A program made the position numbers and the translations under genes. From the NCBI RefSeq assembly GCF_017433805.1, contig NZ_JAFRGN010000007.1:202203-266202 (forward strand): DNA of 64,000 nt. Reading direction: 5' to 3'. A model generated the notes under the pieces. That model was not told the origin of the DNA, did no database searches, and saw only the letters and a program-made list of their open reading frames with translations. This DNA is from Butyrivibrio sp. (GTDB taxonomy: Bacteria > Bacillota > Clostridia > Lachnospirales > Lachnospiraceae). Below, one piece after another: positions 1 through 64,000 of this stretch (its first letter is position 1; each line of letters opens with the position of its first letter).

Positions 1-20
1 TAAAAATATGAGGTTACATT

Positions 21-1283
21 ATGAAAAAGAAGATTCTATCAATTATTCTTACAGCAGTAATGACGTTTGGAGTTTTATCGGCATGTGGAGAAACTGAAGT
101 AGATACTACACCAGATAATACTTCTACATCAGTATCATCAAATGTTGAGTCTTCAGATGCTTCAAGCGAAGAAACATCTGTGGAAGATACTGCAGAGGAA
201 ATTTCGGTAGTCGTTAAAGGGATTACAGAAAGGAGCGATGAGATGCGTGATATTTCTGCAAAAGAGCTTGTAGCCGAGATGACAGCTGGTTGGAATCTGG
301 GCAATACTTTGGAAGCAACTGGTGGCGAAGGTCTTTCATCTGAGACAAGCTGGGGAAATCCTAAGATTACCAAAGAGATGATCGACACAGTTTGCGAGAA
401 GGGCTTTGATTCTATCAGAATCCCTATCACATGGGGTAATCACGTAAGCGAAGCTCCTGACTATACAATTGATCCTGAGTGGATGGATAGAATTGAAGAA
501 GTTGTTAACTATGCTCTTGATGATGGCATGTATGTCCTTATCGACACTCACCACGAGGAGTTCTGGAGAATCCCTGATGATGAGCATATCGAAGCTGTTG
601 ATGCTGAGAACATTGCTCTTTGGAAGCAGATTGCAGAGAGGTTCAAGGACTACGGCGATCACCTTGTGTTTGAAGGTCTGAACGAGCCTAGAACTAAGGG
701 AAGCGCTGGCGAATGGACTGGTGGTACTCATGAAGAGCGAGTTCTAGTAAACCGCCTCAACAAGTCTTTTGTCGACACTGTACGTGCTACAGGTGGCAAT
801 AACGAAAAGAGACTTCTTCTTATTACAACCTATGCCGGAGCAAATATGCCTGAGGTATTAAATGACCTTGAAGTTCCAGAGGATGAACATATCGGCGTAG
901 CTATTCACGCTTATGAGCCATATAACTTCACCTTCGAGAACAGTGGAGACGGCGACTACAACACATGGGACGGAAGTCACAACGGCGATATCATCAAGCT
1001 CATGACTCGTCTTGAGACAACTTTTATCAAAAACGATATTCCTGTTCTCCTTACAGAATATGGCGCTATGAACAAGAAAGAGAACACCGAGGAAGTTGTT
1101 AAGTGGGCTGAAGCCTATGTTTCCCGCGCTACAGAAAGAGGTATTCCATGCTTCTGGTGGGACAACGGAATCTACACTCAACAGGGCGAGAAATTCGCAA
1201 TCCTCGATCGTAAGAATCTCAAGTGGTATCGTGAAGAGGTTGTAGACACTATCATCCGTGAGAGCTACAAAGACAAAAACTAA
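21..1283 (+). CDS. Secreted lipoprotein endoglucanase, glycoside hydrolase family 5 (GH5_4-like)
   Basis: This 420-residue protein is predicted to hydrolyse beta-1,4-glucan or xyloglucan outside the cell. The N-terminus is a lipoprotein signal with an LSAC lipobox (Cys22), so it should be anchored to the outer face of the membrane. A Ser/Thr/Glu-rich linker runs to about residue 65. The catalytic domain starts with GWNLGNTLEA, which is characteristic of GH5_4. It carries the HH pair (DTHHE), the acid/base Glu in NEP (about E222) and the nucleophile Glu in LLTEYG (about E346), so the active site looks complete. No carbohydrate-binding module or dockerin is visible. An ATG with GAGGT just upstream marks the start. 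It appears monocistronic, followed by a promoter for ddh. The exact substrate (cellulose, xyloglucan or mixed-linkage glucan) cannot be told from sequence. Confidence 0.93.
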   Translation: MKKKILSIILTAVMTFGVLSACGETEVDTTPDNTSTSVSSNVESSDASSEETSVEDTAEEISVVVKGITERSDEMRDISAKELVAEMTAGWNLGNTLEATGGEGLSSETSWGNPKITKEMIDTVCEKGFDSIRIPITWGNHVSEAPDYTIDPEWMDRIEEVVNYALDDGMYVLIDTHHEEFWRIPDDEHIEAVDAENIALWKQIAERFKDYGDHLVFEGLNEPRTKGSAGEWTGGTHEERVLVNRLNKSFVDTVRATGGNNEKRLLLITTYAGANMPEVLNDLEVPEDEHIGVAIHAYEPYNFTFENSGDGDYNTWDGSHNGDIIKLMTRLETTFIKNDIPVLLTEYGAMNKKENTEEVVKWAEAYVSRATERGIPCFWWDNGIYTQQGEKFAILDRKNLKWYREEVVDTIIRESYKDKN

Positions 1284-1296
1284 AAAATGTCTTTTT
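1269..1296 (+). terminator. Possible weak terminator overlapping the GH5 stop codon
   Basis: A 7-bp stem (AAAGACA paired with TGTCTTT) with an A-rich 12-nt loop is followed by a short T run. The left arm lies inside the last codons of the cellulase gene. The stem is AT-rich and weak, so read-through is plausible. Confidence 0.35.
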
Positions 1297-1347
1297 CTGG
1301 CGGATATTATTAAATTTTATAAAACTCTTTTTGTAAAAAAAATCCTG

Positions 1348-1356
1348 TGCTATAAT
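1348..1356 (+). promoter_or_regulatory. Extended -10 promoter for ddh
   Basis: TGCTATAAT is a perfect extended -10 (TGn plus TATAAT) about 60 bases before the ddh start. The -35 region is only T-rich. This fits a housekeeping sigma-A promoter that relies on the extended -10. Confidence 0.6.
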
Positions 1357-1418
1357 TTTTTCCGTTAGGCCAAGATAACATAGCTTAGCATAAATTTATA
1401 GTTTTACGGAGGACTAAG

Positions 1419-2405
1419 ATGAGTACAAGAATCGGAATTTTGGGATATGGTAACCTCGGTAGAGGCGTTGAACTTGCTGTTAAAGAAGCACCTGATATGG
1501 AGCTTGTAGCAGTTTTTACTAGAAGAGATCCTTCTACACTTACAATTCAGACTGCAGGCGTTCCTGTTGTATCAGTTAACGATGTAGCTGATTGGAAGGA
1601 CAAGATTGATGTAATGATTCTCTGCGGCGGAAGTGCTACAGACCTTCCTACACAGACTCCTGAATATGCTAAGCTTTTCAATGTAGTTGATAGCTTTGAT
1701 ACTCACGCAAGAATTCCTGAGCACTTTGCTAACGTTGATGCAGCAGCTAAAGAGGCTGGCAAGATCGCAGTTATCTCATGTGGCTGGGATCCTGGAATGT
1801 TCTCACTTGCAAGAGTTTATTCTAACGCTATTCTTCCAGATGGTAACGACTACACATTCTGGGGCAAGGGCGTTTCACAGGGACATTCAGATGCAATCCG
1901 TCGTATCAAGGGTGTCAAGAATGCCAAGCAGTACACAATTCCTGTTGATGCAGCTCTCGAGGCAGTTAGAAGTGGTCAGAATCCTGAGCTTACAACACGC
2001 CAGAAGCACACAAGAGAATGCTTTGTAGTTCTTGAGGACGGCGCAGATGCAGCAGCTGTAGAAAAAGAGATCAAAGAAATGCCTAACTACTTCGCAGACT
2101 ACGACACAACAGTTCATTTCATCAGCGAGGAAGAGCTTCTTACAAACCACAGCGGAATGGCTCACGGCGGTTTCGTATTCAGAAGTGGTAAGACAGGTGC
2201 CAACAAAGAGCACAACCACATCATTGAGTACAGCCTCAAGCTTGATTCCAACCCAGAGTTCACAACAAGCGTTCTTGTTGCAGTTGCCAGAGCAGCTAAG
2301 AGAATGCAGGATGAGGGTATGAAGGGCTGCAAGACAATCCTTGATATTCCACCAGCATATCTTTCAGATAAGAGCGGCGAAGAGCTTAGAGCTCATCTTC
2401 TTTAA
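1419..2405 (+). CDS. ddh: meso-Diaminopimelate D-dehydrogenase
   Basis: The enzyme is an NADPH-dependent dehydrogenase that reductively aminates L-2-amino-6-oxopimelate to meso-diaminopimelate in one step, giving the lysine and peptidoglycan cross-linking precursor. The 328-residue length is typical. The N-terminal Rossmann motif GILGYGNLGRGVE binds NADPH. The family-typical CGGSATDLPTQ, DSFDTHARIPEHF and SCGWDPGMFSL segments follow, and the C-terminal part has the GMAHGGFVFRSG region. The start has a GGAGG ribosome binding site seven bases away. It sits alone between its own extended -10 promoter and a strong terminator. Its presence means lysine and DAP can be made by the dehydrogenase shortcut rather than only through acylated or DapL intermediates. 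Confidence 0.96.
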   Translation: MSTRIGILGYGNLGRGVELAVKEAPDMELVAVFTRRDPSTLTIQTAGVPVVSVNDVADWKDKIDVMILCGGSATDLPTQTPEYAKLFNVVDSFDTHARIPEHFANVDAAAKEAGKIAVISCGWDPGMFSLARVYSNAILPDGNDYTFWGKGVSQGHSDAIRRIKGVKNAKQYTIPVDAALEAVRSGQNPELTTRQKHTRECFVVLEDGADAAAVEKEIKEMPNYFADYDTTVHFISEEELLTNHSGMAHGGFVFRSGKTGANKEHNHIIEYSLKLDSNPEFTTSVLVAVARAAKRMQDEGMKGCKTILDIPPAYLSDKSGEELRAHLL

Positions 2406-2427
2406 TAAATACTTATTAGCAATTTTC

Positions 2428-2460
2428 AAGACACCTATGCAAATGCATGGGTGTCTTTTT
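2428..2460 (+). terminator. Rho-independent terminator after ddh
   Basis: AAGACACC and GGTGTCTT form the outer stem and ATGCA/TGCAT the inner stem, with one mismatch between them, followed by a T5 run. It is a strong, well-formed terminator 22 bases after the ddh stop. Confidence 0.9.
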
Positions 2461-2471
2461 GTGTGCCGAAC

Positions 2472-2531
2472 TGATATACTAATTTATGCTGGTCGAGAAT
2501 TTTGTATATGTATTAGGGGGACCAGTTTTTT
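2472..2531 (+). promoter_or_regulatory. Promoter plus attenuator-like hairpin ahead of the U32-like gene
   Basis: TGATATACT at 2472-2480 is an extended -10. The roughly 68-base leader that follows contains CTGGTC (2489-2494) paired with GACCAG (2520-2525), immediately followed by six T residues (2526-2531). That is the form of an intrinsic terminator lying before the coding start, so it could attenuate transcription. The stem is only 6 bp and the loop is 25 bases, so this is tentative. Confidence 0.4.
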
Positions 2532-2554
2532 GTGCATATACATGGGAGGTTACA

Positions 2555-3514
2555 ATGTCACAAGTTAAGTTTCATTTACCGGGGTTACGTTACAATTTCC
2601 CCCTGAACATGTTCTGGCTGAACATGATGAAGCAGTATCCACATTATTTCAGAGAAGGTGTTGAGATTGCTTCTTTCTTCGGTTGTTTCCCATTCTCTCT
2701 TTGGAATGGCGGACGACTCATTTCAGATGATCAGTGCGATGCAGGCTTTGTTAAGCACGTCATCAGCAGCATTAACGCTCAGGGTATTCCTGTTCGTTTC
2801 ACTTTCACAAATCCGCTTATTAAGGAAGAGGATCTTGATGATGAATTCTGCAATTTCTGCATGAAGGCTGGAGATAACGGCAAGAACGAGGTCCTTGTCT
2901 TTTCACCAATACTGGAAGAATACATCCGCAAGAACTATCCTTCCTACAAGATAGATTCCACAACCTGCAAAGAGATCAGGGATGTGGATACTCTTAACAA
3001 AGAGCTCGAGAAGTACTACAAATACGTAGTTCTTGATTACAACATGAACAATCAGTTGGATATAATTGAGAATCTGGACCACAAAGAGAAACTCGAGGTA
3101 CTGATAAACGCTCTCTGCGTTCCTAACTGTAAGAGACGTGGCGATCACTACAAGAACATCGCCCTTAACCAGGAGATCATGAAGGAGAACAGAACTCTTC
3201 CTCCTGAAAAGAGAAAGCACATCATTCCTTGGACCTGCGAGTACGGAGATAAGAACAATCTCTACACCATCCAGGATTACTGCACTTTCGTTTCTCCAGA
3301 GCTTATCTGGGAGAAATATGTTCCAATGGGAATCAATAACTTCAAGATCGAGGGTAGAACAGCTAACCTCTTCTCTCTCATTGAGACCTATTGTTTCTTT
3401 ATGATCAAGCCTGAGTATGTTGGAGAGGCCAGACTCCTTCTCCTTCATAACCTTGAAAAGAATCATTTCATCCAGGTCAACAAGCCAAGACCAGGAGTAT
3501 TCAAACCTGAATAA
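2555..3514 (+). CDS. Uncharacterised protein with similarity to the U32 peptidase/collagenase-like barrel
   Basis: This 319-residue protein begins at the ATG at 2555, which has GGGAGGT at the correct spacing. An in-frame upstream start at 2486 lies inside the leader hairpin and is less likely. The C-terminal third contains GINNFKIEGRTANLFSL, close to the FKIEGR signature of U32 proteases and RNA/tRNA hydroxylation proteins. Conserved-looking cysteines occur in CVPNCKRR and PWTCEYG, as in the Cys-containing C-terminal half of U32 proteins. It is shorter than standard U32 enzymes (about 400 residues), and no catalytic assignment is possible. No signal peptide or membrane segment is visible. The gene is monocistronic and ends just before the hairpin array. 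Confidence 0.75.
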   Translation: MSQVKFHLPGLRYNFPLNMFWLNMMKQYPHYFREGVEIASFFGCFPFSLWNGGRLISDDQCDAGFVKHVISSINAQGIPVRFTFTNPLIKEEDLDDEFCNFCMKAGDNGKNEVLVFSPILEEYIRKNYPSYKIDSTTCKEIRDVDTLNKELEKYYKYVVLDYNMNNQLDIIENLDHKEKLEVLINALCVPNCKRRGDHYKNIALNQEIMKENRTLPPEKRKHIIPWTCEYGDKNNLYTIQDYCTFVSPELIWEKYVPMGINNFKIEGRTANLFSLIETYCFFMIKPEYVGEARLLLLHNLEKNHFIQVNKPRPGVFKPE

Positions 3515-3517
3515 TCA

Positions 3518-3755
3518 TTTACCGTTTTTTACATAAAACCTCATTTGCGGTAAAAGAATTAGCCCCTTGATCTTAGATACTTTTACCGCATTCTTGGCAA
3601 AGATAATTTTACGGTAAAAAAAATGATAGAAAAGAAAGATTGATATATAAATATCTTTACCGCATGCTAGGCGAAATCTATATTGCGGTAAAATAAAGAA
3701 TAATTATTATAAAAAAACTTTACCGCATCATATGTAATACTAAATTTGCGGTAAA
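3518..3755. repeat. Array of four inverted repeats with identical spacing
   Basis: Four copies of TTTACCG ... CGGTAAA lie in the convergent intergenic space: 3518-3554, 3582-3618, 3656-3692 and 3719-3755. The distance between the inner arm edges is exactly 23 bases in all four. The interiors differ but share CAT near the left arm (copies 2-4) and TTG or TTA near the right arm. Copy starts are 64, 74 and 63 bases apart. The stretch between the two genes holds no open reading frame. Only copy 4 is an obvious terminator. The others could be duplicated terminators, sites for a dimeric DNA-binding protein, or processed RNA stems. Confidence 0.85.
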
Positions 3756-3763
3756 GTTTTTTT
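3711..3763. terminator. Bidirectional terminator, fourth hairpin of the array
   Basis: The fourth repeat extends to a perfect 17-bp stem. A7 plus CTTTACCGCA pairs with TGCGGTAAAG plus T7, around a 19-base loop. The A and T tracts make it a terminator in both directions, serving the convergent genes on either side. Confidence 0.8.
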
Positions 3764-3801
3764 ATCGGATGCTCTATTTGCCTCTACAAATATTGCATTT
3801 A

Positions 3802-4077
3802 TCAGGATTCTTTTCCATTTACTACACTCAGTTTTCTATCTCGTAATATAAGCGCTTCCTTCTGCGCTCTGGTCATCTGCTTGATATGCCACTCACGGCT
3901 CATGGCTTCTTCCTTGGTATCAAACTCTTCGCGATAAACAAGTTTCACGGGAAGCCTTACCCTGGTGTACTTTCCGCCCTTACCAGCATTATGCGCAGCA
4001 ACTCTTTTCTCCAGATCATTGGTCCAGCCGCAGTAAAATGTGCCATCTGCACATTCTAATATATATGTGTAATTCAC
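3802..4077 (-). CDS. GIY-YIG nuclease-domain protein (YhbQ/UPF0213 type)
   Basis: This 91-residue single-domain protein opens with [18 protein letters not shown], the paired GIY-YIG-type beta strands, here as Y-I ... Y-C-G. Then come the Arg of LEKRVAAHN, the [16 protein letters not shown] segment and the catalytic-type Glu in [11 protein letters not shown]. It matches the stand-alone GIY-YIG family (YhbQ, YazA), whose cellular role is poorly defined. DNA repair or nuclease activity is assumed only from the fold. The start is GTG, supported by AGAGGA seven bases upstream; no ATG fits. It is convergent with the U32-like gene and downstream of the GH3 gene with a 54-base gap. Confidence 0.9.
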
Positions 4078-4131
4078 TTGATCTTCCTCTTACTATCTAC
4101 ACACATTCGCCAATTACTTTTGGGTAATAAT

Positions 4132-6345
4132 TTACACCAACTCAAATTCTGCTTCGTTTTCTGTAGCGCTGTCTAAGCCTATAAATACCTTGAACTTTCC
4201 AGCTTCGCTTTCAAATCTGTTTGAAGCAGTCCAGAATTTCAGCATTTCCTCTGTGATTTCGAATGAAACCTGAGAATTCTCTCCTGGTCCGAGGGATACT
4301 TTCTTAAAGCCTTTCAGCTCCTTGATTGGCCTGACTACACTGCCTGCCATGTCGCGAATATAGAGCTGAACAGTCTGGGTTGCTGCATAAGCGCCTGTAT
4401 TCTTTATTTCTACAGATGCAATGGCTTTGTCAGAAGCGCTACTTCCTCTTGTAATACTTGTTTTATCCAATTTCACCTCAGAAATCTCAAACTCCGAATA
4501 TGTAAGTCCGAATCCGAATGGATATCTTGCTTCATTTGGGCAATCAAGATATCTTGAGGTAAATATTGATGCTCCTTCAAAAGGCTTTGGTCTTCCTGTA
4601 TTGAATCTGTTGTAGTATAAAGGTTCCTGGCCTACAGTCCATGGGAAACTCATAGGAAGCTTTCCCTGTGGTGAGGTCTTTCCAGTAAGGACATCTACTA
4701 TTCCGTGTCCACTCTCAGTTCCAGGTCTCCAACAGATAAGGAGCGCATCAGATACCTCTGGAATATCCCCGAGATCAAGTGGTCTTCCTGTGAAGATAAG
4801 AGTAATAAGCTTCTTGCCTTTTTCTTTTACCTTGCCAAAAAGCTCCAGTTGAACCTGAGGAAGAGTTATCTTTGCTCTACTTGTAGACTCTCCGGACTGC
4901 ATGAGACTTTCTCCAAGACACATGATTATCGTGTCACACTCATCCGCAATCTCAAGAGCTTCTTTCATGAGTCTGTCATTGTCTTCTCTAAAAGTATCCG
5001 AATGGAATTTCAAAAAGCCAAGGTCTGAATCATTGTCTACCATAAGGCTTCCATTGGAATATTTGACCTCTACATCACTTCCTGCAAACTCTTCTTCAAA
5101 AGCCTGCCTCAAGGTAATGTTATTTTCCTTGTTACATGTGATAGCCCAGGCACTATGTGTATCTTTATCATCAACATATGGACCGATAAGCGCAATCTTT
5201 TTGCTACTAAGAGGAAGTGTTCCTTCTTTGTTCTCCAAAAGAACAAGCGATTTTCTCACAGCATCCCTTGCCTTTTCTCTGCTGTCTTTTGAAAGTGTGA
5301 TCTCTTTATATCTCTCTTCCGAAGCGCCATGATACGGATCTTCAAAAAGTCCAAGGTCATTTTTAAGCTCGAGAACACGCATTACAGCTTTATCCAAAAG
5401 AGCTTCAGAAACCCTACCTTCCTTGATTAAAGCCTCAAGACTTCCGCTGTAGCTTTCTGTACACATGTCTATGTCTACGCCTGCATCCATTGCCAGTGCA
5501 GCTGCTTCCTTGAGGTCCTGAGCAAAGCCCCAGTTCACCATCTCAGCAATAGCAGCCCAGTCAGAAATAAGAACGCCATCAAATCCCATCTCATCCCTTA
5601 AAACATCTCTCATGAGCCACTTATTTCCTGATGAAGGGATTCCGTTTAATGTGTTAAAAGAGGTCATAACAAGACGGGCACCCTCACTAATAGGCAATCT
5701 GTAGCCCTGCAGATACTGATCTCTTAGTGTGTGTTCAGATATTTCGCAGGTATTATAATCACGTCCTGCCTCTGCTGCACCATAGGCAGCAAAATGCTTA
5801 ACACAGGCTGCCACATGCTCTTTATCTGCTATAGAATCTCCCTGATAGCCCTTGACCATGGCTGCAGTCATAAGACCATTAAGATATGGATCTTCTCCAG
5901 TGGATTCAACAACTCTTCCCCATCTTGCATCTCTTACAAGGTCTGCCATTGGAGAAAAAGTAACCTGAACTCCATCAGCTGCTGCCTCTTTAGCCTGCAC
6001 CTGCGCTCCTACTCTGGCTACTTCAGGATCAAAGGTTGCACCCTGGGCCAGCGGACAAGGAAAAACAGTATCGTGTCCGTGAATAACATCAAGCATAAAC
6101 ATAAGAGGAATATGGTGAGGATGATTTTCCATATATTCCTTCTGAATTGCCTTTATCTTATCTGCCCCGTGAAGGCCCAAAACACTTCCAGCTAGGCTCT
6201 TCATCTTTTTAGCCTTTTCCATGTCAGCAAGACCTGTAACCGCGGCAGTTTCCTCAAAGGTTTGTCCTGGAAGCTGCACCAGCTGCATTATCTTTTCCTC
6301 AAGGGACATATCATTTAACAGTGCCTGTAAATCCTCTTTTTTCAT
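4132..6345 (-). CDS. Glycoside hydrolase family 3 beta-glucosidase
   Basis: This enzyme of about 737 residues releases glucose (or another sugar) from beta-linked oligosaccharides, probably inside the cell because no signal peptide is present. The N-terminal barrel contains the KHFAAYG segment and the nucleophile Asp in VLISDWAA (about residue 262). The second alpha/beta domain has GESLMQSGESTSRA and the sugar-binding loops. The C-terminal fibronectin III-like domain ends with FKVFIGLDS. This is the BglX domain order. The chosen ATG is seven bases after GGGGTG; an ATG two codons earlier (6351) is also possible and would overlap the upstream HAD gene as ATGA. It fits with the extracellular GH5: cellodextrins made outside would be cleaved here. 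Confidence 0.94.
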   Translation of the reverse strand: MKKEDLQALLNDMSLEEKIMQLVQLPGQTFEETAAVTGLADMEKAKKMKSLAGSVLGLHGADKIKAIQKEYMENHPHHIPLMFMLDVIHGHDTVFPCPLAQGATFDPEVARVGAQVQAKEAAADGVQVTFSPMADLVRDARWGRVVESTGEDPYLNGLMTAAMVKGYQGDSIADKEHVAACVKHFAAYGAAEAGRDYNTCEISEHTLRDQYLQGYRLPISEGARLVMTSFNTLNGIPSSGNKWLMRDVLRDEMGFDGVLISDWAAIAEMVNWGFAQDLKEAAALAMDAGVDIDMCTESYSGSLEALIKEGRVSEALLDKAVMRVLELKNDLGLFEDPYHGASEERYKEITLSKDSREKARDAVRKSLVLLENKEGTLPLSSKKIALIGPYVDDKDTHSAWAITCNKENNITLRQAFEEEFAGSDVEVKYSNGSLMVDNDSDLGFLKFHSDTFREDNDRLMKEALEIADECDTIIMCLGESLMQSGESTSRAKITLPQVQLELFGKVKEKGKKLITLIFTGRPLDLGDIPEVSDALLICWRPGTESGHGIVDVLTGKTSPQGKLPMSFPWTVGQEPLYYNRFNTGRPKPFEGASIFTSRYLDCPNEARYPFGFGLTYSEFEISEVKLDKTSITRGSSASDKAIASVEIKNTGAYAATQTVQLYIRDMAGSVVRPIKELKGFKKVSLGPGENSQVSFEITEEMLKFWTASNRFESEAGKFKVFIGLDSATENEAEFELV

Positions 6346-6347
6346 AA

Positions 6348-7004
6348 TCATTCACCCCACTGAATCTTCTCAAGATCCGCAACGCACTTGCACAAATAGG
6401 TTGCATTCTCTCTCATATGTTTCTCGTTCTCTGGAATATCAAAGCACCAGCATGCTGCAGCAAAATCAATGCCTGCTGCCTTGGCCATATCAAGACCTGG
6501 TTTAAGGTCGTCAATCATAAGGATATCCTCAGCCTTAAGATCATACTTTTCCATGATCTTGTAGATTGGAATTGGTGAAGGTTTTCTCTCTTCAAGAGGC
6601 TGCTCCCACCCAAAGATCATGTCAGGCTCAGGTAAGTCGTTATGAGCATAGTCCTTGAGGATATTCTCAGAATATGAATGAGAAACCACAACAACATAGC
6701 CACCCTCTGCCTTCTGGCGATCCATGATCTCTTTTATCCCAGGAAATGCATCTGCATAGTGATTCTTGGCAAAGTTGTACCAGAAAATCTCTTCCTGTTT
6801 GAGCTCCTCATCTGACATCTGACACATGTCCTTAAAAAAGGTGATAACGCCCGGATCAAAGTTGTAGCGGACATACTCTTCCAGCGAATACTGAACATCC
6901 GGACGATATTTATTCATATACTCAACAAAGCTTGGATAGTGAATCGTAGCTGTACTATTAACTGTTGTATCATCATGGTCAAAGACCAAGCACTTATACT
7001 TCAT
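6348..7004 (-). CDS. HAD-superfamily phosphatase
   Basis: This 218-residue haloacid-dehalogenase-type hydrolase has motif I as LVFDHDDT (Asp9 and Asp11), motif II as VVVSHS, the motif III Lys in EERKPSP, and motif IV as LMIDDLKPG. The alpha-helical cap after motif I places it near the phosphoglycolate phosphatase/beta-phosphoglucomutase branch. The substrate is not evident. It overlaps or abuts the start of the GH3 beta-glucosidase, so the two are translationally coupled. A role in sugar-phosphate clean-up during beta-glucoside use is a reasonable inference only. The start has an AGGGAGAG ribosome binding site. Confidence 0.88.
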   Translation of the reverse strand: MKYKCLVFDHDDTTVNSTATIHYPSFVEYMNKYRPDVQYSLEEYVRYNFDPGVITFFKDMCQMSDEELKQEEIFWYNFAKNHYADAFPGIKEIMDRQKAEGGYVVVVSHSYSENILKDYAHNDLPEPDMIFGWEQPLEERKPSPIPIYKIMEKYDLKAEDILMIDDLKPGLDMAKAAGIDFAAACWCFDIPENEKHMRENATYLCKCVADLEKIQWGE

Positions 7005-7108
7005 CTATATCAACTCTCCCTAAAACTTTTCATACCATTTCAGTCTTATGCAACTGACACAATACCATTCAAGTTAACATAATTCATACATCTGTCTGGA
7101 TTATTATC

Positions 7109-10100
7109 TTATTTAACAAGGAGCCCCTGCATCTTCTCGATAATATTCTCAGTATCCTCAAGGAGCTTCTGCTCTGCCTTGGTAGGGTTCTTGTCCTTGT
7201 CATAAGTATAGACAAATACTGGAACTCCGGCAGCATGGAAGGTCATCTTGCCCTTGTAGCTGGCAACAAAACCTGGAATCTTACCTGAATCGATCTTGGC
7301 ATTAGGATTGACCTTGATCTCAATCTTACCATTTCCGCCCTTGATCTCAGGAATATAGAGGGCATGCGCCCTTGTGCGTAAAAGAGATATGCGAAGGAGG
7401 TTGATCGCCGTCTCTGGAACTTCTCCAAATCTGTCGATAAGTTCATCCTTCATATCATCGCACTCGCCCTGATTCTCAAGGCTGGCAATTCTCTTGTATA
7501 TCTCAAGCTTCTGCTCTTCATTGAGGATGTAATTGTCAGGAATAAAGGCGCTGACATCAAGATCAATACTGGTGTGGATATCATCAAGTGTGTAATCTCC
7601 ATCAGCGTCATCACTCTTCTTGTGTCTGACCGCCTCTCCAAGCATCTTGCAGTACAGATCATAACCGACTGCCTGCATATGTCCTGACTGTTTTCTTCCC
7701 AGAAGACTTCCTGCGCCTCTGATCTCAAGGTCTCTCATGGCAATCTTGAAGCCCGAACCAAGATCTGTAAATTCGCGGATCGCAGACAATCTCTTTTCCG
7801 CAACCTCTTTGAGCATCTTATCCTTCTTGTACATTAGGAAGGCATAAGCCGTCCTGTTGGATCGTCCAACTCGGCCACGAAGCTGATAGAGCTGAGACAG
7901 TCCCATCTTGTCTGAGTCGTGAATGATCATGGTGTTAACATTTGGAATATCAAGTCCGGTCTCGATGATAGTAGTAGACACCAGAACATCAATTGTTCCA
8001 TCAATGAAGTCATACATGATCCTCTCAAGCTCAGACTCCTTCATCTGTCCATGAGCAAAGGCAACATTGGCCTCTGGAACGAGCTTCTGGATCTGGGCTG
8101 CCACATCAGCTATAGTATTGACTCTGTTGTATACGTAGTAAACCTGACCATTTCTGGCAAGCTCTCTTGCGATAGCTTCTCTTATGAGCTCGTCGTTGTA
8201 CTCCATGACATAGGTCTGAATAGGCATTCTGTCGTTTGGAGCTTCCTCCAGAACGCTCATCTCCCTGATTCCTACAAGAGACATATGAAGTGTTCTTGGA
8301 ATAGGAGTTGCAGAAAGAGTAAGTACATCAATATTCTCTTTGAGGGTCTTAAGCTTTTCCTTGTGAGTTACGCCAAAACGCTGCTCCTCATCTACGATGA
8401 GAAGGCCAAGGTCCTTGTACTGCACATCCTTGGAAAGGAGTCTGTGTGTTCCAATAACTATATCAACGAGACCTTTTTTCAGGTCTACAATTGTCTTTTT
8501 CTGCTCTGCTGCTGTCCTGAATCTGGACATAAGATCCACTCTTACAGGGAAGTCACGCATTCTCTCAGAGAAGGTGTTGTAGTGCTGCTGAGCAAGAATT
8601 GTTGTAGGCACTAGAACTGCAACCTGTTTGCCATCCTGAACTGCCTTAAAGGCCGCTCTTATGGCAATCTCAGTTTTACCAAAACCAACGTCTCCACAGA
8701 CAAGTCTGTCCATGATGATGCTGGATTCCATGTCGCGCTTGGTATCCTCGATGGCATTGAGCTGATCCTCTGTCTCCTGATAAGGGAAAGCATCCTCGAA
8801 CTCCTGCTGCCATACAGTGTCTGGACTAAACTGATGTCCCTTGGCTTCCTGTCGCTTAGCATAGAGCTCCACAAGATCCTGAGCAACCTCTTCAACTGCT
8901 GCCTCAACCTTACTCTTGGTGTGGCTCCACTCAACGCTTCCCAGCTTATTGAGCTTGGGCTTATGAGTTGTCTCGCTGTCATCGCCGCCTGAAGCATACT
9001 TCTGGATAACCCCAAGGCCGGTAGCAAGAACATAGAGATTACCGCCATCTCCGTACTCGATCTTGATATAATCCCTGACTACATGGTCGGTCTCAATCTT
9101 CTCAATACCTCTGTAGATTCCAAGGCCGTGATCCTCGTGAACAACGTAGTCACCGATCTTAAGGTCTGAAAAGCTTGAAATCTTCTCGCCCTGATACTCG
9201 CTCTTTTTCTTCTTTTTGCGTTTCTTGACGTGCTCTGTGAAGATATCACTCTCAGCAATTACGGCAAACTTGATCTCAGGGTACTCAAAGCCCTTGAGAA
9301 TCCTGCCGTAGTAGGTCATGATCTCGCCGGGCTTAAGAACTCTTCCCGGATCTTCGCTGTAAAATGCTGTGACCAGGTTGTCCCTAAGGTCATCAACGAT
9401 TCTCTTGGCCCTTGTTCTGGAGCCTGAGAGAATAAGCACTCTGTAGCCTTCCTTAACATATTTCTTAAGGTCGGAAACGAGTGATTCAAAACTGTTATTA
9501 TAAGGCGCAATACTGCGAGCGCGAATGTCCCAGGTCTTCTCAGGTTCAAAGAGGTTCTGGCTCTTTGGCATCTGAAGTGCTGAAATGAGAACGCGCCTTC
9601 CATTTCCCATTCTGGCAATACAGTTATCTATAGAATAAAGAAGGTCCATCTGACCTGGCAGAATATAGCCCTTTTCAGCCCTGTGGGTCATGCTCTCTTT
9701 AAACTCTGTCTCTACAGCCCAGGCATGCTCCTGAACTCTTTGTGGCTCGTCTATGAAAATGCAGCTCTTTCCCTTGGGGAACATCTCCTGCATTGTAACT
9801 GTGTCAGGGTAAAAATATCTGATGTAGCTCTCGAGGTTAACAAGTGACTTAAGCTCAAAGAGCTGCTCGCGAAGTTCTTCTGTCTGAGTCTTGAGCTGAT
9901 GCGCCTCTTTGGTCTTAAACTCAGAGCGAAGAAGCTCAACTCTTTTATCGGTATCTTCCTGAATCCTGTCCATACCTTCTGACAGTAGTTTCTCATCAAG
10001 GATGATCTCGGAAGCTGGATATATCTCGATTGACTCAAGCTTTTCAAGAGATCTCTGTGACAGAATGTCAAAGCTTCTGATTGACTGAATCTCATCTCCC

Positions 10101-10681
10101 CAGAGCTCAATACGGAAAGGGTTATCCTCTGTCAGATCAAAGACATCCACAATATCACCACGAACAGAGAATTCGCCTGGTCCTTCAACCTGGTAGTTCC
10201 TGATATAGCCCATGGTTGTAAGGCGCTTTGCAATCTCTATCTCATCGATTGGCTTGTGTCTGTCAATTTCTAGGATATGTTCCTTAATTATCTCAGGCCT
10301 GATCTGTGGTGCCATGAGAGCAGCGAAGGTAGTGACAACTGTGACTGGTCTTCCCTCGAGAAGTCTTCTCATGGTGCGGATTCGCTGTCTTACTATCTCG
10401 TTGCTATGAACATCTGCCTGGTAAAAGATAAGGTCCTTGGCGGGATATACTGTGACATTCCTGTCATAAAACTTATAGTCCTCGTATATCTCTTTGGCTC
10501 TGAGGTCAGAATAGGTGACAATTATTCTGTACTTGAAACCAGCTCCCAGGCTGTCAATAAAATGAAGCTTCTGGGAGTCTACGCATCCTGTCACCTCTGC
10601 GCAGGCAAAGGGCTTATCAAGATATTCATTTATTTCCTGGAACTGCCTTAGTTCTGTTAAAGGAGTCTGAATCGCTCTCAT
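7109..10681 (-). CDS. mfd: Transcription-repair coupling factor
   Basis: Mfd removes RNA polymerase stalled at DNA lesions and recruits the UvrABC excision machinery. The protein has 1,190 residues, full length for the family. The UvrB-like N-terminal domains occupy about residues 1-480. The CarD-like polymerase-interaction domain follows near 500-560 (YVVHEDHGLGIYRG). Next is the helicase, with Walker A GDVGFGKTE (near 665), DEEQRFG and LSATPIPRTLH. The translocation segment contains QLRGRVGRSNR, and the C-terminal UvrA-binding regulatory domain completes it. It lies 38 bases after pth, with a weak ribosome binding site, suggesting co-transcription, as in the spoVG-pth-mfd neighbourhood of Bacillus. 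Confidence 0.98.
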   Translation of the reverse strand: MRAIQTPLTELRQFQEINEYLDKPFACAEVTGCVDSQKLHFIDSLGAGFKYRIIVTYSDLRAKEIYEDYKFYDRNVTVYPAKDLIFYQADVHSNEIVRQRIRTMRRLLEGRPVTVVTTFAALMAPQIRPEIIKEHILEIDRHKPIDEIEIAKRLTTMGYIRNYQVEGPGEFSVRGDIVDVFDLTEDNPFRIELWGDEIQSIRSFDILSQRSLEKLESIEIYPASEIILDEKLLSEGMDRIQEDTDKRVELLRSEFKTKEAHQLKTQTEELREQLFELKSLVNLESYIRYFYPDTVTMQEMFPKGKSCIFIDEPQRVQEHAWAVETEFKESMTHRAEKGYILPGQMDLLYSIDNCIARMGNGRRVLISALQMPKSQNLFEPEKTWDIRARSIAPYNNSFESLVSDLKKYVKEGYRVLILSGSRTRAKRIVDDLRDNLVTAFYSEDPGRVLKPGEIMTYYGRILKGFEYPEIKFAVIAESDIFTEHVKKRKKKKKSEYQGEKISSFSDLKIGDYVVHEDHGLGIYRGIEKIETDHVVRDYIKIEYGDGGNLYVLATGLGVIQKYASGGDDSETTHKPKLNKLGSVEWSHTKSKVEAAVEEVAQDLVELYAKRQEAKGHQFSPDTVWQQEFEDAFPYQETEDQLNAIEDTKRDMESSIIMDRLVCGDVGFGKTEIAIRAAFKAVQDGKQVAVLVPTTILAQQHYNTFSERMRDFPVRVDLMSRFRTAAEQKKTIVDLKKGLVDIVIGTHRLLSKDVQYKDLGLLIVDEEQRFGVTHKEKLKTLKENIDVLTLSATPIPRTLHMSLVGIREMSVLEEAPNDRMPIQTYVMEYNDELIREAIARELARNGQVYYVYNRVNTIADVAAQIQKLVPEANVAFAHGQMKESELERIMYDFIDGTIDVLVSTTIIETGLDIPNVNTMIIHDSDKMGLSQLYQLRGRVGRSNRTAYAFLMYKKDKMLKEVAEKRLSAIREFTDLGSGFKIAMRDLEIRGAGSLLGRKQSGHMQAVGYDLYCKMLGEAVRHKKSDDADGDYTLDDIHTSIDLDVSAFIPDNYILNEEQKLEIYKRIASLENQGECDDMKDELIDRFGEVPETAINLLRISLLRTRAHALYIPEIKGGNGKIEIKVNPNAKIDSGKIPGFVASYKGKMTFHAAGVPVFVYTYDKDKNPTKAEQKLLEDTENIIEKMQGLLVK

Positions 10682-10719
10682 ATTTTTACACCATAAAAAA
10701 TATACAATCAGTCTGCTAC

Positions 10720-11364
10720 TTATTTATCGCTATCTTTTTTCTTGTTGGAATTGTACTTGTTCATTGCAGAATCAACGCCGGCAGCTATTATCTCTTCAAC
10801 CGCGCCTACAGCTGACTCAATTCCTTCCTTGATGGATACTGCATCCTCGCCTTCAAAGTGGCCCAGAACCCAGTCCACCATATCCCATTCCTTGGGCTTT
10901 TTGCCAACGCCGACACGAACTCTGTTAAACTCGCTGTGTCCGAGCTGGGCAATAATGCTCTTAAGTCCGTTATGTCCACCGGCACTTCCCTTAGGACGAA
11001 CTCTGATGTTTCCTACATCAAGCTCAACATCGTCAGAAATAACGATGAGTTCCTCCTTGGAATCCACCTTGAAGTAGTCGCAGATTGGTCTAATAGCCTC
11101 TCCACTAAGATTCATATATGTAAGGGGCTTAACGAGGATCACTCTGTCAGCTCCTATTCTTCCTTTTCCGTATACTGCCTTGAACTTTGTCTCAGTGAGC
11201 TCAATATGATATTTATCAGAAAGGGCATCGATAGTATCAAAGCCCACGTTGTGTCTTGTTCCAAAGTATTTCTTTTCAGGATTACCAAGTCCTGCTATAA
11301 CGTACATCTTACCTGTTTCCTCTTCTTTCTCTTTTACAAACAATCTCTTTAAAAAATCAAACAT
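10720..11364 (-). CDS. pth: Peptidyl-tRNA hydrolase
   Basis: Pth cleaves peptidyl-tRNA released from stalled ribosomes and recycles the tRNA. The 214-residue form starts at the ATG at 11364, preceded by AGGTGGGG. A longer open frame upstream has no ribosome binding site. The standard Pth domain begins at residue 20 (MYVIAGLGNPEKKY), so this version carries a short charged N-terminal extension (MFDFLKRLFVKEKEEE). The catalytic His is in GTRHNVGFD, the substrate Asn in LTYMNLSGE and the Asp in ISDDVELD. Downstream is mfd. Upstream is spoVG, separated by 179 bases that include a terminator-like hairpin. Confidence 0.95.
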   Translation of the reverse strand: MFDFLKRLFVKEKEEETGKMYVIAGLGNPEKKYFGTRHNVGFDTIDALSDKYHIELTETKFKAVYGKGRIGADRVILVKPLTYMNLSGEAIRPICDYFKVDSKEELIVISDDVELDVGNIRVRPKGSAGGHNGLKSIIAQLGHSEFNRVRVGVGKKPKEWDMVDWVLGHFEGEDAVSIKEGIESAVGAVEEIIAAGVDSAMNKYNSNKKKDSDK

Positions 11365-11486
11365 TTCCCCACCTATTTCCACACAACAAAATGTCTTTTC
11401 CCACAAATAGCCCGATTTATGGGCATGCGTATATGCGCCGGAAGCAAAATGATGCCCCCTGCGTATTTGCAATCCTATAATAACAT

Positions 11487-11514
11487 AAGGGAGCTCAGAA
11501 ATCTAAGCCCCCTT
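11487..11514 (-). terminator. Terminator-like hairpin between spoVG and pth
   Basis: On the minus strand AAGGGGGCTTAGA pairs with TCTGAGCTCCCTT, with one bulge or mismatch. The tract after it is only moderately T-rich, so termination may be partial. The rest of the 179-base gap shows no gene. Confidence 0.45.
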
Positions 11515-11543
11515 ATACATTATTTGATATTAAATTTTCTGAT

Positions 11544-11840
11544 TTACTCTGCTACAGGTGCTGCAGAATCCCCCTCTGCAACTTCGTCAGCAGCCTTATC
11601 GTACGCTTCCAATATGGTGTCCTGAAGAACCTTTCTCATATCGGAGTTGATAGGATGTGCGATGTCTCTATACTCTCCATCAGTTGATTTCTTGCTAGGC
11701 ATTGCGATAAACAAGCCTCTCTCGCCTTCGATCACTTTGATGTCATGAACTACAAATTCATTATCAAAAGTAACTGAAACTACTGCGCGCATCTTACCCT
11801 GCTTGGTGACTTTTCTTACTCTAACATCCGTAATCTTCAT
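11544..11840 (-). CDS. spoVG: SpoVG family RNA/DNA-binding regulator
   Basis: This 98-residue protein has the SpoVG core: [11 protein letters not shown], then [24 protein letters not shown] and FRDIAHPI (here YRDIAHPI). SpoVG is a small nucleic-acid-binding protein affecting cell division and sporulation-related expression in Bacillus. In non-sporulating or weakly sporulating Firmicutes it is a global regulator. The start has AGAGGGGGTT ahead of it. It lies 39 bases after glgD, making a glgC-glgD-spoVG unit likely, which would link glycogen synthesis and SpoVG transcriptionally. The last residues are an acidic, alanine-rich tail (about 80-98). Confidence 0.95.
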
Positions 11841-11879
11841 TTTGTAACCCCCTCTTGGTTAGACTGAAGCTGTCAATTG

Positions 11880-13007
11880 TTACAGTACGTACCGTTCATT
11901 GTTCTCGACAACAACCTTGATGCCGTTATCCTCTTTATAATAAGAGTTAGCCTGGATTGTACCATGGCTCTCAACAATGCAGTTCTCAATGTGTGAATTG
12001 TCCCCGATGTACACATCATTAAGTATTATTGAATTTTTGATATAGCAGTTATTTCCGATGAAAGCCCCCTTGAATACCAATGAATCTTCTACAGTTCCAT
12101 TGATAATGCATCCACTGGAAATAAGACTGTTCTTGACGTTAACACCTACGTTGTACTTGGCAGGTGGAAGATCAACTACCTTGGTGTAGATTCCTGGATA
12201 ATCGCGGAAGAAGTAGTTACGAACTTCTGGCTTGAGGAAATCCATGTTGGTTCTGTAGTAATCCTCAACTGATGCGATATTGTTCCAGTACTCCTTGATC
12301 TTGTAGCCGTAGATACGCTTCATATCCTTGTATCTAACGAGGATGTCTCTAACGAAGTCATATCTCTCTTCTGCCTCAGCCCTCTCGATGAGCTCGATGA
12401 GCTGTCTACGTCTGATTACGTAAATACCACAGGAAATGGTGTTAGATCTTGATACAACAGGCTTCTCTTCGAATTCCTCGATTCGGCTCTCCTCGTTCAT
12501 ACGGATTGTTCCGAATCTCTCTGTATCAATGCTTGCTGGCATATCCTTGCAAACCACTGTGATATCTGACTGCTTCTGAATGTGATATTCAAGAAGCTTA
12601 GCGTAATCCATCTTGTAAACACAGTCACCTGAAGTAATGATTACGTATGGTTCGTGACAACTTCTCAAAAACTCAAGGTTCTGTGCAATGGCATCTGCTG
12701 TTCCTCTGTACCAGAGGTTACCAGAAGCCTTAACTGCTGGAGTGAATACATACAGACCGCCCTGTTTACGTCCGAAGTCCCACCACTTGGAGGAGCTAAG
12801 GTGTGTGTTAAGACTGCCTGCGTTATACTGTGTGAATACGGCAACTGTCTGAATGTGTGAGTTGGTCATGTTACTAAGAGCAAAGTCGATACTCCTGTAA
12901 AAACCTGCCACTGGCATAGCACAAACCGCTCTGCGCTTGGAGAGCTCCTGCATTCTGCTACTGCTACCGCCTGCTAAAATAATGCCAATCGCCCTCATGT
13001 CAATCAC
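11880..13007 (-). CDS. glgD: Glucose-1-phosphate adenylyltransferase subunit GlgD
   Basis: GlgD (375 residues) is the non-catalytic or weakly catalytic partner of GlgC in Firmicutes ADP-glucose pyrophosphorylase, the first committed step of glycogen synthesis. The N-terminal nucleotidyltransferase domain starts [17 protein letters not shown]. The usual GlgC signature lysine/arginine (GGxGxRL) region is replaced by [12 protein letters not shown], as in GlgD proteins. The C-terminal left-handed beta-helix includes [13 protein letters not shown] and [13 protein letters not shown]. It overlaps the end of glgC by 8 bases, so the two are translationally coupled. Confidence 0.95.
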
Positions 13008-14268
13008 CTGCCTTATCTAATGTTCTGCCGCTTTCAAGGATTCCGCCTGGGTAATCCTTTTCAGTGGTCTTACCTGAAATCATTGTATTCTTACCAATCT
13101 GTACATTGTCTGGAATAACTGATTTCTCACCGATAGTGCAGAGACCTTCACAATAAATTCCGGGCTTGGTCTCATTCTCTTTTTCTTCGAAGGCTCCGAT
13201 TGTAACCTTGTTACCAATCTTAACCTTCTCTGCGATGATGCCCTTTTCTATGTTACAGCCTTCGCCGATCTCTGTCTCATTCATAATGATAGAGTGGCTG
13301 ACTACTGTATCCTTGCCAATCTTGACGCCAGGTCCGATAACTGAGTTATAAACCTTACCATAGATCTCGCAGCCTTCACCTACGATACTGCGCTCAATGG
13401 CGCTGTCAGGTCCAAGGTACTGTGGTGGCTGAACATCGCTTGCTGTGTAGATCTTCCAGTACTCCTCATAAAGGTTGAACTCTGGAACGATATCGATCAG
13501 CTCCATGTTAGCTTCCCAGTATGATGTAAGTGTTCCTACATCCTTCCAGTAACCATCAAATTCATAAGCATAGAGAGCCTGTCCCTGTTCCTTGCAATAA
13601 GGAATTATATGCTTACCAAAATCAAGTCCTGCCTGGTCCTTGTTCTTGATAAGAGCTTCCTTAAGTGCCTTCCAGGAGAAGATGTAAATACCCATAGAAG
13701 CAAGGTTGCTACGTGGATGCTCAGGTTTCTCTTCGAAATCTACAATGCGCTTGTTCTGATCGGTAATCATGATACCAAATCTACTAGCCTCTTCCATAGG
13801 AACAGGCATAACTGCAATGGTAGCATCTGCGCCACTTGACTTGTGGAAATCAAGCATTGTCTCATAATCCATCTTATAGATATGATCTCCTGAGAGAATC
13901 AGTACATAATCTGGATTGTAGTTCTCCATATATTCTAAGTTCTGGTAAATAGCATTGGCTGTACCGGTATACCATTCACTGTTGGAACTCTTCTCGTATG
14001 GTGGTAAGACTGTTACACCACCGAAGTTACGGTCAAGGTCCCACGGAATACCAATTCCAATGTGAGAATTGAGTCGAAGCGGTCTGTACTGTGTAAGGAC
14101 ACCTACAGTGTCGACTCCTGAGTTAATACAATTGCTGAGCGGGAAATCGATTATTCTATACTTCCCCCCAAACGAAACGGCTGGCTTAGCCATCTTGGCT
14201 GTCAGCACGCCCAATCTGCTGCCCTGGCCCCCTGCCAGTAGCATTGCGATCATTTCCTTTTTTATCAT
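13000..14268 (-). CDS. glgC: Glucose-1-phosphate adenylyltransferase catalytic subunit
   Basis: GlgC makes ADP-glucose from glucose-1-phosphate and ATP for glycogen synthesis. The ATG at 14268 follows GAGGTGG by five bases and gives 422 residues starting [20 protein letters not shown]. An upstream in-frame extension to 14352 lacks a ribosome binding site. The catalytic domain has [19 protein letters not shown] and the FEEKP and GYWKDVGT segments. The left-handed beta-helix follows from about residue 290. It is transcribed divergently from murC. GlgC and GlgD together make a typical Lachnospiraceae ADP-glucose pyrophosphorylase. Confidence 0.97.
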
Positions 14269-14389
14269 GTTCCACCTCGTTGCAAAAAATCGCTTTATTT
14301 CCCTATATAAAAGTATATCATAACTATTTACCTTGGTGACGTGATTTTGCATGTTTTTTAAAATTTATAATTACTTAATAATTGTAATT

Positions 14390-14417
14390 TTGACATTGTT
14401 GTTATAAGTGCTAGAAT
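14390..14417 (+). promoter_or_regulatory. Promoter for murC
   Basis: TTGACA at 14390-14395 is separated by 16 bases from TAGAAT at 14412-14417. The expected transcript starts about 45 bases before the murC ATG. It lies in the 199-base divergent space between glgC and murC. Confidence 0.7.
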
Positions 14418-14467
14418 ATAATCCGGTAAAAGACATATTAATTATAGGTAGAATCGAGGACTATTTT

Positions 14468-15862
14468 ATGTACCAGATAGATTTCAAAAACCCTGTCCAC
14501 GTATATTTCATGGGCATTGGCGGAATTTCAATGAGCGGCCTTGCCCAGATTTTAATAGAAGAGAACTTCAAGATTTCAGGTTCAGACAACAAGGAATCAG
14601 ACCTTACAAGATCACTTGAGAAAAGAGGCGTAACAGTATTCTACGGTCAGAAGGCCGAGAACATTGCTGCTGCCGGCGATATAGATGTAGTTGTTTACAC
14701 AGCTGCAGTTCATCCAGACAACCCAGAGTTTATGGCAGCCCAGGAAGCCGGTATTCCAATGCTCACAAGAGCTGAGCTTCTTGGTCAGATCATGAAACAG
14801 TATGAGCTTCCAGTAGCAGTAGCAGGAACTCACGGTAAGACTACAACAACATCAATGCTTTCCAAGATTCTTTTGGAGGCAGATACAGATCCTACTCTTT
14901 CAATCGGTGGAATCTTCAAGGATATCAATGGTAATATCCGCGTAGGTAATTCTGAATACTTCGTAACAGAGGCCTGCGAATATACCAACAGCTTCCTTAG
15001 CTTCTTCCCTAAGGTCAGCATCATTTCTAATATCGATGCAGATCATCTTGATTTCTTCAAGGACCTTGATGATATCAGACATTCCTTCAGGAAGTTTGCT
15101 CAGCTCCTTCCAGCTGACGGAACACTTGTGATCAACGGCGATATTGAAAACGTAGGCGAGATCACAGATTCACTTCCTTGCAGCATTATTACTTACGGCT
15201 CCAAGGATAGCTTCGACTATTATCCAACTGATATTACCTACAATGAACAGGGCAATCCTTCATTTGTAGCTCACCTTAAGGGAGGCGAAACTCTTAACAT
15301 CAGCCTTGCTGTACCAGGTGTGCACAATGTGTATAACGCTCTTGCTTCTATAGCAGTAGCTAATCTCTTTGGTATTTCCAAGGAGCACATGGTATCCGCT
15401 CTTTCACAGTTTGGCGGAACCAGCAGAAGATTCGAGTATAAGGGCGAGATTGGCGGCGTTACTATTATTGACGACTATGCTCATCACCCAACAGAGATCA
15501 AGGCTACACTTACAGCAGCTCAGAATTATCCACACAACAAGATCTGGTGCGTATTCCAGCCACACACCTACACCAGAACCAAGGCTCTTCTGAATGAGTT
15601 TGCTGAAGCTCTTTCACTTGCTGATCACGTTGTTCTTGCTGATATTTACGCAGCCAGAGAAAAAGATACACTTGGTATCAGTTCCAGAACTCTTCGCGAT
15701 AAGATTGTAGAAAATGGACATGAGTGTAATTATTTTCCAACAATTGAAAACTTTAGTGAAATAGAAAAATTTCTTTTGCAAAATTGCACTAAAGGAGATT
15801 TGTTGATAACCATGGGAGCCGGCGATGTTGTGAAAATAGGGGATGAACTCCTTGGAAGATAA
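14468..15862 (+). CDS. murC: UDP-N-acetylmuramate--L-alanine ligase
   Basis: MurC adds L-alanine to UDP-MurNAc, starting the peptidoglycan stem peptide in the cytoplasm. The ATG at 14468 follows CGAGGA and gives 464 residues; an earlier in-frame ATG at 14408 overlaps the promoter and is rejected. The protein has the N-terminal UDP-binding HVYFMGIGGISMSGLAQ, the ATP loop AGTHGKTTTTSM, the central DADHLDF and the C-terminal DDYAHHPTEI motif. All fit a complete Mur ligase. Its own promoter and the DnaA-box cluster behind it suggest a single-gene transcript. Confidence 0.97.
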   Translation: MYQIDFKNPVHVYFMGIGGISMSGLAQILIEENFKISGSDNKESDLTRSLEKRGVTVFYGQKAENIAAAGDIDVVVYTAAVHPDNPEFMAAQEAGIPMLTRAELLGQIMKQYELPVAVAGTHGKTTTTSMLSKILLEADTDPTLSIGGIFKDINGNIRVGNSEYFVTEACEYTNSFLSFFPKVSIISNIDADHLDFFKDLDDIRHSFRKFAQLLPADGTLVINGDIENVGEITDSLPCSIITYGSKDSFDYYPTDITYNEQGNPSFVAHLKGGETLNISLAVPGVHNVYNALASIAVANLFGISKEHMVSALSQFGGTSRRFEYKGEIGGVTIIDDYAHHPTEIKATLTAAQNYPHNKIWCVFQPHTYTRTKALLNEFAEALSLADHVVLADIYAAREKDTLGISSRTLRDKIVENGHECNYFPTIENFSEIEKFLLQNCTKGDLLITMGAGDVVKIGDELLGR

Positions 15863-15864
15863 AC

Positions 15865-16024
15865 TTATCCACATTTCCACTTTGGATAAGTCAAAATATT
15901 AAACGATTTCGGTGGATAACAGCCTGACATTTTCCACTTACTTTTTTAAAGGGTAAGGGTTGATGGTTAGGCTGTTTTTGATTATTCAGGTAAAAAATAA
16001 TCCACGTTATCCACATTGTCCACA
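15865..16024. promoter_or_regulatory. Cluster of DnaA boxes upstream of the primosome genes
   Basis: Two perfect TTATCCACA boxes (15865-15873 and 16007-16015, plus strand) and TTGTCCACA (16016-16024) lie here. One-mismatch boxes are on the minus strand at 15881-15889 and 15911-15919, and TTTTCCACT is at 15930-15938. That is six sites in 160 bases, whereas about 0.5 perfect boxes per 64 kb are expected by chance on both strands. The cluster sits 80-240 bases upstream of the -10 of the dnaD-like gene. It fits DnaA control or titration at this promoter. It may also be a DNA-unwinding region, but dnaA and rpmH are not adjacent. Confidence 0.7.
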
Positions 16025-16103
16025 AAGTGGTCCAAAATCGGAAACCGCGCATGGGCACTGGATTTCTTCGTCACTTTTTCCAATATCATTTAAAAAATTG
16101 TCA

Positions 16104-16112
16104 TGCTATAAT
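16104..16112 (+). promoter_or_regulatory. Extended -10 promoter for the dnaD-dnaI-prs genes
   Basis: TGCTATAAT gives a perfect extended -10. No good -35 is visible. The predicted leader of about 105 bases contains a GTCTGA/TCAGAC hairpin (16155-16173) and a short possible leader peptide. Confidence 0.6.
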
Positions 16113-16135
16113 TTCAATTGTTCAAGGGAGTGCAG

Positions 16136-16183
16136 GTGAAAAAGCTTGATTTACGTCTGACGTCGGATCAGACAGTAATATGA
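16136..16183 (+). CDS. Possible 15-residue leader peptide
   Basis: A GTG start follows AAGGGAG by five bases and opens a 15-codon frame (MKKLDLRLTSDQTVI) that ends in TGA 40 bases before the dnaD-like ATG. Its second half overlaps the GTCTGA/TCAGAC hairpin. The good ribosome binding site is the only support. It could be a leader peptide that couples translation to expression of the primosome genes, or chance. Confidence 0.3.
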   Translation: MKKLDLRLTSDQTVI

Positions 16184-16223
16184 CCTCAGAACACCTAAAT
16201 ATTTATAAGAGGTGATCAGATAT

Positions 16224-17333
16224 ATGATGGGGAAAGTAACTATAAGTCATAGTATGGGGGAGGATTCTACCAATGTTTCCAATATTTTCATTGACGAATA
16301 CATGCAAGATGCAAATGATGCGCAGCTCAAAGTTTACTTGTTTTTATTGCGTATGATGGCATCGAACTTACCAACAAGCGTTCCAGATCTTGCTGATAAG
16401 TTCAACCACACAGAGAAGGATGTAATCCGTGCTCTCAAGTACTGGGAGAAAAAGGGTCTCATCAGTCTTGTTTATGATGCAGATCAGAATCTGACCAGTA
16501 TCCACATGGAAGAGATTTCTTCTCACAGAGGCTATGGCAGAAGAAAAGAAGACAGCGTTATCCACGCTCTTCCTTCTATTCAGAAAGCCCCTGCTAACGA
16601 GGTTGCTGAACCGGTTTATGAGAAGCCACATTACACAGCAGCTCAGCTCCGTAATTTCAAAGAGAATTCAGGAAGCGGAATCATGTTCGTAGCTGAGCAG
16701 TATTATGGCAGACCTCTTAATCCTTCAGAGATGTCTACAATTTATTATATTCATGATGAACTTAAGTTTAGCGATGAACTTTTGGACTATCTGATGCAGT
16801 ACTGCGTCGATAATCATAAATCTGATTTCAGATATATGGAGAAGGTTGCCATTAGCTGGAATCAGGAAGGCATCAAGACGCCAAGACAGGCTCGTGCGGA
16901 AAGCTACAAACATGATGGGGACATTATTTCAGTAATGAAGGCCCTGGGTATGGAAAATTCACCAACTATAACGGAGGGGTCCGTTATCAGTTCGTGGCGT
17001 GGGGAGCTCGAATTTTCGATGGATATCATTATGGAAGCCTGCGAACGCACTGTCATGGCCACACAGAAGAATCGCTTGAAGTATTGCGACAGCATTCTTC
17101 GTTCCTGGCATAAGAGCAAAGTAACATCAAGGGAGGATATTGCCAGATTAGACGATGCGCATACCGCTGACCTTCGTAAAAAGAAGGCTAAGGCTTCCGT
17201 TTCATCCATCGATGTTAAGGCCCGCTTAGACGAATCATATATTCGTCCTAACGGTTCCCAGAATCACTTCAATCAGTTCCAGCAGAATACATATAATTTT
17301 GCTGAGCTCGAGTCGAAGCTTCTGGACAACTGA
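16224..17333 (+). CDS. DnaD-like primosome protein with two DnaD/DnaB C-terminal domains
   Basis: This 369-residue protein has an N-terminal winged-helix part (AQLKVYLFLLRMM ... DVIRALKYWEKKGLI, about residues 30-85). Two successive DnaB_2/DnaD C-terminal domains follow: about 135-215, with ILYLMQYCVDN-like and YMEKVAISW segments, and about 230-300, with GDIISVMKALGM and CDSILRSWHKS. In low-GC Gram-positives such proteins remodel DNA and help load the replicative helicase at origins and restart forks. The ATG at 16224 follows AAGAGGTGA; a GTG at 16212 overlaps that site. The 158-base gap to the DnaI-like gene contains a structured leader. Whether it corresponds to Bacillus DnaD or DnaB cannot be decided. 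Confidence 0.85.
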   Translation: MMGKVTISHSMGEDSTNVSNIFIDEYMQDANDAQLKVYLFLLRMMASNLPTSVPDLADKFNHTEKDVIRALKYWEKKGLISLVYDADQNLTSIHMEEISSHRGYGRRKEDSVIHALPSIQKAPANEVAEPVYEKPHYTAAQLRNFKENSGSGIMFVAEQYYGRPLNPSEMSTIYYIHDELKFSDELLDYLMQYCVDNHKSDFRYMEKVAISWNQEGIKTPRQARAESYKHDGDIISVMKALGMENSPTITEGSVISSWRGELEFSMDIIMEACERTVMATQKNRLKYCDSILRSWHKSKVTSREDIARLDDAHTADLRKKKAKASVSSIDVKARLDESYIRPNGSQNHFNQFQQNTYNFAELESKLLDN

Positions 17334-17344
17334 TATATGCATTT

Positions 17345-17445
17345 CTCATATCTGGCCTGGGAATCAGGTATGAGCATCACAAGAGCCCAGCCCTGTACTT
17401 TGTTTTGGTGGCGGTAGTACTACCTTCCCCGGAACACGTACGGGG
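17345..17445 (+). ncRNA. Candidate structured leader with H-type pseudoknot
   Basis: CTCATATCTG (17345-17354) pairs with CAGGTATGAG (17365-17374) to form a 10-bp stem including one U-G pair. Its loop contains CTGGG (17357-17361), which can pair with CCCAG at 17386-17390, giving an H-type pseudoknot. GGTAGTACTACC (17413-17424) and a CCCCG/CGGGG hairpin (17427-17445) follow. No known riboswitch class is recognised and there is no T tract. If it acts, it would control the downstream helicase-loader gene, whose ATG is 48 bases further on. Confidence 0.45.
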
Positions 17446-17492
17446 CTATATTGTGCACATTACTACATAACTTGGAAAATTAAGGAGACATC

Positions 17493-18476
17493 ATGGCATT
17501 AACCAACGCTCAATATGACGCAATAATGCATGAATACGAAGAAAGGCGCTCTCTCCACAGACAGGAGTTGGAGGACAGACAGCGCTATGTATATGATAAC
17601 GTTCCAGGCTACAAGGAGTTAGAAGATGCCATTGCTACAACAAGTGTCAACTTTGGTAAAAGACTTCTCTCTGGCGAACGTCTCGACAGATCAGCACTTA
17701 GAAATGAAATCGCTGAGCTTTCCAAGCAAAAGCTTACTCTTTTAACAGAGGCAGGCTTTTCTTCTGATTATCTTGATATGGGTTATACCTGCCAGGATTG
17801 TAAGGATACTGGCTATGTAGGTAACGAAAAATGTCATTGCTTCAAACAAAAGATCATTGAAGCTCTTTATGATAAATCCAATCTTAAAATCATGACAAAA
17901 TCCGCTAATTTCAAGCTTCTTTCCGAGAAGTACTACTCTGGAGAAGACCTTAAAAGATTCCAGGGTGCTGTTCGCACTAGTGAAGATTTTGTTAAGAATT
18001 TCAACTCTGACTACCAAAATTTATTCTTTTATGGTACAGTTGGTACTGGCAAATCATTCCTATCGGTTTGCGTTGCCAACGAACTACTTAAGAAAGGGCA
18101 TTCAGTCATATATTTCAGTTCCCTAGGCCTATTCACAATGCTTTCCGAATATGCCTTTGACTACAAGGCCAAGCAGGAGCTCCACGATATCTACGAAGAT
18201 TTGTACAACTGTGAGCTTCTTATCATAGATGACCTTGGCACGGAACGAATCAACAATTTTGTGTTATCTGAGTTTTTCTCCTGTATCAACGAGCGTGATA
18301 TCAGGAAGAAATCAACGATCATAACCACAAACCTTTCTCTTGAAGACTTACAGGCTATTTACTCGGATCGAATAGTGTCGAGAATTGTCAGCAATTACAA
18401 GCTTCTCAAACTATCTGGTCCAGATATCCGTAAATTAAAGAAAATTGCTAAAAAAGAAAGCGAGGATTTGCAGTAA
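17493..18476 (+). CDS. DnaI/DnaC-like helicase-loader AAA+ ATPase
   Basis: This 327-residue AAA+ protein has an N-terminal helical region, a zinc-ribbon-like cluster CQDCKDTGYVGNEKCHC (about residues 100-116) and Walker A FYGTVGTGKSFL (about 178-190). Walker B is LLIIDDLG, and sensor and arginine-finger residues lie near SDRIVSRI. The layout matches Bacillus DnaI, which loads the replicative helicase onto DNA. The start has AAGGAG. The stop overlaps the prs start by one base (TAATG). The helicase it would load, DnaB, is encoded in this window at 42.2 kb. Confidence 0.9.
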   Translation: MALTNAQYDAIMHEYEERRSLHRQELEDRQRYVYDNVPGYKELEDAIATTSVNFGKRLLSGERLDRSALRNEIAELSKQKLTLLTEAGFSSDYLDMGYTCQDCKDTGYVGNEKCHCFKQKIIEALYDKSNLKIMTKSANFKLLSEKYYSGEDLKRFQGAVRTSEDFVKNFNSDYQNLFFYGTVGTGKSFLSVCVANELLKKGHSVIYFSSLGLFTMLSEYAFDYKAKQELHDIYEDLYNCELLIIDDLGTERINNFVLSEFFSCINERDIRKKSTIITTNLSLEDLQAIYSDRIVSRIVSNYKLLKLSGPDIRKLKKIAKKESEDLQ

Positions 18477-19690
18477 TGCCAAAGAGAGAAGAGAAACGTA
18501 ATCTGGAGACAATTCCTGTAGGATCACTTGGAATCATCCCACTTAAGGGTGTCAAGCCTCTTGCAGAAAAAGTTGATTACTATCTCGTTAAATGGAGAGC
18601 TGAGAGGGAGAACGAGCACAAAGGAAGTCTTGCTTTTACAGGCTATGAGCGTCCATCTTACATTCTGGATGCTGAGGTTCCAAGATTCGGAACTGGTGAA
18701 GCCAAGGGTGTTATCAGGACTTCAGTTCGTGGAGATGACCTCTATCTTCTCGTAGATGTATGTAACTATTCACAGACCTATTCTCTTTTTGGTCAGGAGA
18801 ACCACATGTCTCCTGATGATCATTACCAGGATCTCAAAAGAATAATCGCAGCTGTTGGTGGTAAGGCTAGACGTATCACAGTTATCATGCCTTTCCTCTA
18901 TGAGTCAAGACAGCACAAGAGAAGCTCAAGAGAATCTCTTGACTGCGCTATTGCTCTCCAGGAGCTGGTTAGCATGGGTGTTGATAACATTATTACCTTC
19001 GATGCTCATGATCCTAGAGTTCAGAATGCTATTCCTCTTAACGGATTTGAAACAGTCCGCACTACATATCAGTTTATCAAGGCTCTCCTTCGCAATGTAT
19101 GGGATCTCAAGATTGATTCAGACCATATGATGGTTATTTCCCCTGATGAAGGCGGAATGGGAAGAGCTATCTATCTTGCCAGCGTACTTGGTCTCGATGT
19201 AGGTATGTTCTACAAGAGACGTGATTATACACAGGTTGTTGACGGACGTAACCCTATCGTTTCTCACGAGTTCCTCGGAACAAGCGTTGAGGGCAAGTCA
19301 GTTATTATCGTTGATGATATGATTTCATCAGGTGAGAGCCTTATCGATGTTGCCAAGGCACTCAAAGAGCGTAAGGCAGCCAGAATCTATGCATTCTCAA
19401 CCTTCGGTCTTTTCACAAACGGACTTGAAGAGTTTGATAAAGCTTATGAGGAAGGTCTTATCGACAGAGTACTTACTACTAACCTTGTATATCAGACTCC
19501 AGAGCTGTTATCACGTGAGTGGTACATTAGCTGCGATATGAGTAAGTACATTGCTTACCTTATCGATACACTTAACCACGATGCTTCTATCAGCGATCTT
19601 CTGAATCCTGTAGAGCGTATCAACAGCATTATCGAGCGCTACAACAGTGGCGAGCTTCGTGCTTCACTTGAGGCAGAAAAGAAAATCTGA
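18476..19690 (+). CDS. prs: Ribose-phosphate pyrophosphokinase
   Basis: Prs makes PRPP from ribose-5-phosphate and ATP for nucleotide, histidine and tryptophan synthesis. The 404 residues are clearly longer than the usual 310-320. Extra sequence is present at the N-terminus (about 1-60) and C-terminus. The signatures are intact: FDAHDPRVQNAI, and the PRPP-binding loop VIIVDDMISSGESLID. It overlaps the helicase-loader gene by one base, so it is translationally coupled to replication genes. A strong bidirectional terminator follows. Confidence 0.94.
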   Translation: MPKREEKRNLETIPVGSLGIIPLKGVKPLAEKVDYYLVKWRAERENEHKGSLAFTGYERPSYILDAEVPRFGTGEAKGVIRTSVRGDDLYLLVDVCNYSQTYSLFGQENHMSPDDHYQDLKRIIAAVGGKARRITVIMPFLYESRQHKRSSRESLDCAIALQELVSMGVDNIITFDAHDPRVQNAIPLNGFETVRTTYQFIKALLRNVWDLKIDSDHMMVISPDEGGMGRAIYLASVLGLDVGMFYKRRDYTQVVDGRNPIVSHEFLGTSVEGKSVIIVDDMISSGESLIDVAKALKERKAARIYAFSTFGLFTNGLEEFDKAYEEGLIDRVLTTNLVYQTPELLSREWYISCDMSKYIAYLIDTLNHDASISDLLNPVERINSIIERYNSGELRASLEAEKKI

Positions 19691-19707
19691 TAATTTACAG
19701 CAAATAT

Positions 19708-19741
19708 AAGCCTGGTTGTTATCTCTAACAACCAGGCTTTT
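19708..19741. terminator. Bidirectional terminator after prs
   Basis: A perfect 14-bp stem, AAGCCTGGTTGTTA with TAACAACCAGGCTT, encloses a TCTC loop and ends in a T run. It serves prs and the convergent lipoprotein gene. Confidence 0.9.
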
Positions 19742-19780
19742 CTATATCTATACCCTCTAAACCCCATAATCTGAATCTGA

Positions 19781-20755
19781 TTAGAATGACAAGAATGTGA
19801 GCGAATCAATGATTCCTGCAAGTCTATCAGATACTTCCATATCCAACTCTTCATTACCACTCTTGTGGCCAATTACTTCAAAGGAAAGATATCCTTCCAT
19901 GTAATCTCTTGTTACAGCTTCCATATAAAGACCTGAACCTGTCTCTGCTGGAGGACATGAAGCCCAGTATCCATGAATCTCTTCTGTTCCTGGGAAAACA
20001 CCTTCTGATGTAGTTGCGTTTTCACCATATTCCTGAACAAATGCATCTCTGGCTTCCTTGGCACTCTTATCTACATCATAGGTAACCATGATCATGTTGG
20101 TTCCTACGCCCTCTCCGTTGTAGACAATAGCTACCTTGTTACCATCCTGAGTTATATCAAACAGATTAGGATCATACTTGATGCTCCATCCATTCTGATT
20201 CTCGTAGATGTAATCACCATCGCTTACATAGTTGATAGCGTTGAAGGTATCAGGATCTGCATCTGGAAGATACTCAAAAACAAGCTCAAGCTTCATATCA
20301 TCGTCGTAGTAACCATAGACATTTCTGTCCTCTACGCCTGTTACCACTAATACATCCTCTAATACGTCAACACTGCCAAAGGAAAAGCGAACCTGTCCAT
20401 CTTCCTGTACACAGTCAAATGGAATTCCTGCGCCATTTGATCCTTCCTCTGTACGCCCCCAGTCATCACCATTGAAGACATAGAAATAATTCTTGGCAGG
20501 ATCTTCAGCATCTTTTGCATAGTTTACATAGACGCCCTTTTTGAAATACTGTATGGCTTCTGCAGCTTCTGAAGTCTCAGCTTCTGCTGCAAGTGCTACA
20601 GATTCTTCTTCAATCACTTCTTCTGTGATCTCTGAAACCTCAAACTCCGCAAGGTCTGATGCAGCTTCAGCGCTTCCACAGCCAGTAAGTGTCATTGCTG
20701 CAAGTGATAAGATTGCAGTAAGTGTGAGTAACTTCTTTGAAGACTGACTTTTCAT
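19781..20755 (-). CDS. Uncharacterised secreted lipoprotein
   Basis: This 324-residue predicted lipoprotein begins MKSQSSKKLLTLT, with AAMTLTGCGS giving an LTGC lipobox. An acidic, Ala/Glu-rich linker follows to about residue 55. The start at 20755 is preceded by AGGAGGG; an in-frame extension upstream has none. The mature part contains two repeated-looking segments, FKKGVYVNYAKDAEDPAKNYFYVF and IYENQNGWSIKYDPNLFDI, with several aromatic residues. I recognise no family. A solute-binding or envelope-stress role cannot be shown. It is preceded by a terminator from the upstream HAD gene, so it probably has its own promoter. Confidence 0.8.
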   Translation of the reverse strand: MKSQSSKKLLTLTAILSLAAMTLTGCGSAEAASDLAEFEVSEITEEVIEEESVALAAEAETSEAAEAIQYFKKGVYVNYAKDAEDPAKNYFYVFNGDDWGRTEEGSNGAGIPFDCVQEDGQVRFSFGSVDVLEDVLVVTGVEDRNVYGYYDDDMKLELVFEYLPDADPDTFNAINYVSDGDYIYENQNGWSIKYDPNLFDITQDGNKVAIVYNGEGVGTNMIMVTYDVDKSAKEARDAFVQEYGENATTSEGVFPGTEEIHGYWASCPPAETGSGLYMEAVTRDYMEGYLSFEVIGHKSGNEELDMEVSDRLAGIIDSLTFLSF

Positions 20756-20892
20756 AATATTTCTCCCTCCTAAATAAAAACTATGTTTCACTATCTCGCC
20801 CCTCATGTGAAATAATGTTACATTGAAGATTATATTACTCCTCTTATTGCCCCAATGATATTAATAAAATATAAAGTATTATAAAAACTTTA

Positions 20893-20930
20893 TTTAAAAA
20901 GCCTGACTCCTCAGGTAGAATCAGGCTTTG
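20893..20930 (-). terminator. Terminator after the beta-phosphoglucomutase-like gene
   Basis: On the minus strand AAAGCCTGA pairs with TCAGGCTTT around a 14-base loop, followed by T5. It lies 13 bases after the HAD stop codon. Confidence 0.85.
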
Positions 20931-20942
20931 TTACAGGTTTCA

Positions 20943-21596
20943 TTATTCAAAAAGTTTTTTAATATCAAGAAGTGAATCTACGCAGGAGTAGAGCTTACCT
21001 CTTAGTTCCTCATCAGGCTGCGATAAATCTGGTACCATTATGACGTTGCAACCAGCAAGAAAAGCGCTTGTAACACCGTTAGGTGAGTCCTCTACAGCAA
21101 AGGTCTCATTTGGAGGAAGGCCCAGCTGCTCGCAGGCGTATGCGTATATGTCTGGCGCCGGCTTACCAAGCTTGACCATATCAGAGCAGATAATCCTGTC
21201 AAAATGGTCAAATAATCCCAGTTTATTAAGGTATCCCTTGGTTCTCTCATATTCATTGGCTGTAGCGATACAGGTTAATATTCCATGCTCACGAAGCCAT
21301 ATGAGAATCTCTTTTGCTCCAGGTTTAAGGGGAATTCCCTGCTCTTTAATAATATCTGCAACAAGGCCCTTACGATATTCTCTGACCTCGTTGTAATCAA
21401 AGTCCTGTCCAAACCACTCTTTGAACTTCTCAGGCGCAAAAGGCCTTCCAAGAGATCTTAGTTCCAGTGGCATCCATGGCTCGCACTTATATCCAAAGTG
21501 TGCAAGAGCCTCAGGCCAGGCCTTCTGATAGAATTTCTCTGTATCTGTAAGTGTACCGTCAAGGTCAAAGATTACTGCCTTAATGTCTTTGTTCAT
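20943..21596 (-). CDS. HAD-superfamily hydrolase, beta-phosphoglucomutase-like
   Basis: This 217-residue phosphatase or phosphomutase has motif I IKAVIFDLDGTLTDTE, motif II CIATANE, the Lys of KLGKPAPDIY and motif IV AVEDSPNGVTSAFLAG. The cap domain (about residues 17-85) puts it in the beta-PGM/phosphatase subfamily. The substrate is unknown. The ATG at 21596 has GAGGAATAT upstream; a TTG at 21599 is also possible. It follows the unusual ING-repeat protein by about 80 bases that carry the dispersed 19-nt repeat. Confidence 0.9.
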   Translation of the reverse strand: MNKDIKAVIFDLDGTLTDTEKFYQKAWPEALAHFGYKCEPWMPLELRSLGRPFAPEKFKEWFGQDFDYNEVREYRKGLVADIIKEQGIPLKPGAKEILIWLREHGILTCIATANEYERTKGYLNKLGLFDHFDRIICSDMVKLGKPAPDIYAYACEQLGLPPNETFAVEDSPNGVTSAFLAGCNVIMVPDLSQPDEELRGKLYSCVDSLLDIKKLFE

Positions 21597-21632
21597 CAAA
21601 TATATTCCTCGGATGCTTCAACATATTTAATA

Positions 21633-21651
21633 ATATACGAATTGCTCCATG
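21633..21651. repeat. 19-nt exact repeat, copy 1
   Basis: The minus-strand sequence CATGGAGCAATTCGTATAT is identical to 33621-33639 on the plus strand. It lies in the 79-base gap upstream of the HAD gene at 20943. The flanks also share ATGATAT on one side and an ATATG on the other. Confidence 0.75.
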
Positions 21652-21675
21652 GCTTTCGACGCTTATATCATTAGA

Positions 21676-22929
21676 TTATAGCTCATAATACTCCGCATTG
21701 ATATACTTGGTATCATCTTCAAAGGCTGAAGGCTCAGAACTAACATTACTATCTTCTGCCGCGCTGCCAAATAATCCCTCAAATAGCGAACTTATGGTGT
21801 TTGTTCCGATAAGCGCAACATCGCTGGAAACAGAGCTAACAGCGCCCTTCTGGTCGTTGGAGCAGCTTACCTTAGCACAGTCTCTTATCTTAAGGCGCTG
21901 TCTGATAAGCTCAGGTGGAACATCCTTATCAATCTTAAGAAGTGCTACATCGCTTACAACCATTCCACCAGCCGCTGCTTCCAAGGTAGCCCTGTCGATA
22001 TTAGCTATGGCAACATCTCTGATTTCTGTTCCCTGCTTAATAATGAGCTTATCGCATTTAGCTCCGATCTCCTCAAGTCTCTGAACGCACGCTTTCTCAG
22101 CACAGATATCACCCTCCACAATAAGAGTTTCAATCTTTTCTAGTGCTCCCAGATTAGAAGCTGCAATATCCGCATTTCCAATGATGTAAAGGCTTGTTCC
22201 ATTGGCATTTACAAATTTCTCATCAATCTCATTCTGATCAGACACAACAACTGTGCAGTTATCAGGAATTTCCACGATCTCAGCCTCAATATTAAAAAGA
22301 GGAAGAGCTGTCTCAATGTTTTTCTTTCTAATGTACACTTTCTCTGTGCTAAACTTTATATTCTTCTCGGCCAGCTTTGCAAAATCTGTCTCTTTGTCCC
22401 CATCATAGATGAAATTCGCTGCAAAATAGCCCGTATTCTCAGGTGCTCGCAATGGAAAATACTTATCCAGCTTATACCTGTTGTCCATAAGTGTATAATC
22501 ATCGGGATATGACTTGGTCATACCGTTGATGGACAGTCCAGGGAATGGCAAAAGAGCTGCAATACTCTTAGGACACAGAATAAGGCCATTGATAGAGATT
22601 CTGCTAAACTTTCTAAGCGCATCCTGTGCACCAGGCGCAATCTTGAGAAGTCCATTTATAGTGATAGCTGTTCCTTCAGCAACATCTGTCTGTGGTGTTA
22701 TCTCATAAACGCCATTGATGTTGAGGTTCTTGTTGCCAGGATCCTCGCTCATATCCTTACTTCTGACTTCCTCAGCCTTGATATTGAAGGGCAATCTATT
22801 AAGAATCTCTTTACTTCTATCGTCAACAATAAGCTCTTCTGTATATATCCTTATCTGACTGAACTCTCTATAATTCTCTTCATTGATCTTTCTCGCATCA
22901 CATTTCTGGCAGTTAATTCTAAGCTTCAT
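21676..22929 (-). CDS. Unrecognised protein with ING motifs, encoded next to a sigma factor
   Basis: This 417-residue protein has no family I recognise. It starts MKLRINCQKCDARKINEENY, with a CxxC at residues 7-10 like a minimal zinc site, and has no signal peptide or membrane segment. From about residue 65 to 165 the same short pattern returns: NLNINGVYEI, AITINGLLKI, RISINGLILC and GLSINGMTKS. This suggests a parallel beta-solenoid. Between about 210 and 370 further repeats of an IxGxxDI-type strand, for example LYIIGNADIA and LIVEGDICAE, continue it. The gene lies 46 bases after the sigma-70-family gene and is probably in the same transcript. It may be a scaffold protein, or a regulator or target of that sigma factor. 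Confidence 0.75.
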   Translation of the reverse strand: MKLRINCQKCDARKINEENYREFSQIRIYTEELIVDDRSKEILNRLPFNIKAEEVRSKDMSEDPGNKNLNINGVYEITPQTDVAEGTAITINGLLKIAPGAQDALRKFSRISINGLILCPKSIAALLPFPGLSINGMTKSYPDDYTLMDNRYKLDKYFPLRAPENTGYFAANFIYDGDKETDFAKLAEKNIKFSTEKVYIRKKNIETALPLFNIEAEIVEIPDNCTVVVSDQNEIDEKFVNANGTSLYIIGNADIAASNLGALEKIETLIVEGDICAEKACVQRLEEIGAKCDKLIIKQGTEIRDVAIANIDRATLEAAAGGMVVSDVALLKIDKDVPPELIRQRLKIRDCAKVSCSNDQKGAVSSVSSDVALIGTNTISSLFEGLFGSAAEDSNVSSEPSAFEDDTKYINAEYYEL

Positions 22930-22975
22930 CTTTTTTCCCCTTTCGTATTTCGCATCCCCTTGTAAACAATCTGTT

Positions 22976-23455
22976 TTACAATAACCTCTTTAAATGTTCT
23001 CTGGCTTCATGGAGCTTGCTTCTGACTGTTCCTGCAGGAATTCCCAGCATAGTACCGATCTGCCCAGATGAATATCCATCCACATACCGAAGTATCAGTA
23101 GCTTAGCCTCCTGTACATCCATAGAAGCAAGGACACTCATAAGCTCTTTTTCTGAGTAATTGTCAAAAGAATTTCCTGGTACTGGCCCAGTATCCATTCC
23201 ACTTGTATCAGCAAAAAGACTTTCATTCTTGCGTTTTCTCATGGTATCAATGAAAATATTCTTGATAGTCCGATAAAGCCAGGCTCTCTGCTGATTAAAA
23301 TCAAGTCCACTGATATCGCCATAGTGGTTTATAGCCCTAAGAAACCCTTCCTGGACAATCTCTCTTGCCATATCCTCATTCTGGGTCATCATAGAGCACC
23401 ATTTGACTAGTTCAGGATTCAGTTTTTCATACAGGTATGCTATTTCCTGCTCCAT
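22976..23455 (-). CDS. ECF-type RNA polymerase sigma factor
   Basis: This 159-residue sigma-70-family factor is of the extracytoplasmic-function size. Region 2 is at about residues 12-75 (DMAREIVQEGFLRAINHYG and RAWLYRTIKNIFIDTMRKRK) and region 4 at about 100-155 (AKLLILRYVDGYSSGQI with GTVRSKLHEAREHL). The ATG at 23455 has GGGGAG nine bases upstream; an upstream TTG at 23488 is less likely. No typical anti-sigma factor with a membrane helix follows; instead the CxxC/ING protein does. That neighbour is therefore the best candidate for a partner. Confidence 0.85.
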   Translation of the reverse strand: MEQEIAYLYEKLNPELVKWCSMMTQNEDMAREIVQEGFLRAINHYGDISGLDFNQQRAWLYRTIKNIFIDTMRKRKNESLFADTSGMDTGPVPGNSFDNYSEKELMSVLASMDVQEAKLLILRYVDGYSSGQIGTMLGIPAGTVRSKLHEAREHLKRLL

Positions 23456-23564
23456 TTCCCCATGCTCCCCAAAATAAGCAGTAATCAAAAGTACTTTCTG
23501 TATATATAACGTTTGGAAATTAAAAAGTGTTGGAAAAATTTAGAATTTTAGAATATTTTATTTC

Positions 23565-23605
23565 AAAAAGACGGAGTGCGTCAATCAAATCCGCACTCCG
23601 TCTGC
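23565..23605 (-). terminator. Terminator after the LUD-domain gene
   Basis: AGACGGAGTGCG and CGCACTCCGTCT form a perfect 12-bp stem with an 11-base loop, followed by T4 on the minus strand. It closes the unit that runs from 29978 to 23627. Confidence 0.9.
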
Positions 23606-23626
23606 ATTTCAAGTATTTATATTGTA

Positions 23627-24256
23627 TTAGAATCCCAGATTATCGTTAACAAGGATTACATGAATTCTGTCCTTGTGTCTTGAGAATCTTGTGATAAGGA
23701 ACTGACAGCAGATAGTATCTGGTGACTTACAGTTCATACAAGAGCCTGTCTTGGCACATGGTGTGTTAAGTCCAAAACGCTGAGCATTGATAGGAGCAGC
23801 AACGTTTCTGGCTCTCTTCATGGCACCATCCACATCGTCGCAGATTTTGTTCATACCAACGATGAACAGAACCTTCTTTGGTCCCTGTGCTATAGCAGAT
23901 ACTCTGTTGGAGTTACCATCAATATTGACAATAACGCCATCTTCAGTCATTGCATTAGCACTAACAAGGAATACATCTGCATCGTATGCAGCAAGCATTG
24001 CAGCGCGCTTATCCTCTGCCTTATCTCTGTCGATGAAGTTATAATTGCCATTTTTAACAGCTTCTACAAGGCCGATCTCGTGAGCACTCATAGCTCCGCC
24101 CATAGTTACGCTGCTGCCTTCTGGAATAAGCTCAAGAGCTTTCTTGAGGGCTTCTTCCTTATTAGCTGCGTAATAGCCGGTCATGTTTCTGGACTCAAGG
24201 CCTGCGATAACCTTTTTTGCCAATAATTCGTTTCTCTTAACAATATTCTCGTTCAT
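23627..24256 (-). CDS. LUD-domain protein (lactate utilisation LutC/YkgG type)
   Basis: This 209-residue protein has the LUD fold: SVTMGGAMSAHEIGLVEAV, then DVFLVSANAMTEDGVIVNID and NRVSAIAQGPKKVLFIVG. The C-terminus has a cysteine cluster, CAKTGSCMNCKSPDTICC (about residues 168-185), typical of the stand-alone version common in clostridia. LutA and LutB partners are absent nearby, so lactate oxidation cannot be assumed. The start follows AGGAGGT. It is 41 bases downstream of lacZ and likely co-transcribed with it. Confidence 0.9.
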   Translation of the reverse strand: MNENIVKRNELLAKKVIAGLESRNMTGYYAANKEEALKKALELIPEGSSVTMGGAMSAHEIGLVEAVKNGNYNFIDRDKAEDKRAAMLAAYDADVFLVSANAMTEDGVIVNIDGNSNRVSAIAQGPKKVLFIVGMNKICDDVDGAMKRARNVAAPINAQRFGLNTPCAKTGSCMNCKSPDTICCQFLITRFSRHKDRIHVILVNDNLGF

Positions 24257-24297
24257 GCCATACCTCCTACAATCTTCACATCCAAAACCTGTATATA

Positions 24298-29978
<5,681 letters not shown>

Positions 29979-30058
29979 AATTGACTTTCAATTTGAATGA
30001 TAGTAAGATTTTGATAATACAATTTAGGTTGTTTGCAGTTTTCTCGAAAGGAGAGAAT

Positions 30059-30550
30059 ATGGATCATCCAATCTTGTACCGCAAGCGCTTCATTCCAGAC
30101 GAGTGCCTAGAACTCAAGGACGACATTATCCTGGAATGCAACGATAAGCTAATCATAACTAAATGGAACACTATCCACGCCAGATGTGATCTGGCCAGAG
30201 GATACTCCTGTTATTACATCGATCGCGGCTATAAAATCAGCAAATTCTTGCGCTCTGATGGATCTCTCCTATGCTGGTACTGCGATATCATAACCTGCGA
30301 ATATGATTCTGAGAAAAATTCCCTATTAGTAATAGATCTTCTAGCTGATGTAAAAATATATCCAGATGGTCGTCAGCGTATTGTTGACCTGGATGAATTA
30401 TCCGAGGCCTTCGAAAAACGCCTTATTGACGAAGCCCTTCTGAAAAAGAGCCTGCTCTCACTGAACAAGCTCCTTAATGATCTGTATGAAGGTGGCATAC
30501 AACAACTTGCTGAGCCGATAGAAAAACTCATCGAAAACAACGATCAGTAG
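30059..30550 (+). CDS. DUF402-family protein
   Basis: This 163-residue protein has the DUF402 pattern: SKFLRSDGSLLCWYCDII, the LLVIDLLADVKIYPDGRQ stretch, and the C-terminal IVDLDELSEAFEKRLID. In Bacillus the related YtqA/Ntdp proteins are nucleoside tri/diphosphatases, but I cannot assign the reaction here. The ATG follows AAAGGAGAG. It runs divergently from the 854-residue protein and converges with the SleB-type hydrolase gene with a 7-base overlap. Confidence 0.8.
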   Translation: MDHPILYRKRFIPDECLELKDDIILECNDKLIITKWNTIHARCDLARGYSCYYIDRGYKISKFLRSDGSLLCWYCDIITCEYDSEKNSLLVIDLLADVKIYPDGRQRIVDLDELSEAFEKRLIDEALLKKSLLSLNKLLNDLYEGGIQQLAEPIEKLIENNDQ

Positions 30551-31719
30551 AATACATGACCACCAATATTTATTCCGCTAAGTCCTGGAACCGGTGTTCT
30601 GAAATAAACACAGTTTCCAACATTTGAATAACCTTTCATAGCTTCATCGGCAGCCTGATAACAGGCTGCTGTTGCTTTTCCTTCAGCAAGTGCCAGCGCA
30701 AGTCTTCCGCTGCTAGCTGGAGAAAACTGCTTGTTCTGATAAATAACTCCCACAACAGTATCCGGATAAACTGAACTCAGCACTCTGTTGATAACAACAG
30801 CTCCTACGGCAACCTTACCCTCGTAAGGCTCTGATCCCGCCTCGCAGTAGATCAGGTTCGCCAAAAGATATCTATCTCCCTCAGCAAACTGAACCTCAGA
30901 AATGTTCCTCCAAGCCGATGATGCTGCCAGTTTGGAAAGTCTCATTTCTTCAGCAAGCTTGGCCTCAAGCTTCTTGATATCTGCCTCCTGCTCCTTGATC
31001 TGATCCTCCAGGGCCTGAGCTCTGGCCTCAGCATCAGAAATATCGTTGGCATACTGCTTGATGGTTCCGGATGTCTGATTAACAAGACCTGACACCCTGC
31101 TCTGTTCTGCCTGAGCCTTGACCTTGTAGTCATCGAGCTGCTCTTTTTCTTCCTGAAGCTTGGCTTCCTTGGCTTCGATGTTCTGCCTGGTCTCGATATA
31201 TTTCAGGAACATCTTCCTGTCATAAGCGGATAACTGTTCAATATAATTATTCTGATTAAGGAAATCTGCGAAACTTGTGGCTCCAAGGAGCATATCAAAC
31301 AGCACAAAGTTCTGTTTCTCGTATATGAACTGAACACGCTTCTTCATGCTGGCATACTGATTAGTCTCAGTTTGTCTGGCTAAATCCAGCTCTGCCAGTG
31401 TATTCTCTATTTCAGTCTCTTTGTTATCAATCTGCTGTTCCAGGTCCTCAAGGTTACTGCTGACCTCTGAAAGCTGATTATTAAGTGTGTTGAGCTGAGT
31501 CTGAAGTGACGACTTCTCCTCGTTCATCTCGGCGATGTCGTCCTTGGTGTTATCCAGATCATTTTGTGACTGTTTCTTTTTCTCCTTAGCTTCTTCCAAC
31601 TGTTTCTTGGTTGACTCCGTTGCTATAACCTTCACAGAAGGCACAGATGCAGCGCCAATGGCAAGCGCAGCCAGAATCGCTATTATTTTTTTACCACAAA
31701 CCCAGTTAGTCTTCATCAT
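30544..31719 (-). CDS. Secreted SleB-type cell-wall hydrolase with long coiled coil
   Basis: The protein is about 391 residues. A signal peptide (MMKTNWVCGKKIIAILAALAI) is followed by a coiled coil (about 35-255, rich in KKQLEEAKEKK and LEEQIDNKETE repeats) like the PcsB/CwlO-type FtsEX-dependent hydrolases. The C-terminal domain (about 285-391) is a SleB/Hydrolase_2 lytic transglycosylase type: LIYCEAGSEPYEGKVAVGAV, with catalytic-type Glu, and VINRVLSSVYP. It should cleave peptidoglycan outside the cell, perhaps at the division septum. The ATG at 31719 is used, because a GTG at 31755 lies inside the upstream dCMP deaminase gene. Confidence 0.9.
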   Translation of the reverse strand: MMKTNWVCGKKIIAILAALAIGAASVPSVKVIATESTKKQLEEAKEKKKQSQNDLDNTKDDIAEMNEEKSSLQTQLNTLNNQLSEVSSNLEDLEQQIDNKETEIENTLAELDLARQTETNQYASMKKRVQFIYEKQNFVLFDMLLGATSFADFLNQNNYIEQLSAYDRKMFLKYIETRQNIEAKEAKLQEEKEQLDDYKVKAQAEQSRVSGLVNQTSGTIKQYANDISDAEARAQALEDQIKEQEADIKKLEAKLAEEMRLSKLAASSAWRNISEVQFAEGDRYLLANLIYCEAGSEPYEGKVAVGAVVINRVLSSVYPDTVVGVIYQNKQFSPASSGRLALALAEGKATAACYQAADEAMKGYSNVGNCVYFRTPVPGLSGINIGGHVFY

Positions 31720-31726
31720 AATTGTC

Positions 31727-32209
31727 TCAAATGGTAATTTTAATATTTCTGCCACTTGGCTGATACTGATAATACCTCACTCCTGCAGCATCAAACATCT
31801 TCTTGGACGCTCTGGTGCTGGCAGAAGTGCTGTACTTGTCACTGTCATAAACCACAGTACGGATACCCGCCTGTATTATAGCTTTGGCACATTCATTACA
31901 AGGGAAAAGAGATACATAAATCTTGGCACCAACAAGGCTTCCACCTCTGTAGTTGAGGATGGCATTGAGCTCACTATGAGTAACAAAAGGATACTTGGTA
32001 CCCAGCTCGTCTTCGCCGTCTCTTTCCCATGGGAATTCCTCATCAGAACATCCCTTAGGAAAACCGTTATATCCCATTGAAAGAATATTGTTGTCTTCGC
32101 TTACTATGCAGCTTCCAACCTGTGTGTTAGGATCCTTGGATCTCATGGCTGCAAGCTTGGCAACTCCCATAAAATACTCATCCCAAGATATGTAGTCTTC
32201 TCTTTTCAT
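31727..32209 (-). CDS. Deoxycytidylate (dCMP) deaminase
   Basis: This 160-residue protein converts dCMP to dUMP for thymidylate synthesis. The zinc and catalytic motifs are present: THSELNAILNY (HSE in place of HAE, as in many ComEB-like proteins) and LFPCNECAKAIIQAG (PCxxC). The C-terminus carries SDKYSTSASTRASKKMF. The ATG at 32209 follows AGGGAGG. The upstream region to upp is highly structured. Downstream is the SleB-type hydrolase gene, whose start is 8 bases after this stop. Confidence 0.9.
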   Translation of the reverse strand: MKREDYISWDEYFMGVAKLAAMRSKDPNTQVGSCIVSEDNNILSMGYNGFPKGCSDEEFPWERDGEDELGTKYPFVTHSELNAILNYRGGSLVGAKIYVSLFPCNECAKAIIQAGIRTVVYDSDKYSTSASTRASKKMFDAAGVRYYQYQPSGRNIKITI

Positions 32210-32227
32210 GTATCCTCCCTTAGTTAG

Positions 32228-32404
32228 TCCGTGATAAATGCATGTCTTCACTCCGTGATAAACGGATAGCTTCATGCTTCGCATTCCCGCTATCCTACAT
32301 ACATTCGGAAATCAATATGCTCTCTACATTCGCATATTTTTTCCTCATGTATGTTCGGTCCTCAAGGTCACATTTATATACATGCAAGCATGCATAAATG
32401 TGAC
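32228..32404 (-). ncRNA. Candidate structured RNA between upp and the dCMP deaminase gene
   Basis: Four nested or tandem stems occur in 177 bases on the minus strand. A: GTCACATTTAT paired with ATAAATGTGAC (32367-32404) with an inner CATG/CATG. B: a three-segment stem at 32297-32354 with 8, 5 and 6 bp helices and a symmetrical GA/GA internal loop on the minus strand. C: GGATAGC/GCTATCC at 32264-32295 with inner ATGC/GCAT. D: CCGT/ACGG at 32253-32265. Two copies of TTTATCACGGA, 24 bases apart, lie at the deaminase side. No T tract follows A or B. It could be a leader, an RNase-processed spacer or a small RNA. No known family is recognised. Confidence 0.5.
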
Positions 32405-32422
32405 TTTTCGTCCCTATATCAC

Positions 32423-33052
32423 TCATTTTGTACCGAAGATTCTATCTCCTGCATCGCCGAGACCTGGTACGATATAGCCATGGTCATTGAGCTTCTCATC
32501 AAGTGAACCAACGTAGATATCAACGTCTGGATGCGCTTCCTGCATTGCCTTAAGTCCCTCTGGAGCAGCAATGATGCACATGAAGTGAATATGCTTGCAG
32601 CCTCTGTCCTTGAGCATCTGAATAGCTGCAACTGATGATCCGCCTGTAGCAAGCATTGGATCAACTACGAAGATTTCTCTCTCAGCTACATCTGCTGGCA
32701 TCTTGCAGTAATACTCAACTGGCTTAAGTGTCTCTGGATCTCTGTAAAGACCGATATGACCAACTCTTGCTGCTGGAATAAGAGCAAGCATACCATCTAC
32801 CATACCAAGACCAGCTCTTAAAATAGGCACTACGCAGAGCTTTCTACCCTTGAGCTCCTTAACAGTAGTCTTGCAGATTGGAGTCTCGATCTCTACGTCC
32901 TGAAGCTGAAGATCTCTTGTTGCCTCGTAGCAGATAAGTGTTGCGATCTCTCCGATTGTATCTCTAAAGTCCTTAGTTCCTGTATCAGTTCTCCTGATAT
33001 AACCTATCTTGTGCTGAATCAGTGGATGATCCATAATAACTACTTTTCCCAT
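32423..33052 (-). CDS. upp: Uracil phosphoribosyltransferase
   Basis: Upp (209 residues) makes UMP from uracil and PRPP for pyrimidine salvage. The signatures are [15 protein letters not shown] near the start, the [14 protein letters not shown] loop, the PRPP loop [16 protein letters not shown], and the C-terminal [14 protein letters not shown]. The ATG follows AGGAGG. It precedes the dCMP deaminase gene with a long structured gap, and rpiB is 68 bases upstream. The nucleotide and pentose genes may be jointly expressed. Confidence 0.97.
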
Positions 33053-33120
33053 ACATGCCTCCTAAAATGCTCTTAGTATTATTTTTATCGCACAGATCCT
33101 AGGATCTGCTATTGTCTTAA

Positions 33121-33555
33121 TTACTCAAGCTCTGAAATCTTGGCAATTCTACGGCTATGCTTCTCAAGATTTGAAAATGGTGTATCAAGGAATGTATCAA
33201 CAATCTCGTTAGCAAGTACAGGGCCTACAAATCCACCGCCCATTGCCAGTACGTTAGCATCGTTATGCTCTCTTGTAAGTCTTGCTGTTGAAATCTCTGA
33301 GCAAAGAGCACATCTTACTCCCTTAATCTTGTTAGCAACAATTGAAATACCAATTCCTGTAGTGCAGATCACGATTCCCTTTTCGCACTCACCTGCTGCT
33401 ACTGCCTTAGCTGCTGCAGCTCCAAAATCAGGATAATCGCAGGAATCAAGACCATAAGTACCGAAGTCCTTGTACTCGATCTTTCTCTCATCCAGATGCT
33501 TCTTAACTGATTCCTTAAGTTCGAATCCGCCGTGATCACTTGCTAATGCTATCAT
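33121..33555 (-). CDS. rpiB: Ribose-5-phosphate isomerase B
   Basis: RpiB (144 residues) interconverts ribose-5-phosphate and ribulose-5-phosphate. The start MIALASDHGGFELKES, the catalytic-site CTTGIGISI segment (Cys and Thr residues) and the HNDANVLAMGGGFVG loop are typical of the RpiB/LacAB family. The ATG has AAGGAAAGAGG upstream. It lies between the Sua5-type gene and upp, all on the minus strand. Confidence 0.94.
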   Translation of the reverse strand: MIALASDHGGFELKESVKKHLDERKIEYKDFGTYGLDSCDYPDFGAAAAKAVAAGECEKGIVICTTGIGISIVANKIKGVRCALCSEISTARLTREHNDANVLAMGGGFVGPVLANEIVDTFLDTPFSNLEKHSRRIAKISELE

Positions 33556-33620
33556 TTCTCGTTCCTCTTTCCTTATATATTATAATGTTTTTACGCAATA
33601 TTGAACATATATGATATGGT

Positions 33621-33639
33621 CATGGAGCAATTCGTATAT
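33621..33639. repeat. 19-nt exact repeat, copy 2
   Basis: CATGGAGCAATTCGTATAT on the plus strand, identical to the minus strand at 21633-21651. It sits in the 93-base gap between the Sua5-type gene and rpiB, inside an ATATGATAT/ATATCATAT inverted repeat. Confidence 0.75.
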
Positions 33640-33648
33640 CATATTATG

Positions 33649-34707
33649 CTATACCGACTTAATATTATGTCCTGCTGCCTTGAGAAGTCTGTTCATTATA
33701 GCCTGACCAATTCCACTGTCGTCAAAAGACTCTGAGAACATTATATCTATCTGTTCATCATCAAACTCACGGAGAACCTTGAAAAGCTCATGAGCTATAG
33801 TGCTCTCATCCTCTCTGTTTCCTACGCTCTTAACAACATCCGCTCTGTACATGGCCTTGGTAGCATCCGTAGCTATTACGCCAACACGCTTTCCCTCTGC
33901 CATAGCCTGCTGTGACTTATCATTAATATATGAAACAACATTGTCCTGAGCGCCCTGAACTATCATAAGATCGCCCTTAGGTGCGTAGTGCTTGTATTTC
34001 ATACCAGGAGCCTTGGGCTTCTCAGTAGATGTGCTATCAATAATGGTCTTATCAATACTGATCTTGCCAAGTACATCTTCCAGCATCTGTGCTGTAATGT
34101 AGCCTGGTCTCAATATCATAGGAACTTCAGATGTAAGATCAACAATTGTTGACTCAAGACCGATACCTACCTGGCCTCCATCAATTATCATCTCGATCTT
34201 GCCAGAAAGATCCTCTACACAGTATCTTGCAACTGTTGGGCTTGGCCTTCCTGATGTATTAGCAGAAGGCGCAGCAATATAGCCCCCAGACTGTCTTATC
34301 AGCTCGAGAGCTATCTTATTGTTAGGCATTCTGATTGCTACAGTATCAAGGCCACCAGTTGTTTCGTAAGGCACCTTGTCATTTTTGTTCATTATCATTG
34401 TAAGCGGGCCAGGCCAAAAAGCGTCAGCCAGTTTCCTTGCAGCTTCTGGAACCTCTTTTACAATATCTGCAAGATCATCCATATTGGCAACATGCACTAT
34501 CAGTGGGTTGTCAGATGGTCTGCCCTTGGCTGCATATATCTTCTTGGATGAAAGAGGATTAAGTGCATCTCCGCCAAGACCATAAACTGTCTCAGTTGGA
34601 AAAGCTACAAGACCGCCGTCTCTGATTATCTGTCCAGCTTTCTTAAGGCCTTCAAGGGCCTCTTCATCCATATCACTTTCTTCTATTACTATTACTTCTG
34701 TTTCCAC
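33649..34707 (-). CDS. L-threonylcarbamoyladenylate synthase, Sua5 type
   Basis: This 352-residue protein makes threonylcarbamoyl-AMP, the precursor of the t6A37 tRNA modification. The N-terminal YrdC/TsaC domain (about 15-210) has GGLVAFPTETVYGLG, PLIVHV and AAPSANTSGRPSPT. The C-terminal Sua5 domain (about 235-350) follows after GMKYKHYAP. The GTG at 34707 is preceded by GAGGAA and begins five bases beyond the GH18 stop; an earlier TTG at 34734 would overlap that gene. It is likely translationally linked to the GH18 gene. Confidence 0.93.
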   Translation of the reverse strand: METEVIVIEESDMDEEALEGLKKAGQIIRDGGLVAFPTETVYGLGGDALNPLSSKKIYAAKGRPSDNPLIVHVANMDDLADIVKEVPEAARKLADAFWPGPLTMIMNKNDKVPYETTGGLDTVAIRMPNNKIALELIRQSGGYIAAPSANTSGRPSPTVARYCVEDLSGKIEMIIDGGQVGIGLESTIVDLTSEVPMILRPGYITAQMLEDVLGKISIDKTIIDSTSTEKPKAPGMKYKHYAPKGDLMIVQGAQDNVVSYINDKSQQAMAEGKRVGVIATDATKAMYRADVVKSVGNREDESTIAHELFKVLREFDDEQIDIMFSESFDDSGIGQAIMNRLLKAAGHNIKSV

Positions 34708-34711
34708 TTCT

Positions 34712-36415
34712 TTATTCCTCAATATAACTTGCAATCACATCCCAGACATCTGCTGTTTCCATGCCAAGAGACCATGCTGCTATTCCAGCAATGTTCTGTG
34801 CTCTCATAGAATCTATCTTCTGTCCGATAGAAGTTGCATCCTCCATCCATATCTGGTTAAGTGTACCATCAGATGAAGTGAATTCACCATAGTTCTGTCC
34901 AGCCTCTGCATCCCAGTTCATCTGAATGCTGTGGTTAGAGATATACTCCTTGGCTGTCTGCATTGATACAGCTTCACTTGAAAGTGCTCCGCCTGAAGTA
35001 TGCCATATTCTGGTATAGAATGGCACTGCGTTGATAACCTTGGAAGGATCTGCCTTGGCAGTTGTGCTGATAAGTCCATTTTCTACATAGCTAAGAGAAG
35101 CTACTGAACCAGCCTCTGCTGAACCTGCATAATGTTCGTCATAGCCCATGATAATAATATAATCAGCAACAACGCCCTGCTCGGCAATGTCGTAGTGGTC
35201 ATTGAAATGAAGCGGTACATAATCATCTATAGAATAAACAAGGTTATTAGCTCTGCAGGCAATTGATAATTCCCTTACAAACTCTACATAAGCCTGTCCA
35301 TCTGCAGTATTGATCTGCTCAAAGTCGAGGTTAATACCGTCTACACCGCTCTCTGCAGCAAGTGCCATAAGCTGACTGATGGCATTCTGTCTGCTGCTAT
35401 AACGTGAGAGGAACTCAGATGTTGAGAAATCTCCAGTACCTGTAAAGTTATCAAAAAGAGCCCATACTTCAAGCCCCTTATCGTGAGCTGTCTTAACATA
35501 AGAACTTGATGCAAAGCTAGTTACATCACCAGCGCTTGAATTAAGCTTGTACCATGTAGGTGAAACAACATTAAGACTCTTAGCCTGTGCTACAACTGAT
35601 GAAAGTGTATCATTACCAGCCGGGCCACCAATATTGTGGAATCCAAGATTGATCTTGTGTCCTCTGTTAAGAGATGTGTATTCCTCTTCCACATAATCAG
35701 TTACTGGAATAGGGCTTCTGGTTGTAGTATCTGAAAGCCTCTTATTCTCTACATAACCGATGTAGGAATCAGCGCTCTTGACCTTAGACCAGTTCTCAAG
35801 TACCTCGAGAACAACAACTGTGTCATCCTTGGCAAGATCCTCTAAGATCTCACTCTTAACACCGCCCCTTAAACGAAGCTGTGTATTCTTATTAATAGTA
35901 GCAACCTGTTCCTCTTCCCAGCTTGTAGTAAGCTGCATATGATTAGGCTCTGTAAAGCCTTCATAAGAGAAATTAGTAAACTTCTTAACATAGTCAAGAG
36001 CCACATAGAGCTCCTCGCCTTCTGTTCTGGCGATAACATAACCAAGATCCTCAGATGAACCTGTAGAATCTGTCATAAGAGAAGATCCAATCTCAGCCAT
36101 GATCACTTTGCTAGCTGTTGTATAGAATAAGGTATTATCTGCCTCTCCGTAGTAGAATCTTCTATTAAGATACTTCTGAACTGATGCAAAATCCATGTAA
36201 TAGTGGCCATCGAGGAGTCTGGCTCTCTCTTCTATCCTCTCATTGCCAAGGATAATGGCTACATCTGTATCTCCACTAATATCGAAGTAACTATTGAGAT
36301 CAGCTCTCTCAGTACTATAGGAATAATGCTGATAAGCTATCTGTCCGGCGTATATTCCGCCAATAATTAAAATAAGAGCGATTATAATAATCGCTGGAAT
36401 CACTTTCTTTTTCAT
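34712..36415 (-). CDS. Membrane-anchored GH18-family protein with SH3b domain
   Basis: The protein has 567 residues. An N-terminal membrane anchor (residues 6-26, IPAIIIIALILIIGGIYAG) is followed by a copper-amine-oxidase-like N-terminal segment, an SH3b domain (about 180-240, LRLRGGVKSEILEDLAKDD) and a GH18 barrel (about 255-567). The catalytic motif is GVDGINLDFEQ, with the acid Glu at about residue 366, and MGYDEHYAG is the later barrel strand. This is the YaaH/SleL or YvbX-like type that cleaves or binds peptidoglycan or chitin-like polymers. It is probably attached to the cell surface. The start has AAGGAGCTAG and there is an extended -10 promoter at 36443-36451. Confidence 0.9.
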   Translation of the reverse strand: MKKKVIPAIIIIALILIIGGIYAGQIAYQHYSYSTERADLNSYFDISGDTDVAIILGNERIEERARLLDGHYYMDFASVQKYLNRRFYYGEADNTLFYTTASKVIMAEIGSSLMTDSTGSSEDLGYVIARTEGEELYVALDYVKKFTNFSYEGFTEPNHMQLTTSWEEEQVATINKNTQLRLRGGVKSEILEDLAKDDTVVVLEVLENWSKVKSADSYIGYVENKRLSDTTTRSPIPVTDYVEEEYTSLNRGHKINLGFHNIGGPAGNDTLSSVVAQAKSLNVVSPTWYKLNSSAGDVTSFASSSYVKTAHDKGLEVWALFDNFTGTGDFSTSEFLSRYSSRQNAISQLMALAAESGVDGINLDFEQINTADGQAYVEFVRELSIACRANNLVYSIDDYVPLHFNDHYDIAEQGVVADYIIIMGYDEHYAGSAEAGSVASLSYVENGLISTTAKADPSKVINAVPFYTRIWHTSGGALSSEAVSMQTAKEYISNHSIQMNWDAEAGQNYGEFTSSDGTLNQIWMEDATSIGQKIDSMRAQNIAGIAAWSLGMETADVWDVIASYIEE

Positions 36416-36442
36416 GCTCTAGCTCCTTTACAATCGCTCTAT

Positions 36443-36451
36443 ATTATAACA
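36443..36451 (-). promoter_or_regulatory. Extended -10 promoter for the GH18 gene
   Basis: The minus strand reads TGTTATAAT, a perfect extended -10, about 28 bases before the start codon. No clear -35 is visible. Confidence 0.55.
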
Positions 36452-36865
36452 GACTATTAAGTTTACGTCATTATCAAAGTCTATGGGCAAAAAGCCATCA
36501 TGAATTGTATATGTCAAGGCGGGGTCCTCTCGATTTACATAAATTTATTAGTTAAAAGATTGATAGTTTTTACCCACTTTTGACTTCTCAAATTGTGTAT
36601 TTCACGCAACCAAAAGGTTTCTTCCATGTGATAAATTCTGAAGCATTTCCATAAAATACACTCTTATTATTGACGTTTTTTAATATTTGAGGCGCCACTA
36701 GCCTAGTCCTTTGTTTTGATGAGTGTCGAGCTCACCAAATATGGTATAATAAAGTTAGGAAAATACCATAAGTTGTCTATGCAATTAGTGTTGTTGTTGT
36801 GATTAATTTAAGAAACTTAAATCGAAAAAATCTTAGTAAGACATTTCATACATCGGTATGAAACA

Positions 36866-36958
36866 ATGAAAAAAAGAAATAAAACGATTATGTTTCTGAT
36901 TCTCGCCTCCTTTCCGGACTGTGATGTCCAGGCAGGCGCCTCACAAAATTTATGGTAA
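36866..36958 (+). CDS. Speculative 30-residue membrane-type peptide
   Basis: A short frame (begins MKKRNKTIMFLILASF) looks like a signal-peptide-like basic plus hydrophobic N-terminus, but it has no good ribosome binding site and overlaps the GC-rich hairpin. It is listed only because of the unusual long non-coding region around it. Confidence 0.12.
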   Translation: MKKRNKTIMFLILASFPDCDVQAGASQNLW

Positions 36959-36965
36959 CAGGAAA

Positions 36966-37010
36966 TTCTTAAGATTTACCGTCGAAATTTCTTAAGATTT
37001 TCTTAAGATT
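36966..37010 (+). promoter_or_regulatory. Three TTCTTAAGATT direct repeats upstream of mecA
   Basis: Copies are at 36966-36976, 36989-36999 and 37000-37010. The last two are in direct 11-bp succession, the period expected for tandem OmpR/PhoB-type response-regulator binding. They lie about 76-120 bases upstream of the mecA -35. The binding protein is unknown. Confidence 0.5.
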
Positions 37011-37085
37011 GAAAATAATTTCCTTTTTCCTTATCGTTTGATTGTATAAAATTTAATTTTTTTGTAAAATCTGACGATAACTCTA

Positions 37086-37114
37086 TTGACATAGAATACT
37101 CAATAACTTAGTAT
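37086..37114 (+). promoter_or_regulatory. Promoter for mecA
   Basis: TTGACA (37086-37091), a 17-base spacer, then TAGTAT (37109-37114). AGGAGGT precedes the ATG at 37146. Confidence 0.75.
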
Positions 37115-37145
37115 CTATGTATTCCAAAGTCAGGAGGTAAGCATC

Positions 37146-37943
37146 ATGAAAATTGAAAAAGTCAATGATCACCAGATTAGATGCACACTTACCAAAGATG
37201 ACCTTGCGAAGCGCGACCTTAAGATTACAGAGCTTGCATATGGAACTGAAAAGGCTAAAGAGTTGTTTCAGGATATGATGCAGCAAGCAAATTTACAATA
37301 TGGTTTTGACGCAGAGGATACTCCTCTTATGATCGAGGCTATCCCCATCAATTCAGAATGTATTGTTCTTGTCATCACCAAGGTAGAGGATCCGGAAGAG
37401 CTTGATACTCGTTTTTCCAATTTCGCTCCATCTGTTCACGAAGAAGATGATGAAGAAGAATATGACTACTATGATGAGGATGAAGAATACGAGGAGGATG
37501 AGGAAGAGGATGTAATGGGACTCTTCAGAAGATTACAGCATAGTAATCTTGGAGATTCACTTGATTCCTCAATGAGCAGTCCTTTCGCAGATTCCAAAAA
37601 GCTTAAGGAGAAAACTACTAATCCTCGCAAGAAGGGCCAGCCTAGCAGAAAGGGCTCACGAATCTTTTCATTCGACTCCCTTCATGAGGTTACTAGATTC
37701 GCTGCAATAGTTAGCAGGAAATTCAATGGTAGCAACACCCTGTACAAGAATGAAGTAAATGGTAAGTTTTACCTGATCCTTCATCAGGGCGATCTCGAAG
37801 ATAATGTTTTCGCCAACATCTGCTCACTTCTTACAGAGTATGGCAAGACAGAAATCGGTAGTACAGCTGAAGAGCAGTATCTCTCAGAGCACTACACAAC
37901 ATTGGTCAAGGATAATGCAGTACAGGCACTTTCCAAGATCTGA
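37146..37943 (+). CDS. mecA: MecA-family adaptor protein
   Basis: This 265-residue adaptor targets substrates to the ClpC-ClpP protease. The N-terminal substrate-binding domain (about 1-80, MKIEKVNDHQIRCTLTKDDL) is joined by a very acidic linker (about 99-122, DDEEEYDYYDEDEE) to the C-terminal ClpC-binding domain (about 175-265, FSFDSLHEVTRFAAIVSRKF). Both family halves are present. The gene has its own promoter and a terminator, with response-regulator-like repeats upstream. Confidence 0.92.
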   Translation: MKIEKVNDHQIRCTLTKDDLAKRDLKITELAYGTEKAKELFQDMMQQANLQYGFDAEDTPLMIEAIPINSECIVLVITKVEDPEELDTRFSNFAPSVHEEDDEEEYDYYDEDEEYEEDEEEDVMGLFRRLQHSNLGDSLDSSMSSPFADSKKLKEKTTNPRKKGQPSRKGSRIFSFDSLHEVTRFAAIVSRKFNGSNTLYKNEVNGKFYLILHQGDLEDNVFANICSLLTEYGKTEIGSTAEEQYLSEHYTTLVKDNAVQALSKI

Positions 37944-37955
37944 TAATGCATCTAA

Positions 37956-37986
37956 GGACAGGAGATTTATCTCCTGTCTTTTTTTA
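37956..37986 (+). terminator. Terminator after mecA
   Basis: GACAGGAGAT pairs with ATCTCCTGTC around a TT turn, followed by T7. It is a perfect stem 14 bases after the stop codon. Confidence 0.9.
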
Positions 37987-38007
37987 TTGCCTGAATACTT
38001 ATCCACA

Positions 38008-38043
38008 TAAAAAGGAGCCGGTTCATTACTGAACCGACTCCCT
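38008..38043 (-). terminator. Terminator after nifJ
   Basis: On the minus strand GGAGTCGGTTC pairs with GAACCGGCTCC around a 6-base loop, followed by T5. It separates nifJ from the convergent mecA. Confidence 0.9.
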
Positions 38044-38076
38044 TATTATTTGTTATCAAACTAATTCCTGACGGAA

Positions 38077-41000
38077 TCAATCCTTACCATAAAGAGCAAC
38101 AAGCTTCTCAAGGTAAGCTCTGTGCTCCTTAGCATGCTCTGCAGCAGCAGCGTTGAGCTTAGCAGCTCTCTCAGGATTCTTGAGCTTAAGTGAAAGGTAT
38201 CTAACCTCACCGTCAAGGAAGCTCTGGAAGTCTTCTGTAGCTGGCTTAGAATCAAGAGTGAACTTGTTCTCTGCCTGAGGATTGAATCTGAACATATCCC
38301 AGTATCCTGTAGCTACAGCCTTCTTCTCCTCATCCATAACCTTGTTCATGCCGGCCTTAAGACCCTGGTTGATACAAGGAGCATATGCGATGATAAGTGA
38401 AGGTCCTGGATAAGCTTCAGCCTCTTTAATTGCATTGATTGTCTGCTGCATATTAGCGCCCATAGCGATCTGAGCAACATATACGTAGCCATAGCTCATT
38501 GCGATAGAAGCAAGGTCTTTCTGCTTAATCTCTTTACCACCTGCAGCGAACTGTGCAACAGCACCTGTAGGAGTAGCCTTTGATGACTGTCCACCTGTAT
38601 TTGAGTAAACCTCAGTGTTTACAACGAGAACGTTAACATCCTTACCGGAAGCAAGTACGTGATCGAGACCACCGAATCCGATATCGAACGCCCATCCGTC
38701 ACCGCCGAAGATCCACTGTGACTTCTTAGCTGCGAAGTCTTTGTTCTTGATGATGTACTTAGCAGCATCTGAGTTGTCGCCCTTAAGAGCTTCAATAAGA
38801 GCATCTGTAGCAGCTGAGTTCTCAGCGCCGTTTGAGAATGTATCGAGCCACTTCTGAGCAGCATCCTTAGCAGCGCCGCCAGCAGCTACAACAGCCTCAA
38901 CCTGCTCCTTGATAGCATCACGAAGTGCGTTCTGAGCAAGTACCATACCCATACCAAACTCAGCATTATCCTCGAACAGTGAGTTATCCCATGCAGGACC
39001 CTGTCCCTTAGCATTTACTGTGTATGGTGTTGAAGGTGAAGAGTTACCCCAAATTGATGTACATCCTGTAGCGTTTGCAACGTACATTCTGTCACCAAAG
39101 AGCTGAGTAACAAGCTTAACGTAAGGAGTCTCACCACAGCCTGCGCAAGCGCCTGAGAACTCAAGGAGTGGCTGCTTGAACTGTGAGCCCTTGATTGAGC
39201 CTTCACCAAACTTAGCAACAACATCATCCTTAATAGGAAGTGTTACAGCATAATCGAAGTACTTCTGCTCATCCTTGTTAGCTGCGATAGCACCCATCTT
39301 GAGTGTCTCGCCCTTGTTGTTACCAGGACATACATTTGCGCAAGATCCGCAACCTGTACAGTCAAGAGCAGAAATAACAACTGAATACTTATATCCATCC
39401 ATTCCAGCGAGAGGCTTTGTCTGAAGTCCCTCTGGAGCCTTAGCGATCTCGTCGTCTGTAAGAGCGATTGTACGGATTGCAGCGTGTGGACATACAAGTG
39501 AACAGAATCCGCATCCGATACATGTTGTAGCATCCCATGCAGGAACGTTAACTGCGATACCTCTCTTCTCGAATGCAGCTGATCCTGAAGGTGTAGCACC
39601 GTCAACATATGGAAGACAATCAGATACCTTAAGAGTATTACCTTCCTGAGCGTTAACCTTTGTCTGGATGTTGTTAACGAAGTCTACAACGTCCTTACGG
39701 CTTCCTTCAGCCTTCTTGAAGTCAAGACCTTCATCCTGTGCGTTAGCCCATGACTCAGGAATCTCAACCTTGATAAGGTTCTTAGGATCTGCACCAGCAT
39801 CGATAGCATCCCAGTTCTTCTTAACAACGTCTTCACCCTTACGGCCGTATGTCTTCTGAGCAGCGTCCTTCATGAACTTGATAGCGTCTGCTTCAGGAAT
39901 GATCTTAGTGATGTTGAAGAATGCTGACTGAAGAATTGTGTTAATTCTTGTAGGTCCCATTCCAACTTCAACACCGATCTTAGAACCGTTCATGATGTAG
40001 AAGTTAATCTTGTGATCATACATGAACTTCTTAACCTGTCCAGGAATCTCAGCCTCAAGCTGATCTACTGTCCATGGGCAGTTGAGAAGGAATGAACCAC
40101 CATCAACAAGTTCCTGAACCATGTTGAACTTGCGGATATATGATGGATTGTGGCAAGCTACGAAGTCAGCCTTCTTGATGAGGTAAGTTGACTTAATAGG
40201 CTTCTTACCAAATCTAAGGTGAGACATTGTAACACCGCCAGACTTCTTGGAGTCATAGTCAAAGTATGCCTGAGCATACATATCTGTGTTATCACCAATG
40301 ATCTTGATTGAGTTCTTGTTAGCACCAACAGTACCGTCAGCACCAAGACCCCAGAACTTACAGTTTGTTGTTCCCTCTGGAGTTGTAACAAGAGGAGCAC
40401 CAGCATCAAGTGAAAGATTTGTTACATCATCCTCGATACCGATTGTGAACTCTTCCTTCTTGTCGTTCTCGAATACAGCAACGATCTGTGCAGGTGTTGT
40501 ATCCTTAGAACCAAGACCATAACGGCCACAGAATACAGGAACTGACTCGAACTTAGTTCCCTTAAGAGCTGCGATAACATCAAGAGCGAGAGGCTCACGA
40601 TATGATCCAGGCTCCTTTGTTCTATCAAGAACTTCGATTCTCTTAACTGATGCAGGAATAGCATCAACGAGAGCCTTAGCTGAGAATGGTCTGTAAAGAC
40701 GAACCTTTACAACACCAACCTTCTTGCCCTGCTTCTCAAGGTAATCGATAGTCTCTTCGATTGTATCGTTTACAGAACCCATAGCTACGATAACTACCTC
40801 TGCATTAGGATCGCCGTAGTAGTTGAATAGCTTGTAATCTGTACCAATCTTAGCATTAACCTTGTCCATGTACTTCTGAACGATCTCAGGAAGCTCGTTG
40901 TAACCTGTGTTACAAGCTTCTCTTGTCTGGAAGAAGATATCAGGGTTCTGAGCTGAGCCCATCTGGCAAGGGTGGTTAGGATTAAGAGCGCCAGCCTTGA

Positions 41001-41607
41001 AAGCATCAATTGCTTCATGGTTAACCATCTCGTCAAGATCCTTGTAGTCCCAAACCTCGATCTTCTGAATCTCGTGTGATGTACGGAATCCATCGAAGAA
41101 GTTGATGAAAGGAATTCTTCCCTCAATAGCTGCGCAATATGCTACAGGAGTAAGGTCCATAACTTCCTGTACGCTGGAATCACAAAGCATAGCAGCACCT
41201 GTCTGACGGCAAGCGTATACGTCTGAGTGATCACCAAAGATGTTGAGCGCGTGAGAAGCTACGCAACGAGCTGATACGTTGAATACGCCAGGGAGTCTCT
41301 CACCTGCTACCTTGTAAATGTCAGGGATCATAAGAAGAAGTCCCTGTGAAGCTGTGTATGTAGATGTAAGAGCACCTACTACCAGTGATCCGTGTACAGC
41401 ACCAGCTGCACCAGCCTCAGACTGCATTTCTGTAATCTGTACTGTACGGCCGAAAATGTTCTTCTTTCCGGCTGTTGCCCATTCATCTACATGCTCAGGC
41501 ATAACAGATGATGGTGTGATTGGGTACATAGCAGCAACTTCAGTAAACGCATAAGATGCATATGCGGCTGCTTCGTTACCGTCCATGGTTTTCATGTTTC
41601 TTGCCAT
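38077..41607 (-). CDS. nifJ: Pyruvate:ferredoxin (flavodoxin) oxidoreductase
   Basis: This 1,176-residue single-chain enzyme converts pyruvate plus CoA to acetyl-CoA, CO2 and reduced ferredoxin, the centre of clostridial energy metabolism. The start MARNMKTMDGNEAAAYASYAFTEVAAMYPI is the substrate/domain I signature. The middle carries two [4Fe-4S] motifs, CIGCGFCSLVCPHA and CTGCGSCANVCPGN. The TPP domain has GDGWAFDIGFGGLDHV and the SNTGGQSSKATP segment. AGGAGGAATC precedes the ATG. A cre-like site and a ferredoxin gene lie next to it, divergently transcribed, and the ferredoxin is its likely electron acceptor. Confidence 0.98.
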   Translation of the reverse strand: MARNMKTMDGNEAAAYASYAFTEVAAMYPITPSSVMPEHVDEWATAGKKNIFGRTVQITEMQSEAGAAGAVHGSLVVGALTSTYTASQGLLLMIPDIYKVAGERLPGVFNVSARCVASHALNIFGDHSDVYACRQTGAAMLCDSSVQEVMDLTPVAYCAAIEGRIPFINFFDGFRTSHEIQKIEVWDYKDLDEMVNHEAIDAFKAGALNPNHPCQMGSAQNPDIFFQTREACNTGYNELPEIVQKYMDKVNAKIGTDYKLFNYYGDPNAEVVIVAMGSVNDTIEETIDYLEKQGKKVGVVKVRLYRPFSAKALVDAIPASVKRIEVLDRTKEPGSYREPLALDVIAALKGTKFESVPVFCGRYGLGSKDTTPAQIVAVFENDKKEEFTIGIEDDVTNLSLDAGAPLVTTPEGTTNCKFWGLGADGTVGANKNSIKIIGDNTDMYAQAYFDYDSKKSGGVTMSHLRFGKKPIKSTYLIKKADFVACHNPSYIRKFNMVQELVDGGSFLLNCPWTVDQLEAEIPGQVKKFMYDHKINFYIMNGSKIGVEVGMGPTRINTILQSAFFNITKIIPEADAIKFMKDAAQKTYGRKGEDVVKKNWDAIDAGADPKNLIKVEIPESWANAQDEGLDFKKAEGSRKDVVDFVNNIQTKVNAQEGNTLKVSDCLPYVDGATPSGSAAFEKRGIAVNVPAWDATTCIGCGFCSLVCPHAAIRTIALTDDEIAKAPEGLQTKPLAGMDGYKYSVVISALDCTGCGSCANVCPGNNKGETLKMGAIAANKDEQKYFDYAVTLPIKDDVVAKFGEGSIKGSQFKQPLLEFSGACAGCGETPYVKLVTQLFGDRMYVANATGCTSIWGNSSPSTPYTVNAKGQGPAWDNSLFEDNAEFGMGMVLAQNALRDAIKEQVEAVVAAGGAAKDAAQKWLDTFSNGAENSAATDALIEALKGDNSDAAKYIIKNKDFAAKKSQWIFGGDGWAFDIGFGGLDHVLASGKDVNVLVVNTEVYSNTGGQSSKATPTGAVAQFAAGGKEIKQKDLASIAMSYGYVYVAQIAMGANMQQTINAIKEAEAYPGPSLIIAYAPCINQGLKAGMNKVMDEEKKAVATGYWDMFRFNPQAENKFTLDSKPATEDFQSFLDGEVRYLSLKLKNPERAAKLNAAAAEHAKEHRAYLEKLVALYGKD

Positions 41608-41659
41608 TTTGATTCCTCCTACCTTAAATTTTTGGATTATTTTGGCTTATATAATAAGT

Positions 41660-41687
41660 TGTATAGAAAACCTAAGAAACCGCGCAA
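41660..41687 (-). promoter_or_regulatory. Promoter for nifJ
   Basis: On the minus strand TTGCGC (-35) is 16 bases from TATACA (-10, 41660-41665). It lies 52 bases before the start codon. Confidence 0.55.
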
Positions 41688-41819
41688 AAATACCGTTCAC
41701 ATTTTCTTCCTCCCGTGGAAAACAGATGTGACCGATATTTCACTCGTATTCTGCCGTATTCAATAGTATCATCAAATCTATACTGATGTCAATGTTTTCA
41801 AGGGTTTGAAGCCAATTTA

Positions 41820-41833
41820 TGTAAACGCTTACA
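41820..41833. promoter_or_regulatory. CcpA cre-like site
   Basis: TGTAAACGCTTACA is a perfect 14-bp palindrome matching the cre consensus TGWAANCGNTNWCA. It is about 130 bases upstream of the nifJ promoter and about 200 bases before the ferredoxin start, so CcpA could control the nifJ/ferredoxin pair according to sugar supply. Confidence 0.7.
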
Positions 41834-42023
41834 TTTACCGAATTTATCCGTATTGTCAGTTAATTTATATTTATTTTATGTTTTGCGCTGATAAAAGTTT
41901 TCGTTTATGGTCTTGCGCAAAAACTTTTGTTATATTATCATTATCATGTATCAGAAATGGCGTGGCTAGCCATTTCGTTTTGTTACACAATATGGCATTT
42001 TATATGATGGAAGGAGACTTATT

Positions 42024-42194
42024 ATGGCATACGTTATTAGTGATGGTTGCATCAGCTGCGGTTCATGCGCTGCTCAGTGCCCTGTTTCAGCTATTTCTCA
42101 GGGAGACGCTCAGTACGTTATCGATGCAGATACATGTATCGACTGCGGTTCATGTGCAGCTCAGTGCCCTGTTAGTGCTATCTCACAGGGTTGA
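42024..42194 (+). CDS. 2[4Fe-4S] ferredoxin, clostridial type
   Basis: This 56-residue electron carrier begins MAYVISDGCISCGSC and contains two CxxCxxCxxxCP motifs (Cys9-Cys19 and Cys38-Cys48). The two halves are near copies, each ending in CAAQCPVSAISQG, showing the ancient duplication very clearly. The ATG follows AAGGAGA. It is transcribed away from nifJ and probably takes electrons from it. A terminator follows directly. A hairpin (GAAATGGC/GCCATTTC, 41954-41976) lies in the leader. Confidence 0.95.
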   Translation: MAYVISDGCISCGSCAAQCPVSAISQGDAQYVIDADTCIDCGSCAAQCPVSAISQG

Positions 42195-42206
42195 TAAACG
42201 CATATT

Positions 42207-42240
42207 AAAAGAGCTTCTCTTGCGAGAAGCTCTTTTTTTG
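42207..42240. terminator. Bidirectional terminator between ferredoxin and dnaB
   Basis: AGAGCTTCTC pairs with GAGAAGCTCT around a TTGC loop, with T7 on the plus strand and TTTT on the minus. It serves the ferredoxin gene and the convergent dnaB gene. Confidence 0.9.
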
Positions 42241-42245
42241 TTGTC

Positions 42246-43589
42246 TTAATGTCCTTTTTCCAAATTGGCGAATTTCGTATACTGAGGAAGCCACAGCAGC
42301 TCTACTGTTCCGATTGGGCCGTGTCTCTGCTTGGCGATAATAACTTCTGCAACACCCTTCTTCTCAGTATCTTTATTATAATAATCATCTCTGTACAGGA
42401 ACATTACCATATCTGCGTCCTGCTCGATGGCTCCGGACTCTCGAAGATCAGACAGCATAGGTCTGTGGTCTGGTCTCTGCTCAACTGCTCGTGACAGCTG
42501 TGAAAGAGCTATAACAGGAACATTTAATTCTCTGGCAAGTGCCTTAAGAGATCTGGATATCTCTGAAATCTCCTGCTGTCTTGATTCTGAAGCTCGTCCT
42601 GTTCCTCCTGACATAAGCTGAAGGTAGTCGATCATGATAACCTGAAGATCAAACTCCATCTTGTACTTACGGCATTTGGATCTCAGCTCCTGAATTGAAA
42701 TACTAGGTGTATCATCGATTATCAGCTTGGAAGATCCTATAACATCTGCACTTTCGATCAGTTTCTCCCAGTCCATATCTGACATATTACCAGTTCTGAT
42801 GTGCTGTGAATCAACGTGTGATTCCATGGAAAGGAGACGGTTTACAAACTGCTCCTTAGACATTTCCAGTGAGAACATGGCAACGCACTTATTATCATGA
42901 AAAGCCATATACTCAGCAATGTTCAGAACAAAGGCTGTCTTACCCATAGCAGGTCTGGCTGCGATAAGGATAAGGTCAGATGGCTGGAAACCAGCTGTAT
43001 TAAAGTCAAGGTCTGTAAATCCTGTGGAATGACCTGTAACATTACCCTTCATCTTGCTTGCAATCTCAATTCTGTTGAGGGCATTCATAACTACCTGATC
43101 GATAGAAACGAAATCACCAGTGTTACGCTTCTGTGTTATCTGGAAGACTTTCTTTTCAGCGTCGTTAAGTACGCCTTCCATATCATCTGCGTCATTATAG
43201 CAGGCATTGATTGTCTCTTCGCTTACATGAATAAGCTTTCTTAGAGTAGATTTATCAGCTACAATCTTGGCATAGTATTTAACATTAGCTGATGTAGGAA
43301 CTGCATTGATCAGATCTCCAATAAATTCTACACTGCTGACATTAGGTGGAACATTCTTTTCACGAAGTCTGTTCTGAAGTGTGACAATATCAACCGCGCT
43401 GCCTTCTCTATTAAGTTCAACCATTGTTTCAAAGAGTGTTCCAAGCTGCCTGTTGTAGAAATCATCAGCAGTTACTATCTCGGCTGCTATCTCGATGGCA
43501 TCCTTATCCATCAGCATAGCACCTACAACAGACTGTTCTGCTTCAAGGCTGTTAGGCGCAACCCTTTTTAACAGCGTTTCTTCTGCCAT
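42246..43589 (-). CDS. dnaB: Replicative DNA helicase DnaB
   Basis: DnaB (447 residues; DnaC in Bacillus nomenclature) unwinds DNA at the replication fork. The N-terminal domain begins VAPNSLEAEQSVVGAML. The RecA-like motor has Walker A LIAARPAMGKTAFVLN, Walker B FDLQVIMIDYLQLM and the Arg finger region LSQLSRAVEQRPDHRPML. The gene follows rplI by one base in the order gdpP-rplI-dnaB seen in Bacillus and other Firmicutes. Its loader, the DnaI-like ATPase, is at 17.5 kb in this window. Confidence 0.97.
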   Translation of the reverse strand: MAEETLLKRVAPNSLEAEQSVVGAMLMDKDAIEIAAEIVTADDFYNRQLGTLFETMVELNREGSAVDIVTLQNRLREKNVPPNVSSVEFIGDLINAVPTSANVKYYAKIVADKSTLRKLIHVSEETINACYNDADDMEGVLNDAEKKVFQITQKRNTGDFVSIDQVVMNALNRIEIASKMKGNVTGHSTGFTDLDFNTAGFQPSDLILIAARPAMGKTAFVLNIAEYMAFHDNKCVAMFSLEMSKEQFVNRLLSMESHVDSQHIRTGNMSDMDWEKLIESADVIGSSKLIIDDTPSISIQELRSKCRKYKMEFDLQVIMIDYLQLMSGGTGRASESRQQEISEISRSLKALARELNVPVIALSQLSRAVEQRPDHRPMLSDLRESGAIEQDADMVMFLYRDDYYNKDTEKKGVAEVIIAKQRHGPIGTVELLWLPQYTKFANLEKGH

Positions 43590-43590
43590 A

Positions 43591-44037
43591 TTACTGTTCC
43601 TTTACGCATACCTTAATTGTAGATGTAACCTGTGGGTGAAGCTTAACAGGTATCTCATAAGTTCCAAATGACTTGATTGGCTCAGCAAGCTGAAGCTTCT
43701 TCTTGTCGATATCAAATCCAAACTGCTGCTTGGCAGCTGTAACAATTTCCTTGGTTGAAACGGAGCCAAATACTCTTCCGCCCTCTCCAGCCTTCATTGT
43801 AACCTGGATTGTTTCCTTGCTGATTCTCTCGCCGTAAGCTTTAGCCTCATCGAGCTGCTGCTGTGCCACGATACCATCTCTCTTCTGCTGATTCTTGAGC
43901 TCATTGAGTGCCTTCTGAGTTGCCTCAACTCCAAGCTTCTTGGGTATTACAAAGTTCTTGGCATAACCATCACTTACCTTAACAATCTCGCCTTTTTTGC
44001 CAAGTGTCTTAACATCTTCTAATAAAATTACCTGCAT
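43591..44037 (-). CDS. rplI: Large-subunit ribosomal protein L9
   Basis: L9 is a 148-residue protein of the 50S subunit that stabilises the L1 stalk region. It has the conserved N-terminus [32 protein letters not shown], the long central helix, and a C-terminal domain with [12 protein letters not shown] and [12 protein letters not shown]. It is closely packed between gdpP (3-base gap) and dnaB (1-base gap). Confidence 0.98.
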
Positions 44038-44040
44038 TTA

Positions 44041-46092
44041 TTATAGTTCTCCTTCTTCCATCATTCTATCCAGCGTCTGCTTGACTATTTCTATAGCCTG
44101 CTCAGCATTAACATTCTCAATCTGACATCCGGCAGAGCTCATATGACCACCGCCGCCAAGCTTCTCCATGATGACCTGTACATTGACTTCATCAATTGAT
44201 CTGGCACTTACGTATACCTGATTCTGATACTCAGTGCAGATAAAGCTGGCTCTTACGCCCTTGATATTAAGAAGTTCATTGGCTGCCTGAGCACCAATGA
44301 TTGTAGGGCTCTGAAGCTCATCGTTCTTGAGAACGGATATAGCAAATTTTCCTTTATAAACCTGTGCCTGACTGACAACATCAGCCTTAGCCTTGTATTC
44401 AAGGGCATCCTCTCTAAAGAGCTTACGCACACGGGTAACATCCGCGCCATTTCTCCTGAGGAATGCTGCTGCCTCAAAGGTACGAACACCGGTTTTATTC
44501 ATAAAGTTATTGGTATCAACGATCATACCTGAATACAGGCTGTCAGCCTCTTCGTTCTTGATCTTGACGTTTTCTCCAATATACTGCAGAATCTCTGAAA
44601 CCATTTCACATGCAGAAGAAGCATAAGGCTCTACATATGAAAGAGTTGCATTCTCGATAACTTCTGTACCAGCTCTATGGTGATCCAGCACCACGATAGT
44701 CTTACAGAATCTGAGAAGCTCAGGACACTCTGTAATGCTGGGCTTATTAACATCGACAACTACCAGAACTGTGTTGCTGCCTGCCATATCAATGGCCTGC
44801 TGATTGGATATGATCATATCCTCTTCATAGTCCGGATTATTCTTGAACAGGTCAACCAATGGCTGCATGGAAGTTGTCACGTCATTCAGAACGATATGAC
44901 ACTTTCTATCAAGAGTCTTGGCTATTCTATAGATACCAACTGATGAACCAAAGCTGTCTACATCGCCGATTCTGTGACCCATAACAATAACTGTATCCTT
45001 GCCGGAGATGATCTCTCGGAGGGCATGAGCCTTAACTCTCGCCTTAACTCTGGTGCTCTTCTCGATCTGCTGACTCTTACCACCATAGTAAGAAATATTG
45101 TCATTACTCTTAACAACCGCTTGATCTCCGCCTCGACCAAGGGCAAGATCGATGGCGTTTCTGGCAAATTCGTAGTTCTGAGCGTAGGAAAGACCATCAA
45201 GTCCGATACCAATACTCAGTGTTACCGCCATCTCATTACCGATATTAACAGTCTTAACATCCTCAAGAAGATCAAACTTCTGATCTCTAAGCATCTCACA
45301 GGACTTCTTGGGCATTACTACAAAGTACTTGTCCTTCTCAATCTTCTTGGCAATACCATTGCAGGAAGCAATGTACTTGTTGATCTTTCTATCGATAAGG
45401 GCTGTCAAAAGAGACCTTCTAACCTCTTCTACACTATCAAGAGCCTCTTCATAGTTATCGAGGTAGATAAGACCTGCTGCCAGTGACTGATTATCAACTT
45501 CTTCAATAGCAAGCCTCAGTGCTGTCTCATCGAAAAGATAAATTGCAATAAGACTGCCTTCATATTCCTGAGCATCAATAATATCGCTGTTAACAGCCAT
45601 CTCATGAAGGGAGATTCTCTTTATCTTCATGGTGTAATTGCTGTTCTCATAATCTATCTCGTAGGATAATTCCTCATAGCCTTCCGGGAACTTGTCCGGA
45701 GTAATGCTCGGGAAAAGAGTTGTAATAGACTTTCTGTAGCCTCTCTCTAAATGAACAATTCTCTCAAAAGCCTGGTTGGTCCACACAACCTTACCAGTGT
45801 CATCAAGAACAGCATGTGCCAGGTCCAGCTCTCTAAGGAGCTTCTTCTGAATCTGCCCATACTCCGTGGCAAAGCTCACAAGCTCATTCATGATAATCGG
45901 CTTATTATAGAAATTCAGGTAGAGAACTACCACGAAATATAGACCGGTGAATGCTAGCAAAATAAGACCTGCTGTGAAATCAACAGTAAACACCGCTATA
46001 TTGATCAGAATCAGCAGAATTCCAAGATATGTAAAGACACGAAGATATGTCTTAAGCTTCCCCTTTAACTTAACTCTGTTCTTGTTAGGCAT
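44041..46092 (-). CDS. gdpP: Cyclic-di-AMP phosphodiesterase GdpP family (YybT)
   Basis: This 683-residue membrane protein hydrolyses c-di-AMP. Two N-terminal membrane segments (about 11-55) are followed by a PAS-like domain (about 60-160), a degenerate GGDEF domain (about 170-305) and the DHH/DHHA1 catalytic domain (about 335-680). The active-site segments are VMGHRIGDVDSFG, VVVDVNKP, VVLDHHRAG and the final GGGGHMSSAG. The ATG at 46092 is preceded by GAGGAC; an in-frame extension upstream is unsupported. It heads a gdpP-rplI-dnaB operon. Confidence 0.94.
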   Translation of the reverse strand: MPNKNRVKLKGKLKTYLRVFTYLGILLILINIAVFTVDFTAGLILLAFTGLYFVVVLYLNFYNKPIIMNELVSFATEYGQIQKKLLRELDLAHAVLDDTGKVVWTNQAFERIVHLERGYRKSITTLFPSITPDKFPEGYEELSYEIDYENSNYTMKIKRISLHEMAVNSDIIDAQEYEGSLIAIYLFDETALRLAIEEVDNQSLAAGLIYLDNYEEALDSVEEVRRSLLTALIDRKINKYIASCNGIAKKIEKDKYFVVMPKKSCEMLRDQKFDLLEDVKTVNIGNEMAVTLSIGIGLDGLSYAQNYEFARNAIDLALGRGGDQAVVKSNDNISYYGGKSQQIEKSTRVKARVKAHALREIISGKDTVIVMGHRIGDVDSFGSSVGIYRIAKTLDRKCHIVLNDVTTSMQPLVDLFKNNPDYEEDMIISNQQAIDMAGSNTVLVVVDVNKPSITECPELLRFCKTIVVLDHHRAGTEVIENATLSYVEPYASSACEMVSEILQYIGENVKIKNEEADSLYSGMIVDTNNFMNKTGVRTFEAAAFLRRNGADVTRVRKLFREDALEYKAKADVVSQAQVYKGKFAISVLKNDELQSPTIIGAQAANELLNIKGVRASFICTEYQNQVYVSARSIDEVNVQVIMEKLGGGGHMSSAGCQIENVNAEQAIEIVKQTLDRMMEEGEL

Positions 46093-46151
46093 TATTCTAA
46101 GTCCTCTTCCCCAAAAATTTGGACATGTTATCACTTACTATAGTATAGCAC

Positions 46152-46187
46152 AAAACTCCGTGATAGAAATCTCTATCACGGAGTTTA
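46152..46187 (-). terminator. Terminator after the surface protein gene
   Basis: AAACTCCGTGATAGA pairs with TCTATCACGGAGTTT around a short loop, with T tracts on both strands. It lies about 40 bases beyond the surface-protein stop at 46223 and may also terminate read-through in the opposite direction. Confidence 0.85.
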
Positions 46188-46222
46188 TAAACTAAAGCAT
46201 ATTTACTTTTATAACGCCTTAA

Positions 46223-49200
46223 TTATGGTATAAGTCTACCTTCTCCATCAAATGTATACTTGTGGAAATATCTTGTGATCGTCTCGTTTCTTGCAAGTGT
46301 TCCATCCTTCTTAGCATAGTATGTATAACCATCTACTGTAAACATAGCATCCTTGGCAAGTCTACCGTTCGCCTTACCATAATATTTCTGTCCTTCAAAC
46401 TCAACAATGCCCTTAACAGCCTTGCAGTCATCGCCCATGATGTACTCTGAGTGGTATTTCTCAATCTTTACATTACGTGCAAGCTTACCATCTGCAAGTG
46501 AGATGTAGTAGTCATCACCGATATTGATAAGGCCTGACTTGGAAATCTTACCATCTGCCTTAGCATAGTACTTATCGCCGTTGTAATCGAAGATAGCTGA
46601 TGTTACAAGCGCACCTGTATTATCGAGGTAGTAATCTGAGCCGTAAACAGTAACAATCTCATTCTGAGCAATTCTACCATCTGCAAGAGCTCTGTACTTC
46701 TTGCCATCATAGTTAACCCACTTAGTAACAGCCATTACACCAGTTTCTTCATCAAAGAAACGACGGATTCCGTCTACATAGTGGAAGCCTCTGAGCTTAT
46801 CGCCATTCTCATCAATGAGGTAGTATCTGCCATACTTCTTAACCAATGTAGCTGTTGGCTCTGGAGTAGGCTCATCTGATCCAACTGAAACAAGTTCAAT
46901 TTCTGCTCTGTCACGAACTCTCAGGCACGCTCCGTCAGGATTGTAGTATGAAAGACCAACTGCGCTTACAGTGTTTCCAACTACAGCATCTGCAGCTACT
47001 GTATCATTTCCGTCAGAAGCAAGGATATAACCATCGATGAATACTCTTGCCTCAACGCCTGACTCATCTACAACGTAGAAGTAGTCAACACCTGAAGAGT
47101 TAGTTACAACCTTTGTAACCTTACCTTCAACCTTAAGAAGTGATCCGCCAAGTGCGTTGTAATCAGCAGCCTGCGCAGTTGTTACTTTCTTAGGCTCAAT
47201 AACCTTCTTCTCAGCATCAAGAACCTTGTAGTTGTAAATCTGGATTTCCTTATCGCCCTGATATCCATCTACAAATCCTGTTACTCTTACCTTAGTTCCA
47301 AGTTCGATACCTGTATCAGCGATAGGGAATACTGTTGTACCAGCAGTCTCATCCTGAATATAGATTGTATCAAAGAACTTATTTCCTTCTACTGCTGTTC
47401 CTGCTGTTACATAACCTTCTACTGTGAAAATATCACCAGGCTCACCAGCACGAAGCTCAGCAATTGTGCTAACCTTGATTTCTTTCTTGTTCTGTGAGAG
47501 GTAGTTCAGAAGAATGTTGCGGTTAGAGTAGTACTCCTGTCCGCCGTAATCAAGCTCTGTCTTAACCTCAAAGTTTGAAAGGAATACAGTACCAGCAACA
47601 ATGATCTCTGATCCACTTGAAAGTGTTTCTCTTGCTGCTGCAACTACGCTTCCCTTAGGAACTTCAACATACTGACCGCCAAACTCCTTGCAGTCCTTGG
47701 TGTATGTTGTTGCATGACCATAAACAATAGCTTCTGCCGTACCAGCTGCAACAGCTTTCTCGTCAAGACGAACTGAGCATGCACTGTATGCGCTATATAC
47801 CTGAGTATCTGATACTCCCTTTGTAAGGTAGCAGTCTCTGTTATGCTTATCAAAGTAGAGTCTGTACTCCTGACCGCCATTCTTGTCATTATCAACGATC
47901 TCGTCAGAGTTAAGTCTTGTTGTAGCACCAACAGCTTCAAGAAGCTTATTGATCTCTACTGATGACTGTCCATCCTTGGTATCCTGATAGTCAGCAATAC
48001 CGCAGACAATAAGATTTCCGCCATTAGCCACAAACTCTTTAACCACTTCGATAAATGAATCCTCAAAGTGCTTTACATCGCCATACCTGGTGTTCTTGTT
48101 AGGAGCTGAAACTACGAGAACAGCTGCATCTGCAAGAGTCTCTCTTGTAATCTCATTCTTAACAACATCAACCTTAACATAATCGCCAGCAGCGATATCT
48201 GCAAAGTTTCCAACGTTACCAGCATAGTAACCTGATACATAGTCGTTAAGGTGTGAACCATCTACAACCACGTGTGAAACCATCTCAGGTGCTACGAATA
48301 CAACATCCATAGATGCTGTGTACTTCTTCTCTTTACCGTTAAGATAACCTGTAAGAACTACTTCTACGTACTTCTTACCTACTTCGTTACAAGTGTACTC
48401 AAAAGTATCATCGAACTCACTCTGGCTCTTGATCACAGATGTGTTCTCGTCAAGCTCAAGGCTGCGAACAACTTCACCAGAAACATTGTATGTGATAGAT
48501 GTTACTTCAAAGTCAGATGCTTCGTTGTTGTAGAAGTTAGCCTTAACCGTTAAAGGCTCTCCTGCAACAGGAAGTGCTGTCTCAGTTGTGATTGATCCGA
48601 TACCAACTGCCTCTACATCTGAAAGCCATACAGGAGCTGTAACTGCAATGTTACCATCTGCCTGAGTTACTCTGATGTAGTAGTAGTTATAGTTAGGAGC
48701 AAGTGTAAAGGTTGTCTCAGCTTCTGCCTCTGCAACAGTCTTAGATGCTACAGAAACACCGCCGTTTGCAATAACCTCTACAGTCATTCTGCCTGAATCT
48801 GTAGGATCTGATGTCTTAACCTTGATGTTAACCTCTGAAGGTGTCTCCTCAAGGATAGTACCCATATCTTCACCGTTAAGTGTGTAGTAGATACTAAGGT
48901 CATTATCTTCTGTTGCATATACTCGCATGTTACGGATAGCATCGTAGATGTTCTCACGTGAAAGAGTATCTGCAAGAATTACAGTTCTTCCTGTGTTAGC
49001 ATCTCCCCATCTGCCCTTATGGTTATCCTGGTTGTTTGCAGGAGCTACATGCCAGCCCTTATCAAGTGCTCTTGTGTAATACTCATATGAAGGGAAGTAA
49101 CCTGCGCTTCCGATAGCACCTTCACCGTTACCAACCTCGATAAGAGTGATCTGCTGGTCATTAGCCTTAGTATAGTAAGCAAAGTCATAGAAATCACCGA

Positions 49201-51664
49201 AGGTTGTACCTGGGTGGTTGAACATGCTGATTGAATCAGGTGTGTTAACGAGCTGTGCATAGTAGTTCTGAAGAGCTGTTCTGGACTTACTCTCATAACC
49301 TGTCATGTTACGGCTCATGAATCCGCCTGTATTAAATGTGTTCATATGACCAGGAGCTCCGCCTGACCATGTCATCTCGTATCCGTAAAGAGCTACGAAA
49401 TCATCTGCTGTGTACTTATCAGCAAGCTGATGTCCCTCAACCCACTCTGATGATACAGAACCATCTGTGATAGTTGCCTGTGTATCATTGTCAAAAGAGT
49501 TTGAGTGGTCTGTTACTGCAAGGAAGTCAAGGTTCTCAACTTCGTTAGCAGCGTGATTGAATGCTTCGTCACAAGTACCAGCACCATCTGAGTAGCTTGT
49601 GTGTGAGTGAAGCTGTCCAAAATAAATGTTGTAAGACTCATTAACTCTCTCAGTAAATGTGAAAGTAGCTACTGCACTGTCAGCGTAATTCTCGCAAGTT
49701 GCCTTAGCAAGTACAGTTGCTGGAAGAGTCTCAAGCTTGAATGGTTCCTCATAATCAAGCCATGTCTCGCCATTATCAAGAGAGTAGAATATCTTAGCTC
49801 CCTCTGTTGCTGTTGCAAGAGTAACAACATTGCTCTTTCTGATTGCACCGCCGTTAGGACTAGCCTTAACAGTTGCAACCTGTGCCTGTGTATAAACAAA
49901 TGTCTTCTTAACACTGTCTGAACGGCCTTCGCTTGTAGCATATGCTACTACTGTAGCCTTCTTGACAACATCAAGTGCAGAAGAAGTAACAAACATATCC
50001 TGTGTAAGAACAGGCTTAGATGCATCGCTATACTCTGCGAACTCGCTATCATTGATTGAATATAGAATTGTAGCGCCTTCTGTAGCGCAGCTCATTGTAA
50101 GTTCCTGTCCAAAAGGAGTCTCGCCTTCTTCTGGAAGAATACTTACTGAAGCAGTGATATCAGGAGCTGCTACAGGGCTACCTGTAATCGTGATTGGATT
50201 AAAGCGGTTTACTCCGCCACTTGCTACAGTTTTTCCATTGATTGATGTTGAATCTGCAGGTCCAATCTTGAAGTAGAGCTTATCAACATGCTTAACTGTA
50301 GCTGGAACGCTGAAAGTATACTCTTTCCAGTTAGTAGATACTTCGAACTTATCTCCAATATTTGAGAAATTCTCGCCATCTGTACTGTAAGCTACTGTCC
50401 AGTTCTTGGCACCAGTATTTGAACCCTTCATGGAGAATGTAAGCTTGTAAAGACCATAACCCTTACCAGTTACTGTTACAAGGTAATAATCCCCTGAAGT
50501 CATTCCCTTTGAACCAAGAATGCTTACATTGTTATCTCCGCTCTTATAGGTATAAACAGGAGAAACCTGCTTGCCACTCTGATAAGCTGTTATTTCATGA
50601 TCCTTGTTCTTGCCATCGTTGACTGCAGCACCATCTGCATAAATAACAAGGTCTGATGCAAATGCTGAAACGTCACTTCCTGTAAATGTTGCGATGTTCA
50701 TTGTAACAGTGTCATCTACAACAGGGTCTACAGGCTGTGAAGGCTGTGGAGTTACAGGCTCATCCTTAACAACCTCTACCATCTCATGAGTAGCATCAGA
50801 ATAAAGAACTATCTGAATGCCCTTATAATCGCTGACAGCGGCTGTTACATTAACCTTGGTGCCTTCTTCGAGCTCGCCAAAAGCCTTAGTAACATTATTC
50901 TTGTCATAAACAAGAATTGTTGTATCTCCACTGGCAAGTGTTACCTTGCCCTTTGTAATATCAGCCTTAGATGAAACAGTTACGTTCTTGAGAATAACTC
51001 TCATGCACTCATAGTCATCATGATTAGCTACAAGTGTTGCAATCTCGTCACCATCAAAGGTTGTAAATCCATAGTCTAATGTGTTAGTTTTGTCATTCTC
51101 TACAAGAGTTGCACCAGACAACTCAAGAAGTCCGTTGTAATCCTGGAATGTTCCCTTTGCTGTTACAAGATTGCCAACAGCAAGTCCTGTAATACCATAC
51201 AGGCAAATAGCACCAGTATCATCCTGCACATAAGCGTTCTTGCCACTTACATAGTTAACAACGCCCTTTACAGTAAATTCTCCAGATGCCTTTTCCTTTA
51301 CTTCCTTAATAGAAGTAATTGTTACGGCTGCAGCTGCCACTTCTTCGGTCTCTTTAATCTCAGTAGGCTCAACTGCCTCCTCTTTTACCTCTACTGGAGT
51401 ACCTTCTGTAGCTACATCTGTCTGCTCTATAGCAGGTGCAGCCTCATCCACGGTAACTTCAGCAGAAGCTTCTTCAGATGTAGCCTCGCTACTAGCATCA
51501 AACACAACAACTTCTTCGTCAGATGATGCTTCCAGGCTAGCTTCTGTCACAGCAACTTCAGTTCCCTCTGTAGCAAATGCTACAGTGCTTGTAGACTGAA
51601 ACGCTGTTGTTACTGACACAAATCCAGCAAGGATAAGGGCCAATAAACGCTTTCTGTTCTTCAT
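46223..51664 (-). CDS. Large secreted multidomain surface protein with PHP-type metallohydrolase and cell-wall-binding repeats
   Basis: This 1,813-residue protein starts at 51664, where AGGTGGGAG precedes the ATG. Signal peptide about 1-32, then a Ser/Glu-rich linker. Visible domains in order: a YhcR-type OB-fold (about 135-245), a carbohydrate-binding-like beta domain (about 330-510), a chitobiase-like CHB_HEX segment (about 540-655), and a CehA/McbA-type PHP metallohydrolase (about 680-1040, YFGQLHSHTSYSDG and AVTDHSNS). After these come Ig-like domains, a DUF4350-like Rossmann domain (about 1200-1310) and a second OB-fold (about 1410-1490). About nine choline-binding-like repeats of the form YYAKADGKI close it (about 1605-1813). 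Substrate unknown; phosphoester or nucleic-acid hydrolysis is inferred only. It follows the YibE/F gene by 35 bases. Confidence 0.88.
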   Translation of the reverse strand: MKNRKRLLALILAGFVSVTTAFQSTSTVAFATEGTEVAVTEASLEASSDEEVVVFDASSEATSEEASAEVTVDEAAPAIEQTDVATEGTPVEVKEEAVEPTEIKETEEVAAAAVTITSIKEVKEKASGEFTVKGVVNYVSGKNAYVQDDTGAICLYGITGLAVGNLVTAKGTFQDYNGLLELSGATLVENDKTNTLDYGFTTFDGDEIATLVANHDDYECMRVILKNVTVSSKADITKGKVTLASGDTTILVYDKNNVTKAFGELEEGTKVNVTAAVSDYKGIQIVLYSDATHEMVEVVKDEPVTPQPSQPVDPVVDDTVTMNIATFTGSDVSAFASDLVIYADGAAVNDGKNKDHEITAYQSGKQVSPVYTYKSGDNNVSILGSKGMTSGDYYLVTVTGKGYGLYKLTFSMKGSNTGAKNWTVAYSTDGENFSNIGDKFEVSTNWKEYTFSVPATVKHVDKLYFKIGPADSTSINGKTVASGGVNRFNPITITGSPVAAPDITASVSILPEEGETPFGQELTMSCATEGATILYSINDSEFAEYSDASKPVLTQDMFVTSSALDVVKKATVVAYATSEGRSDSVKKTFVYTQAQVATVKASPNGGAIRKSNVVTLATATEGAKIFYSLDNGETWLDYEEPFKLETLPATVLAKATCENYADSAVATFTFTERVNESYNIYFGQLHSHTSYSDGAGTCDEAFNHAANEVENLDFLAVTDHSNSFDNDTQATITDGSVSSEWVEGHQLADKYTADDFVALYGYEMTWSGGAPGHMNTFNTGGFMSRNMTGYESKSRTALQNYYAQLVNTPDSISMFNHPGTTFGDFYDFAYYTKANDQQITLIEVGNGEGAIGSAGYFPSYEYYTRALDKGWHVAPANNQDNHKGRWGDANTGRTVILADTLSRENIYDAIRNMRVYATEDNDLSIYYTLNGEDMGTILEETPSEVNIKVKTSDPTDSGRMTVEVIANGGVSVASKTVAEAEAETTFTLAPNYNYYYIRVTQADGNIAVTAPVWLSDVEAVGIGSITTETALPVAGEPLTVKANFYNNEASDFEVTSITYNVSGEVVRSLELDENTSVIKSQSEFDDTFEYTCNEVGKKYVEVVLTGYLNGKEKKYTASMDVVFVAPEMVSHVVVDGSHLNDYVSGYYAGNVGNFADIAAGDYVKVDVVKNEITRETLADAAVLVVSAPNKNTRYGDVKHFEDSFIEVVKEFVANGGNLIVCGIADYQDTKDGQSSVEINKLLEAVGATTRLNSDEIVDNDKNGGQEYRLYFDKHNRDCYLTKGVSDTQVYSAYSACSVRLDEKAVAAGTAEAIVYGHATTYTKDCKEFGGQYVEVPKGSVVAAARETLSSGSEIIVAGTVFLSNFEVKTELDYGGQEYYSNRNILLNYLSQNKKEIKVSTIAELRAGEPGDIFTVEGYVTAGTAVEGNKFFDTIYIQDETAGTTVFPIADTGIELGTKVRVTGFVDGYQGDKEIQIYNYKVLDAEKKVIEPKKVTTAQAADYNALGGSLLKVEGKVTKVVTNSSGVDYFYVVDESGVEARVFIDGYILASDGNDTVAADAVVGNTVSAVGLSYYNPDGACLRVRDRAEIELVSVGSDEPTPEPTATLVKKYGRYYLIDENGDKLRGFHYVDGIRRFFDEETGVMAVTKWVNYDGKKYRALADGRIAQNEIVTVYGSDYYLDNTGALVTSAIFDYNGDKYYAKADGKISKSGLINIGDDYYISLADGKLARNVKIEKYHSEYIMGDDCKAVKGIVEFEGQKYYGKANGRLAKDAMFTVDGYTYYAKKDGTLARNETITRYFHKYTFDGEGRLIP

Positions 51665-51699
51665 ACGCTCCCACCTTTCAATACTTTTTCTTCCCTCTC

Positions 51700-52857
51700 T
51701 CAATTTCTTTTCTCTATAGTGGCAGAGAGAATTGCCACTATCGGTACTGTAAGTACTATCCCTATACTGCCTGCCAGCCCCTGAATAACTTCTCTCGCAA
51801 CCATATCAGTGTTGATAAGCTGCGTAAAACCAACGTTGTAATAATAGATAAGAAGGAGAAGTGTAAAGGATGATCCTACAAAAGCAAGGATCAGGGTGTT
51901 GGCCATAGTTCCCATAGCATCACGTCCAATGTTCATCCCTGAACGAAATAGCTCCATGGCCGTCATCTGGTCGTTAACCTCGTGAAGCTCATGTACGGCA
52001 GATGCAATGCTCATTGCAACGTCCATTACTGCTCCCAGAGATGCGATCAGAATACCCGCTGTAAAAAGACCTGAAATTTTCATTCCATGGTCTGTACCGA
52101 TCAACAATAACTCTTCAGCCTCATTAGTCTGAAATCCTGAAATGTGTGAAACATAGCCGGCGAATGCCGCAAAAATACTTGCGATCAAAACTCCCGCAAG
52201 AGTTCCGAGTGCACCACTGATGGTCTTCTTATTGATCCCATCAATCAAAACAAAAGTGAATACCGTAGTATAAAAGACAATTAGAACAGTAGCAGGTATG
52301 GCTGGAAAACCATACTCAAGAAGCGGGAACAATATCCACACTATAGCAAAAAGAGTAAACAACAGAGAAACCAGCGCCATAGCGCCCTTGCCTCTTCCTA
52401 TTAATATAAGAGACAACGCAAACACTCCAAACATCACCAAAAGTATCCCGGTTCTGTCATAGCTATAGATAAAAGCACTATAGCCTTCGCCCTGAGGATC
52501 AAGACGCACAATAACTCTCGTCCCTTCCTGCGCATTTATATTAAACAGTGCGCTCAGGTAATTAGTGGTCTGATACTGTTTGCCCTTAAAGGCTCCAGAT
52601 GACACCTGTACTATAACTTCCTGTGATCCACGAAGGATTCCTTCTGTATTCTCATCTCTCTGGGTATTATCCTGAATAAGCTGCGTTACACGCGCTCTGA
52701 CGAAATGCGATGTGGCACTGGTATCGGACTTCTCTACCAGTCCAAATCTGATCAGACAAACAGACACGACAAAAATTGCCACCAGAATAGTAATGGCCGC
52801 AATACGTTTAAAGTCCCATTTAGGATTAAGAGTCCTTGTCCCCCGAACATTCCCCAT
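51700..52857 (-). CDS. YibE/F-family multispanning membrane protein
   Basis: This 385-residue protein begins with a cytoplasmic segment and one transmembrane helix (about 19-40), then an extracellular part (about 45-120) with INAQEGTRVIVRLDPQGEG. Seven or so membrane helices (about 130-380) follow, containing ASLGAVMDVAMSIASAVHELHEV, the YibE/F signature, and LAGSIGIVLTVPIVAIL. The family may transport small molecules, but no substrate is known. The start has AGGAGCT. It is directly upstream of the surface-protein gene and may be in the same operon. The NRPS cluster's terminator separates it from the genes before it. Confidence 0.9.
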   Translation of the reverse strand: MGNVRGTRTLNPKWDFKRIAAITILVAIFVVSVCLIRFGLVEKSDTSATSHFVRARVTQLIQDNTQRDENTEGILRGSQEVIVQVSSGAFKGKQYQTTNYLSALFNINAQEGTRVIVRLDPQGEGYSAFIYSYDRTGILLVMFGVFALSLILIGRGKGAMALVSLLFTLFAIVWILFPLLEYGFPAIPATVLIVFYTTVFTFVLIDGINKKTISGALGTLAGVLIASIFAAFAGYVSHISGFQTNEAEELLLIGTDHGMKISGLFTAGILIASLGAVMDVAMSIASAVHELHEVNDQMTAMELFRSGMNIGRDAMGTMANTLILAFVGSSFTLLLLIYYYNVGFTQLINTDMVAREVIQGLAGSIGIVLTVPIVAILSATIEKRN

Positions 52858-52900
52858 TATTCGACAGTAGCTCCTCTAAAAATACATGACTAAAAACCGA

Positions 52901-52945
52901 TAAAAAACGCACGCCTGAATTATTATTTTCAAGGGGTGCGTTTAA
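52901..52945 (-). terminator. Terminator closing the NRPS operon
   Basis: On the minus strand AAACGCAC pairs with GTGCGTTT around a 23-base loop, followed by T run TTTTTTA. It lies about 50 bases after the RsbW-like stop and before the YibE/F promoter. Confidence 0.75.
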
Positions 52946-52995
52946 TATTCTAACAGATTAAATTCATAATTACTACATTAAATCTTAAGATAATT

Positions 52996-53433
52996 TTAAT
53001 ATTTTTTGCTGAAGGACAGAACGTTATGGTTGTCCTCATATTTATAAGTCATAGAAGTCATTGTCTTCTTGACCATAAATATTCCAAGGCCACCAATCTG
53101 CCTCTCACTTGGAGGCTTTGTGACATCAGGATCAGGCTTTTCCAGTGGATTATACTTAAGTCCACCATCAATAAACGTAATCGTAACCTCCTGATTCTCA
53201 TCAGATACGATCACCTCAATCGGCCCTGTTCCCGAATCCGGGATGGAATCTCCGTTTTCATCCAGTTGCCCATAGGCATAGTGGGCCACATTAACGTAGA
53301 TTTCTTCCACAGCCACAATTATCTGGTCATGGACAAGTTCGTCGGTAATGTGTTCACTTATGATATCATCGACAAAACCTGTAACCACGTTTAAATTGTC
53401 CATCGTAGCTTCTAATTTAATATTTTTATCCAT
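52996..53433 (-). CDS. RsbW-like anti-sigma factor/ATP-binding kinase
   Basis: This 145-residue GHKL ATPase of the RsbW/SpoIIAB type has the N-box AVEEIYVNVAHYAY, the G1-like FIDGGLKYNPLEKP and the G2-like QIGGLGIFMVKKTM. Family members phosphorylate a STAS partner and bind a sigma factor or another regulator. It overlaps the STAS gene by one base (TAATG), so the two are made together. No sigma factor of the RsbW-controlled type is present nearby, so the target is unknown. Confidence 0.9.
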   Translation of the reverse strand: MDKNIKLEATMDNLNVVTGFVDDIISEHITDELVHDQIIVAVEEIYVNVAHYAYGQLDENGDSIPDSGTGPIEVIVSDENQEVTITFIDGGLKYNPLEKPDPDVTKPPSERQIGGLGIFMVKKTMTSMTYKYEDNHNVLSFSKKY

Positions 53434-53729
53434 TATTCAATCTTCAAAAAGTCTGAGAAACCTGTAATTTCGAATACTTCCTGAATCTGAGGGCCTGCGT
53501 TTTTGATAACAAGCTCGCCCTGATCATTCATAACCTTCTGAGCATTAAGGATTACCCTTAGGCCTGCAGAGGAAATAAACTTAAGGTCAGTAAAATCAAG
53601 TACCATCTTCTTGGTGCCACTAAAGGATTCTTTAAGTGCTGCATCAAGATTAGGTGCTGTTGTAGTATCCAGCTTACCCTCAAGAGCAATAATAACTTCA
53701 TCACCGTTTTGAGTCTTGTTGATTGTCAT
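53433..53729 (-). CDS. STAS-domain anti-sigma factor antagonist
   Basis: This 98-residue STAS protein (SpoIIAA/RsbV type) has GKLDTTTAPNLDAAL and the phosphorylation-site motif DLKFISSAGLRVILN, whose serine is the likely target of the RsbW-like kinase. The ATG at 53729 follows GGAGGAG; an earlier in-frame ATG is too close to the ribosome site. It follows the third hydrolase by 35 bases and overlaps the kinase gene by one base. Confidence 0.92.
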   Translation of the reverse strand: MTINKTQNGDEVIIALEGKLDTTTAPNLDAALKESFSGTKKMVLDFTDLKFISSAGLRVILNAQKVMNDQGELVIKNAGPQIQEVFEITGFSDFLKIE

Positions 53730-53764
53730 GGTTATCTCCTCCATGTTCTTTTTAATGGTTATTT

Positions 53765-54580
53765 TTATAGTAGCACATTAACGAGTTTCTGTGCAAAAAT
53801 ATCCGGATTATCCATAATAAACATATGGTTACCCTCAAATTCTTCAGATCTAAATTTATTGGCTGTGTTTTCCCTATACCAGTTAACCAGCTTAGGAGAA
53901 AATATAGACCCCGGATTAGCATAGAAATATACCAAAGGAACATTCATCTTTTTGACAACAGCTCTGTTATCCTGCGCATCCAGTGATTTGATAAGGCTTC
54001 TAAGTACGGTCTCATCACAATCATCAAGTCTCATTTTGATCAGTCTGTCCAGAACAGGCTTGGGAACCTCAATAAGCTCAGGCATTGACTTAAGGGAGAA
54101 GTCCTTGTAAATAGTATAGAAATCATACTTCTCGTAATCATCTGCTTCTTTTATTAATGAATCTTCTATCTTACTGCCAAGCTTCCACTCCGCGTCATTT
54201 AGCTGCTTGGGAGACATATCACAGATAATGGTCTGCTTGATCTTGCCGCAGCCATACATATCAATGTACTTAAGAGCTACAGCGCCGCCCATGGACCACC
54301 CAAAGAGGTTGATATCCTTAAGTCCAAGGGTAGTGATCAGTTCATTAAGGTCTGAAGCCAGAGTCTCTATTCCAACCTGTTCCTTGTTGGCATCCTTACT
54401 CTCTCCATGTCCGCGAAGGTCATAGATGATAAATCTTGCCTTTTCCTTCATAAGCTCAACCGGTCTTGAATAGATCTCGTGAGAGCTTGCCCATCCATGC
54501 ACCATTACAACAGTTTTCCTGCCACTTCCTATATCCTGGTAAAAAAGCTGTTCTCCGTCCTTTAATGTTAACCAGCTCAT
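53765..54580 (-). CDS. Alpha/beta hydrolase
   Basis: This 271-residue hydrolase has the oxyanion-hole HGWASSHEIY, the nucleophile elbow LFGWSMGGAV (Ser) and a C-terminal His in GNHMFIMDN. It is a standard lipase/esterase-type fold with no signal peptide. The start codon immediately follows the stop of the upstream hydrolase (TAA ATG). Its role in the cluster is unknown; it may hydrolyse a thioester, an ester or an off-loaded product. Confidence 0.88.
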   Translation of the reverse strand: MSWLTLKDGEQLFYQDIGSGRKTVVMVHGWASSHEIYSRPVELMKEKARFIIYDLRGHGESKDANKEQVGIETLASDLNELITTLGLKDINLFGWSMGGAVALKYIDMYGCGKIKQTIICDMSPKQLNDAEWKLGSKIEDSLIKEADDYEKYDFYTIYKDFSLKSMPELIEVPKPVLDRLIKMRLDDCDETVLRSLIKSLDAQDNRAVVKKMNVPLVYFYANPGSIFSPKLVNWYRENTANKFRSEEFEGNHMFIMDNPDIFAQKLVNVLL

Positions 54581-55471
54581 TTAGTCCTCCTGGAAGAATT
54601 TAGTCACGTCATCAAGAACTTCAATACTTTCCGGCAAAAAGCTCTTCTGTGCAGGAAATGCATGTGTCAGTTCCTTGTTCCCTCTATAGAACATGACTTT
54701 GCATTTATTTCCCGCTCTCTTAAGAGCATCAGCAAAAGACAAAGTGTATTTGCCAAGAAAATCCACATCACTGGATGTCAGATGCATCGGCGGGAGAATA
54801 TTTATTATCTCCGGATTTTCCGGGTTCATGAGCTTCATGAATTCCTTGTCCTTGCGCATTTCCTTGAATATCTGCTGCGGATAAAGTACCCCAATGAGAT
54901 CTAGCTTATCTGTGTAGTACATTCCGCTAAAACATGCCATTTTCCTTATATTAAGTGTAGAAGTTCTGCAGTTTATCTTTTCCCACAGAGCCTGAGATCT
55001 GTGTATAGCCACAGTGTAGATTGACAAATAAGCTCCAGCGCTCTCTGCCACTACATTTACCCTGTCCCTGTCGCCATTATAATCCTGCAGATGCTTGTCT
55101 ACATATCTAAAACCTGCTGCCACATCTGCGATTTCCTGCATGAGTGTTGCGTCATCCATCAGACGATATGAAATAGCAAATACCAGAAATCCCCTGATAG
55201 CCAGTAGCTGACACAGGTTATACTCGATGGTCTGATTGCCTGTGTACAACCCTCCGCCATGTACCATGATGATAACTGGGAGTTTTGCACCAGACTCAGC
55301 ATACTTTTTACCTCTGTAGACATCCACCTTAAGAGGATTTCCATCATCTCCACGGTATTCCAGATTAAGTTCCGCTGAAATATCATCCCTTATAACCGGA
55401 GTAATTGACTCCAGTATCGGGTCTGCTTTCCTCTGAACAAGCTTGGAAAAGTAGTACATAAAGCTGTTCAT
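54581..55471 (-). CDS. Alpha/beta hydrolase, BD-FAE/HSL type
   Basis: This 296-residue hydrolase has the HGGGLYTGNQ oxyanion motif, the nucleophile elbow VVAESAGAYLSIY (Ser with AESAG) and the His in LTHAFPAQ. It aligns along its whole length with the N-terminal half of the neighbouring 805-residue protein (e.g. GMYYTDKLDLIGVLYPQQI against GMFYTNRDDILGALLSEQF), so the two genes are paralogues. No signal peptide is seen. It lies 3 bases after the fusion gene. Confidence 0.88.
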   Translation of the reverse strand: MNSFMYYFSKLVQRKADPILESITPVIRDDISAELNLEYRGDDGNPLKVDVYRGKKYAESGAKLPVIIMVHGGGLYTGNQTIEYNLCQLLAIRGFLVFAISYRLMDDATLMQEIADVAAGFRYVDKHLQDYNGDRDRVNVVAESAGAYLSIYTVAIHRSQALWEKINCRTSTLNIRKMACFSGMYYTDKLDLIGVLYPQQIFKEMRKDKEFMKLMNPENPEIINILPPMHLTSSDVDFLGKYTLSFADALKRAGNKCKVMFYRGNKELTHAFPAQKSFLPESIEVLDDVTKFFQED

Positions 55472-55474
55472 AGC

Positions 55475-57892
55475 TTAATCCTCATAGTAATAGTCAGTCT
55501 TGGAAGGCTCAAACAGAACTGCAAGCATTGCCATAAGCTGCTTCTTGGACTCTTCTTCTGGGTTCACATCCGCAGCTGCAGGCTTAGCGTTCTTTTTCTG
55601 ACCAGCCTGTCCAATGATATTCATGACAATAATTCCAATCTTCTGCAGAATTTTATTCATGTCATGGACATTTCCATTAATATCTTTCCATATTAATGGG
55701 TTGTTAACTGCAGGAGCAGCCATTGGTCTTACCATAGGCACCATGCGAGGCGCCTGCATCTGCTTAACTGGCCCAATACTGAACAAATCCTTATCTGACT
55801 TCGTTCTTCTGCCAACTGCCTTCATCAGATAGTTATTCAGGACTACTATCTGAGGGTGGGCTCCATGCTTAGCAAAGAAAGCCTGAAGTGCTGCCATTTT
55901 CTCTTTTTCCATCTTCTCTGTGAAAAGATATACCACATCAAGGCTGGATGCATTCATCTTATGTCCCTTGGCATAATTTACGATTCTCTCGATATCGATT
56001 CTCCTCAGGAACAGGTAGTTAACGTGATTTCTGCACACATTCTTGAAGAACTTCTTGTTATAGCCTGCCATATGAGTGATAACAAGCTGATTTCCAAGGA
56101 AAAATGTAAGCTGAAGCTGATTGATCATGGCTGCACGCGCATACAGATCACAGGACAATGCAGTGATCGCTGTCCTTCCATCCTTGGCGTAGAGTGAGCC
56201 AAGCTCATAGATACTCTTGTTTATCTGATCATCAGAAAGCTCCACTACTTTATACTTATCCTCAGTGTCATTAACTTCATGGAAAATGACAGTAGGTTCA
56301 TCAGTGTTATCAGAAGTAACGATTGGTGTCGCCTCATATTTCTGGATAAGCTCTGACATGAAGCTTATTCCCTGAACCTTCTTAAGGAGCTTGACGTTAT
56401 TCTTCATCAGATTGAGATTAGCTTCAGCAATCTCTTTCTCCTCGAGCTTGGATTCCAGAACTATAATATTTCTAAGACCAAGCTTGTCCTTGTTATCCAC
56501 AAGATACTTAGCATAGCTTGGAGGAGTCGCATAATCTGTGAGGATCACGTCTGTGATCTTCTCATTCTGTATCAAGGTAGCAAGCTGCTCAGGATAGCCC
56601 AGAATCTGATATGGGCAAAGAGATACTACCGCGCCTGTCATATTAAGTGCGTAGAAGCTGTAGATTGCCTCCGTTGTCATAGCACCCGGAATCGCAACAC
56701 GGGCTTTATTCTTGCCTGTAAGACCTATAGCAGAAAATACTTCTGCATAGTTATCCCATTTTCTGAACATCTGACGGTAGCTGACCGCCTTGTCGTTACT
56801 CTTAAGGGCAGGTGCATCAAGTCTGTCATCTCCAAAGGAATTGACTGTTCTGATAGCCTTATGGAGCTTGATCTTACCAAGCTTTCCTGTCTCCATCTGC
56901 TTTTTAAGAGCCTTGAAATCCTTTTCCTGCTGAACAGAGTTAAGCTGTCTTTCTGCATAGATAGCAGCCTCTTTTTCAAAGAATTCCAGCATTTTATTGT
57001 TGGCATCGATACTCTGCTCAAGGTCGGGATGTGCAAAGTTAAAGGTATGCATCAGGTAATCTTCGCTGTAATAGAGCATCTTGGAAGTCTTGCCCGCACG
57101 CTTTAATGCTTTGTTAAAAGAAATAGTGTACTGGTTAAGGAAATCGCCCCTACTTGTAACAAGGAAGGTAGGCGGAAGGTTATTAACAATTTCAGGGTGC
57201 TCAGGGTTCATGTACTGGATGAAATTAGGATCATCCTTCCTGTCACCGTAGAACTGCTCAGATAAAAGAGCTCCCAAAATATCGTCCCTGTTGGTATAGA
57301 ACATACCACAGGAAATACCAAGAGCCTTGAATACCATACGGCTTGGCTCATGGCCGATAACCTTCTGAAGCTTAACTGAATTCTTCATGGCAGCTGTATA
57401 GATAGCAAGGAATGCTCCTGCACTATCGGCTGTCAGGAATATTCTGGAGTAATCAACATCGTATTCAACCAGCTTTTTACCCACAAGATCCAGTCCGGCG
57501 CAGACATCATCAAGCTGCTCGCAGACATTGGCTCTAGGCGCAAGCCTGTACTCTATAGCGAATACAAGATAGCCCCTTGAAGCCAATTCTCTTGACAGAT
57601 TAAGGGAAATCTTACGATCTCCGGTAATAAGTCCGCCGCCGTGAATAGCAACGATTACAGGAAGTTCTCTGCCTTCATACTCTTTGCCTGAAGGTTCAAA
57701 AATATCCATGGCAAGAGGGATTCCTTCACGGTTAATATACGGATTGTTCCTAAGTTCCCTGACATTCTTGGGAACCTCTTCCTCTGATGGTTGCGCAACA
57801 CTACCTGTGTTTAATCCCTGGAGCACCTCGAGTCCGATACGGATAGCTCCGCGCCTAATTTTTCCGGCCATAGCAGCATTTTTATCAGCCAT
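55475..57892 (-). CDS. Fusion of alpha/beta hydrolase and degenerate adenylation-like domain
   Basis: This 805-residue protein starts at an ATG after AGGAGGAA. Residues about 60-340 form an alpha/beta hydrolase (HGGGLITGDRK, LTADSAGAFLAIY, and a His near MHTFNFAHP). Residues about 365-720 resemble the N-terminal half of an acyl/amino-acid adenylating enzyme: APALKSNDKAVSYRQMFRKW, then YSFYALNMTGAVVSLCPYQIL. The ATP loop that should read YTSGTTG is replaced by VIFHEVNDTEDKYK, no YGxTE motif is visible and the C-terminal small domain is missing, so adenylation is unlikely. A Met/Pro-rich tail follows. It overlaps the NRPS gene as ATGA if read from the upstream ATG at 57919. The split role of the adenylation-like part is unknown. 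Confidence 0.8.
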   Translation of the reverse strand: MADKNAAMAGKIRRGAIRIGLEVLQGLNTGSVAQPSEEEVPKNVRELRNNPYINREGIPLAMDIFEPSGKEYEGRELPVIVAIHGGGLITGDRKISLNLSRELASRGYLVFAIEYRLAPRANVCEQLDDVCAGLDLVGKKLVEYDVDYSRIFLTADSAGAFLAIYTAAMKNSVKLQKVIGHEPSRMVFKALGISCGMFYTNRDDILGALLSEQFYGDRKDDPNFIQYMNPEHPEIVNNLPPTFLVTSRGDFLNQYTISFNKALKRAGKTSKMLYYSEDYLMHTFNFAHPDLEQSIDANNKMLEFFEKEAAIYAERQLNSVQQEKDFKALKKQMETGKLGKIKLHKAIRTVNSFGDDRLDAPALKSNDKAVSYRQMFRKWDNYAEVFSAIGLTGKNKARVAIPGAMTTEAIYSFYALNMTGAVVSLCPYQILGYPEQLATLIQNEKITDVILTDYATPPSYAKYLVDNKDKLGLRNIIVLESKLEEKEIAEANLNLMKNNVKLLKKVQGISFMSELIQKYEATPIVTSDNTDEPTVIFHEVNDTEDKYKVVELSDDQINKSIYELGSLYAKDGRTAITALSCDLYARAAMINQLQLTFFLGNQLVITHMAGYNKKFFKNVCRNHVNYLFLRRIDIERIVNYAKGHKMNASSLDVVYLFTEKMEKEKMAALQAFFAKHGAHPQIVVLNNYLMKAVGRRTKSDKDLFSIGPVKQMQAPRMVPMVRPMAAPAVNNPLIWKDINGNVHDMNKILQKIGIIVMNIIGQAGQKKNAKPAAADVNPEEESKKQLMAMLAVLFEPSKTDYYYED

Positions 57893-57915
57893 GATGAATT
57901 CCTCCTTTCCGGATA

Positions 57916-60900
57916 TCATTTAAGTTTTCCTAGTCCTCTTTCATTCATTACATCTACAAAGATCTTGTCATAAGTAGGTATCATGCCAGGATCGTTATGT
58001 AAACTAAAGTGATCTCTGTCAGGGAATTCAATAACCCTGAAATCTGCAGAGTTCTGCTTTGCAAGGGCTACTCTGATCTCAATCTCCTCCTGGGTATTAT
58101 TCTGCATTGCAAGAAGGAGTATTGTAAGACCTTCATAGCACTCAAAGCTCTTAGGTCCAGCATTGAGGAAACTAAGCATACTGTACGCAAATAGCATGTT
58201 CTCCTCAGGAATATTGTTCTCTTCAAACTTCTGAACAAGGAACTCATCCAGATCTTCATGCTTATAAGTCTTAGCGAAGCTCTCGCCCTGTGAAGGAACC
58301 ATGTCAGAGTCGCCAAGGAATACAGTAGGTGCACTTCCTCTGATTCTTCTGGTCTTGGAGGCCAGACTGTGTCCAAGCTCTCCACCAAAGGAATATCCGA
58401 TAAATCCGAATATGCCGTCGTCCTTAGGAATAGACAGCTCCAGAAGAGTCATAACAGAGTTGGATACCTCATCGAAGTTCTCACCTGGATACAACTCGTT
58501 GTAGTTGTAGTTAATATCTTCAACTACGATTACGTTAAATCTCCTGCACCAGTCATCCACAAAGTGCTGAATACTCATCTGAAGAACGATTCCCAGAGTA
58601 ATTACCATTGTAGGCTTTTCTGGAACATACTCATTGTAGTACTCGAAAACTCTCATTCCCTTGCGCTCAAGCTTTCTGACAAAGGATGTGCCCAGCATAT
58701 CTGTAAGAGCAAAGTTATCCTTGGTTATATCTGCAAGATAGGACATTACCTTGGTGGACAAAAGATATCCTGTAAGTCCTGTGCAAGCACTGATAACTGG
58801 ATGGCACGCTATTACAAGGAAGCTTTCATCGCCCTTTCCTGTGATGCAGAATACGTTAAAGAGCTGCTCTGTAAGAGTATTAACCTTCTTATCCAGAAGC
58901 TCTGTATGAAGCTTCATAGCCTCTTTTTCCGGATCTGTCTTACCAGCATCTATGAAGGTTGCAGTGAGCCTTCGGCTTGTAAATACGAGCCTGTCTGCTT
59001 CCACGTTCTCATGAGCAAAGGCAGTATTAACAACTGTAAATCTGCTGTTTACCTTATCAAGAGTCTTCTGAAGGTCTTCTTTACCAATCTTGGTGCCAAC
59101 CTTGAATACTCCTGCGTAGTTGTACTTACTAATGTCGCTGCCTTCAAGTATCTGAGTAAGATCATCTGCTTCAGCCTGTGACAGAGGTCTTATACTCTCA
59201 ATTGCTTCTCCTGCAGAAGTTACCTCATTCATTACGTAGTCAAACTCTTTCTGTGACCACTCCTTCTCCTGATAATCTTCAGCAGTGTAGATAGTTTCTT
59301 TCTGAGCATTCAGGAAAAGAACTTCATCCTGCAGCTGAGTTAAGATATTCTCTGCAATACTCTCTATCTTGTTCTTACTGTAAATAGCCTCATTGTAAGT
59401 AATATCGATTCCGAAGTTACCGCCAGTAACCACGCAGTTAATGTTAATATCAGAGCCAAAGCCATTTTCGCCGAGGTTACTATCTGCAAATTCTGGAAGC
59501 TCAAGTACTCCCTGAACTGGCTCGAAGTATCCGCCTGACCTGTCGGCATCATCCATTTCACCCAGATAGTTAAAGCTGATCTTGGCAATATGATCTGCTG
59601 AGTATGTAACCTTATTATCTCCATCTATGAAGCGGAGAATGTTGTAGCCAACACCCTTAACAGGAACTCTGTGAAGAGTTTCCTTGGTAAGTACCAGGTC
59701 AGCTTTAAGGTCATCTCCCTTACCACCTGTGATTCCGCTCAGTACAACTGGGTAGATAGAAGTAAACCATCCAACTGTTCTGTCAGTAGCAAGCATTTCA
59801 GAGATATCCTCTCGTCCATGGCCCTCAAGCTGAATAGAAACGTCAGATACTTTTTCTTCCTGACAATAAGCTCTTGCAACTGCTGTGATGAGAACATCGT
59901 TCATATCAAGATGGATCACATCTCTCTTAGCACCCAGAAGGGCCATTGTATTGCTCTTGTCCATCTTAAAGCTTACAGAGCCAAAGGTTCTGTTATAATC
60001 CTTGGCATCTGAATATGGCATTGAAGAAAGCTTCTCTTGAACCTTATTCCAATATGGAATCTCTGATGCAAGAACGTCACTGTTTCTATAAGTCTTAAGA
60101 GCATTTACATAATCTCTGTAAGTACTTGTCTTGGAATCAAGAGTAATCTCTTTATCCCTGAGTGTAAGCTTATAAGCCTTCTCAAGATCCTGAACAATGA
60201 TTCTCCAGGATACACCATCGATGATAAGGTGATGCGCTGCAATAAAGATCATATCCTGATCATTACCATGAATAAGTGCTACTCTTACAAGAGCCTTCTC
60301 CATGTTGATACCATTCTTTACATCACTGCAGATCCTTGCCACATCACTATCTGACTTGGCTGTGTATTCCTCGAGTGGCACGTCACTACTTACGCCATTT
60401 ACAAGGAGTTTACCATCTCTATAAACTGCCCTTAACAGGTCATGCTGATAGAAAATAGCCTTAAGTGACTCTTTTAACTTATCTATTTCTGCACGCTTCT
60501 TCATACCAAGCAGAATCTGCTGTGTGAAGTGTGCGCCCTGTGGAAGATCAAGGTCCTTATAGAAGGCTACGATCGCACTGTCTTCAATCTCTCCCTCTAT
60601 TGGATTCTGATCTATGTCGATGAGGAACATTTCTTTCTCAACCTTGGCAGCAATATCACGTGCGGTCTGCAGGCTGAGGATATCGCCAATCCTGAGCTGT
60701 ATTCCCTTGTTATGAAGGATACTTACAAGTCTGATTCCTTTGATGGAATCCCCGCCAAGTGCCTGGAAGCCTGCTGTTACGCTAACCTTATCAGTCATTC
60801 CAAGAGCTTCCTGCATAGCATCAGCTACTATCTCTTCATACTTGGTCTCTGGCTCAACATAAGCGTCTTCGTTCATTATCTCTGGCATAGGAAGAGCCTT

Positions 60901-63900
60901 ACGGTCAACCTTGCCATTGACTGTCATAGGAATAGCATCAAGTGCTACAAATATGGATGGAACCATGTAATCAGCAAGCTTCTTGGCCATATACTTGCGC
61001 AGATCTTCACTTACCTTATCTGCTTCAAGGCTTGCCTTCATAGCTTCCTTGAGTGTGAAGTACAGGATCAGCTGATTCTTTCTGACATCAGCTACTGCCT
61101 GCTCTACAGCGTAGTGATCATCAGCAATCTTCTCAATTTCACCAAACTCTACTCTGAAGCCGCGAAGCTTAACCTGATTATCTATTCTGCCCACATACTC
61201 AAGCTGATCGTCAGCATTGTATCTTACAAGGTCACCAGTCTTATATGCTCTAAGCTTGTTTCCAGCAACTGTTATCTCTACGAAACGGTCGCGGGTAAGT
61301 TCATCCTGATTCCAGTAACCCTCTGCAATCTGAGGTCCTGCCAGGTAAAGCTCACCTACCATCTGCTGAGGAAGGAGCTTGCCATAAGGATCACATACAA
61401 GGCTCAAAGTTCCCGGAACAGCTCTACCGATAGGAATATCTTCCTCATCTCCGTTTACTACATAGTAGGAAGAACATACTGTAAACTCAGTTGGTCCATA
61501 GCCGTTTATTACCTTGAAGGATGTAGCAGCAGAAGGAAGAAGCTTCTCGCCACCCATCATCAGGTAATCGAGGTCAAGATCCTGATCATACTTCATAAGT
61601 TCCATACCAATAAGTGTGGATACAGTAAGACCAGCAATCTTGTGCTCTGCTATATACTCATCCATCTCAGGAATATTCCTACGGAGGTCTTCACTGAAGA
61701 TGTGAAGTGTTGCACCAACCGCAAGTGGACAAACAAGGTCATCAAGTGATCCATCAAATGCAAAGCTGTTAAAGTGTCCATAGCTCTTTTCCGCACTTAT
61801 CTCAAGCGCCTTGGTTCTCCAGCTTGCAAAATGTCCAAGTGATCTGTGGCTCTGAACAACGCCCTTAGGTCTTCCAGTAGAACCTGAGGTATAGATCATG
61901 TAAGCATAGTTATTAAGAGTAGGAAGATTTATCTTCTCCTTACCATTTCTTGCAACTGCTTCGTCAATGATCTCCTGAGTCACAACAACCCTGGCTCCTG
62001 AATCCTCCAGCATATATCTGATTCTCTCTGGTGGATACTCAGGATCAACAGGAACATAAGCTGCTCTTGCCTTCATGATACCAAGCGCTGCTATTACAAG
62101 CTCTTTGCAGCGGTCCATCTTAACTGCAACAAAGCTGTTCTCTTTGACCTTCTGTGAAATAAGGTAACGTGCAAGGGCATCCGATCTCTCATTAAGCTCC
62201 TTGTAGGTCAAACTTCCCTTATTATCAATAACTGCCACATGCTCAGGATATTTTTCTGCCGATGCTACAAACATATCAATCCATGTAGCCTTATTCTCGG
62301 CTGCCTTTTCTCCCTTAGACAGCTCAAACAGAGCCTTTTCTGTCTTCTTATCAACAGTCTGAACAGCTGAAAGCTGCTCTTCTTTTGCAAGAGACTGTGA
62401 AGTCTGTGCGATGGCTTCTGCGAAGATCTTCATATCTTCCTCAGAATATCTGTTTCCGTCATATTCGATAGCGATATTGTAATCATCGCCCTCTGGATAT
62501 ACAGTTACAGCAATCGCAAACTTAGTAGTATCTGTTGAAAGAGCTATCTGCTCTATTCCATCAATCTGTCCACCTTCGAACAATCCGCCCTGGAAGATGT
62601 ACATGATCTGCGCATGCTCGCCAAGGTCTGTAGCGATCTTTGTATATGGATACAGCTCGTTGGCTGTTGTTGCACGCATCTGCTCATTCATATCCCTTAC
62701 AAAGGAAAGTGTATCTGCAGGAGAAGCGCTTCTGTCTACCAGAACAGGAAGTGTTCTTGCGAACATACCTACGCTGTTCATAAGTCTTGTATCAGCAGAA
62801 CGTCCGCTACTGATAGTTACATAGAAGGACTTATCCTGTCTTGTTACTCTCTTTAAGGTCTCTGAGAATGCAGCCTGCATGAAGCTTGCAGCAGTAACCT
62901 TATTCTTCTTGCAGTACTTATCTATTGTCTTGGCACTAGTCTTAGTGTTGATTATTCCGTAGGCCTTTCCATCAGGCTTAACAGAATCCATGTAGGAAGC
63001 TGCCTCTGCGCCGCTAAGAAGCTTATCAAAGTATGTCTTGGCGTCATTGTAGGCCTGTCCCTTTATGTAATCCTGTTCAAAGAGTGCATACTCACAGCCT
63101 GAAACAGTCTCTTTTTCCAGAGTCTGTCCATTATAGGCTGCCATAATATCGCGCATGAGAACTCCAGCGGAAATTCCATCGTAGATAATGTGATGGATAT
63201 CCATAAAGAGCCATGTCTTCTTAGGTCCGGCAATTACTCCGATTCTGTAGAGTCTGTCACCAATAAGGATAAATGGCTGAACTCTCTTCTGGAATTCTTC
63301 AACTGGTGGCTCTTCCGGTGAAGCGTTAAAGAGAATCTGAGGTTCCTCATCTCTTCGCTTCTGCATCAGCTCACCATCCTCGAATACAATCCTTGTACTA
63401 AGATATGGATGGGCATCAATTGCCTTAGCAACAGCACCTGCAAGGCGCTTAGCATCAACACCTTCAAATACGTACAGGTTAGGCACATTGTACTGAAGAG
63501 TTGATCTGTTAAGCTCCCACTCTACGTAGATACCGCGCTGGTTCTCAGAGATAGGATAATATTCCTGCTCCTCATAATCAGGGATGCCGAGGGCCTTCTT
63601 ATCAGCGCCGCCATCAAGCATAGTTGCCACATCGCGGATTGTAGGAGTCTTTAATATATCTGCTACAGTAATCTTCCTGCCGAGCTCTTTATTTATCGCT
63701 GCAGCAAATCTCATGGAAACGATAGAACTCATTCCTGCTCCCAGAAGATCATCTGTAACACCAAAGTTCGAGCTTCCGATAGCCTTGTAAGCAAGGTCAA
63801 GGAGCTGCTTTTCAAGCTCTGTTTCTGGCTCAACCTTCATGAAGCCTTCAATCTCAGGCTCAGGCATAGCTTTTCTGTTAACCTTGCCATTAGGTGTAAG

Positions 63901-64000
63901 AGGCATGTCATCCATCAGTACGTAGACTGTAGGAATCATGTAGTCTGTAAGTTCTTTAGCCAGGAACTTACCAAGCTCCTTGGTATCTACCTTCTTACCA
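57916..64000 (-). CDS. Nonribosomal peptide synthetase, 5' end outside window
   Basis: The reading frame is open to the window edge, so at least 2,028 residues are visible of a longer protein. Visible order: end of an A domain (LTPNGKVNRKAM), PCP (about 63840-63590; GAGMSS carries the Ser), C domain (HHIIYDG at about 63180-63197), and A domain (about 62290-60870; YTSGSTGRPKG, GYGPTEFTV, YKTGDLVRY). Then PCP (LGGDSIKG, about 60750), epimerisation domain (HHLIIDGVSW and EGHGRED), a truncated C-like segment (about 59200-58600; the HHxxxDG site reads CHPVISA), and a thioesterase (GYSFGGEL, His in DRDHFSLH). One D-residue and hydrolytic or cyclising release are predicted. It leads a hydrolase/regulator operon. 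Confidence 0.95.
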   Translation of the reverse strand, partial: GKKVDTKELGKFLAKELTDYMIPTVYVLMDDMPLTPNGKVNRKAMPEPEIEGFMKVEPETELEKQLLDLAYKAIGSSNFGVTDDLLGAGMSSIVSMRFAAAINKELGRKITVADILKTPTIRDVATMLDGGADKKALGIPDYEEQEYYPISENQRGIYVEWELNRSTLQYNVPNLYVFEGVDAKRLAGAVAKAIDAHPYLSTRIVFEDGELMQKRRDEEPQILFNASPEEPPVEEFQKRVQPFILIGDRLYRIGVIAGPKKTWLFMDIHHIIYDGISAGVLMRDIMAAYNGQTLEKETVSGCEYALFEQDYIKGQAYNDAKTYFDKLLSGAEAASYMDSVKPDGKAYGIINTKTSAKTIDKYCKKNKVTAASFMQAAFSETLKRVTRQDKSFYVTISSGRSADTRLMNSVGMFARTLPVLVDRSASPADTLSFVRDMNEQMRATTANELYPYTKIATDLGEHAQIMYIFQGGLFEGGQIDGIEQIALSTDTTKFAIAVTVYPEGDDYNIAIEYDGNRYSEEDMKIFAEAIAQTSQSLAKEEQLSAVQTVDKKTEKALFELSKGEKAAENKATWIDMFVASAEKYPEHVAVIDNKGSLTYKELNERSDALARYLISQKVKENSFVAVKMDRCKELVIAALGIMKARAAYVPVDPEYPPERIRYMLEDSGARVVVTQEIIDEAVARNGKEKINLPTLNNYAYMIYTSGSTGRPKGVVQSHRSLGHFASWRTKALEISAEKSYGHFNSFAFDGSLDDLVCPLAVGATLHIFSEDLRRNIPEMDEYIAEHKIAGLTVSTLIGMELMKYDQDLDLDYLMMGGEKLLPSAATSFKVINGYGPTEFTVCSSYYVVNGDEEDIPIGRAVPGTLSLVCDPYGKLLPQQMVGELYLAGPQIAEGYWNQDELTRDRFVEITVAGNKLRAYKTGDLVRYNADDQLEYVGRIDNQVKLRGFRVEFGEIEKIADDHYAVEQAVADVRKNQLILYFTLKEAMKASLEADKVSEDLRKYMAKKLADYMVPSIFVALDAIPMTVNGKVDRKALPMPEIMNEDAYVEPETKYEEIVADAMQEALGMTDKVSVTAGFQALGGDSIKGIRLVSILHNKGIQLRIGDILSLQTARDIAAKVEKEMFLIDIDQNPIEGEIEDSAIVAFYKDLDLPQGAHFTQQILLGMKKRAEIDKLKESLKAIFYQHDLLRAVYRDGKLLVNGVSSDVPLEEYTAKSDSDVARICSDVKNGINMEKALVRVALIHGNDQDMIFIAAHHLIIDGVSWRIIVQDLEKAYKLTLRDKEITLDSKTSTYRDYVNALKTYRNSDVLASEIPYWNKVQEKLSSMPYSDAKDYNRTFGSVSFKMDKSNTMALLGAKRDVIHLDMNDVLITAVARAYCQEEKVSDVSIQLEGHGREDISEMLATDRTVGWFTSIYPVVLSGITGGKGDDLKADLVLTKETLHRVPVKGVGYNILRFIDGDNKVTYSADHIAKISFNYLGEMDDADRSGGYFEPVQGVLELPEFADSNLGENGFGSDININCVVTGGNFGIDITYNEAIYSKNKIESIAENILTQLQDEVLFLNAQKETIYTAEDYQEKEWSQKEFDYVMNEVTSAGEAIESIRPLSQAEADDLTQILEGSDISKYNYAGVFKVGTKIGKEDLQKTLDKVNSRFTVVNTAFAHENVEADRLVFTSRRLTATFIDAGKTDPEKEAMKLHTELLDKKVNTLTEQLFNVFCITGKGDESFLVIACHPVISACTGLTGYLLSTKVMSYLADITKDNFALTDMLGTSFVRKLERKGMRVFEYYNEYVPEKPTMVITLGIVLQMSIQHFVDDWCRRFNVIVVEDINYNYNELYPGENFDEVSNSVMTLLELSIPKDDGIFGFIGYSFGGELGHSLASKTRRIRGSAPTVFLGDSDMVPSQGESFAKTYKHEDLDEFLVQKFEENNIPEENMLFAYSMLSFLNAGPKSFECYEGLTILLLAMQNNTQEEIEIRVALAKQNSADFRVIEFPDRDHFSLHNDPGMIPTYDKIFVDVMNERGLGKLK

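Follow-up and report, generated by a model that had tools for sequence, protein, structure and literature searches.

At the end of a 64,000-nucleotide stretch of Butyrivibrio sp. DNA, hereafter the window, lies the 3′ part of a nonribosomal peptide synthetase (NRPS) cluster that also encodes the parts of a partner switch and two MATE proteins, both carrying a C-terminal RsbW-like HATPase domain. The genes suggest that the output of the switch is the MATE exporter, reached through the fused RsbW-like domain. We regard it as an evenly balanced proposition that export of the cluster's product is run by a sigma-free partner switch, with STAS docking on the MATE exporter and gating export. The free kinase would phosphorylate the STAS protein, a SpoIIE phosphatase would dephosphorylate it on a cue, and the unphosphorylated STAS would dock on the HATPase-like domain of the exporter, which is without the GGxG lid, as STAS would on SpoIIAB. 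Docking would open or close export, and would perhaps couple synthesis to export. Against gating counts the SpoIIE gene of the window's cluster, which is divergent and stands outside the operon. So do several observations given below: the ATP motifs kept by the first MATE-fused domain, the score of the second under the Pfam cut-off, the fusion loci and NRPS clusters that lack switch genes in the sequence read, and the lack of NRPS enrichment beside the fusions. A model of a natural STAS-APH-HATPase fusion reached a mean pLDDT of 55.8, too poor for a STAS-HATPase contact to be read from it.

The right end of contig C57 coincides with the end of the window, in a genome of 3.4 Mb on 74 contigs, and the NRPS gene at this end (57916..63999, minus strand) is open at its 5′ side, with 2027 codons of the 3′ part present. 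By Pfam, motifs and alignment, the piece comprises the last part of an A domain, then PCP, C, A, PCP and E domains, followed by a degenerate region and a weakly TE-like C-terminus (GYSFG), whose thioesterase match scores 19.8 bits against a Pfam cut-off of 26.4. Its C, A and PCP domains have their catalytic motifs (Pfam and motif check), which identifies it as an NRPS, and linear gramicidin synthase subunit A is the closest solved structure. The sequence-only reading had described the gene as A-PCP-E; these domains are present, but the protein continues past E into the TE-like end. Downstream follows the 814-aa gene that it had called a hydrolase/adenylation fusion (55475..57919, minus), in which Pfam and motifs show a BD-FAE/HSL-type hydrolase together with a degenerate AMP-binding domain. 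The fusion is there, but the motif check found no TSGTTG-type ATP loop in the adenylation half, a loop that the cluster's 919-aa ligase does have, and this half is therefore probably not active as a ligase. Among the matches listed from 299 genomes (about one per genus), the 814-aa fusion occurs at full length only in its own genome; the ten best other matches are stand-alone esterases, beside which no NRPS, STAS or SpoIIE was seen.

Two further hydrolases, both assigned by Pfam and motif, follow on the minus strand: a BD-FAE/Abhydrolase_3 hydrolase of 296 aa with an ESAG motif (54581..55471) and an alpha/beta hydrolase of 271 aa with GWSMG (53765..54580). The operon then encodes a free RsbV/SpoIIAA-like STAS protein of 103 aa (53433..53744, minus; PF01740, 64.7 bits, cut-off 22.6) and a free RsbW-like HATPase of 145 aa (52996..53433, minus; PF13581, 61 bits, cut-off 27.4), the predicted STAS kinase. 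Pfam recovers every operon feature on the minus strand as originally called, and the tight spacing also holds, with −4, +3, 0, +20 and −1 bases between successive genes from the NRPS through the kinase, followed by 138 bases to YibE/F. An intrinsic terminator had been placed after the kinase; inspection confirms it as a GC-rich stem that runs into a T6 tail (52902..52943, minus), but the element is absent from the list of a consensus scan, and the whole gap between kinase and YibE/F folds no better than its shuffles (z −0.63). Beyond it, an open frame that overlaps YibE/F by 4 bases encodes a secreted-looking protein of 1826 aa (window 46223-51703).

The upstream part of the cluster lies on contig C3, at whose first bases another NRPS frame, 3088 aa long, begins. 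In B. proteoclasticus B316, a single 5853-aa NRPS covers both pieces: the C3 piece matches its residues 1-3079 at 90.9% and the C57 piece residues 3827-5853 at 98.6%, so that, judged against this protein, the assembly gap hides about 747 residues. The whole cluster consists of 12 genes and four divergent genes, and is intact and syntenic in B316, where the gene order is identical to that of the window genome, divergent set included. In order, the cluster encodes a STAS-APH protein, an acyl ligase, a MATE-HATPase, a small Pro-rich protein, the 919-aa ligase, a beta-lactamase-like protein, the five-module NRPS, the 814-aa fusion, the two hydrolases, the STAS protein and the RsbW-like kinase, and is followed by YibE/F. 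The divergent set encodes a SpoIIE phosphatase, a MATE-HATPase, a 287-aa LPG_synthase_C protein and a formyltransferase. Contig C3 thus adds further switch parts, the STAS-APH and MATE-HATPase genes on the same strand as the operon and the MATE-HATPase and SpoIIE pair divergent from it. Because acyl ligases are encoded upstream and the N-terminal C domain of the NRPS has an HHxxxDG motif (motif check), the product is probably a lipopeptide, made by five modules with an E domain at the end. A scan with the 919-aa ligase as single-protein query confirmed no relative. The B316 genome has four replicons, including a chromosome of 3,554,804 bp, according to its description (PMC2914790), in whose main text the terms nonribosomal, non-ribosomal, anti-sigma, MATE and sigma factor have 0 whole-word uses.

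The cluster exporter has a MatE domain and a MATE fold; its listed structure matches cover residues 4-453, almost only the MATE part, with the last ~120 residues outside them. The fused domain of the first MATE protein keeps the DxG and N box and may bind ATP. The one encoded in the divergent set falls under the Pfam cut-off (21.4 versus 27.4 bits) and has neither the Asn of the N box nor the Gly of DxG; it matches a profile of fused domains at 63 bits. In a family search, a query of ten fused domains matched 94 of 299 genomes (about one per genus), with frames of 560-660 aa in at least about 40 genera. When one locus from each of 40 genera was checked with our own profiles, the fusion was confirmed in 39 further genera, the locus left out (L225) having a plain MATE gene, with a SpoIIE-HATPase fusion encoded apart from it. 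Within the genus, 42 of 79 genomes match the cluster's own fused domain at E <= 0.001, a count in which weak matches are included, as are some short HATPases that may be free. The architecture also occurs in extended form: MATE-HATPase-HD-CE triple fusions of 889-899 aa are encoded at L154:9541-12231, L159:15479-18148 and L167:8707-11406, and a free HD-CE gene adjoins MATE-HATPase in L166, L195 and L200. A different C-terminal domain, of ~120-140 residues and without a Pfam match, is carried by three NRPS-adjacent MATEs (L110:16972-18699, L111:11829-13598 and L210:2330-4036); hhalign found no likeness between it and HATPases.

The regulatory proteins resemble those of sigma control. The free STAS is a STAS-only protein that passes TIGR00377, the anti-sigma factor antagonist model (80.7 bits, cut-off 53.45), and has a phosphorylatable Ser within ISSAGLR, as expected of an RsbV/SpoIIAA-type antagonist; it stays below the cut-off of the SpoIIAA equivalog TIGR02886 (53.1 versus 114.75). 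The phospho-Ser is kept in six of seven aligned STAS domains, the exception being a SulP-type one, and 70 of the 79 genus genomes have STAS relatives. The free HATPase has all three motifs, N box, DxG and GGxG, in a HATPase_c_2 domain, and is on this basis a predicted RsbW/SpoIIAB-type kinase; RsbW and anti-sigma F factor (SpoIIAB) are its closest solved structures, and no NCBIfam model matches it at E <= 0.001. Beside the cluster, C3 encodes a SpoIIE domain (PF07228, 165.1 bits versus 25), that is, a PP2C phosphatase of the kind that acts on phospho-STAS, with the window STAS as its putative substrate.

The sequence-only reading had suggested that the product or its making is tied to a stress or envelope response; no such tie was seen. 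The usual output of a STAS/RsbW pair is a SigB/F/G-type sigma factor. The antagonist score of the STAS and the structural kinship of the kinase to RsbW and SpoIIAB both favour a classical transcriptional switch, in which the kinase would hold a sigma factor outside SigB/F/G, for example one of ~258 aa, or another regulator; STAS would release it, the cluster would be its target and MATE-HATPase would titrate STAS. A sigma-like frame of ~258 aa does score under the SigB/F/G cut-off in the window's own genome and in many others among the matches listed. We nevertheless consider this reading unlikely. SigB/F/G (TIGR02980) exceeds its curated cut-off in 0 of 79 genus genomes, the window's own included, and does so in 1 of 14 control genomes in the same search; the textbook output of the switch thus appears to be absent from the genus, where another sigma factor could be the target. 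The best matches under the cut-off are those ~258-aa frames and others that run to several hundred aa, for the most part roughly 550, which we take to be RpoD-like. The cluster proteins scanned with Pfam include no sigma factor, and a transcriptional switch leaves the fusion of an RsbW-like fold to an exporter in 39 further genera unexplained.

What separates the exporter-fused domains from the other HATPases is the ATP lid. The two groups are homologous (hhalign of MATE-fused domains and free kinases, 98.8%), and motifs were counted in 67 of 69 MATE-fused domains, two of <= 90 residues being dropped, and in 20 other HATPases (12 free, 6 SpoIIE-fused and 2 STAS-APH-fused). The GGxG ATP-lid motif is present in 0/67 of the former and 20/20 of the latter, counts that take in close relatives. 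The N-box pattern is found in 61/67 versus 20/20, and the pattern DxG..(F/Y/W)(D/N/H)P in 30/67 versus 19/20. The GGxG split points to a division of labour, most naturally read as one between kinases, which would be the HATPases that are free or fused to the phosphatase, and receivers, which would be the exporter-fused ones. The retained N-box and DxG patterns would also suit a reverse flow of information, with the MATE-fused domain as sensor or kinase, transport or substrate load altering STAS phosphorylation, and STAS tuning the synthetase or the ligases; in three NRPS clusters (L209, L215 and L227), the sequence read holds STAS and MATE-HATPase but no HATPase besides the fused one. This direction seems distinctly improbable, since the lid motif is missing from all the MATE-fused domains counted, and a free or SpoIIE-fused HATPase is at hand in the window cluster, L166, L253 and L256.

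Fusions to MATE also keep company with switch genes. Counting out to 6 kb from the fusion, at least one of STAS, SpoIIE and free HATPase is found at 18 of the 39 loci and at least two at 12; out to 3 kb, the number of loci with a switch gene is 16. By comparison, none of 12 plain MATEs has a switch gene within 6 kb (one-sided Fisher p 0.002 versus 18/39, on genera that are partly non-independent and with several loci stopping at contig ends). The plain MATEs comprise eight from eight of the fusion genomes and four from loci collected with other aims (two in L070, one in L072 and one at the edge of L105); the L110 and L111 MATEs (575 and 589 aa) were excluded for their other C-terminal domain. 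Across 31 unrelated loci (555 kb) there are 0 STAS, 1 SpoIIE and 0 free HATPase genes. The remaining 21 of the 39 fusion loci, several of them on short contigs, have no switch gene within 6 kb.

The association with NRPS genes is one of recurrence. An NRPS gene lies within 6 kb of the fusion in 7 of 39 loci (L189, L209, L214, L215, L216, L217 and L227), which is not an enrichment over 2 of 14 mixed control MATEs, both of which have another C-terminal domain, or 0 of the 8 controls fetched as such. In L225 the NRPS stands beside the MATE and the SpoIIE-HATPase fusion. Within the genus, NRPS genes adjoin the fusion in G311, G323 and twice in G317, and in G311 and G323 STAS directly follows the NRPS in a window-like arrangement; G352 (L172) has an NRPS, then STAS and SpoIIE. 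In four other genera (L209, L215, L225 and L227), only 31-92 bases separate a free STAS gene from an NRPS gene. The full part list of the window's cluster recurs with a different NRPS on contig C17 of G317 (L166), which encodes NRPS, STAS, MATE-HATPase, HD-CE, STAS-APH, free HATPase and SpoIIE. The most compact version, in Ruminococcus (L253 and L256), consists of NRPS, MATE-HATPase and STAS, followed by a divergent SpoIIE-HATPase fusion and another STAS gene.

A scan with two NRPS-linked fusions over named genomes gave 23 loci, 22 of them with the fusion and one (L260) with a plain MATE; of the 22, 21 adjoin an NRPS and 13 have STAS. Their records are from Lachnospiraceae, Ruminococcus sp., Clostridia or Clostridiales and one uncultured bacterium. 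Since the query was picked for NRPS adjacency and ten loci (L238-L247) are 78-100% identical to its first sequence, with L247 and L258 probably duplicates of L216 and L214, these loci speak for conservation and not for enrichment. The co-occurrence that the sequence-only reading had proposed to look for is thus found repeatedly, as NRPS with MATE-HATPase and STAS, in Lachnospiraceae and Ruminococcus, and its assignment of the STAS/RsbW pair to the biosynthetic operon is borne out by the place that the pair keeps in B316 and by STAS near NRPS genes elsewhere. NRPS genes without the pair, which it took as telling against the link, give a divided answer: the single ortholog found, in B. proteoclasticus, retains the pair, but in the stretches read, non-orthologous clusters of the genus (L098+L237, L110 and L111) are without the switch. 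Such clusters, the further STAS and HATPase genes in the genome and the STAS genes at NRPS-free loci would suit STAS and RsbW being mere co-transcribed neighbours of the NRPS that act elsewhere in the cell, to which we give little credence because STAS, NRPS and MATE-HATPase recur in varied orders in Lachnospiraceae and Ruminococcus records and the gene order is conserved in B. proteoclasticus.

Similar switch genes were seen beside other kinds of enzyme and exporter. At L004:5547-15555 (contig C64 of the window's own genome), L185 (B. proteoclasticus) and L180, genes for SpoIIE, HATPase and STAS lie beside two ABC exporters, one of which has a C39 peptidase domain, and no sigma gene was seen beside them. 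A 207-aa family without a Pfam match, single or repeated in ~400-aa proteins, adjoins STAS at L004:10423-11046, with relatives in L222 and several loci of the set L173-L187; hhalign gave it a probability of 0.9% as a HATPase. L183:9158-16729 and L184:9222-16755 hold, in one row, STAS, a 1077-aa protein, STAS-APH, HATPase and SpoIIE; in L183 the 1077-aa protein is GH5 plus GT2 (Pfam), so that here the switch adjoins a polysaccharide-type enzyme. Natural STAS-APH-HATPase fusions are encoded at L188:5427-7016 (529 aa) and L201:16225-17805 (526 aa), loci that also hold MATE-HATPase, SpoIIE and STAS.

In literature titles and the opening parts of abstracts, mostly from outside subscription journals, we came across neither a MATE-HATPase fusion nor an NRPS cluster that includes a STAS/RsbW pair. 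ClbM is a MATE exporter encoded with NRPS genes in the colibactin cluster. The title of its structure entry (PDB 4z3n) mentions no RsbW-like domain. The RsbV/RsbW and SpoIIAA/SpoIIAB switches of Bacillus share with the present one a free STAS with a phospho-Ser motif, a kinase with ATP motifs and a SpoIIE-type phosphatase; they differ in that the genus here is without SigB/F/G over the cut-off (79 genomes) and the kinase fold is fused to exporters. A non-sigma output is known from SiaABCD of Pseudomonas aeruginosa, where SiaA and SiaB balance the phosphorylation of SiaC, which binds and activates the diguanylate cyclase SiaD (PMC7647112, PMC8457831). The likeness lies in a PP2C phosphatase (SiaA), a kinase (SiaB) and a STAS-like protein (SiaC) with such an output; the difference is that the output there is a diguanylate cyclase, whereas the candidate output here is a MATE with an RsbW-like domain (PMC7647112). 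The cluster SpoIIE protein fails the SiaA equivalog NF038263 (92.7 bits versus a cut-off of 700). In Vibrio fischeri, the STAS protein SypA is under the control of the serine kinase SypE and acts, according to the opening of the abstract, by a mechanism still unknown (PMC4517449). That system, too, places a STAS protein under a serine kinase, but it controls biofilm formation that depends on a polysaccharide locus, and the abstract openings mention no exporter fusion (PMC4517449, PMC10120452). SulP/SLC26 proteins are likewise secondary transporters carrying a fused partner-switch domain, but there STAS itself is fused, and here the STAS-binding (RsbW-like) fold (PMC8256260).

The comparison allows a wider proposal, that of a new class of switch output, which we put forward tentatively, as plausible but somewhat short of an even chance. 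In gut and rumen Clostridia, an RsbW/SpoIIAB fold fused to MATE would have lost its ATP lid motif and become a docking gate, and STAS, with a separate kinase and a membrane phosphatase, would gate the export of NRPS peptides, and of other products at other loci, without the participation of a sigma factor. In textbooks, partner switches regulate sigma factors; if the proposal is true, a phospho-switch known from sigma control gates transport directly. B. proteoclasticus, with its complete genome, offers testable candidates, and MATE-HATPase together with STAS would serve as a genomic marker for NRPS clusters in rumen and gut Clostridia.
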